A stretch of 31,745 nucleotides of DNA, from NCBI GenBank assembly GCA_035528375.1, contig DATKYS010000136.1, forward strand, positions 1 to 31,745, in the 5' to 3' direction. The translations under genes and the position numbers were made by a program. Source of the stretch: a bacterium. Lineage in GTDB: Bacteria; RBG-13-66-14. Under the pieces are notes generated by a model. That model saw only the letters and a program-made list of their open reading frames with translations. It did no database searches and was not told where the DNA came from. Positions 1 through 31,745 of the stretch are shown here, piece after piece; position 1 is the stretch's first letter, and each line of letters starts with the position of its first letter.

Positions 1-274
1 CTCCTCTGGGGGGAGGCTCGCCTACGGGCTGGGGAGGGGGGCAAAAACGGCGGGGATTGGAATCCCCGCCCTACGTCTTCTCCCTCTCCCTTCCAGGGAG
101 AGGGCTGGGTGAGGGGCGAGGTAGGGAACGTGAAAGCGGCGGCCCGCAGAGGGGCCGCCTTACATCATCGCAACCCAGGATGGGGTCGGGGCGTGGAAGC
201 GGCGGGGACTAAAGTCCCCGCCCTACATTTAAGCGCAAAGCGTACGCTATTTAGATCTCAAACGGCCCAACCGC
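1..274. repeat. Intergenic palindromic repeat cluster downstream of the lipoprotein operon
   Basis: No credible gene is seen here. The stretch holds several G/C-rich inverted repeats. Positions 49-70 form a 10-bp stem with a 2-nt loop (arms ggcggggatt / aatccccgcc). Positions 138-159 form an 8-bp stem (ggcggccc / gggccgcc). Positions 201-222 form a 10-bp stem (ggcggggact / agtccccgcc). Around 84-102 lies a ctctccc / gggagag pair, and 239-248 is a perfect 10-bp palindrome. Most hairpins are followed by ccctac or a close variant. The spacer gtagggaacgtgaaagcggc (121-140) recurs in the cluster at 12854-13197. The hairpin at 201-222 lies about 50 nt past the last lipoprotein stop codon and could stop or protect that transcript, but it has no U-run. 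Confidence 0.75.
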
Positions 275-664
275 CTAGCCGAAGGAGCCGGGCGGCGGCT
301 TGACTTCCTCGGGGGCTTCCTCGTCGCGGATGCTCTGGTTGCGCTCCTGGAGCTCCAGGGCGATGTCGTTGAGCACCCGGGAGTACCGCTCCTCGTTCTC
401 GTGCAGCTTCAATGAATAGGCGATGTACCCCTGTTCGGTGATGCCGTAGGAGTCCAGGAGTTTTTGTACCTGCCCCTCACGCCACTGCGCCCGGAGGGCC
501 GGGTCGGAGGGGATGGAACCACCCGGGCCCTGGCGCGTGCCCAGGAGGGTCAGGTCCACGGTGAGCTTGACGTAGTCGCCGTCGTCGAACCCCCCGTCGG
601 CGCAGCCCAGGGGGACGAGTGCCGCGGCGAGAAGGATCGCGAGGGCGACGGCTCTATTTCTCAT
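275..664 (-). CDS. Family-A small lipoprotein A1 (last of six)
   Basis: Predicted 129-residue lipoprotein of unknown function. The ATG at 664 is chosen because it gives a normal signal peptide (MRNR followed by a hydrophobic stretch) ending in PLGC with Cys21 as the lipid site. The Pro at -3 makes this lipobox atypical. The mature part opens with an acidic DDGDYV motif. After an insert of about 20 residues it carries the family core: a G-I-T-x-x-x-Y turn and a helix ending in a V-x-x-x-I pattern. It ends in an acidic, proline-rich tail. The start overlaps the stop of the upstream lipoprotein gene by 11 nt, so translation is probably coupled. It is the most diverged member of the array. Residue +2 is Ala, which by E. 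coli Lol rules would favour the outer membrane. Confidence 0.8.
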   Translation of the reverse strand: MRNRAVALAILLAAALVPLGCADGGFDDGDYVKLTVDLTLLGTRQGPGGSIPSDPALRAQWREGQVQKLLDSYGITEQGYIAYSLKLHENEERYSRVLNDIALELQERNQSIRDEEAPEEVKPPPGSFG

Positions 665-950
665 CGGCGGGCAAGGCCCCCTCACCGGGCGGGAGGAGCT
701 CCGGGTGGTCGCGGCGTAAATTTTCCAAAACCCTGGAGGCCAGGTCGGGGTCGGAGAAGACATCCAGCTCGAACCGCTCGTACTCCTCCTTCCCGACGCC
801 CGCGTCCCGCAGGACCGCGTCCGGGTTCTCGCCGCGGGAGGCGGCCTCCAGGCGGGCGGCGAGGAGGTCGGTGTAGGTCTGTGCGGTCAACTCCCCCTCG
901 CAGGAGACGAGGAGGAGAAGGAGAAGGAAGGGCAGGATTCTAGCGGTCAT
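654..950 (-). CDS. Family-A small lipoprotein A2
   Basis: Predicted 98-residue lipoprotein of unknown function. The ATG at 950 gives MTAR, a run of leucines and a good lipobox LVSC (Cys17). The mature domain follows the family pattern: T-x-Y-T near its start, G-V-x-K-E-E-Y-x-R-F in the middle, then S-D-P-D-L and V-L-E-N-L. It is predicted to be mostly helical. It is the shortest member, close to a bare copy of the domain. It overlaps the upstream gene by 11 nt (ATGACCGCTAG) and the downstream gene by 11 nt (ATGAGAAATAG). No clear Shine-Dalgarno sequence precedes it, so translation is probably coupled. Function is not known; a structural or scaffolding envelope role is only a guess. Confidence 0.8.
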   Translation of the reverse strand: MTARILPFLLLLLLVSCEGELTAQTYTDLLAARLEAASRGENPDAVLRDAGVGKEEYERFELDVFSDPDLASRVLENLRRDHPELLPPGEGALPADEK

Positions 951-1488
951 CGTCGGGGGCCAGCCCCTCGAGGCCGTGGCGCGCGGTGCCGGCGGCCCCG
1001 CTGCCCATGGCGTCCAGGGCGTCGGAGATGGCTTTCTCCACCCGTTCCTGCACATCGGCGTGCTCGGCCACGTAGGTGGCGAAGGCGTCCATGTCGTTCA
1101 TGGTGAAGCCCCGGGCGGCCACCTCCTCCTCGACCCGCTTTTGGATTTTATCCTCGGGCAGCCCCTCACCGGCTAGTTGGACGGTGAGGACCGAGATTTC
1201 GATGTAGGTCGCCTCGTCCATACGGGGGGCGGCGGAGTGGTCGGAGGCGTGGAGGCTGCCGGTGAGCTCGGCCAGCTCCTCGGGAGTCCGGGCGGCCTCG
1301 AAGTCGCGGACCTGCTCCGGGTCTATCCCGTGGCTCTCATACACCGGCTGGAGCGGCTCACCGTGAGCCTCGGCCAGGGCGATGTCCTTCATGAGCTCGA
1401 CGTACTGCTCCTCGGTTATCTCGCCTCCGCCGCAACCCGCGGTGAAGAGAAGGGCCAGCGCGGCGGTCAGGATACATGCGATTCTCAT
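940..1488 (-). CDS. Family-A lipoprotein A3 with two domain copies
   Basis: Predicted 182-residue lipoprotein. The start at ATG 1488 has a GAGGAG-type ribosome site just upstream and overlaps the previous stop by 4 nt. Signal peptide residues 1-18 end in TAGC (Cys19). Two copies of the family domain follow. The first (about 23-80) has E-E-Q-Y-V-E-L and a G-I-D-P-E-Q turn; the second (about 90-160) has D-E-A-T-Y-I-E-I and a G-F-T-M-N-D turn. A short linker without strong pattern joins them. This is the only member with an internal duplication. The first copy weakly recalls the Bacteroidetes DUF4296 lipoprotein pattern (Y-x-x-x-x-x-D-I-x-L-A-E-A), but this is from memory and unproven. The C-terminal tail is rich in Gly, Ala and Asp. 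Confidence 0.82.
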   Translation of the reverse strand: MRIACILTAALALLFTAGCGGGEITEEQYVELMKDIALAEAHGEPLQPVYESHGIDPEQVRDFEAARTPEELAELTGSLHASDHSAAPRMDEATYIEISVLTVQLAGEGLPEDKIQKRVEEEVAARGFTMNDMDAFATYVAEHADVQERVEKAISDALDAMGSGAAGTARHGLEGLAPDDDR

Positions 1489-1862
1489 GGGGTCTCCTCG
1501 GACGGGGTCGGTTCCACGGGCGGTGTCGGCTCCATCGGGGGCAAGGTCTCGGGCAGCGCCTGGGAATAAAGCTCGGCGAACTTCTCCCGCAGCTCCCCGC
1601 TCCGGTTCATGATCATCTCGACGACGGCCGCCAGACGCTCGGGGTCGTTGGCCAGGGTGTCCTCGAACTGGTATACGTCGTCCGGGGTGACGCCGTTATC
1701 GGCCGCCGCCTTCGCCAGCGCCTCGTCCACCGGCAGCTCGTCCTCGAGCATGTAGGTGGTCTTGGCCAGGATGACGGCGACATAGGTCTCGTCGTCCATG
1801 TCGGAACCACAACCGGCGAGGAGCAGCAGGAGAAGCGGCAGGAGGACAAAGGGCGTGCGCAT
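1485..1862 (-). CDS. Family-A small lipoprotein A4
   Basis: Predicted 125-residue lipoprotein. The ATG at 1862 follows a GGGAG ribosome site. The signal peptide ends in LAGC (Cys18), a textbook lipobox. The mature protein starts with D-D-E-T-Y-V. It then shows E-D-E-L-P-V-D-E-A-L-A-K-A-A-A-D-N-G-V-T, and ends the domain with N-D-P-E-R-L. It is closest to A5 and A6, sharing the L-P/T-x-x-E-A-L-x-x-A-A segment that A1-A3 lack. The C-terminal 20 residues are a P-T/E-rich tail of the kind that often spans periplasm or peptidoglycan. It sits 37 nt after the previous stop, the widest gap in the array. No enzymatic motif is visible. Confidence 0.82.
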   Translation of the reverse strand: MRTPFVLLPLLLLLLAGCGSDMDDETYVAVILAKTTYMLEDELPVDEALAKAAADNGVTPDDVYQFEDTLANDPERLAAVVEMIMNRSGELREKFAELYSQALPETLPPMEPTPPVEPTPSEETP

Positions 1863-1899
1863 CTTGAGTCTCCCGTGGGCGTTCGACCGGCCCGGCCGG

Positions 1900-2199
1900 T
1901 CAATCCAGAAGTGACGGGGTGAAGAGCTCCTCGGTCTCCCGGTTTATCCGGTCCTGCACGGCGCGGAGGTGGTCGGGGTCCCCTTCGAGCTCGGCCTGGT
2001 AAGCCTGGAAGTCTTCGATCGTGGTGTCGTTGTCGGCGGCGGCCCGCTCGAGGGCCTCCTCCGGGGTAAGCCCCTCGTCGAACATGATGCGGAGCTGGTC
2101 TATGGAGACCTCGACGAAGAGGTCGTCGTCCACGGCCTTGGCGCACCCGCCGAGGGCCAGAACGGCGAGGATCAGGGCGAGTAAGAGGCTACGGCTCAT
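1900..2199 (-). CDS. Family-A small lipoprotein A5
   Basis: Predicted 99-residue lipoprotein. An in-frame upstream start (2256) exists, but the ATG at 2199 is preferred because it gives a proper signal peptide ending in LGGC (Cys19). It also recreates the 11-nt overlap (ATGAGCCGTAG) seen at two other junctions of this array. The mature domain has D-D-D-L-F-V-E-V, then E-G-L-T-P-E-E-A-L-E-R-A-A-A-D-N, then T-T-I-E-D-F and G-D-P-D-H-L. It strongly resembles A4 and A6 in the middle segment. Residue +2 after the Cys is Ala, so there is no E. coli-type inner-membrane retention signal. Function unknown. Confidence 0.82.
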   Translation of the reverse strand: MSRSLLLALILAVLALGGCAKAVDDDLFVEVSIDQLRIMFDEGLTPEEALERAAADNDTTIEDFQAYQAELEGDPDHLRAVQDRINRETEELFTPSLLD

Positions 2200-2542
2200 G
2201 GGGGTTCGGCAATCCTTCCCGTGGAACGTGCAGGTACGGTTGGGCCCGGCGGGCAATCTCGGCGGCCACTCCCACGTCGGTGTCCCGGTCGCGGAGGAGC
2301 CACCGCGAGTACTCGTACATTGATTGGGCGGTGGTGCCGTGGAGCCGGGCGGCCTCGGCCAGCGCCTCCCCCGGCGGCAGTCCCTCCTCGGCCTCCAGGC
2401 GCAGGCGCTCGACCATGACGGCGATGTACGCCTCGTCGTCCAGCTCGCCGCACCCGGTCAGGAAAAACCCAGCCGCGACTGCGAGGACGCCGAAGAGCCA
2501 CACCGCCCCGCCCCGGGTGTACGCGCGTCCCGATATTATCAT
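2189..2542 (-). CDS. Family-A small lipoprotein A6 (first after lnt)
   Basis: Predicted 117-residue lipoprotein starting at ATG 2542, only 16 nt after the lnt stop codon, so almost certainly on the lnt transcript. The N-terminus is longer than in the siblings. A basic segment precedes the hydrophobic core, and the lipobox is LTGC (Cys31). The mature domain has D-D-E-A-Y-I-A-V, then E-E-G-L-P-P-G-E-A-L-A-E-A-A-R-L-H-G-T-T, and a final segment with R-D-R-D-T-D-V in place of the usual D-P motif. The tail ends in Pro/His. Function unknown; it defines the family together with A4 and A5. Confidence 0.8.
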   Translation of the reverse strand: MIISGRAYTRGGAVWLFGVLAVAAGFFLTGCGELDDEAYIAVMVERLRLEAEEGLPPGEALAEAARLHGTTAQSMYEYSRWLLRDRDTDVGVAAEIARRAQPYLHVPREGLPNPHEP

Positions 2543-2558
2543 AAAGCCGCCGTGCCGT

Positions 2559-4307
2559 TCACGGGTGTCGCCCCCTCCCGCGCCGCCGGTAGCTCTCCAC
2601 GGCCGCGTACAGGGCGAGGAGGACGAAGGCGCCCAGCTCGGCCCACGGGAGGGCGTCCCCCCAGAACATGTAGGGGGTCGGCCCCTCGGCCCGGGGGATT
2701 TTCACCAGAACCACGTCCTCGGTGTCCAGGAGGGTTTCATCACTGGGACGCCCCCAGGGGTCTACCCACAGGCTCACCCCGGCGTTGGCCGACCGCAGTA
2801 CGGGGACCCGGCTCTCCACGGCTCGCAGGACGGATACCTCGGCGTGCTGGTACGGGGCGGCGCTCTGGCGGAACCAGGCGTCGTTGGTGATGACCACCAG
2901 GAAGTCGGCGCCCCGCCGGGTGTAGTCCAGGCCTATCCCGGGGTAGATGCTCTCGAAGCAGATGAGAAGGCCGAAACGGGCGAGGACGGGTCCCGAGGCC
3001 GGCGGCGGCACCGGCAGCAGCTCCGCGGTGAGCTCGGGGCGCTCGGCGAGCGAGAAGGTCGTCGGATCGTCGTCGGCTACTGGGGTATCCGGCATGGGGA
3101 GGGGCGTCGGTCCCCGCCCGGGCGTCACCTCGAACAGCGGCATCCGCCAGCCGAAGTTGAAGTTGCTCGCCCGCTCGAGGAGGCCCTTCAACAATTCAGA
3201 GTCCCGGCCGAACGGGATGGTCTCGGAGAAGGGGACGAGGTGGATTTTAAAGTAGCGCTCCAGGGCCTTGGGGTTTCCCGGCTCCAGGAGGACGGCGGCG
3301 TTGAAGTGGCGCCCGGCGCCGCCCTCGCCCTCGTAATCCAGCGCCTGCGTCCCCACCAGGTGCCGGCAGCCCGAGCGGTTCACCATCCCCTGCACCCGGG
3401 TGTACCACATCGGCGTGCGTTCCAGGTAACAGTTGGCCGAAGACTCGGGCCAGATGATCAAGTCCAGGTAATCGGTGCCGGTCCGCTCGATAGCCCGCTC
3501 CACCTGGTGCTCGTAGATGCGGTAGGTCTCGCCCGAGGTGATGAAGTAGGGGGCCCACTTCAGGTCCTGGGGGATGCCGCCCTGGAGAATCGCCGCCCGC
3601 ACGGGCCGCTCGGGGTAGGTCGGCTCGCCGAGGGCCGCCAACCCGCCCAGGTGTACCACCGCCGCCAGCACCAGCGCCGCGGCGCCCCAGGGTAGAAGGG
3701 CCCTCCGCCAGCTCCGGCGACGCAGCCACTCCACCGCCTCGGCCACCAGGGCGTTGAACGCTATGACCACGGCCGAGACGCCGTACACCCCGAAGAGCGA
3801 CGCGGTCTGCACCGCCAAGAGATTCCGCGCCTGGGAATAGCCGAGGGCGAGCCAGGGGAAGGCGTAGAAGCCAAGGCACTTGACGTACTCCGTGGCGCCC
3901 CAGGCCAGCGCGGCCACGATCCAGTACGGCACGCGGGGGACGTTCCGCCGGACCAGGGCCAGGACCACGCCGCCCAGCCCCGAGTAGAGCGCCATCAACA
4001 GGGCGCTGATCACGAAGCCCGGCGCGGTGATGGGCGCCATCCAGTAGAAACCGAAGACGTTGACCAGGAAACTGAAGACGAACCAGTGGCGGAAGCCCTG
4101 CCCCGGCGTCAGGTCCCGGGAGGCGACGAAGAGGGGGACCAGGGCGAACCAGGCCAGGCCGTAAACCCCGGCCTTGGGGAAACTGAGGACGTAGAGCGCC
4201 ACCCCGAGCGCGACCAGGCCGATCCGGGGGTAGAGCCCCAGGGGTTTTTGCCCGACCCGGCCGTCGAGCCGGCTTCCGTCCAACGGTGGTAAAACGTCCT
4301 CTCTCAC
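2559..4307 (-). CDS. lnt: Apolipoprotein N-acyltransferase
   Basis: This inner-membrane enzyme transfers a fatty acyl chain from phospholipid to the amino group of the lipidated Cys of apolipoproteins, the last step of lipoprotein maturation before Lol sorting. At 582 residues it has about six N-terminal membrane segments (roughly 27-225) and then a periplasmic nitrilase-type domain. The Glu-Lys-Cys triad is visible: E288 in IIWPESS, K354 in YFKIHLVPFSE, C450 in LLICFES. The ITNDAWF motif (about 473-479) is also present. The K-to-C distance (96) exceeds that of E. coli Lnt (52) because of a Pro/Asp-rich insert at about 393-440. The GTG at 4307 gives an extra non-membrane leader of about 27 residues and no clear ribosome site, so the true start may be further in (for example a TTG at 4286). 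It heads the lipoprotein array. Confidence 0.95.
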   Translation of the reverse strand: MREDVLPPLDGSRLDGRVGQKPLGLYPRIGLVALGVALYVLSFPKAGVYGLAWFALVPLFVASRDLTPGQGFRHWFVFSFLVNVFGFYWMAPITAPGFVISALLMALYSGLGGVVLALVRRNVPRVPYWIVAALAWGATEYVKCLGFYAFPWLALGYSQARNLLAVQTASLFGVYGVSAVVIAFNALVAEAVEWLRRRSWRRALLPWGAAALVLAAVVHLGGLAALGEPTYPERPVRAAILQGGIPQDLKWAPYFITSGETYRIYEHQVERAIERTGTDYLDLIIWPESSANCYLERTPMWYTRVQGMVNRSGCRHLVGTQALDYEGEGGAGRHFNAAVLLEPGNPKALERYFKIHLVPFSETIPFGRDSELLKGLLERASNFNFGWRMPLFEVTPGRGPTPLPMPDTPVADDDPTTFSLAERPELTAELLPVPPPASGPVLARFGLLICFESIYPGIGLDYTRRGADFLVVITNDAWFRQSAAPYQHAEVSVLRAVESRVPVLRSANAGVSLWVDPWGRPSDETLLDTEDVVLVKIPRAEGPTPYMFWGDALPWAELGAFVLLALYAAVESYRRRGRGRHP

Positions 4308-4317
4308 GGGGTTGAAG

Positions 4318-4344
4318 TGTATAAAAGGACGACCGGCCGGTCAA
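4318..4344 (-). promoter_or_regulatory. Candidate promoter for lnt and the lipoprotein array
   Basis: On the minus strand, TTGACC (4344-4339) and TATACA (4323-4318) resemble -35 and -10 boxes, but the spacer is only 15 nt, shorter than ideal. Transcription would begin about 4 nt before the GTG at 4307. That implies either a nearly leaderless message or a start codon further inside the gene. The spacer contains the palindrome ggccggtc/gaccggcc. Support is the two hexamers only. Confidence 0.35.
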
Positions 4345-4410
4345 CCGTCGTCGTAAACGGCTTTGGGAAAAGCCGGGTTTGACTACCGCCCCCGCTGCGG
4401 CTACAATTTA

Positions 4411-4470
4411 CCGGAGGTATAGCTCGCTTCGCTCGGTTTGCCGGGGGCATAGCTCGCTTCGCTCGGTTCA
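4411..4470. repeat. Two tandem 30-bp direct repeats upstream of the MBL hydrolase
   Basis: Two adjoining 30-nt units, 4411-4440 and 4441-4470, match at 26 of 30 positions and share the core atagctcgcttcgctcggtt. They lie between the divergent lnt and hydrolase genes. A shorter degenerate copy, with tttgccggggcat and cgcttcgct, is seen at about 5449-5485. Only two full units exist and there are no spacers, so this is not a CRISPR. It may be a small mobile repeat family or binding sites. Confidence 0.75.
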
Positions 4471-4551
4471 CCTGCTCGAAAGACTCGGAAGCCGAAGGTG
4501 AGAACTCTTGATTTCGTCAGCCCTTCTGAAATACGCCTCTGGAGCAAGACA

Positions 4552-5394
4552 GTGGAACTGACCCTGTTGAGCGACGGCCGCTTCAAGCTGGACGGCGGCG
4601 CCATGTTCGGCGTGGTGCCCAAGGTGCTCTGGTCGCGCGTGGCGCCGGCCGACGACTCCAACCGCATCCGACTCGCCGCCACCTCCACCCTGGTCCGCAC
4701 CCGGGGAAAAAACATCCTCATCGAGACCGGGATGGGGGACAAGTGGAAGGGCGGGGAAGCGGAGATGTTCGCCGTGGAGCAGCCGCCGACCCTCGCGGGC
4801 TCCCTGGCCGAGCGGGGGCTCTCGCCGGAGGAGATAGACTACGTGATTCTGACCCACCTCCACTTCGACCACGCCGGCGGGGCCACGCGGCGCGACGCGG
4901 ACGGAAGGCTCGTCCCCACCTTTCCCAACGCCCGCTACATCGTCCAGAAGCGGGAGTGGCAGGCGGCTGGGCACCCCAACGACCGCAACCGGGCCAGCTA
5001 CCGCCCGGAGAACTTCCTCCCCCTGAAGGAACACAGCCTGGTGGACCTCATCGAGGGCGAGGTCCAGGTGGTGGAGGGGGTCCGCTGCCGGTTCTCCGGT
5101 GGGCACAGCGCGGGGCACCAGATCGTGATTCTCGAGGGGCGCGAGGGGGTGGCCTGCCATCTGGGCGACGAATGCCCAACCCGGGCCCACATCCCCGGTC
5201 CCTGGGTGATGGCCTACGACCTGGACCCGGTCCGGGCCATGTACCAGAAGAACACCTACATGGAGCAGGGGTGGAAGCTGGGCTGGGTGATGATCGCCGG
5301 CCACGACCCCGACCAGCCCCTCTTCCGTCTGCGGAAGAACGACAAGGGCCGCTACGAATCCGTCCCCCTCGACGGGGAGGACGCCCTGCTTTGA
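4552..5394 (+). CDS. MBL-fold metallo-hydrolase
   Basis: Cytoplasmic metallo-beta-lactamase-fold hydrolase of 280 residues with no signal peptide. The GTG at 4552 is chosen over an upstream GTG at 4498. GGAG stands 7 nt before it, and the protein then begins at the conserved SDGxFxLDGGAMFGVVPK region. The binuclear metal site is visible: HLHFDH at about 102-107, His185 in GGHSAGH, Asp206 in HLGDE and His251 in AGHDP. Many relatives with this layout are annotated only as MBL-fold hydrolases, and some MBL enzymes of this size are lactonases, so the substrate cannot be assigned. It is divergent from lnt and about 90 nt ahead of the secreted-protein array, with which it may or may not be co-transcribed. 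Confidence 0.9.
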   Translation: MELTLLSDGRFKLDGGAMFGVVPKVLWSRVAPADDSNRIRLAATSTLVRTRGKNILIETGMGDKWKGGEAEMFAVEQPPTLAGSLAERGLSPEEIDYVILTHLHFDHAGGATRRDADGRLVPTFPNARYIVQKREWQAAGHPNDRNRASYRPENFLPLKEHSLVDLIEGEVQVVEGVRCRFSGGHSAGHQIVILEGREGVACHLGDECPTRAHIPGPWVMAYDLDPVRAMYQKNTYMEQGWKLGWVMIAGHDPDQPLFRLRKNDKGRYESVPLDGEDALL

Positions 5395-5448
5395 GGTCCG
5401 AGCTGGTCAACGTGCTCGGAGATGACATGGACGCCATCCTGGCCGGAT

Positions 5449-5485
5449 TTTGCCGGGGCATTACCCGCTTCGCTTCGTTTCGCTG
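5449..5485 (+). repeat. Degenerate copy of the 4411-4470 repeat
   Basis: The 91-nt gap between the hydrolase and the next gene holds tttgccggggcat followed by cgcttcgcttcgtttcgctgg. This resembles the second unit at 4441-4470 with its upstream tttg, but it is diverged. Nothing else is seen in the gap. Confidence 0.4.
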
Positions 5486-6007
5486 GTGAGCGTCCGGCGG
5501 TTGCTCTTCTGGCTGCTCATTTCAGCCGGCGCGGTCACCGCCGCGGTCGAGCTCCAAAACGGCGAGGCCTACGTCTGGCAGGGGCTGACGCTTTTCGCCC
5601 CCTCGGGCCGCTGGACGGTAAACGAGGGAGACGGCACGGTGGCGCTCTACCGTAGCTCGGACGCGGGCTACGTCGCCGGGAACCTCCTCCTCAGGGCGCC
5701 CGACGCGGGACTGACTGCGGCCGTCGCCGGGGGCGAGCGGGATAAAATCCAGGAGGAGCTGGTCCGCTTCCTGGCCGGGGAGTGCCGGGCGCGCTACGGT
5801 CAGGTTTTCGGGCTGGAGCGGCTCGACGCCGACGGGGTGGAGCCGGGCGCGGCCCTCTTCTTTTCGGACGGCGAGCGGCGGGTCCGCGCCTACGCTTTTT
5901 TGGCCCGCGACGGCGTGTATCTCCTCTACCTGGCCTGCGCCCCGGAGGTCGAGGAGTACATGGGGGCGGAGCTGGACCGCCTGGTCGGGGAATTGAGCTT
6001 CCGGTGA
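5486..6007 (+). CDS. Family-B secreted protein B1 (single domain)
   Basis: Predicted exported protein of 173 residues and unknown function. A GTG at 5486 gives a short basic start (VSVRR) and a hydrophobic signal segment ending near TAA; a TTG at 5450 is an alternative. There is no lipobox Cys, so it is probably a soluble periplasmic protein. The mature part begins L-T-L-F-A-P-S-G-R-W. It ends with V-Y-L-L-Y-L-A-C-A-P and a final helix G-A-E-L-D-R-L-V-G-E-L-S-F, the two signatures shared by the five genes after it. The order of strands and final helix recalls the PsbP/DcrB/Mog1-like fold; this is inference. It is the simplest member of the array. Confidence 0.75.
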   Translation: MSVRRLLFWLLISAGAVTAAVELQNGEAYVWQGLTLFAPSGRWTVNEGDGTVALYRSSDAGYVAGNLLLRAPDAGLTAAVAGGERDKIQEELVRFLAGECRARYGQVFGLERLDADGVEPGAALFFSDGERRVRAYAFLARDGVYLLYLACAPEVEEYMGAELDRLVGELSFR

Positions 6008-6014
6008 ATAAAAC

Positions 6015-7076
6015 ATGACGCAAAGAATATATATTTTTTCACTCCTGGCCCTGCTGATCGTCCTCGTTGTCGGATGCGGCGGGGAATCGGGCGAGGCTGA
6101 AAAACCCGCGGAGAAACCGGCCTCCGAAGAGGGGGCGGGTCCGCGGGTGGAATCCCAGGGGGCGCTGTCCCTGACGCCGCCCTCCAGGCTCTGGCACCTT
6201 GACGACGAGATCTCGAGCATGCTCACCCTCAAGCGGGGCGAGGCGGCGCCCGAGGCCGTGGCCCGCTTCTACTTCAACGGCCGGGACACCTACGACGAGG
6301 AGCGTCTCCGGAAAAAACCCGACGAGATGGAGTCGTTCCTGGAGGAGCTGGCGCGGGGCCTGCGGGACCAGATCGAGCTCACCGCCGGGTCCGACGTGGA
6401 GTTCATATCCGGCCCGGATTACCGCCGGGACCCGTACCTCGCCGCCAGCTACTCGTACCGCGCCGTGCTCGGGGCGGACAGCTACTACAACCTGGACACG
6501 GTCTTCTACGCGGGCGACCGCTACGCCTTTCTGGACCTCTCCTGCTACGCCGACCAGGAGGAGAAGCTGACCGGCGAGCTCGAGGCCCTGCTGGACTCGG
6601 CGCGCATCGAACTACAGAAGCCGCGGTCCTTGAAATTGAAACCGGGACAGGAGCTGGACTTCGGAAAAATCACCCTGACCGTTCCCGGCGAGGGGTGGAC
6701 CGCCGAGGAAACCTCCGAAGAGATGCTGCTCTCCCGGGACGAAGTGCCCCTGGTGGACCTCTACGTGCGTCGTCCCGCCTCCGGGGGCGCCGAGGGCTCC
6801 GACCTCTCCGAGGGGCTCAAGGGGGAGATCGAGGCCCTTTACGGTGAGGTAGAGTATTCAGGCCCGGTGGATATCCGCCGGACACCGGTCCCCTACGCCG
6901 CCGTGAGCTACCGTGGAGAAATATCGGGCCGGGCGGTGTGGCGCCGCGACGCCGCCGTGGCCGTGGGCGATGATTACTACTTCATTGACGCCGGTTGTCC
7001 CGCAGACTCGCCGGACTGGTTGATCGAAGAACTGACCGAACTCGTAAACTCGGTAGGACAAAGGGAGGAAGAATGA
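6015..7076 (+). CDS. Family-B lipoprotein B2 (two domains)
   Basis: Predicted 353-residue lipoprotein. The signal peptide ends in VVGC (Cys21). An acidic Glu/Ala/Pro linker (about 22-45) follows, which could hold the domains away from the membrane. Two copies of the family-B domain come next. The first (about 48-198) starts L-S-L-T-P-P-S-R-L-W and ends Y-A-F-L-D-L-S-C-Y-A-D plus a helix. The second (about 215-348) starts I-T-L-T-V-P-G-E-G-W and ends Y-Y-F-I-D-A-G-C-P-A-D plus a helix. The gene starts 7 nt after B1 and overlaps B3 by 4 nt. The conserved Cys near the end of each domain is notable. No catalytic motif is visible and the function is unknown. Confidence 0.85.
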   Translation: MTQRIYIFSLLALLIVLVVGCGGESGEAEKPAEKPASEEGAGPRVESQGALSLTPPSRLWHLDDEISSMLTLKRGEAAPEAVARFYFNGRDTYDEERLRKKPDEMESFLEELARGLRDQIELTAGSDVEFISGPDYRRDPYLAASYSYRAVLGADSYYNLDTVFYAGDRYAFLDLSCYADQEEKLTGELEALLDSARIELQKPRSLKLKPGQELDFGKITLTVPGEGWTAEETSEEMLLSRDEVPLVDLYVRRPASGGAEGSDLSEGLKGEIEALYGEVEYSGPVDIRRTPVPYAAVSYRGEISGRAVWRRDAAVAVGDDYYFIDAGCPADSPDWLIEELTELVNSVGQREEE

Positions 7077-8173
7077 CTCGAGTCGTAACGCTGTTGGCGC
7101 TCGTGCTGGCTACCATCACCCTCGCGCTGGGGGACCGGGTCGGGGAGGGCGAGGTCAAGGTGACCCTTCCCGGACCGGAGTGGCAGTACGAGGATTACGG
7201 GAGCGAGCTGTACGCCTGGTGGCCGAACCCCGACGATCCCGACTTCGACTTCGGCAGCCTCTCCGTCTACACCTTCCAGGTGTCGCCCATCTCCGAGGCT
7301 GAGAGCCGCGCCGACCTCGGAAAAACCCTGGACGTCCTGGCCGAGCTCCTCGACTCCAACATCCGGGACAACTACCAGGTCATCGAGATGGGCGACGCCA
7401 TCCGGGAAACCGAGCCCTATCTGATGGTCGGCCGGTACTACACCGACGAGGCCTTCGGCTGGGGGGACGAGGGTGAGGACGCGCAGCGATTCTACAACCT
7501 GGACGCGTTCTACCTGCAGGGGGACCACATCTTCGCCGCCAACTTCTACACCGTCCTGGAGAAGGCCGACGAGGTCAAGGGGATGATGCCGGAGATTCTC
7601 TCCGACGTGGAGCTGCCCGAGTGGGTGGCCGACCGGTACACCGACGGCGAGGTCGCGGACCTGGGCGGGTTCACCGTCACCATGGGCGACGGGCCCTGGA
7701 TCGCCGTGGAGGACTTCGGCGGCGCAAACCTGACCGCCTACGACGGCTTCGACCAGATGGCCACCCTGATGCTCTACTGGGTGGACGAGCCCGTCGAGGG
7801 TGAGAACGAGGGCGAAAAGACGGCCGCTCAGCTCAAGGACGAGCTCCGCGTGTTCCTGGATGAGTACTTCACCGGGTTCGAGGTGAACTACATCGGCGAC
7901 GGCTTCGCCCGGGAGGGTGAATCCCCCTACGCCGCCTGGGCCTACCACGTGGACACGGGCCTGGGCGATGAGTACCACTACGACGCCCAGCAGATAGTCG
8001 CGGGCCAGCCCTACTACATCGAGGCCGTGGTTCCGGCGGCCTATGAGGACCGGATGGCCCCCGTGGTGATGAAGATGGCGGAGGGGACCGTCATCGAGCC
8101 GGGAGCCGGCTCGTACGACTACTGGGATTACATAGACGAATCGGACGTGCCCCCCGACGAGGGCGGCGAGTAG
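7073..8173 (+). CDS. Family-B secreted protein B3 (two domains, acidic)
   Basis: Predicted exported protein of 366 residues. The ATG at 7073 overlaps the previous stop (ATGA) and is preceded by GGGAGG, which decides the start against longer in-frame options. The signal peptide (about 1-20) has no lipobox Cys, so this member is probably soluble in the periplasm or outside. Two related halves are seen: V-K-V-T-L-P-G-P-E-W (about 27-36) and F-T-V-T-M-G-D-G-P-W (about 200-210), each running to an aromatic strand and a closing helix. It is very acidic, rich in Asp, Glu and Tyr, and lacks the domain-end Cys of its siblings. Function unknown. Confidence 0.85.
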   Translation: MTRVVTLLALVLATITLALGDRVGEGEVKVTLPGPEWQYEDYGSELYAWWPNPDDPDFDFGSLSVYTFQVSPISEAESRADLGKTLDVLAELLDSNIRDNYQVIEMGDAIRETEPYLMVGRYYTDEAFGWGDEGEDAQRFYNLDAFYLQGDHIFAANFYTVLEKADEVKGMMPEILSDVELPEWVADRYTDGEVADLGGFTVTMGDGPWIAVEDFGGANLTAYDGFDQMATLMLYWVDEPVEGENEGEKTAAQLKDELRVFLDEYFTGFEVNYIGDGFAREGESPYAAWAYHVDTGLGDEYHYDAQQIVAGQPYYIEAVVPAAYEDRMAPVVMKMAEGTVIEPGAGSYDYWDYIDESDVPPDEGGE

Positions 8174-8179
8174 CGTGAG

Positions 8180-8833
8180 ATGACGAGGATCGCTGCGTTC
8201 CTGTTGGCAACCCTGGGGGCGCTGCTCCTGGGTTGCGTCGCCGAGCCGCTCCCCGGCGGCGAAACGGTGACCTGGGGCCTGGTTCAGACCACCGCCCCCA
8301 ACGCCGAGTGGGTCCGCGTCCCCGCCGAGGACGCCCTGTACCTGCGCCGTTACTACCGCTGCAGCCTGCTGGGCGAGTTCAAGCTCTACTACGCAGGCGA
8401 CGGCTTCGAGGACGAATACGTCATACGCTCCTCGGGCACCGAGGCCCGGTTCCTCGAGTCAACCGCCGATCTGTTGCGCGAGCAGATTGACCGCATCTCG
8501 CCCCGGGCCGCCCTGGATGACGGCCAGCCGACGCTGTGCTCCGAGCCCTACCTGGCCGTCCAGTACACCTACCACGACGAGACTGCGGGCGAGGCCCAGT
8601 TCCACTTGGATCGGCTGTACTTCGTGGAGAACCGCTACTGGTTCCTGGATACGGGTTGCCTGGCCGAGGAGGAGGAGCTAGTCCGTCCCGAGATCGAGGC
8701 CCTCGTGGCCAGCATCGTGTTCCCCCGCTTCTCCGAAGGCGACCGGGGCGGCTCCGCGGACGGCTCCACCGAGGAGATGAGCGAGGAGGAGATCGAGTCG
8801 CTGACCGAGATGCCCCAGGGCTGGAACCTCTGA
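8180..8833 (+). CDS. Family-B lipoprotein B4
   Basis: Predicted 217-residue lipoprotein with a good lipobox LLGC (Cys19). The single domain begins with T-T-A-P-N-A-E-W, the P-N-x-x-W motif shared with B5 and B6. It ends with Y-W-F-L-D-T-G-C-L-A-E and a closing helix (R-P-E-I-E-A-L-V-A-S-I-V-F). After the domain comes a Ser/Glu-rich acidic tail. A C-S-E-P-Y-L-A-V-Q-Y-T-Y segment in the middle parallels the P-Y-L-A-A-S-Y-S-Y of B2. The gene begins 6 nt after B3 ends, in one apparent operon. Function unknown. Confidence 0.83.
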   Translation: MTRIAAFLLATLGALLLGCVAEPLPGGETVTWGLVQTTAPNAEWVRVPAEDALYLRRYYRCSLLGEFKLYYAGDGFEDEYVIRSSGTEARFLESTADLLREQIDRISPRAALDDGQPTLCSEPYLAVQYTYHDETAGEAQFHLDRLYFVENRYWFLDTGCLAEEEELVRPEIEALVASIVFPRFSEGDRGGSADGSTEEMSEEEIESLTEMPQGWNL

Positions 8834-8844
8834 AGGTGAGCTCC

Positions 8845-9501
8845 ATGCTGAACACAAAGACAAGAGGCTTAAGCCCCTCGTCAGCCCCACTGCCCGTCGT
8901 AAAAGTCGGTCTGGCTGTTTTTCTGCCGATTCTGGCGATGCTCTGCGCCTGCACCCCGGAGCTCGGGCCGGGCGGACCGCTCGTCGCCGGGAGGTACGCC
9001 GCCCGTGCGCCCAACGACGCGTGGAGCGCGGGGGATTCGGGGGACGACGAAACGGCCCTCTTCGTCCGCCGCAATTCCGCCGAGGGCGAAGACGAACTGG
9101 CCTACCTGGAGTGCCTGTACTACGACCGCTACCTTGACTCCGAGGACTGGGTCCGCTCCGTCGGGGCCGAGGAGCGGGTGCTCGCCGATCTGTCCGACCT
9201 GCTCCGGCTGGAGCTGACCCGGCTCAGTCCGGAGCTGGAGTGGATCGGCACCCAACCGCTCACCGCGACCGACCCGGCGCTCTGTGTCTCCTGGCGCTTC
9301 CTCGACTTCAAGGAGCAGCTCCACGCCGATTCCCCGGCGAAAACGTACAACGAGGTCTCCCTGGTACTCACCGGCGACGAGGTGCACCTCGTGGCCTTCT
9401 ACTGCTACGAGGACAAAGCCGAGGAGCTGGTGCCCGAGTACGAGGAGCTGAAGGGAAGCCTTGCAGTGGACGGCCGCCGGGTCTTTTCCGGTGGATTGTA
9501 A
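8845..9501 (+). CDS. Family-B lipoprotein B5
   Basis: Predicted 218-residue lipoprotein. The ATG at 8845 follows an AGGTGAG ribosome site by a short spacer. The N-terminus is long (about 20 residues before the hydrophobic core) and the lipobox reads LCAC, with Cys36 the likely lipid site and Cys34 a second candidate. The domain starts A-R-A-P-N-D-A-W, has A-L-F-V-R-R and a Y-L-E-C-L-Y-Y-D strand, and ends H-L-V-A-F-Y-C-Y-E-D with a closing helix. It is most like B6. Its TAA stop shares an A with the ATG of B6 (TAATG), a common coupling arrangement. Confidence 0.82.
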   Translation: MLNTKTRGLSPSSAPLPVVKVGLAVFLPILAMLCACTPELGPGGPLVAGRYAARAPNDAWSAGDSGDDETALFVRRNSAEGEDELAYLECLYYDRYLDSEDWVRSVGAEERVLADLSDLLRLELTRLSPELEWIGTQPLTATDPALCVSWRFLDFKEQLHADSPAKTYNEVSLVLTGDEVHLVAFYCYEDKAEELVPEYEELKGSLAVDGRRVFSGGL

Positions 9502-10268
9502 TGAACCAAACCACAACCCCAACCTTCGACACCGCGATGAAAACGGACACACTTGGAAAACGACTGATACTGCCCCCCCTCGTGGTCCTTCTGCTGACCG
9601 CCGGTTGCGGCGACACGAAGAAGGAAGACCCGCTGGTCCGCCTGATCGAGGGCGACTACGCCGTCGGGAAACCCCCGGAAACGGAGGCGGTCACCGAGGG
9701 GACCGACTTCGCCGCGCTCTACGGGCCGGGAAGAATCGTCGAGGAGGACCCCTACTCGACGGTCACCCCCAACGGCGCCTGGCTGAACCGCTCCCTGGCC
9801 GGCAACCTCTTCCTGGTCCGCCTGGACGATCCCGCCCACGAATCCGAGCTCGGCTACGTGGAGGCGTACCGCCTGCCCGACCTCCCGGAGCGGACGGCGG
9901 CCGCCCTCGCCGCGGGCGAGAACCCGACCGGGGCTCTGGCCGAAGACCTGCGGGAGATCATCGAAAACCACGCCGTGAATCCGGTCTTCGTTGACCAGGA
10001 CCTGCCGAGTCTGAACGGCTACCCCTCGGCCACCCTCGTTTACCACGACCTCAAGCGAGATTCCGAAGGGGGCGAGGAGCCGGCCTACAACGAGGCCACC
10101 CTGCTCCTGGTCGGGGGCGAGGCCCACATCTTCACCGGCTACTGCTTCACCGACGCGAGGGAGCTCTTCGTCCCGGAGCTCCGACGCATCGGCGGGCATT
10201 TCTCCGTCAAGCCGCCCCCTCCCCCGCCGCCCAAACGGGAGACGGAATCCGCCGTGGCCGCGGAGTAG
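9501..10268 (+). CDS. Family-B lipoprotein B6
   Basis: Predicted 255-residue lipoprotein. The start may be the ATG at 9501, coupled to the B5 stop, or the ATG at 9537, which gives the neater signal peptide MKTDTLGKR. The lipobox is TAGC (Cys36 from the first start). The domain carries S-T-V-T-P-N-G-A-W, L-F-L-V-R-L-D-D, a Y-P-S-A-T-L-V-Y-H-D strand, H-I-F-T-G-Y-C-F-T-D and the closing helix E-L-F-V-P-E-L. It ends in a run of prolines followed by Lys/Arg/Glu, a possible spacer or wall-contact tail. It is the last array member, 3 nt before the phosphorylase gene. Function unknown. Confidence 0.82.
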   Translation: MNQTTTPTFDTAMKTDTLGKRLILPPLVVLLLTAGCGDTKKEDPLVRLIEGDYAVGKPPETEAVTEGTDFAALYGPGRIVEEDPYSTVTPNGAWLNRSLAGNLFLVRLDDPAHESELGYVEAYRLPDLPERTAAALAAGENPTGALAEDLREIIENHAVNPVFVDQDLPSLNGYPSATLVYHDLKRDSEGGEEPAYNEATLLLVGGEAHIFTGYCFTDARELFVPELRRIGGHFSVKPPPPPPPKRETESAVAAE

Positions 10269-10271
10269 GTC

Positions 10272-11570
10272 TTGGACGTCCAGCGGCTCATCGCCGCCAA
10301 GCGTGACGGGAGGCGGCTCGGAGCGGACGACTGGCGCGACTTCGCCCGGGCGGTGACGCGGGGCGACCTGCCCGATTACCAGACGGCCGCCCTGTTGATG
10401 GCCGTCTACCTGCGGGGGATGGATTTCTCGGAGGCCCTCGCCCTCACCGAGGCCGTCGCCGACTCCGGCGAGAGGCTGACCTGGCCGGGTATCGGGCGTC
10501 CCCTGGTGGACAAGCACTCCACGGGGGGCGTGGGGGACAACCTCTCCCTGGTGGCGGTTCCGCTCCTGACCGCGTGCGGCGCCGCGGTGCCCAAGCTCTC
10601 CGGCCGGGCCCTGGGGCACACCGGCGGCACCCTGGACAAGCTCGAGGCGATACCGGGATTCCGGGCCGACCTCGGCCTCGACGAGCTGCGGCGTATTCTC
10701 TCCGACGTCGGTTGCTTCATCGCCGGCCACTCGGGAAAAATCGCCCCCGCCGACGCCCGGCTCTACCACCTGCGCGACGTGACCGCCACGGTGGACTCCA
10801 TCCCCCTGGTGACGGCGAGCATCGTGGGCAAGAAGCTGGCCGCCGGGGCGGACACATTCATCATTGACGTGAAGACCGGCCGGGGAGCGCTCTTTCCGAG
10901 CCAGCCACGGGCCCTGCGCCTGGCGCGCTGGATCAAGCGGGCGGCGGAGAAGGCCGGACGCCGGTGCGTATGCCTGTTGACCGAGATGGGCTCCCCTCTG
11001 GGAAAAAAGATCGGCAACGCCCTCGAGGTCGAGGAAGCGCTGGCGGTTCTCGGAGGGGAGGCGGTTCCCGAGGTGCGGGAGCTGTCGCTGGAGCTCGTCG
11101 CCCGGGGGCTGAAGGCGGCGGGGCTGGCGGCGGACGTCGCCGAGGCCCGCGAAAAGGCCCGGCGGAAGCTCGACGACGGCTCGGCGTGCGAAGTCTTCGG
11201 GCGGATGGCCCGGGCCCAGGGCGGAGACCTGGCGGCCTTCGCCCGGAGAGAACGGGGCGGGGCGCACACGGGGGAGCTGAAGGCGCCGCGCTCGGGCTGG
11301 CTGCGCCGGGTGGACGCCCGATGCGTCGGTAGGGCGGTGAGGCTCGCCGGAGCCGGGCGTTCCACCATCGAAGACCGGGTGGACCCCGAGGCCGGGGTGG
11401 AGCTCTTCGCCAAGCCGGGGGACCGGGTGACCGCGGGCGACCCGCTCCTCGTCGTCCACGCCTCCACCGAGGGCGGGCTCCGGGCGGCGCTGGTGGAGCT
11501 CTCGGGCGGGGTGGTCGTGGGCGACGAACCGCCGGGAATCCGGCCGCTCGTCCGCCGCGTTCTGGACTGA
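10272..11570 (+). CDS. deoA: Pyrimidine-nucleoside (thymidine) phosphorylase
   Basis: Cytoplasmic enzyme that splits thymidine or uridine with phosphate into base and (deoxy)ribose-1-phosphate in nucleoside salvage. At 432 residues it matches the family length. The signature KHSTGGVGD is at 81-89, and SGRALGHTGGTLDKLEAIPG at 110-129. The base-contact residues fit E. coli DeoA with an offset of three: R168, S183 and K187. The phosphate-loop segment reads DVKTGRGALF rather than the usual VG/YGSGAF form, so substrate preference is open (deoA, pdp and related enzymes). It starts with TTG 3 nt after lipoprotein B6, so it appears to ride on that transcript. A functional link with the lipoproteins is not evident. 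Confidence 0.92.
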   Translation: MDVQRLIAAKRDGRRLGADDWRDFARAVTRGDLPDYQTAALLMAVYLRGMDFSEALALTEAVADSGERLTWPGIGRPLVDKHSTGGVGDNLSLVAVPLLTACGAAVPKLSGRALGHTGGTLDKLEAIPGFRADLGLDELRRILSDVGCFIAGHSGKIAPADARLYHLRDVTATVDSIPLVTASIVGKKLAAGADTFIIDVKTGRGALFPSQPRALRLARWIKRAAEKAGRRCVCLLTEMGSPLGKKIGNALEVEEALAVLGGEAVPEVRELSLELVARGLKAAGLAADVAEAREKARRKLDDGSACEVFGRMARAQGGDLAAFARRERGGAHTGELKAPRSGWLRRVDARCVGRAVRLAGAGRSTIEDRVDPEAGVELFAKPGDRVTAGDPLLVVHASTEGGLRAALVELSGGVVVGDEPPGIRPLVRRVLD

Positions 11571-11584
11571 TAACTATTTTTAGG

Positions 11585-11604
11585 GGCGGGTGTCCGCACC
11601 CGCC
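11585..11604 (+). other. Hairpin between phosphorylase and amidohydrolase
   Basis: An 8-bp G/C stem (ggcgggtg / cacccgcc) closes a tccg loop of the UNCG tetraloop class. It lies 14 nt after the phosphorylase stop. It has no U-run, so it is more likely an RNA-processing or stability element, or a member of the local palindromic repeat family (it is preceded by tagggg as at 12891), than a terminator. Confidence 0.6.
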
Positions 11605-11629
11605 GGCAGGAACCTTTCAAGGAGGAGAA

Positions 11630-12853
11630 ATGGCGGAGAAAATCACCGCCGTCGTCGGCGCCCGGGTGCACACCGTATCCGGCCCGGTCCACGAGCCGGG
11701 GACCGTCGTCCTCGAAGGCGAGCGGATCGTCGCCGTGGGGCCCGAAAACGACGTGAAGGTCCCCGAGGGCGCGACGAGAATTGAGGCCCGGGGGATGACC
11801 CTCGTCCCCGGCCTGATTGACGCTCACGCCCACATCGGCGTCTTCAACGAGGCCCAGGGCGAGGACAACTGGGACGGCAACGAGATGACCGACCCGGTGA
11901 CGCCGGAGCTGCGGGTGATTGACGCGCTGAATCCGGACGCCGTGGCCTTCCCCGACGTCCTGGCCGCCGGGGTGACCACCGTGGCCACCATGCCGGGGTC
12001 GGCCAACGTCATCGGCGGAACCGTCGCCGCCATCCGCACCCGTGGCGCCACCGTTGACGCGCTCATCCGCGCCTACCCCGTGGGGATGAAGATGGCGCTC
12101 GGCTACAACCCCAAGTCGGTGTACGGCGGTGAGCAGAAGAAGCGCCCGGCGACGCGCATGGCCAACGCCGCCGTCCTGCGCGGGGCGCTCCAGGCCGCCC
12201 GGAACTACGCCGCCAAGAAGCTCCACCACGGCGCCCAACTCATGAGCCAGGAGAAAAAGGACGCCGAGAAGCGCGAGCCGGTGGCCCCCCTCGAGGTGGA
12301 CCTGAAGCTCGAGGCGCTGCTGCCGGTCCTCGAAGGTCATCTAGTCGCCCGCTGCCACTGCCACCGCGCCGACGACATCCTCACCGCCCTGCGCATCCGC
12401 GACGAGTTCGGCCTGGAGATGTCCCTCGAGCACTGCACCGAGGGGTACAAGGTGGCCGGTGAGCTGGCGGAGGCGGGCGTGACTTGCGTCCTGGGGCCGC
12501 ACTTCATCGAGATGCGCTACAAGGCCGAGCTCATGGGCGTGAACCTGGCCAACGCCGCGATTCTCCACGCCGCCGGCGTCAAGGTCTGCATCCAGACCGA
12601 CGCCACCTGGGGCGTGCAGTGGCTGGCCAACAGCGCCGCGCTCTGCGTGCGCCACGGCCTGCCCGCCGATGTGGCGCTCAGGGCGATGACGCTGAATCCG
12701 GCGGAGCTTTTGGGGCTGGATAAGGAGTTGGGGAGCCTCGAGGTGGGGAAGCGGGCGGATTTACTGCTGGTGGACGGCGACCCGCTGGACCTGCGGGACA
12801 AGGTGGCCCAGGTCTGGCTCGACGGCCAGCCGCAATTGAAAGAACCGAAGTAG
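11630..12853 (+). CDS. Metal-dependent amidohydrolase (imidazolonepropionase-like)
   Basis: Cytoplasmic hydrolase of 407 residues with the amidohydrolase TIM-barrel layout. A small N-terminal beta segment leads to the metal motif DAHAH (H66, H68). His245 lies in HCHRADD, His268 in EHCTEG and Asp324 in QTDATW. The C-terminal GSLEVGKRADLLLVDGDPL closes the beta sandwich. A strong AAGGAGGAG site precedes the ATG at 11630. The HRADD and EHCTEG segments are typical of the imidazolonepropionase-like group, many of which act on peptides or cyclic amides. No other histidine-degradation genes are present, so hutI is not claimed. No signal peptide is seen. It may share a transcript with the phosphorylase. 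Confidence 0.9.
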   Translation: MAEKITAVVGARVHTVSGPVHEPGTVVLEGERIVAVGPENDVKVPEGATRIEARGMTLVPGLIDAHAHIGVFNEAQGEDNWDGNEMTDPVTPELRVIDALNPDAVAFPDVLAAGVTTVATMPGSANVIGGTVAAIRTRGATVDALIRAYPVGMKMALGYNPKSVYGGEQKKRPATRMANAAVLRGALQAARNYAAKKLHHGAQLMSQEKKDAEKREPVAPLEVDLKLEALLPVLEGHLVARCHCHRADDILTALRIRDEFGLEMSLEHCTEGYKVAGELAEAGVTCVLGPHFIEMRYKAELMGVNLANAAILHAAGVKVCIQTDATWGVQWLANSAALCVRHGLPADVALRAMTLNPAELLGLDKELGSLEVGKRADLLLVDGDPLDLRDKVAQVWLDGQPQLKEPK

Positions 12854-13197
12854 CCGGGCAGGTCGGCCGCCCATCGCGCGAATGCCGACGTAGGGGCGAC
12901 CGTCCACGGTCGCCCGCATGTCCCCTCTCCCCTCCAGGGAGAGGCGCGCCTACGGGCTAGGGCGAGGGTCGAGGTAGGGAACGTGAAAGCGGCGGGGATT
13001 AGAATCCCCGACCTACGGGAAAGGTGTGAATCGTGCGTCAACCTCGTAGGGGCCGACCTTTAGGTCGGCCCGCGGGCGACCGCAGAGGGTCGCCCCTACG
13101 TCATCGCAAAGGGCGGGGAAAAGAATCCCCGCCCTACGTTTAGCGGGCGCACCTAAAGGTACGCCCCTACGTCATCGCAACTACGCTGGACGCTTTT
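12854..13197. repeat. Palindromic repeat cluster between convergent genes
   Basis: This 344-nt stretch has no gene but at least seven inverted repeats. These are gggcgacc/ggtcgccc (about 12894-12914), ctctccc/gggagag (about 12925-12943), ggggatt/aatcccc (about 12994-13009), gggccgacc/ggtcggccc (about 13050-13071), gggcgacc/gggtcgccc (about 13075-13095), gggcgggga/tccccgccc (about 13111-13134) and an imperfect gggcgcacc/ggtacgccc (about 13145-13166). Most are flanked by gtagggg or cccctac, and the linker tacgtcatcgcaa occurs twice. Its composite order also matches parts of 1-230. The hairpins separate the amidohydrolase (ending at 12853) from the convergent outer-membrane gene (ending at 13198) and could serve as bidirectional transcript ends. 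Confidence 0.85.
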
Positions 13198-16100
13198 TTA
13201 GAAGAACACCTTTGCGTTAATCTCACCCCGGTGGACCGTCTCCCGCCCCGGCTCCGCCTCCCCGCTGTATGAAAACGTGACCGCCGCGTAGTGCTCGATG
13301 CTTATCCGCAGCGAGGCCTGCCAGTAGTGGTCCACTCCCGGCCGCCGGTAGACCAACGACTCGGTGGTAGGCGGCCCCGTCAGCTCGTTCGACCGCCAGC
13401 GGTACGACAGGCTCAAATCCCCCACGCCGCCGATGCGCAGTTCCAGCGCCGGGGTGACCTCCCAGCTCGCCAGCTCCGACACCCCTGCATAGGCGGTCTG
13501 CACGCTCACCTCGCGCGCCGCGCGAATCCGCGGCCGCCACGCCCCCAGAATGAACCGCGGTTCCAGCCACGCCCGCCAGCTATCCACGTCCCGGTCCGCG
13601 TCCCCCGCCCCGAAGTAGGACAGCGCCCCCCGCCGCCACTCCCACCCGAAACTCCCCCCGCCCCAGAACCGCAGCCAGGCCAGCGGGTTCACCTGCCCGG
13701 TGAGGTCCAGGTCCCTTGAGCCGTAGCGCTCGTCGCGGGGGATGATGCGCCGGTCGCGCCCCTCGCGCCAGGAGTATGTCGCCTTGAGCCGGCCCAGCGC
13801 CGAGGTGGGGAAGAGGGTCAACCCCGCCCGGGTGGACACCGAGCCGCTGAGCCTCCCGGTCCCCAGGAGGTCGGCGAAGAGCGCCCGGTCCAGGGTGCTC
13901 CCCCCCTCCCCCTCGTCGGCGGCCCGCGCCTCGAGCTCCAGCTCGAAGAGCCTGGCCCAGTCCTCCTCGACGGCCCGCCAGGGGGCCAGGCCCACGGCGA
14001 CGCCCCCCGACACGCTGATCGCCCGCACAGGTTCCCCGGCCGGCAGGAGCTCCCGGTCGTAGTACGCCTCGGGGTCGCCGGGGTCGAAGATGTAAATCCA
14101 GCCGTCGGGGTCGTCGGGGTCGGGCTCGCGGCGGTAGCTTCCCTCCCCGTCGGGGGCGTAGATGAACTGTTCGACCAGGGGGTAGCTCCAGCGGCGGGAC
14201 AGCTCGTAGGCGGCGTCCACGGTCAGCGCCCCGGACCAGGGCTCGAGACCGGCCTCCAGACGCCCGGAGTCGCTCGCCCCCGGGTTCAGCTCCCCCTCGC
14301 GGTTATCGAAGGCGTCCTCGTGGCTGTAGCGCACCGACAGCCTCCAGTCGGTCTCCCTCCAGGCGATTTTTCCGATGTGGTCCAGCCAGCCGGCCAGGGC
14401 GGGCCGCCCCTCCTCCAGGGTCCCCAGCTCGCGGCCCCAACCCAGATCGTAGTCCACCGTGAGGGCGGGCGTGGGGTAGAGGGTGAAACCGCCGCCCAGT
14501 TGCCGCCGGGCGTAATCCGGCGAGCCGGTACGGTCCTCGGTGTAAACCGACGCGCGGGGGCGGATCCAGCCGAAATCGGGGGAGAGCAGCCCGTCGTGGA
14601 CGTCGGCGCCCACCGCCACCTCGGAGGAGGTCGAATCCCCCGGTTCGAAGGAATCCGGTAGCTCCACCGACGCCCGCCCCTCCTGGTGGCTGTAGGTATA
14701 AGCGAGCCCCACGGGGTCGGGCCAGTCCACGCCGGTCTCCAGCTCCCACAGCCTGCGCCACCACCCTTGCGGCGGGGCCAGCCCCGGCCTGACCGCATCG
14801 CGACTCTCCGGCTCGCCGGTCAGCCACAGCCCCGAACCGCCCAGGGAAAGCTCCGGTCCCCAGCCGAAACCGTAGGCAACCTCCCCCGACACCCCCTCGC
14901 GCAGGTATCTCCCCTCGGGGTCGTAGCCCCAGCGCCGGTGCAGCTCGGGGTCGTCCTCGGCCGGGATGAGGGCCCGGAAACCGGGCTCGCGGCGCTCCCC
15001 GCCCAGGCCCAGCGTCAGGGCGTCGGGGCCCAGGGGCAGCCGCCACTCGACCTCGGTGTGCCCCGCCAGGGCCGCGTTGTCGTCGTCGTCCTTCTCCGAG
15101 AAGAGGTTCTGGTCGTAGTCCGAGAGGGCCAGTTCCCCGGTCAGGCGGAAGTCCTCCCACCGCATGATGTCCCCGCCGAGGACCGCCAGCCGGTGACGGC
15201 TCGGGGCGGGGATGGTCCAGACCCGGCGCCGGTACGCCCCGCCCGGTGAGGGCTGGAAGGAGTACTGGCCGGTAAGGGGGTCGTAAACCAGGTCGTAGTC
15301 TCCATTCCCTTCACCCACGTACTCGAAGGCGTCGGGGCCGGAGAGGGGGCGGCTCACCGGGCGGTCCCCCGCCCGGGAGAGCATCTCGCGGTCGGCGTCG
15401 GTCAGGCCCCACAGGTCGGACGTGGGGTCGTCGCCCTCATCGTAGTAGGCCAGGGATAGATCGCCCGGCCCCACCCCCAGGCGGAAGCGCCCGCCGTAGA
15501 AGTCGCGCCGGTAGCCGAGGGAGGAGTAGCTGAAGCGGACCAGGACCTCGTCCGAGGCGTGGAGGGCCAGGGCGGTGTTGAAGGTCAGGGTGCCCAGTGA
15601 GTAGTCCACGGTGTAGTCCGCGCCCAGCCCGCGCGAAAGGCGCACCCCGTTGAGATACACCTCCTCACTCCCGGCGACCAGCACCAGGTTCGTCTCGCCC
15701 GAATCGCCCCGGAGCTGGTAGGGACCGCACACACCGGGGGTGGGGTTGAAGCGGTTGGCGGCGGCCTGACCCTTGGCCCGGCTCACCGCACCCCAGAGAC
15801 CCCACCCCGCGTAGTCGAGGCTGAGCTGTGCGCCCTCGAGACGGCGCTCGCCGGGACCGTACCGGTCCGTCCCCGTTAAACTCCCGCCGCGCGTGTAGTA
15901 GTCGCCCAGGTCCAGGCGCACGTTCTCGGTCCAGGCCGAGAGCCGCACCTCGTCCAGCTCCTCCAGCTCGGCGCTGGTCCCCTCCACGCTCACCGGGAGG
16001 TCGGAGTCGGAGAGGACGCCTTCGAGGTAGAGCCCGGAGGCGAGCTCCCCGGAGAGGGCCACGTCGAGCGACTGGACGACGCCCAGCCCCTGGCCGCTCG

Positions 16101-16533
16101 TGAGCCGGAGACCGACCCCCTTGGAGCCGGAGATTTTCACGCGGTCGCCGGCGCCCACGTAGTCGGCCGGGCGCTCGAAGAGGTTCCGCGGCTCGGCGGA
16201 CGTCGGGGCTTCGTCGAGGGGCAGGTAGCGGTAGGCGACGGTGAGGACGGTCCCGGCCCGCGGGGGACCGGCGAGGATTACCAGGACCCCCGCGGTGTAG
16301 TCCAGGCGGTAATCGGCGAGGGGTTCGAGCGGCACCCCGTCGCGCAGCACCCTCTCGCTGCCGGCCAGGATCAGCCGGTGGGGGAGCCGGAATTGGGCGG
16401 TCGTTCCGTCGGCGGTGAGCTCCGCCTTCACCCGGGGGAGGGCCTCGTAGCTCTCGGCCAGCTCCGCCGCCCCCGCGGGGTGGACGATGAAAAAAAGGAA
16501 GATGAGGAAAAGACGCCGTCCGGTCGGGACCAA
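13198..16533 (-). CDS. Very large outer-membrane beta-barrel protein (1,111 aa)
   Basis: Predicted exported protein, signal peptide about 1-22 (cut near AGA-AEL), from a TTG at 16533 with no good ribosome site. The start is therefore uncertain but the reading frame is not. From about 130 to the end, alternating aromatic/polar strands and the last residues KVFF indicate an outer-membrane barrel assembled by BAM. The N-terminus has a motif at about 64-102 (D-G-x-x-L, DY-x-L-DY-x-A-G). A second copy is at about 292-336 (N-G-x-x-L, DY-x-V-DY-x-L-G). Between them lies a conserved-looking block with SGSKG (135-139), LSDSDLP (174-180) and ELDEVRLSAW (192-201). From memory, such blocks occur in large uncharacterised outer-membrane proteins of FCB-type phyla. 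No plug domain or TonB box is recognised. Substrate unknown. Confidence 0.85.
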   Translation of the reverse strand: MVPTGRRLFLIFLFFIVHPAGAAELAESYEALPRVKAELTADGTTAQFRLPHRLILAGSERVLRDGVPLEPLADYRLDYTAGVLVILAGPPRAGTVLTVAYRYLPLDEAPTSAEPRNLFERPADYVGAGDRVKISGSKGVGLRLTSGQGLGVVQSLDVALSGELASGLYLEGVLSDSDLPVSVEGTSAELEELDEVRLSAWTENVRLDLGDYYTRGGSLTGTDRYGPGERRLEGAQLSLDYAGWGLWGAVSRAKGQAAANRFNPTPGVCGPYQLRGDSGETNLVLVAGSEEVYLNGVRLSRGLGADYTVDYSLGTLTFNTALALHASDEVLVRFSYSSLGYRRDFYGGRFRLGVGPGDLSLAYYDEGDDPTSDLWGLTDADREMLSRAGDRPVSRPLSGPDAFEYVGEGNGDYDLVYDPLTGQYSFQPSPGGAYRRRVWTIPAPSRHRLAVLGGDIMRWEDFRLTGELALSDYDQNLFSEKDDDDNAALAGHTEVEWRLPLGPDALTLGLGGERREPGFRALIPAEDDPELHRRWGYDPEGRYLREGVSGEVAYGFGWGPELSLGGSGLWLTGEPESRDAVRPGLAPPQGWWRRLWELETGVDWPDPVGLAYTYSHQEGRASVELPDSFEPGDSTSSEVAVGADVHDGLLSPDFGWIRPRASVYTEDRTGSPDYARRQLGGGFTLYPTPALTVDYDLGWGRELGTLEEGRPALAGWLDHIGKIAWRETDWRLSVRYSHEDAFDNREGELNPGASDSGRLEAGLEPWSGALTVDAAYELSRRWSYPLVEQFIYAPDGEGSYRREPDPDDPDGWIYIFDPGDPEAYYDRELLPAGEPVRAISVSGGVAVGLAPWRAVEEDWARLFELELEARAADEGEGGSTLDRALFADLLGTGRLSGSVSTRAGLTLFPTSALGRLKATYSWREGRDRRIIPRDERYGSRDLDLTGQVNPLAWLRFWGGGSFGWEWRRGALSYFGAGDADRDVDSWRAWLEPRFILGAWRPRIRAAREVSVQTAYAGVSELASWEVTPALELRIGGVGDLSLSYRWRSNELTGPPTTESLVYRRPGVDHYWQASLRISIEHYAAVTFSYSGEAEPGRETVHRGEINAKVFF

Positions 16534-16624
16534 AACGGCGCGTGGGGAGGGGATTCTTTGCGGGAACAGGCGGACGGCCGCACCTCCGTGGACCCGGTGT
16601 CCGGCGCGGACCGGAATGGTTCCG

Positions 16625-17047
16625 TCAAGCGGGCGGCTCCACGCGCTCTACGACCCGCACGAGGGGGGTCTTGGAGTTACGGGCGATGCGAATCGCCGGA
16701 AAGAAAGAGAGGACCAGCAGCACGGCCCCGCCCGCGACGCCGAGGGCGGTCTGCCCGGCGGTTCCCTGACCGACGAAAATCGCCACGAGGACGTAACCGG
16801 CGACGAAGGCGAGGATGGGGAAGAGAAACACCAGGGCGGAGAGGCCGACCATCCTCTTCGGTTCTATCTCGATCCGGACGCACTCCCCCTCGTCCGCGCC
16901 GATGGGGTTGTCGGCGATGACGGTGTTCGGTCCGTCACCGGCGAGATTCGCGCAGATTTTGCACTCGCCGCAGTCCTCGTGGCGAACGACCTCCACCTCA
17001 ACCCGGCCCCCGTCGAGACGCTTTAAAACGCGACCGGTCTCGATCAT
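16625..17047 (-). CDS. rseC: RseC/MucC-family inner-membrane protein (SoxR-reducing system)
   Basis: A 140-residue membrane protein. The N-terminal beta segment opens with I-E-T-G-R-V and carries a Cys cluster C-G-E-C-x-x-C (C26, C29, C32). Two membrane helices follow at about 67-93 and 97-118, with a short basic tail. This is the usual RseC arrangement and length. In enterobacteria RseC is linked to reduction of SoxR and to the RpoE stress operon. Here no rseA, rseB, rpoE or rnf genes are adjacent, so its partner is unknown. An ATG at 17047 starts it, and a TAAAAT -10-like box lies at 17075-17070 with no matching -35. It lies between two outer-membrane barrel genes, 91 nt ahead of the 1,111-residue one. 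Confidence 0.82.
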   Translation of the reverse strand: MIETGRVLKRLDGGRVEVEVVRHEDCGECKICANLAGDGPNTVIADNPIGADEGECVRIEIEPKRMVGLSALVFLFPILAFVAGYVLVAIFVGQGTAGQTALGVAGGAVLLVLSFFPAIRIARNSKTPLVRVVERVEPPA

Positions 17048-17126
17048 GACCCATCCCGTATTTCGGGGGATTTTATCCCATTTCCACTCAGGAAACGGGA
17101 AATTGGGCGGACCGGTTCCCTTCGGG

Positions 17127-18437
17127 TCAGAAGCTCGCCGTGACCCGGAGCCAGCCGGTTATCTCCCGGCTCTCGTCCGCCTCGCCGCCGGTGACGTCGT
17201 AGAGCGCCACCGCCCACTGCCGGTACAACCCGCCCAGGGTGAACTCGAGCTCGGCCGGGTCCGATTCCACGGTCCAGATCACACGGGGTGTGGCGAAGAT
17301 GGAGACGTCAAGGGTGTCGTCGCCCGGGGTTTCGGAGATGTTCTGCCCCGAGGTGGAGGGCTCGGTGTAGCCGCCGCCCAGGGCGAGCCGCAGGTTGTCC
17401 GTGACCTGGAAATCGCCCTCGGCGTAAACCTCGTAGGCCAGGGTCGAGGAGATGAGCTCCCCGGTGCCGTAGGCATCCAAGACGTCCATGCCGTCGGTGT
17501 CGTTGGACTTCCAGTAATCCACCAGACCGGCCACGTAGGCCTCGAACCAGCCGGCGCGGAAGATGAGCTCGGGGTAGAGGAAGAGGTGGCTCCCGCCGGT
17601 CAGGTTGGCCGAGGAGAGCGACGGATCCTCGTCGGCGTAGGCGGCGTAGGCCAGGGTAAGGTGGTACCCTAGCTCCTCCCCGTTTCCCCCGTCCAGGGTC
17701 ATCCCCAGCGCCAGGGTCTGGAGGGGGTCGTGGCGGGTCATCGGCACGTCTTCGAGCTGCGGCTCGCGTATGTTGCCCCAGGTGCCGGGCTTGTAGTTCG
17801 TGCGCACACCGGGGGCCCGGGAGACGTACTGGGCGAAGAAGAGGTTGCGCACGTCGTAGGGCTTGGAGTCTGCCGCGACGTGGAGCGCCACGTCCACCGC
17901 CTCGTCGGCGTAACCCAGCGTCAGGGCGAAGAGGGAGTCGTCGGAGGACTCGTCCGTCCGACCCACCCCGGCGGAGAAGCGGTAGTAGAGACCACCGAAG
18001 TCGCGGCCCAGGCTCAACCCCATCGGTCGGGCGCCGTAGATGCGCGGCACGGGATAGAGTCCGCCGAGCTCGGCGTTGTACCGCCCGCCGTCGCCGAGGG
18101 CGATGTAAAGGGCCCCGGCCCGCAGTTCGCCCACCAGCGGCAGCTCCACCCCGGCGGTCACCTCGTAGAGCGCCAGGTCCACTTTGGGGTCGGCGACGTC
18201 GTCCAGATCCACGGCCAGGACGGCCCGCAGGTTGCCCAGGTCCTCCCAGACCAGGGACGGCCGGAGGTTGAGGTTGCCGAAGTAGAGGCCGTCGCCGTCG
18301 CCCGCGTAGTCGGCGTAATCCAACTGGCCCCGGGTGAAGTCCGAGCCGAAAAAGGCGTAAAAATCCGCCGAGAGGTCGGGCTCCCCCGCCGGGGCGAGGG
18401 TCACGCACAGGAGGGCCAGGAAGATGGTCGCTCGCAT
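17127..18437 (-). CDS. Porin-like outer-membrane beta-barrel protein
   Basis: Predicted 436-residue outer-membrane protein. The ATG at 18437 is chosen because GGAGG stands 4 nt before it and a signal peptide (about 1-17) follows at once. The mature protein starts D-L-S-A-D-F-Y-A-F-F. It shows repeated short amphipathic strands with aromatic girdle residues and Asp/Gly-rich turns, and ends V-T-A-S-F, a typical barrel terminus. No family name is recognised; the size suits a 16-18-strand porin or an alginate/carbohydrate-type channel. It begins 35 nt downstream of pyrF on the same strand, so the two may be co-transcribed. The gap to rseC is 79 nt. Confidence 0.8.
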   Translation of the reverse strand: MRATIFLALLCVTLAPAGEPDLSADFYAFFGSDFTRGQLDYADYAGDGDGLYFGNLNLRPSLVWEDLGNLRAVLAVDLDDVADPKVDLALYEVTAGVELPLVGELRAGALYIALGDGGRYNAELGGLYPVPRIYGARPMGLSLGRDFGGLYYRFSAGVGRTDESSDDSLFALTLGYADEAVDVALHVAADSKPYDVRNLFFAQYVSRAPGVRTNYKPGTWGNIREPQLEDVPMTRHDPLQTLALGMTLDGGNGEELGYHLTLAYAAYADEDPSLSSANLTGGSHLFLYPELIFRAGWFEAYVAGLVDYWKSNDTDGMDVLDAYGTGELISSTLAYEVYAEGDFQVTDNLRLALGGGYTEPSTSGQNISETPGDDTLDVSIFATPRVIWTVESDPAELEFTLGGLYRQWAVALYDVTGGEADESREITGWLRVTASF

Positions 18438-18472
18438 TGATCCTCCGTCCGCCGAGTAGGCTTGGCGGTTTG

Positions 18473-19357
18473 TCAAATGGAACCCGAAGCGGGGTTCAGT
18501 TCGTCTCTCATCGTCCGGGCCGCCTCGGCGGCGGCCTCGCGCCAGTCGCCCCCGGTCTTCTCGAAGGCGAAGATGATGCCCCGACTGGAGTTGACGAGGT
18601 TCGCCCCGGTGAGGGCGAAGGCGACGTCAGCGGCTCCCGCCCCCTGGGCCCCGTAACCCGGCAACAGGAGCGGCGTGTCGGGGAGGAGCTCCGCCCCCGC
18701 CCTCAGTTCGTCGGGGTAGGTGGCGCCGAAGACCGCTCCCGCGGTCCCGGGGTACTGTGCGCTCCAGCGGGCAATCAACCCGGCGACGCCGCGCCAGACC
18801 GGCTCGCCGGTTTTGAGCTCCAGGTCTTGCAAATCGCGCGCCCCGGGGTTGCTGGTGCGCACGAGGAGGTAAACCCCCCTCCCTCCGGCGGCCGCCTCTT
18901 TCAGGAACGGTTCCACGGCGTCGGACCCCAGGTAGGGGTTGACGGTCAGGGCGTCCACGGGCCAGGGGGCCTCGGGGCCGAGGAAGGCGCCGGCGTAGGC
19001 CCGGGCGGTGGAGCCGATGTCACCGCGCTTGGCGTCGGCGATGACCAGGAGCCCCTGCCTCCGGGCGTGGTGAATCACGTCCACGAGTGCGGCCAGGGCG
19101 GCGGGACCGGCCTCCTCGAAGAAGGCGAGCTGCGGCTTGACCGCCGCGGCGTGGGGGGCGACCGCCTCGATTATCCCGCGGCAGAAGAGGCGGTAGGCCT
19201 CGGCCCGGACGATGGCGGGAGCATCCCCGGTCCTTTCCTCGACGGACCGGCGGAGCTCCTCGGGGAGACGGTCGTAGCGGGGGTCGAGCCCCACGCAGAC
19301 GCGGCTCCCCTTCTCCCCGATGGCCTGCAGCAGTCTGTCGCGGTAAGTCGCGGTCAT
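18473..19357 (-). CDS. pyrF: Orotidine 5'-phosphate decarboxylase (PyrF, long type)
   Basis: Cytoplasmic enzyme that decarboxylates OMP to UMP, the last step of de novo pyrimidine synthesis. At 294 residues it belongs to the longer group (often called type 2), as in mycobacteria and myxobacteria, rather than the roughly 230-residue E. coli type. The C-V-G-L-D-P start of the barrel is at 21-26 and the V-K-P-Q-L-A-F-F strand at 73-80. The catalytic D-A-K-R-G-D-I-G-S-T-A is at 108-118 and V-N-P-Y-L-G at about 139. No other pyr genes are nearby. It starts with ATG 19357 with a weak GGA ribosome site. It is the first gene of the minus-strand run that continues into the porin-like gene. Confidence 0.95.
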   Translation of the reverse strand: MTATYRDRLLQAIGEKGSRVCVGLDPRYDRLPEELRRSVEERTGDAPAIVRAEAYRLFCRGIIEAVAPHAAAVKPQLAFFEEAGPAALAALVDVIHHARRQGLLVIADAKRGDIGSTARAYAGAFLGPEAPWPVDALTVNPYLGSDAVEPFLKEAAAGGRGVYLLVRTSNPGARDLQDLELKTGEPVWRGVAGLIARWSAQYPGTAGAVFGATYPDELRAGAELLPDTPLLLPGYGAQGAGAADVAFALTGANLVNSSRGIIFAFEKTGGDWREAAAEAARTMRDELNPASGSI

Positions 19358-19540
19358 ATTTTTCCGTGACGCCCGGCGAAGGAAAGGGTGGTTTTATTTC
19401 AACGAGTTACCGGAACCGGTCCGGGCGGACGCATCGTTTCAATTACCCGACCCCGGCCGACCGGGACGACGCTTCGACAACGGCCCACCAGGCACTTCTC
19501 GCCGCCGCTTCCAGGAACTCGCCCCCGGTAATCCCCGGAC

Positions 19541-19626
19541 GCGGACCCGACCGGTAGATGCCCCTTACCAATCCACGCCTCCCCACCTCACCCCGGTTGC
19601 GGACCAGCGGTAGATGCCCCTTTACC
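19541..19626. repeat. Direct repeat in the pyrF / TolC-family intergenic gap
   Basis: The 295-nt gap 19358-19652 holds no credible gene. Two near-identical units, 19541-19569 and about 19599-19626, share gcggacc followed by cggtagatgcccctt and tacc, about 58 nt apart. A short stem ggcccc/ggggcc (19641-19646, 19657-19662) surrounds the stop codon of the TolC-family gene, without a U-run. The rest shows nothing recognisable. Confidence 0.55.
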
Positions 19627-19652
19627 CCCTACCCCCGACCGGCCCCGGACGT

Positions 19653-20978
19653 TCAGGGGGCCACGCCCAGGAGGCGGTCCAGATTGTAGCAGGCCAGGGC
19701 GTAGCCCGCCCGGGCGTCGGTCAGGGCGGTCTCGGCGGCGGAGAGGTTGGCCTCGGCCTCGAGGGCGGCCAGCACCGTCCCGGAACCCAGCTCGAGCTTG
19801 CGTTGGGCCAGTCCCAGGTCGCTATTCGCCCGCTCGTAGCTCGTTCCCGCCACCCCGACGCTCTCCCGGCCGGCCTCGATCTCCAGCAGGGCCAGCCGGA
19901 GCTGCAGCTCCATCTGTCGTTCCGTGTCGCGCCGCACCAGGCGGGCCCGGAGGTCGCCCAGCCTTGCCGTGGCCCGCCGGGCCTCCGTGGCGAAGTTGTC
20001 GAAGGGCGTCCAGGTCAGGTACGCCCCGAGGGAGTAGTTGTAGTTCTCGTCGAAGGGGTCCTCGGGGAGCGGCGTGTCTTCGGACCAGGAATAGGCGCCC
20101 CGGAGGGCGAGTTGGGGCCAGTAGTTGGACGACGCGGTTTCGGCGCGTGCCGCGGCCTCGGCCGCGCCCTCCTCGGCCAGACGCAGCTCGGGCGAGCCGC
20201 TCCGGGACAGCTCCAGCGCCTCCTCGAGGCTCCCCACGCGGGGTGACACCTCCAGGGTCTCGGTTATCTCTATTTCCGCGGAAACTTCCAGGCCGCAGAT
20301 GAAAGCCAGGTTGGCGGCGGCCACGCGGGCGGCGTTGCGGGCCTCGATGACCCGCAGGGCGGCGGCGTCGGCGGCGGCCTGGGCCTTCAGCGCGTCGGCG
20401 TCGGAGATGGAACCCACCTCCGCCAGGGCTTGGGAGAAGCGGAGCTGCTCCTCGGCCGAATCCAGCGAGCGCTCGGCGGAGGCCAGGAGCGCCTCGGCCC
20501 GGTAGAGGCCCACGTAGGCGCCGCGGGCGTCGTAGGCCACCTGGGCCCTGACGGCGTCCACGTTGGCGGCGGCCGCGGCCCGGGCGTGGTCGGCGGCGGC
20601 GATTCCACCGTAATTCTCGCCCCCCCGGAAGAGGTAGAGGGTGGCGTTGGCGCCCATGCTCAGGCTGTTGTCCACCGACTCCGGAATCTGGAGATCGTAG
20701 TCCAGCCCCAGGTCATCGTTGGAGAAGGACATGGTGCTCGGCCCGGTCCAGTTCCGCGAGTAACCGCTCGAAAAGCCGATGAGCGGCATGTAGGCCCCCC
20801 AGGCGGCGAGGGTCGCCGCCTCGGCCGCCTCGTAGGAGGATTCGGCCTCGGACACCCGCCGGTCGGCGGTCAGCGCCAGCTCCACCGCCCCGTCCACGCC
20901 CAGGGGCGTCGCCCCGAGGACCGCCGGGACGGCTGATAGAAGCACTAGAAAGGTGATCGTCGAATACCGAAATGCCAT
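19653..20978 (-). CDS. TolC-family outer-membrane efflux/secretion channel
   Basis: A 441-residue outer-membrane protein of the TolC (OEP) family, which forms trimeric channels docking to RND, ABC or MFS pumps. The signal peptide (about 1-23) ends near LGA. Two related halves follow, each with long Ala/Glu/Arg-rich helices (about 28-60 with 135-225, and 250-290 with 340-435). Each pair frames a barrel hairpin segment with aromatic strands (L-I-G-F-S-S-G-Y, and L-A-L-R-G-A-Y). The final helix ends Y-N-L-D-R-L-L-G, the usual OEP end. No adaptor or pump gene lies in the window, so the transported substrate is unknown. Upstream lies a candidate promoter with a palindrome. Confidence 0.9.
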   Translation of the reverse strand: MAFRYSTITFLVLLSAVPAVLGATPLGVDGAVELALTADRRVSEAESSYEAAEAATLAAWGAYMPLIGFSSGYSRNWTGPSTMSFSNDDLGLDYDLQIPESVDNSLSMGANATLYLFRGGENYGGIAAADHARAAAAANVDAVRAQVAYDARGAYVGLYRAEALLASAERSLDSAEEQLRFSQALAEVGSISDADALKAQAAADAAALRVIEARNAARVAAANLAFICGLEVSAEIEITETLEVSPRVGSLEEALELSRSGSPELRLAEEGAAEAAARAETASSNYWPQLALRGAYSWSEDTPLPEDPFDENYNYSLGAYLTWTPFDNFATEARRATARLGDLRARLVRRDTERQMELQLRLALLEIEAGRESVGVAGTSYERANSDLGLAQRKLELGSGTVLAALEAEANLSAAETALTDARAGYALACYNLDRLLGVAP

Positions 20979-21023
20979 GTCCTATCCCCGAGTTAAAAAA
21001 TGACCGTCCACCCCTGCCCGGCT

Positions 21024-21046
21024 ATTGTACCAAAGACGGACGTCCG
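21024..21046 (-). promoter_or_regulatory. Candidate promoter/operator of the TolC-family gene
   Basis: On the minus strand TACAAT (21029-21024) matches the -10 consensus at five of six positions, about 45 nt before the ATG. No good -35 is present. Instead, a perfect 10-bp palindrome, cggacgtccg, sits at 21037-21046, just upstream of the -10 box where a repressor or activator could bind. Confidence 0.35.
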
Positions 21047-21056
21047 CCGGCGGCGC

Positions 21057-22739
21057 TCAGGCGTAGGAGTGCAAACCGCTGATGAAGAGGTTGCTCAAGA
21101 GGTTGAAGACCGCCGCCAGGAAGGGGGCCAGCGCCAGCCACGCCATGGGCCTGCCCTTCCAGCCCTTCACCAGCCGCCCGTGGAGGAAGAGGACCAGGAC
21201 GAGCCAGACCACTAGTGCAAGCGTCTCCTTGGGGTCCCAGCTCCACCAGGCGCCCCAGGCCTCCTCGGCCCAGATCATCCCCGCCACCAGCCCCCCCGCG
21301 GTGTAGAAGGGGAAGGCGGCCAGGAGGCTGCGGTACGTCCGCTCCTCGAGGACTCCGAGGGGTGGCAGGCGCCCCGGCAGCTCGGGGTTGGCGGTGTACG
21401 ACTTGACGAGGTACAAAATGGCGAAGAAGAAGCCCATCCCCAGGAATCCCTCGCCCACGGCCGTCAGCCCGACGTGGATGGTCATCCAGACGGACTTCAG
21501 CGCCGGCATGAGCTGCTGGACGATCCGCTCCCCGGTGATGGAGGTGAGCGCCAGCAGGCCGAAGACCAGGGTCATGACTCCCAGGCCGGCGTAGTGGGCG
21601 TCGCGCCGGAGGGCGTAGATCATGAACGCCCCGACCAGGCACCAGGACAGAAGGGCCAGGAACTCGAACATGCCCGAGGTGGGGGAGTGCCCGGCGATGA
21701 ACCAGCGCAGGACCAGATAGACGGTGTGCGCCACGAACCCCAGTCCCACCGCGCCAATCCCCAGCCAGGCGATGCGCGGCCGCTTGATGATGAGGGCCAG
21801 GACGAACAACAGGGCGGCGAAGGCGTAGGCGTAGTGCGCCCAGTCGTAGAGCGGCAGCCGGTGGAAGGTGGCGTAGATGGCACGGTAATCCCCGTCGGGG
21901 TAACCGCCGCGCCAGGCGTTGGCCTGCTCCAGCCTGGCCGTGAAAGCATCCAGGGCCTCCCGGGTCAGCCCCGGGTCCCCGGTTCGCGCCGCCGCGCCAA
22001 TCTCCCGAGCCAGACCGTAGAGGGCGGCCTGATCGTCCAGGTTCGCCTGGGCCGTGTCCACCGCCCGCGCATACTCCTCGTCCCCCGACGAGACGGCCTC
22101 CTCGAGGGAGGATCGGGAGGCGTCCATGAGCGCCGCGTCGGCCCCACTCTCCAGATTGAACCAGACGTAGTCGTGGGTCGAGATCGGGGCGAGCCAGTAG
22201 AGCTGGATCAGGGTCGCCGATTCGGCCAGCCCGCCGATCCGCCGGCGCAGGTCGCGGACGTACCCGCGCAGGGCGTCGTCATCGGAGGTCGCGGCGAGCC
22301 CCCCGAGCGCGTCGAGAACCCCCTGGGCCTCCACCGGGCTGACGAAGCCCCCGAAACCGGAGAGCTCCAGTCCCCCCACCCGGTCGGCGGTCCGGGCGTC
22401 CAGGTCCGGGAGCGATGAAAGATGAAACACCGGCTCGGAGTCGGCGCCGCCGGTCAGGAACCAGATGGTCAGGCGCACCGCGTCGAGCTCCGCCGCCGGG
22501 TGGTCCGGGGTGCACCCATCGAGGAGCAGCCCCTGCACGTACAAGGCGAAGGAGAGGAAGACCTCCTCGTTGCCGGTGGCCTTGAGGCCCAGCTCCTCGA
22601 GCTCGGGGGGCAGGGAGACTTCGAGCCAGAGACGGGGGCTGTCGGCGCCGGGGTCGCGGTCCGGCAGGCGGGGCGTGTCGCCGGGCGGCATGGCGGACAC
22701 GGTCGCTACCAGGAGGATGATGGGGAGGAGCCGCCTCAC
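21057..22739 (-). CDS. ccsA: System II cytochrome c assembly protein CcsA with large periplasmic N-domain
   Basis: This membrane protein exports haem and, with ResB (CcsB), attaches it to c-type cytochromes outside the cytoplasm. At 560 residues it is longer than a plain CcsA (about 300). A signal-like segment (1-17) and a periplasmic region to about 300 come first, then about seven to eight membrane helices. Family marks are HTVYLVLRWFIAGH (338-351), W-M-T-I-H-V (418-423), the haem-binding WWD motif WGAWWSWDPKET (495-506), H519 and the terminal G-L-H-S-Y. The GTG at 22739 overlaps the resB stop by 4 nt, so the pair is coupled. The N-domain is not recognised. No CxxCH cytochrome was seen in the window. 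Confidence 0.93.
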   Translation of the reverse strand: MRRLLPIILLVATVSAMPPGDTPRLPDRDPGADSPRLWLEVSLPPELEELGLKATGNEEVFLSFALYVQGLLLDGCTPDHPAAELDAVRLTIWFLTGGADSEPVFHLSSLPDLDARTADRVGGLELSGFGGFVSPVEAQGVLDALGGLAATSDDDALRGYVRDLRRRIGGLAESATLIQLYWLAPISTHDYVWFNLESGADAALMDASRSSLEEAVSSGDEEYARAVDTAQANLDDQAALYGLAREIGAAARTGDPGLTREALDAFTARLEQANAWRGGYPDGDYRAIYATFHRLPLYDWAHYAYAFAALLFVLALIIKRPRIAWLGIGAVGLGFVAHTVYLVLRWFIAGHSPTSGMFEFLALLSWCLVGAFMIYALRRDAHYAGLGVMTLVFGLLALTSITGERIVQQLMPALKSVWMTIHVGLTAVGEGFLGMGFFFAILYLVKSYTANPELPGRLPPLGVLEERTYRSLLAAFPFYTAGGLVAGMIWAEEAWGAWWSWDPKETLALVVWLVLVLFLHGRLVKGWKGRPMAWLALAPFLAAVFNLLSNLFISGLHSYA

Positions 22740-24445
22740 AACGGACCACCCCCCTCCGGGTTGAGCAACTTACGCAGGTCACTCTCGGGCAGGCGGCGGG
22801 TCTTGAGCGCCAGGGTCCTGTCCTCCACGCGCAACCAGAGGCGGCGCCAGGGCACGGCGAACACCAGGCAGCCGCCCAGAACGACGAGGACCGCCGCCGC
22901 CCAGAAGAGGAAGAGCCCCGGGTCGCGCTTGACCTCCAGCCCCGTTATCGGCTCCGCGTCCGCGTTCAGGTAACCGACGGCGAGCCCGACCCCCAGATCG
23001 AAGATGTTCCCCCCGTCGGCGGTCACGGGCGCGGGGAGAATCAGCTCCCCCTCCGGGGTGGTCAGCTTCAACCCGCGGGGGGGGGCCACCTCGAGGAGGG
23101 CGGGGTTCCCGTCGGGCAGGCTGAACCAGGCCCCTTCCAGACCCTCGGACGGCTCTCCGGGGAAGAGCCGGAGGGCGAGAACGCCCCCGGGCAGCGTGGG
23201 TTCCTGCCGGTGGCTCCAGCGGACGCTGCCCAGCTCGACCCTCACCCCGGCGGCGGCCAGCTTCGGGTCGAGGTACTCGGGGTGCAACCGGTAAACCAGC
23301 GCGCCCTCCGCCACCGGCTCGTCCCCGAGGTAGACGTCCAGCCGCACCGCCGGATTCGCCTCGGGATTGGCGTTCGCATCCGCCCCCGTCTCCGGTTCGA
23401 GAAGGTGATTCGGGTAGTAGCCGCGCACCGCCACGGACCAGGGCGTGCCGGGGCAGGGGGACGGCTCGTCGGAGAGGTCCAGCGTGACGAAGCCGGTCCC
23501 TTGAGCGGCTTCCTCCCCCTCCAGGGGCGTCAGGCGGAGCTCCAGCGATTCGATGACGAGGCGCGCGCCGTCGTAAGTCGCCCGACTCCGTGCGTAGGAA
23601 GCGATGTCCCCACGATCGCCGATGAGAAGGAGCGCCGGTTCCAGCTCGTCCACGAAGCTCTGGTAGAAGGTCACGCCGACCCTGGTGTAAGGCTCGTTGA
23701 CCTCGATGCGGGGGGTCTCCCGCCCTCCGGGGCCGTCAACCGACAGCTCGGTGTAGTAGGTGAGCACCCGGGAGGAGTTGGGGTCCACCACGGTGTCGAA
23801 GCCGGTGGCGGTGACCTCGAGTTCGGCCGCGAGCGGCTCGCCGAAGCGCGGGGGGAGGAGCTGGGTCTGGCCCTCGAAGAGGACCAGGTAGGTACTCTGG
23901 CCGGAGACGAGTTTCACCAGCCCGGCCGCGAGGAAAAGGACGAGCCCGAGGTGCAGCGTCGGCGAGGCCCACCAGGCCCACCTCCCCTGGTCGGCGTAGA
24001 GGGCCCCCCCATCGAAGTTCTTCACCCGCCAGCGGGCGCGTTTCAGACGTCCACCGATTCCCGGAAGGTACTGCCGCGGCTCGCCGGGGAGGTTCAGTGT
24101 CCGCTGGGCGGTGAAGCCGGGACCGTCCTCGGACCTGCGTCCGCCGAGGGTGCGAAAACGGTTTACCGCGCAGACGCACAGAGCAAGGGCCGCCCAGGCT
24201 TCCAGGGCGATGAACGAGAAGGTGTGGAAGAGGTCGTTTAAGCCCAGGGCGAAGATGAAGCCGGCGCCGCCCTCGCCGTAGAGGGTCGTGTAGGCCCAGG
24301 GCGGGCCGTCCTGGAGGATGAAGGCCCCCGAAAGGCTCAACAGGGCCAGCGCCACGACCAGCCAAAAGAAAACGCGCACCGACCCCAGAAAATTCCAGAT
24401 AGAACGGCCGATGGCGCGCATGTTCACGCGGGATTTTTCGCTCAT
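22736..24445 (-). CDS. resB: System II cytochrome c assembly protein ResB (CcsB)
   Basis: Partner of CcsA in haem delivery to apocytochrome c. The ATG at 24445 (MSEKSR) is preferred over an in-frame start 20 codons upstream, whose Gly-rich leader looks non-coding. The 569 residues contain three N-terminal membrane helices (about 19-42, 73-95, 157-179). The conserved His165 lies in P-T-L-H-L-G at the third. A periplasmic domain of about 330 residues with many short strands follows, then a fourth helix (about 509-532) and a basic cytoplasmic tail. This is the classic ResB topology with a large periplasmic part. It lies 61 nt after the barrel gene and overlaps ccsA. Confidence 0.92.
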   Translation of the reverse strand: MSEKSRVNMRAIGRSIWNFLGSVRVFFWLVVALALLSLSGAFILQDGPPWAYTTLYGEGGAGFIFALGLNDLFHTFSFIALEAWAALALCVCAVNRFRTLGGRRSEDGPGFTAQRTLNLPGEPRQYLPGIGGRLKRARWRVKNFDGGALYADQGRWAWWASPTLHLGLVLFLAAGLVKLVSGQSTYLVLFEGQTQLLPPRFGEPLAAELEVTATGFDTVVDPNSSRVLTYYTELSVDGPGGRETPRIEVNEPYTRVGVTFYQSFVDELEPALLLIGDRGDIASYARSRATYDGARLVIESLELRLTPLEGEEAAQGTGFVTLDLSDEPSPCPGTPWSVAVRGYYPNHLLEPETGADANANPEANPAVRLDVYLGDEPVAEGALVYRLHPEYLDPKLAAAGVRVELGSVRWSHRQEPTLPGGVLALRLFPGEPSEGLEGAWFSLPDGNPALLEVAPPRGLKLTTPEGELILPAPVTADGGNIFDLGVGLAVGYLNADAEPITGLEVKRDPGLFLFWAAAVLVVLGGCLVFAVPWRRLWLRVEDRTLALKTRRLPESDLRKLLNPEGGGPL

Positions 24446-24506
24446 GCCATCCCCGGTGGATCCCCCTCCCCCAAAAACTATACCACCTCTTCCGGACTGG
24501 GGCAAG

Positions 24507-26021
24507 CTACCAGGCGAGCGTCAACCCCAGCCCCAGCGCCGGCGGATCCCTCGGGGCGTCGGCGTAGGTGAAGAGCGGCTGGTCCAGAAGGTTCGTCCCG
24601 GTCAGGGTCAGACGGGCCACCTCGCTCACGCTGCAGGCGATCTCCAGGCCGAGGTCCACCGCCCCGGGCAGCTCCCCGCCGAGACCGTCCCGGCGCCGAC
24701 TCGTGTACCCGAGGGCGATCGAGCCCGTCAGCCAGTCCAGCGGGAAGAACTCCAGACCGAGGCCCAGGCTGTGCAGGGCGAAGTGGGGCGGCGGCGCCGC
24801 ATCCGCCGGTCCCCAGGGCGGCGTGGCGTCGGCCAGCTCGTAGTCCACACGCAGCCTACCCCGGCAGAAATCGGCGGGAAGCCGATAATCGCAGTAAGCA
24901 TCGAAGACGAGCAGCTCCCGCACCGGTCCGTTGGCGAAGGCGATGCCGCCCTCCGGGTCGAGGGCGTACTCGGGGGGGTTGACGACCCGGCGGTACCCGC
25001 CCCGCACGCCGGCCACCGAGGATTCGGACAGGTGCAGGGAATACTCGAGGTAGTAGTCCTCGGTAACGCGTTCTTCCATCGGTTCCGGCCGGTTCAGCCC
25101 CTCGATGCGCAGCCACCACCGGTCGGGCTCGGGGGTTTCGGCCCTCCGCCGTCCGACCAGGCTGACGAGGGAGAGGGGGCCGAAGAGGAGACGCACCGCG
25201 CCGCCGTACTCTAAAATCGGCTCCCCGGCGAAGGTCATCCCCACCCCGGTGGAGACGAAGAGGACCCTGTCGGCGGTGAAGGTGTTGGATATGTAGAGGC
25301 GCGCACTGTGCCGCGAGTTGGCGGCATCGGAGTAGCGGTAGGCGAGATCGGCGGCGATGAAATCGCTGGAGCCGATTAAGAGCCTGGCGCCCATGGCGGT
25401 GTGCGCGTCCAGGACATCGAACCCCTCCGGGCCGCGCTGTTCGAGGGAGCCCACCCCGGCCTCGGCGAAGGCCGTTATCTCATCCTCGGGCCGCCAGACG
25501 CCGAGGAGGGACGTCGTCCAGGCGTTCTGCTCCTGGTAGCCCTCCCCCAGGGCGTGACTCCAGCGGTCGTAGTCCGATCGGAGGATCAGCCGGTGACCCC
25601 GGGGGTCCAACCAACCGGCGGACAGCCGGCCCTCTATCGCCTCCCTCATCCCCGCCCGGCGGTCCCGGACGTCGTATGCCCCGGCGAGGGAGTAGGCGAA
25701 ACGCCCCAGCTCCAGGGCGTGGAGGACGCCCGCCTTGCCGTTGGCGTTCCAGTCCATGGAGCCGTCGAAGCGGAAGAACTGGGTGCGCGGCTCGGGGTGG
25801 AGCGCCTCCCCGACGGGATCGGTCTCGAGGGCGCCGGGACTGTCGGTGAACCGCTCCCCGGCGATGAGCACCCGACGCGCCAGGGCTTCGGTGCGGGGGT
25901 CCGGGGAACCCTGCTCGCCCAGAAGCTCCTCGGTCTCCGCGAGGGCCGCCTCCTCGGAACGTGTGAGGGCGACGGCGGGGAGCGTCAGGAGGATGCACAG
26001 AGCGATAAGATGGCGGGTCAC
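24507..26021 (-). CDS. Outer-membrane beta-barrel protein paired with the TPR protein
   Basis: Predicted 504-residue outer-membrane protein. The GTG at 26021 overlaps the TPR gene stop by 4 nt (GTGA). The signal peptide (about 1-19) is followed by an acidic helical region of about 50 residues (A-L-A-E-T-E-E-L-L). The barrel begins near F-F-R-F-D-G-S-M-D-W (about 82-91). The C-terminus has the T-N-L-L-D-Q-P-L-F pattern and ends L-T-L-A-W. That recalls the last strands of TonB-dependent receptors, but no plug domain is seen and the protein is too short for one. It may be a barrel-only relative. The tight coupling suggests that it works with the TPR protein. Confidence 0.8.
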   Translation of the reverse strand: MTRHLIALCILLTLPAVALTRSEEAALAETEELLGEQGSPDPRTEALARRVLIAGERFTDSPGALETDPVGEALHPEPRTQFFRFDGSMDWNANGKAGVLHALELGRFAYSLAGAYDVRDRRAGMREAIEGRLSAGWLDPRGHRLILRSDYDRWSHALGEGYQEQNAWTTSLLGVWRPEDEITAFAEAGVGSLEQRGPEGFDVLDAHTAMGARLLIGSSDFIAADLAYRYSDAANSRHSARLYISNTFTADRVLFVSTGVGMTFAGEPILEYGGAVRLLFGPLSLVSLVGRRRAETPEPDRWWLRIEGLNRPEPMEERVTEDYYLEYSLHLSESSVAGVRGGYRRVVNPPEYALDPEGGIAFANGPVRELLVFDAYCDYRLPADFCRGRLRVDYELADATPPWGPADAAPPPHFALHSLGLGLEFFPLDWLTGSIALGYTSRRRDGLGGELPGAVDLGLEIACSVSEVARLTLTGTNLLDQPLFTYADAPRDPPALGLGLTLAW

Positions 26022-28612
26022 CGCAGCCGCGCGAGGCGGGTCTCGGCTTCCTGGCGGTAGCTCAGGGGGAAATCGCCGCGTGTCAAAAGAACGTACTGCC
26101 GCCGGGCGGCGACCGGCTGGTGCCGGCGCTCGTAGATCTGCCCCCGGCGGAGCAGGGCGCGCGCGGCGTAGGAGGGGTAACGGTCCGAGTAGTCGTCTAT
26201 GACCCGCTGGAAGGTGGAGAGCGCGTCATCGAGCTGCCCGACCCCGAAGTAGCACTCGCCCAGCCAGAATGAGGCCTGGACGGAAACCTCGGGGTTGGAG
26301 CTCACCGCGGCCAACCGGTAGTACTCGATGGCCCTTGCCTCGCGGCCGTCCATCTGCTCGACGAATGCGCGCAGGAGGTAGGCCCGGTCCCGGTATCCGT
26401 CAGCCGAATCGAGGGCCAGTAGCCGGTCCAGAATGTCGCGGGCCGATGAGAGGAAGCGTATCTCCTTGTAGCAGGAGGCCAGCTCGTAGAGGGCCGGGAC
26501 GTAGCTCGAGCTCCCGGGGTAGCCGTTGACGACGCTCGAGTAGTGGAGGATGGCGCGGTCGTAGTCGCCGAGCTCCCGGGCGATCTGGGCGATCTCGAAG
26601 TGGAGCCCGGCGCGGACCGAGTCGGAAGTGACGTCGGACAGCGCCTCGAGCAGGAGGGCGAGGGCCTCGTCCAGCTCGCCGGTCTTGCGGTAACACCGGG
26701 CCAGCTCCCGCGTGGCCCCGGTCACCTCGGGGGATTCGCCGTAGTCCGAGAGGATGCTCCCGTAGAATCCGATGGCGCCCTCGATGTCCCCCGAATCCCG
26801 GCGGTGCCGGGCCAGCATCAGTGTGAGCTCCGGGGCCAGGTAGCTCTGGGGTCGGTGGGCCAGGTAGGCCTCCGTCGCCGCCGCCACGTCGGGATACCTC
26901 CCCCTCCGCCAGGCGGCCAGCTCCACGCCGTATACCGCGTCGTCCACCACCTCGGTTATCCGGCTCTCCGCTGCGAGGTTGGAGTAGAGGATGTAGGCCC
27001 GGTCGTATTCCCCCAGACCGTAGCGGCAGTCGGCGATGCGCAGGCGGGCGTAGTCGTAGTAGCCCGAGTCGGGGTAGTCCGCGAGGAGGCGGTCGAACTC
27101 GGGGAGCGCCTCGGCGTAGCGGCCGATCTCGAAGTAGGCGTGGGCCACCAGATACAGGGCGTCGTCGGCCAGCTCGTCGTCGGGGTAGAGCCGGACGAGC
27201 TGGGCGTAGTCCCGCTGCCCCCGTTCGTGCTCACCCGACCTGACGTAAGCCTGCGCCCGCCCGTACAGGGCCAGCGGGGCGAGGTCGTTGTCGGGGAAGC
27301 GCTCGAGGAACTCACCGAACCGCTCGATGGTCCGGGCGTCGTCACCCGAGCGGAAATCCATCCGGGCCAGCTCCAACAGGGCGTCGTCGGCCAGACCGCC
27401 GTCACCGGAGGCGACGGTCTCCAGGAGAAGGGCGGCCTCCGCGGCGCGTCCCTGACGCAGCACCGCCATCCCGTGCCAGTACGCGGACATCCCGGCGAGC
27501 TCCGTCCCGCCCAGGGCGGCGAAGCACCCCTCGGCGGCGGCGTAGTCCCGCTGGCGGTAGAGGCACAGACCGGCCTTGAACCGGGCGGTGTCGGCCCCCT
27601 CCCCGCCGTTCCCGGCGATGCGGGCGAAGGTGTCGGCCCCCACCGTGTAATCCCCCCCGGCGTATGCGGCCTCGGCCAGAAGCCACCTGGCCGCCTCACC
27701 CCAGCGGGGGTCGCCCGCGAGACCGGCGGCCACGGCCTCCGCGGCGGCGTACTCGCCGGCCTCGTACGAGGCGTAGCCCAGGTAGTAGCGGGCGACGGCG
27801 TCTCTCTCAGGCTCGAACTCCTTCCAGCCCAGGGCGTCGTGGAGGTTGTCAGCGGCCTCGGCGTACTCGCCCAGGGCGCAGAGGACCAGCCCGCGCTCGT
27901 AGAGAACCTCCGCCTCCAGGCCGTGGGGCGAATCGGCGAGGGACCGGTTGAAAGCCGCCGCCGCCCCGGCGTAGTCTCCGAGAGCGACGAGGGTGCGGCC
28001 CTGCCAGTAGCGAATCTGTCCCCGCCAGGCGGGTTCGTCGCAGAGCTCGCCGGCTCGATCCAGACTCACATCGGCCCCGACCGTATCCTCCAGTTGGAGC
28101 TGGGTCTGGGCCAGGGCGAAGTAGAGCCTCCACGACGGCTCGTACTCGCGTTCGATTTCCCGGTAGGCCCGGAGCGCCGCTGGGTAGTCACCCAGGGCGT
28201 AGAGGCTGTCACCCAGATAGTAGAGGGAGAGCCGGTGCGTCTTTGCGTCGGTGGTGACGCGCGTGACACCGCGGAAGCTCGCCGCGGCCCGCGCGTGACG
28301 GCCCGTGGCGCGGTAGCCCTGCCCCACCGAAAAGAGCGACTGCTCCAGGTGGCGATCGGTGGGGTCGTTGAGAATCAACAGCTCGAGGTGGTGTGTGGCC
28401 AGCTCGGGGGAGCCCTCGGCCAGCTCCGCCGAACCCAGGAGGAAGAGCGCCTCGGAGTCGGTGTCTAAAAGCGCCTCGGGGGTGGCTAAAAGCTCGGTGA
28501 CGCCGAAGAGCCCCCGGTCGTAGAACTCCTCCGTTTCGACGCGCGCGGACGCCGGCACCGTGAAAACGGTACACAAAAACAGTGCCCACCCGGCTGTCGC
28601 GGATAGCTTCAT
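26018..28612 (-). CDS. Large exported TPR-repeat protein
   Basis: Predicted 864-residue exported protein made almost wholly of tetratricopeptide repeats. The ATG at 28612 (MKLSATAGWALFLC) gives a signal peptide cut near ASA. The few residues before the first repeat include E-F-Y-D-R-G. About twenty helical hairpins follow with the A-L-G-D-Y-x-x-A and Y-P-D/Y-x-G patterns. Several are the outer-membrane-assembly type (F-P-D-N-D, Y-P-D-D-E-L-A-D-D-A-L-Y), as in BamD/YbgF-like proteins. No catalytic domain is seen. TPR arrays bind protein partners, and the overlapping barrel gene suggests a periplasmic scaffold for an outer-membrane complex. No strong ribosome site is visible; a candidate promoter lies 45 nt upstream. 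Confidence 0.88.
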   Translation of the reverse strand: MKLSATAGWALFLCTVFTVPASARVETEEFYDRGLFGVTELLATPEALLDTDSEALFLLGSAELAEGSPELATHHLELLILNDPTDRHLEQSLFSVGQGYRATGRHARAAASFRGVTRVTTDAKTHRLSLYYLGDSLYALGDYPAALRAYREIEREYEPSWRLYFALAQTQLQLEDTVGADVSLDRAGELCDEPAWRGQIRYWQGRTLVALGDYAGAAAAFNRSLADSPHGLEAEVLYERGLVLCALGEYAEAADNLHDALGWKEFEPERDAVARYYLGYASYEAGEYAAAEAVAAGLAGDPRWGEAARWLLAEAAYAGGDYTVGADTFARIAGNGGEGADTARFKAGLCLYRQRDYAAAEGCFAALGGTELAGMSAYWHGMAVLRQGRAAEAALLLETVASGDGGLADDALLELARMDFRSGDDARTIERFGEFLERFPDNDLAPLALYGRAQAYVRSGEHERGQRDYAQLVRLYPDDELADDALYLVAHAYFEIGRYAEALPEFDRLLADYPDSGYYDYARLRIADCRYGLGEYDRAYILYSNLAAESRITEVVDDAVYGVELAAWRRGRYPDVAAATEAYLAHRPQSYLAPELTLMLARHRRDSGDIEGAIGFYGSILSDYGESPEVTGATRELARCYRKTGELDEALALLLEALSDVTSDSVRAGLHFEIAQIARELGDYDRAILHYSSVVNGYPGSSSYVPALYELASCYKEIRFLSSARDILDRLLALDSADGYRDRAYLLRAFVEQMDGREARAIEYYRLAAVSSNPEVSVQASFWLGECYFGVGQLDDALSTFQRVIDDYSDRYPSYAARALLRRGQIYERRHQPVAARRQYVLLTRGDFPLSYRQEAETRLARLR

Positions 28613-28658
28613 TTTGAACACATCGGAGGGACTCACATCAGCCCAGCAACTTGTACAT

Positions 28659-28687
28659 ATTATAACACGTTCGGGGCCAGAAGTCCG
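28659..28687 (-). promoter_or_regulatory. Candidate promoter for the TPR-barrel-resB-ccsA run
   Basis: On the minus strand a perfect TATAAT (28664-28659) has CGGACT, a three-of-six -35 match, 17 nt upstream (28687-28682). Transcription would start near 28652, about 40 nt before the ATG at 28612. The local A+T-rich patch in a G+C-rich region supports a promoter. Confidence 0.5.
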
Positions 28688-28741
28688 ACGGGAAGCCAAG
28701 TCGCGCAATTTTAACCAGATGCGGTCGGAGTCAATCCACCC

Positions 28742-28770
28742 TTGCCCCGCCGGGGGCTTCGTGGTAGGAT
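28742..28770 (+). promoter_or_regulatory. Candidate purA promoter
   Basis: TTGCCC (28742-28747) and TAGGAT (28765-28770), each four of six to consensus, are spaced by exactly 17 nt. This gives a leader of about 75 nt before purA, which contains the structured element at 28778-28820. Confidence 0.4.
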
Positions 28771-28777
28771 AATGCGG

Positions 28778-28820
28778 TTTTGCGCCCAACACCCAACCGG
28801 GTGTAATAGGGCGGGCAAAA
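28778..28820 (+). promoter_or_regulatory. Structured RNA leader of purA
   Basis: Nested inverted repeats form a possible stem. TTTTGC-GCCC (28778-28787) can pair with GGGC-gg-GCAAAA (28809-28820, with a 2-nt bulge). Inside it CACCC (28790-28794) can pair with GGGTG (28799-28803) around an AACC loop. It does not match the purine riboswitch pattern that I know, and no U-run follows, so its role is unknown. Confidence 0.4.
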
Positions 28821-28851
28821 AACGGACCAACGACCGGTCACCGAGGTGAAC

Positions 28852-30126
28852 ATGTCCACTATCGTAGTCGTAGGCGCCCAGTGGGGCGACGAGGGCAAGG
28901 GGAAGGTGGTGGACTGCCTGTCGGCCCGGGCCGACATGGTGGTCCGCTTCAACGGCGGGGCCAACGCCGGCCACACCATCGTCGTCGCCCGGGAGGAATA
29001 CGTGCTGCACCTCGTCCCCTCGGGGGCGGTGCGGGAGGGGGCGGCCTGCGTCATCGGCAACGGCTGCGTGGTGGACGCCGGATTGCTCCTGGAAGAGTAC
29101 GACGACCTCAGGCGGCGGGGGATAGACCTCGCCGACCGGCTCTTCGTCTCCGGCTTCGCCCATCTGGTGCTGCCCCACCACAAGGCGGCCGACGGCGCCC
29201 TCGAGGATTCCACCGCCACACCCATCGGCACCACCCGCCGCGGCATCGGCCCCGCCTACTGCGACAAGTACGCCCGTTACGGCGTCCGCGTCGAGGACCT
29301 CCTGGACGCCCGCGACCTCCGGGCGAAGCTCGAGGCGGCCTACGCCTACCGCGCCCGCTGGACCGGCTCCGGCGACTACCCGGCGATAGACGAGGTTTAC
29401 GCACAACTGACCGAAGAGGGGAAGCGCCTGACCCCCTTCATCGTGGACACGTCGCTCCTGATCAACGGCTACATCGCCCGTGGGAAGAACGTCCTCTTCG
29501 AGGGCGCCCAGGGGAGTCTTTTGGACGTGGACTTCGGCACCTACCCCTTCGTCACCAGCTCCAACCCGGTGGCCCCCTTCGCCGCCATCGGCTCCGGCGT
29601 GGGTCTGGACAAGCTCGGCTACGCCCTGGGCGTGGTCAAGGCCTACCTAACCCGCGTGGGCGAGGGCCCCTTCCCCACCGAGCTGGTCAACGCCACCGGC
29701 GATTACCTGCGCGAGCGGGGCTACGAGTACGGCCGCTCCACGGGCCGACCCCGGCGCTGCGGCTGGCTGGACCTCGTCCCGCTGCGCCTGGCCGCCCGGG
29801 TCAACGGCCTACATGGCGCCGTGGTCTCCAAGCTCGACGTTCTGGACGAGCTCGAAGAAATACCGGTCTGCACGGCGTACGAGCTCCGCGGCAAAACTTT
29901 TGGCGAGATGCCGCTCCCCGTTTCGCTCCTCGCCGAGGCGGAGCCGGTTTACGAGACCCTCCCCGGCTGGAAAACCGACACCTCGGGTATCACCTCCTGG
30001 GACGATCTGCCGAAAAAAGCCCAGGAGTACCTGCGCTTCATCGAGGAGGGTTGCGGGGTGCCCGTGGTGGCGATAAGTGTGGGCCAGCGCCGCGACCAGA
30101 TAATCTGGCTCGAGGAGGTGTTCTAG
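28852..30126 (+). CDS. purA: Adenylosuccinate synthetase
   Basis: Cytoplasmic enzyme that uses GTP to join IMP and aspartate into adenylosuccinate, the first committed step to AMP. From the ATG at 28852 (GAGGTG just upstream; a GTG at 28846 is less likely) the protein has 424 residues, the family length. The P-loop QWGDEGKGK is at 10-18 with Asp13, and His41 lies in G-G-A-N-A-G-H-T; both match the E. coli numbering exactly. Also present are G-T-T-R-R-G-I-G-P-A-Y, E-G-A-Q-G-S-L-L-D-V-D-F-G-T-Y-P, T-R-V-G-E-G-P-F-P-T-E and G-R-P-R-R-C-G-W. It is divergent from the TPR gene and ends before a strong terminator, so it is probably a single-gene unit. Confidence 0.98.
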   Translation: MSTIVVVGAQWGDEGKGKVVDCLSARADMVVRFNGGANAGHTIVVAREEYVLHLVPSGAVREGAACVIGNGCVVDAGLLLEEYDDLRRRGIDLADRLFVSGFAHLVLPHHKAADGALEDSTATPIGTTRRGIGPAYCDKYARYGVRVEDLLDARDLRAKLEAAYAYRARWTGSGDYPAIDEVYAQLTEEGKRLTPFIVDTSLLINGYIARGKNVLFEGAQGSLLDVDFGTYPFVTSSNPVAPFAAIGSGVGLDKLGYALGVVKAYLTRVGEGPFPTELVNATGDYLRERGYEYGRSTGRPRRCGWLDLVPLRLAARVNGLHGAVVSKLDVLDELEEIPVCTAYELRGKTFGEMPLPVSLLAEAEPVYETLPGWKTDTSGITSWDDLPKKAQEYLRFIEEGCGVPVVAISVGQRRDQIIWLEEVF

Positions 30127-30188
30127 CCTCCCGCCTGGACCCCATAGACGCCCTGCGGTACGAGTGAAGCGTGAACAGCGTTAATACG

Positions 30189-30214
30189 AAGGCGGGGTCA
30201 ACCCCGCCTTTTTT
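30189..30214 (+). terminator. Intrinsic terminator of purA
   Basis: A perfect 10-bp stem, aaggcggggt / accccgcctt (30189-30198, 30201-30210), with a 2-nt loop is followed by a T-run (30209-30214). It lies 62 nt after the purA stop and is the clearest terminator in the window. Confidence 0.92.
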
Positions 30215-30288
30215 GATCGTCGTCCTGATTCGCGGCTGTCAAGACCCGGGTTAAATGTGACTTTCTTGCAAAAATATTCTACTAGCCC

Positions 30289-30317
30289 TTGACACCCGGT
30301 TATTTTCGGGCTAAATT
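30289..30317 (+). promoter_or_regulatory. Strong promoter of the propeller gene
   Basis: A perfect TTGACA (30289-30294) is followed after 17 nt by TAAATT (30312-30317, four of six). Transcription should begin near 30324, about 30 nt before the ATG at 30355. The spacer holds the inverted repeat cccg-N8-cggg (30295-30310), and acccgggt lies further upstream at about 30244-30251. Both are candidate operator half-sites. This is the best sigma-70-type promoter in the window. Confidence 0.7.
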
Positions 30318-30354
30318 AGCTACGTCAAGGAAGAGTAAGAAGGGTGGTTGTGTC

Positions 30355-31745
30355 ATGAAAGCGCTCCGCTCAACGGTAATCCTCCTGTTCCTGGCGTCCG
30401 CCTCCTCGGCCGGCGTGTGGCACACGGAGTTTGTGGACTCCGAAAGCCAGGTCAACCTCGAAACTACCATCGCTTTGGATAGCGGGGACAGGCCCCGTAT
30501 TTTATACTTTGACGACTATGATAACGCTTTAAAATATGCTTCATGGGATAATTATATGTGGAATATTGAAACTATAATATCCGGTAAACTGTGTTATTCT
30601 AATAATTCACTTGCATTGGACCGGGAAGGCAACCCGCATATTATATTCACCGATGACAATGATTCTATTATATACGCATACCTGGTGGATACGAGCTGGC
30701 ATTTTGAGACGATTGCTTCCGAAGAAGGCATGGGCGCATATCTTTCTCTTGCCCTGGATTCGCATGATAAACCTTATATATCTTACCGTAACTACATTGA
30801 GCGCGACCTGAAGTGTATCTTCTGGGACGGTTATCAATGGAGAATTGAAACGGTGGACTCCGAGGGGGACGTAGGCAAAGAGCTTTCGCTCGAGCTCGAC
30901 GGTTACGACCGTCCCCACATCTCTTATTACGATTTCGATAATAAAGACCTCAAATACGCATACTTCAACGGTTCCGAGTGGCGCATAGAAACCGTGGATG
31001 CGGAGGGTCAGGTAGGTCCCTATTCTTCTATCGCAATTGATTCCCAAGACAGGCCGCATATATCCTATAGATACTTTGACGGTTCGACCACGGACTTGAA
31101 GTACGCCCGTTGGGACGGCGTCCAGTGGAGGATTGAAACAGCCGACGCCGAAGGTGATGCGGGGGGGTATACCTCTATCGCTTTGGACACCCTCGATAGA
31201 CCCTACATTTCCAATCTGGCGTATGATATTTCGCGATTGAAATGCGCCCATTGGAATGGCGTTGAGTGGCAAACTGATATCGTTGATACGAATTACGGTT
31301 GCGGCAAATATTCTTCAATTGCGGTTGATTCCCTAAACCAGCCTCACATCAGCTACTTATACGAAATACAAAATGATTTAAAGTACGCCTGGTACGAGAT
31401 CTTCTTCCTCCTGTTAAGCCCGGAGCGGGGGGAGGTCGTCACCACGCTCACCCCAACCCTGGACTGGTCCGACGACGACAACCCCGACCTCACCGGTTAC
31501 ACTTTGTGGTGGGGGACCGACCCCGACTTCAACAGCTATAATGAAGTGACCGGCCTCCACGAATCGAAGTATACGATACCGAGCGGCATCGAGGACGGGG
31601 ATACCATCTACTGGCGCGTGAAATCTATTGATGGCGAAGATGAGGAGTACTGGGCCGAGGAGATGGACTGGTACTTCAACGTGGACCTGGACTACGACCC
31701 CGTCTATCACCTGATGAGCCCCGAGAAGGGCGAAGTAGTATATGC
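30355..31745 (+). CDS. Secreted seven-bladed beta-propeller protein with fibronectin-like repeats (partial, 3' end outside window)
   Basis: An open frame of 463 codons with no stop before the window edge. Signal peptide about 1-19 (MKALRSTVILLF, A-S-S-A-G). Seven repeats of about 47 residues begin at H23, N70, H116, R163, R210, R259 and Q306. The consensus is W-x-I-E-T-V-D-S-E-G, then S-I-A-L-D-S-x-D-R-P-H-I-S-Y, then D-L-K-Y-A-x-W. Seven such units fit a closed seven-bladed propeller. Then come domains of about 100 residues opening with S-P-E-R/K-G-E-V-V at S355 and S455; the first has the W-x-V-x-S-x-D-G pattern of fibronectin type III. Blades 1-3 are strikingly A+T-rich. No catalytic residues are seen. 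It is probably a cell-surface or secreted binding protein; a C-terminal sorting signal would lie outside. Confidence 0.88.
   Translation, partial: MKALRSTVILLFLASASSAGVWHTEFVDSESQVNLETTIALDSGDRPRILYFDDYDNALKYASWDNYMWNIETIISGKLCYSNNSLALDREGNPHIIFTDDNDSIIYAYLVDTSWHFETIASEEGMGAYLSLALDSHDKPYISYRNYIERDLKCIFWDGYQWRIETVDSEGDVGKELSLELDGYDRPHISYYDFDNKDLKYAYFNGSEWRIETVDAEGQVGPYSSIAIDSQDRPHISYRYFDGSTTDLKYARWDGVQWRIETADAEGDAGGYTSIALDTLDRPYISNLAYDISRLKCAHWNGVEWQTDIVDTNYGCGKYSSIAVDSLNQPHISYLYEIQNDLKYAWYEIFFLLLSPERGEVVTTLTPTLDWSDDDNPDLTGYTLWWGTDPDFNSYNEVTGLHESKYTIPSGIEDGDTIYWRVKSIDGEDEEYWAEEMDWYFNVDLDYDPVYHLMSPEKGEVVY

Follow-up and report, generated by a model that had tools for sequence, protein, structure and literature searches.

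Sequence comparison identifies six small lipoprotein genes that follow lnt, here called s1 to s6, as an old expansion, specific to one lineage, of a lipoprotein domain that resembles DUF4296; this finding is new as far as checked. The genes lie on contig C136 of a draft genome (G000) of an uncultured member of Candidatus Coatesbacteria; this whole 31.7-kb contig is the window analyzed here.

Six lipoprotein genes are packed behind lnt

The array directly follows lnt on the minus strand (Table 1). A gap of 16 nt separates lnt from s1, and the distances between successive slots are −11, +37, −4, −11, and −11 nt. Among consensus matches, a promoter-like site was found only upstream of lnt and the next terminator-like site on the same strand lies beyond s6, so the arrangement is consistent with a single predicted transcription unit comprising lnt and s1 to s6. 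The lnt product scored 263.9 bits against TIGR00546, well above the equivalog cutoff of 132.9, and is therefore an ordinary Lnt. The initial annotation had described six packed minus-strand lipoprotein genes behind lnt, a description borne out by the reading frames, the gaps, and the lipoboxes, and its statement that no named system has such a layout also stands.

A short repeat around GAAGCGAGCTAT occurs twice between lnt and a metallo-hydrolase gene (cores at 4419 to 4430 and 4449 to 4460), and s6 is followed by GC-rich palindromes (GGCGGGGA..TCCCCGCC; window positions 40 to 220). Dispersed repeats of this kind near lnt and s6 may help rearrangement here.

Table 1. Features of the lnt-lipoprotein locus (window positions; g1 to g4 are genera)
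Feature	Position	Strand	Length (codons; aa)	Description
Promoter-like site upstream of lnt	4316..4344	-		TTGACC-17-TACACT; consensus scan only
lnt	2559..4307	-	582	Apolipoprotein N-acyltransferase, GTG start; TIGR00546, Pfam LNT_N and CN_hydrolase
s1	2189..2542	-	117	Lipoprotein, one domain; genus g1 only
s2	1900..2199	-	99	Lipoprotein, ATG start, one domain; genera g1, g2, g4
s3	1485..1862	-	125	Lipoprotein, one domain and Pro/Glu-rich tail; genera g1 to g4; model pLDDT 91.9
s4	940..1488	-	182	Lipoprotein, two tandem domains; genera g1, g2, g4
s5	654..950	-	98	Lipoprotein, ATG start at 950; the most divergent slot with a single domain
s6	275..664	-	129	Lipoprotein, ATG start at 664; one domain, long first loop
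s6 C-terminal tail	275..316	-		APEEVKPPPGSFG-stop; invariant in 5 genomes of 3 genera (g1, g2, g4)
Terminator-like hairpin after s6	49..70	-		Consensus scan only; resembles dispersed palindromes nearby

The six proteins are paralogous

All six products start with a signal peptide, a hydrophobic N terminus ending in a lipobox-type cysteine that was read from the sequence and is kept in orthologues, and with 98 to 182 aa they are predicted small lipoproteins, in line with DUF4296, whose members are small secreted proteins or lipoproteins. Their mature parts are acidic (pI 4.0 to 4.7). The host genome encodes LolA and Omp85, a gene content that identifies the host as a diderm.

The mature parts share one helical domain of about 70 residues, present twice in s4. 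Leave-one-out profiles scored the mature parts of s1 to s6 at 46, 41, 55, 35, 15, and 20 bits, respectively (E values from 1.6e-6 to 8e-19), and in each case exceeded all 1,000 shuffles of the same sequence, the best of which reached 6 to 12 bits. Thus, the common pattern from which the initial annotation had concluded that the six proteins are related does reflect paralogy, and its count of seven domains was correct, since the fourth gene carries the domain twice. Searches of the six proteins against Pfam and NCBIfam gave no match above any cutoff. Weak matches to RsmI_C, DUF488, DUF4969, and other families were limited to single members and unrelated, and they were rejected; DUF4168, a look-alike, was absent among the families listed for the six.

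The slots are old and differentiated

In a tree of 52 domains, s1, s2, s3, s4a, s4b, s5, and s6 each formed one clade across genera with 95 to 100% bootstrap support; the data are short (87 columns), and the branching order among the slots is not resolved. As each slot is a single clade, the tree dates the duplications and the s4 fusion to before the split of the genera that carry them. Within the genus, dN/dS of the slots ranged from 0.13 to 0.63 and that of lnt from 0.24 to 0.28, values that place the slots under purifying selection; comparisons between genera gave large dS and unreliable ratios. Together, the slot clades and purifying selection argue for an array of long standing whose slots are fixed and have differentiated. 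Fixation of the set is not strict, as g2 and g4 lack s1.

The C-terminal tail of s6 was unchanged in all five genomes in which this end is present, with the rest of s6 going down to ∼54% identity. A degenerate codon pattern for the s6 end matched once in each of these five genomes, with no further match among the 15 genomes searched.

The initial annotation had also considered a recombining family. Tandem paralogues would permit gene conversion, but the tree showed no sign of it among the slots, and both the separate, well-supported clade of every slot and the dN/dS ratios below 1, as sampled at the genus level, stand against this proposal. We therefore reject it and give next to no credence to a recombining or antigenically variable lipoprotein family. 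The stability of the slots bears as well on a second proposal, drawn by analogy from the layout of tandem paralogous lipoproteins in Staphylococcus aureus, where the DUF576/TilA proteins neutralize TslA (PMC10730906). Products of s1 to s6 could likewise be surface or periplasmic lipoproteins that neutralize secreted antibacterial toxins. We consider such an immunity-type role very unlikely, because both the copy number and the sequence of DUF576 arrays are highly variable whereas the slots studied here are stable across genera. In addition, none of the six proteins matched DUF576/Lpl in Pfam at E values up to 5, and no toxin-like gene was recognized beside the array within the window.

The domain occurs in about 14 copies per genome

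An iterated profile search recovered 82 domains in 68 reading frames from the seven Coatesbacteria genomes of the host's family, all of which carry the domain, at about 14 copies per well-assembled genome; it found none in seven other genomes of the phylum. Genomes G001 to G003 belong to the same genus as the host, and G006 belongs to genus g4. In the host genome, profile A1 detected 12 places at E values of 0.01 or better and 15 at E values up to 10, and profile A3 detected 14. Beyond the array, these include a second cluster of three genes on contig C113, downstream of rpsA and near mraZ-rsmH-ftsI, with a matching arrangement in G006 (L089), as well as solitary copies on C31, after an AMP-binding ligase gene, and on C39, where the lipobox is lacking.

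Several related arrangements were observed. The position of the second cluster between rpsA and an acyl-CoA dehydrogenase gene is kept in several genera (L060, 5128-7127; L089, 3937-7080; L097; L099). Large lipoproteins contain up to four copies of the domain (L091, 3415-5298, 628 aa; L095, 3365-4972, 536 aa), and in other proteins, which lack a lipobox, the domain is preceded by an N-terminal zinc ribbon and a membrane helix (L089, 4557-5267; L092, 3992-4687). A tandem pair from another paralogous lipoprotein family lies directly behind a solitary family member (L061, 5615-6755).

The window itself holds a second tandem array on the plus strand (5450-10268), made of six paralogous exported proteins or lipoproteins of 185 to 366 aa that form an unrelated family. 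This array had no Pfam match, and its leave-one-out scores ranged from 9.5 to 91 bits, compared to 11 or less for shuffles. Tandem duplication of lipoprotein genes seems to be a habit of the host lineage, since the host genome also holds tandem lipoprotein arrays of other, unrelated families.

The link to lnt is limited to three genera

The order lnt-s1 to s6 was found in g1, lnt-s2 to s6 in g2 (L035), and lnt-s3 followed by the contig end in g3 (L036). In g4 (G006), lnt is located beside the same metallo-hydrolase and transporter genes as in its relatives, on a contig that reaches 119 nt past lnt, and the array is not joined to it; instead, s2 to s6 stand in order behind a gene for a MATE transporter, midway along a different contig. 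None of the 36 neighborhoods of relatives from other phyla contained an lnt-like gene. Furthermore, lnt exists as a single copy in a host genome that encodes LolA and Omp85, so Lnt must serve all other lipobox proteins too.

The initial annotation had proposed that enzyme and substrates are coexpressed. Coexpression is plausible in g1 to g3, where lnt does adjoin the family, but a functional pairing is not supported, given the other clients of the only Lnt, the copies of the domain elsewhere in the genome, the separate array of g4, and the absence of lnt from the outside neighborhoods. For the same reasons, we regard it as improbable that the six proteins are dedicated substrates or regulators of Lnt, a proposal for which the position of lnt directly upstream in three genera would speak. 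Proximity to lnt rather looks like a lineage-specific operon convenience in these genera, neither a rule nor a part of the mechanism. Our results have little consequence for Lnt itself, because the link is so confined.

The domain is distantly related to DUF4296

PF14129 did not match the six proteins at E values up to 5, short of the Pfam gathering cutoff of 27 bits, and did not match in genomes G000 to G004 and G006; among the families listed for A2 members, it was absent. In a search of 386 genomes, profile A3 detected eleven places outside Coatesbacteria (E values from 4e-8 to 2e-4), most of which fall in short reading frames with 85 to 163 codons. An independent search with PF14129 also picked up two of them, G016:C22 and G058:C9. 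Aligned with hhalign, A3 gave a probability of 95.7 against a mixed DUF4296 set (A4) and of 90.0 against 30 Bacteroidota sequences above the Pfam cutoff (67 columns; E of 1.7e-6, which like all hhalign E values here refers to a single pair and not to a database search), and the six slots alone gave 94.1 against DUF4296. The single genes from outside (A5) are intermediates that link A3 and DUF4296, with probabilities of 97.7 against A3 and 98.6 against A4, and DUF4296 was the only Pfam family matched repeatedly in A5, by 3 of its 7 members (best E value of 2e-4). As for controls, the comparison of A3 with the Bacteroidota sequences yielded at most 1.4 in 60 column shuffles and 0.2 when reversed, and all controls remained at or below 2.1.

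Homology to DUF4296 at the profile level thus extends over the whole domain. These profile-profile links with clean controls, together with the A5 intermediates, place the family as a distant branch of the DUF4296 superfamily, although it is not a member by Pfam's own criterion. This relation was overlooked in the initial annotation. Each of the 39 positive Bacteroidota genomes had one DUF4296 match, compared to 14 places in the host genome. The Bacteroidota genes lie near genes whose sequences suggest a polyprenol-phosphate-mannose-type glycosyltransferase, a dihydroorotase, and an epimerase. In three outside genomes (L166, L167, and L174), a DUF4296-like gene was observed within a few kilobases of a gene for a large exported peptidase/beta-propeller-like protein (QFGRNKIQYQNFDW..TEHFDVYYY family). 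The literature searched contained no paper mentioning DUF4296.

A helical domain with a predicted adaptor role

AlphaFold2 modeled the domain from the 41 sequences of A3 with a mean pLDDT of 91.9 and a pTM of 0.81, placing helices at residues 7-23, 28-38, 43-54, 57-70, and 72-85; the domain is thus confidently predicted to be a four- to five-helix bundle. The model of s4, built from six sequences only, contained two four-helix units, each confident, whose relative placement was uncertain (pTM of 0.48) and therefore lends no support to domain-domain packing. Foldseek and VIA-align searches of the PDB returned a best E value of 0.97 and a best Z score of 4.9, for TetR-type and designed helical proteins; we rejected these matches, as such values are not meaningful for a small bundle. 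A profile sequence search of the PDB gave only short partial matches (best E value of 0.02).

No catalytic motif was recognized in the domain, and it would for this reason most likely be a protein-binding adaptor or scaffold. On account of the small size, the fold, and the lack of catalytic motifs, we tentatively place first among the readings that s1 to s6 are coinherited, specialized envelope lipoproteins that act together as nonenzymatic adaptors or as a scaffold. We infer that the signal peptide would export each product, that its cysteine would be acylated, with Lnt performing the last step as it would for every lipoprotein of this diderm host, and that the product would be anchored to a membrane with its acidic four-helix domain facing the periplasm, where it would bind other proteins. 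The slots would be noninterchangeable subunits that act jointly and are coproduced from one operon, and s6 would probably dock a conserved partner via its invariant tail.

Second in our ranking, possible if somewhat doubtful, is that the six are functionally independent small envelope lipoproteins, neighbors only by tandem duplication, which form no complex and share at most a general task, such as periplasmic spacing or stress buffering. Such independence would fit the occurrence of the domain in solitary genes and in further clusters, the single-gene relatives with different neighbors in other phyla, and the unrelated tandem lipoprotein arrays of the same genome. What tells against it is that the order s2 to s6 is kept across genera even apart from lnt, that starts overlap, and that conservation is strong and slot specific, for example, in the s6 tail. 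The initial annotation had also raised the possibility of a multisubunit envelope coat; the shared gene order, the overlapping starts, and the slot-specific conservation would fit a complex but do not show one. In a more specific form, which we think rather unlikely, an ancient DUF4296-like adaptor would have expanded in one Coatesbacteria lineage into five to six fixed, specialized subunits that assemble with the partner of the s6 tail into an envelope structure without known counterpart.

Comparison with known systems

With this array, the uncharacterized DUF4296 gains a richly diversified branch that provides a deep set of paralogues and a confident fold model, and adds natural tandem-domain and zinc-ribbon/membrane fusions as well as an invariant tail peptide usable as bait. 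It thereby becomes easier to test what this widespread single-copy envelope protein does.

Elsewhere, lnt (TIGR00546) has no such array behind it, even in other families of the phylum. The best outside relatives of the slots are the DUF4296-like singles of other phyla (G022, G164, G016, G161, and G299, set A5). Unlike the slots, these are lone genes, some with a membrane anchor or a cleavable signal that replaces the lipobox, and several adjoin ispG or yraN. DUF4296 proteins resemble the slots in their length and usual lipoprotein signal, and share with them a hydrophobic first helix, a G-[IVT]-T-x-E/D turn, and a D-P-E-x...V/I end, in agreement with profile-profile probabilities of 90 to 95.7; they differ in being single copy in Bacteroidota genomes, compared to about 14 copies here, and in their gene neighbors. 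The DUF576/Lpl/TilA proteins of S. aureus likewise form a tandem array of paralogous lipoproteins (PMC4470592, PMC10730906). However, the Lpl arrays vary among strains and have no link to lnt, whereas the s1 to s6 slots, compared at the genus level, are stable.
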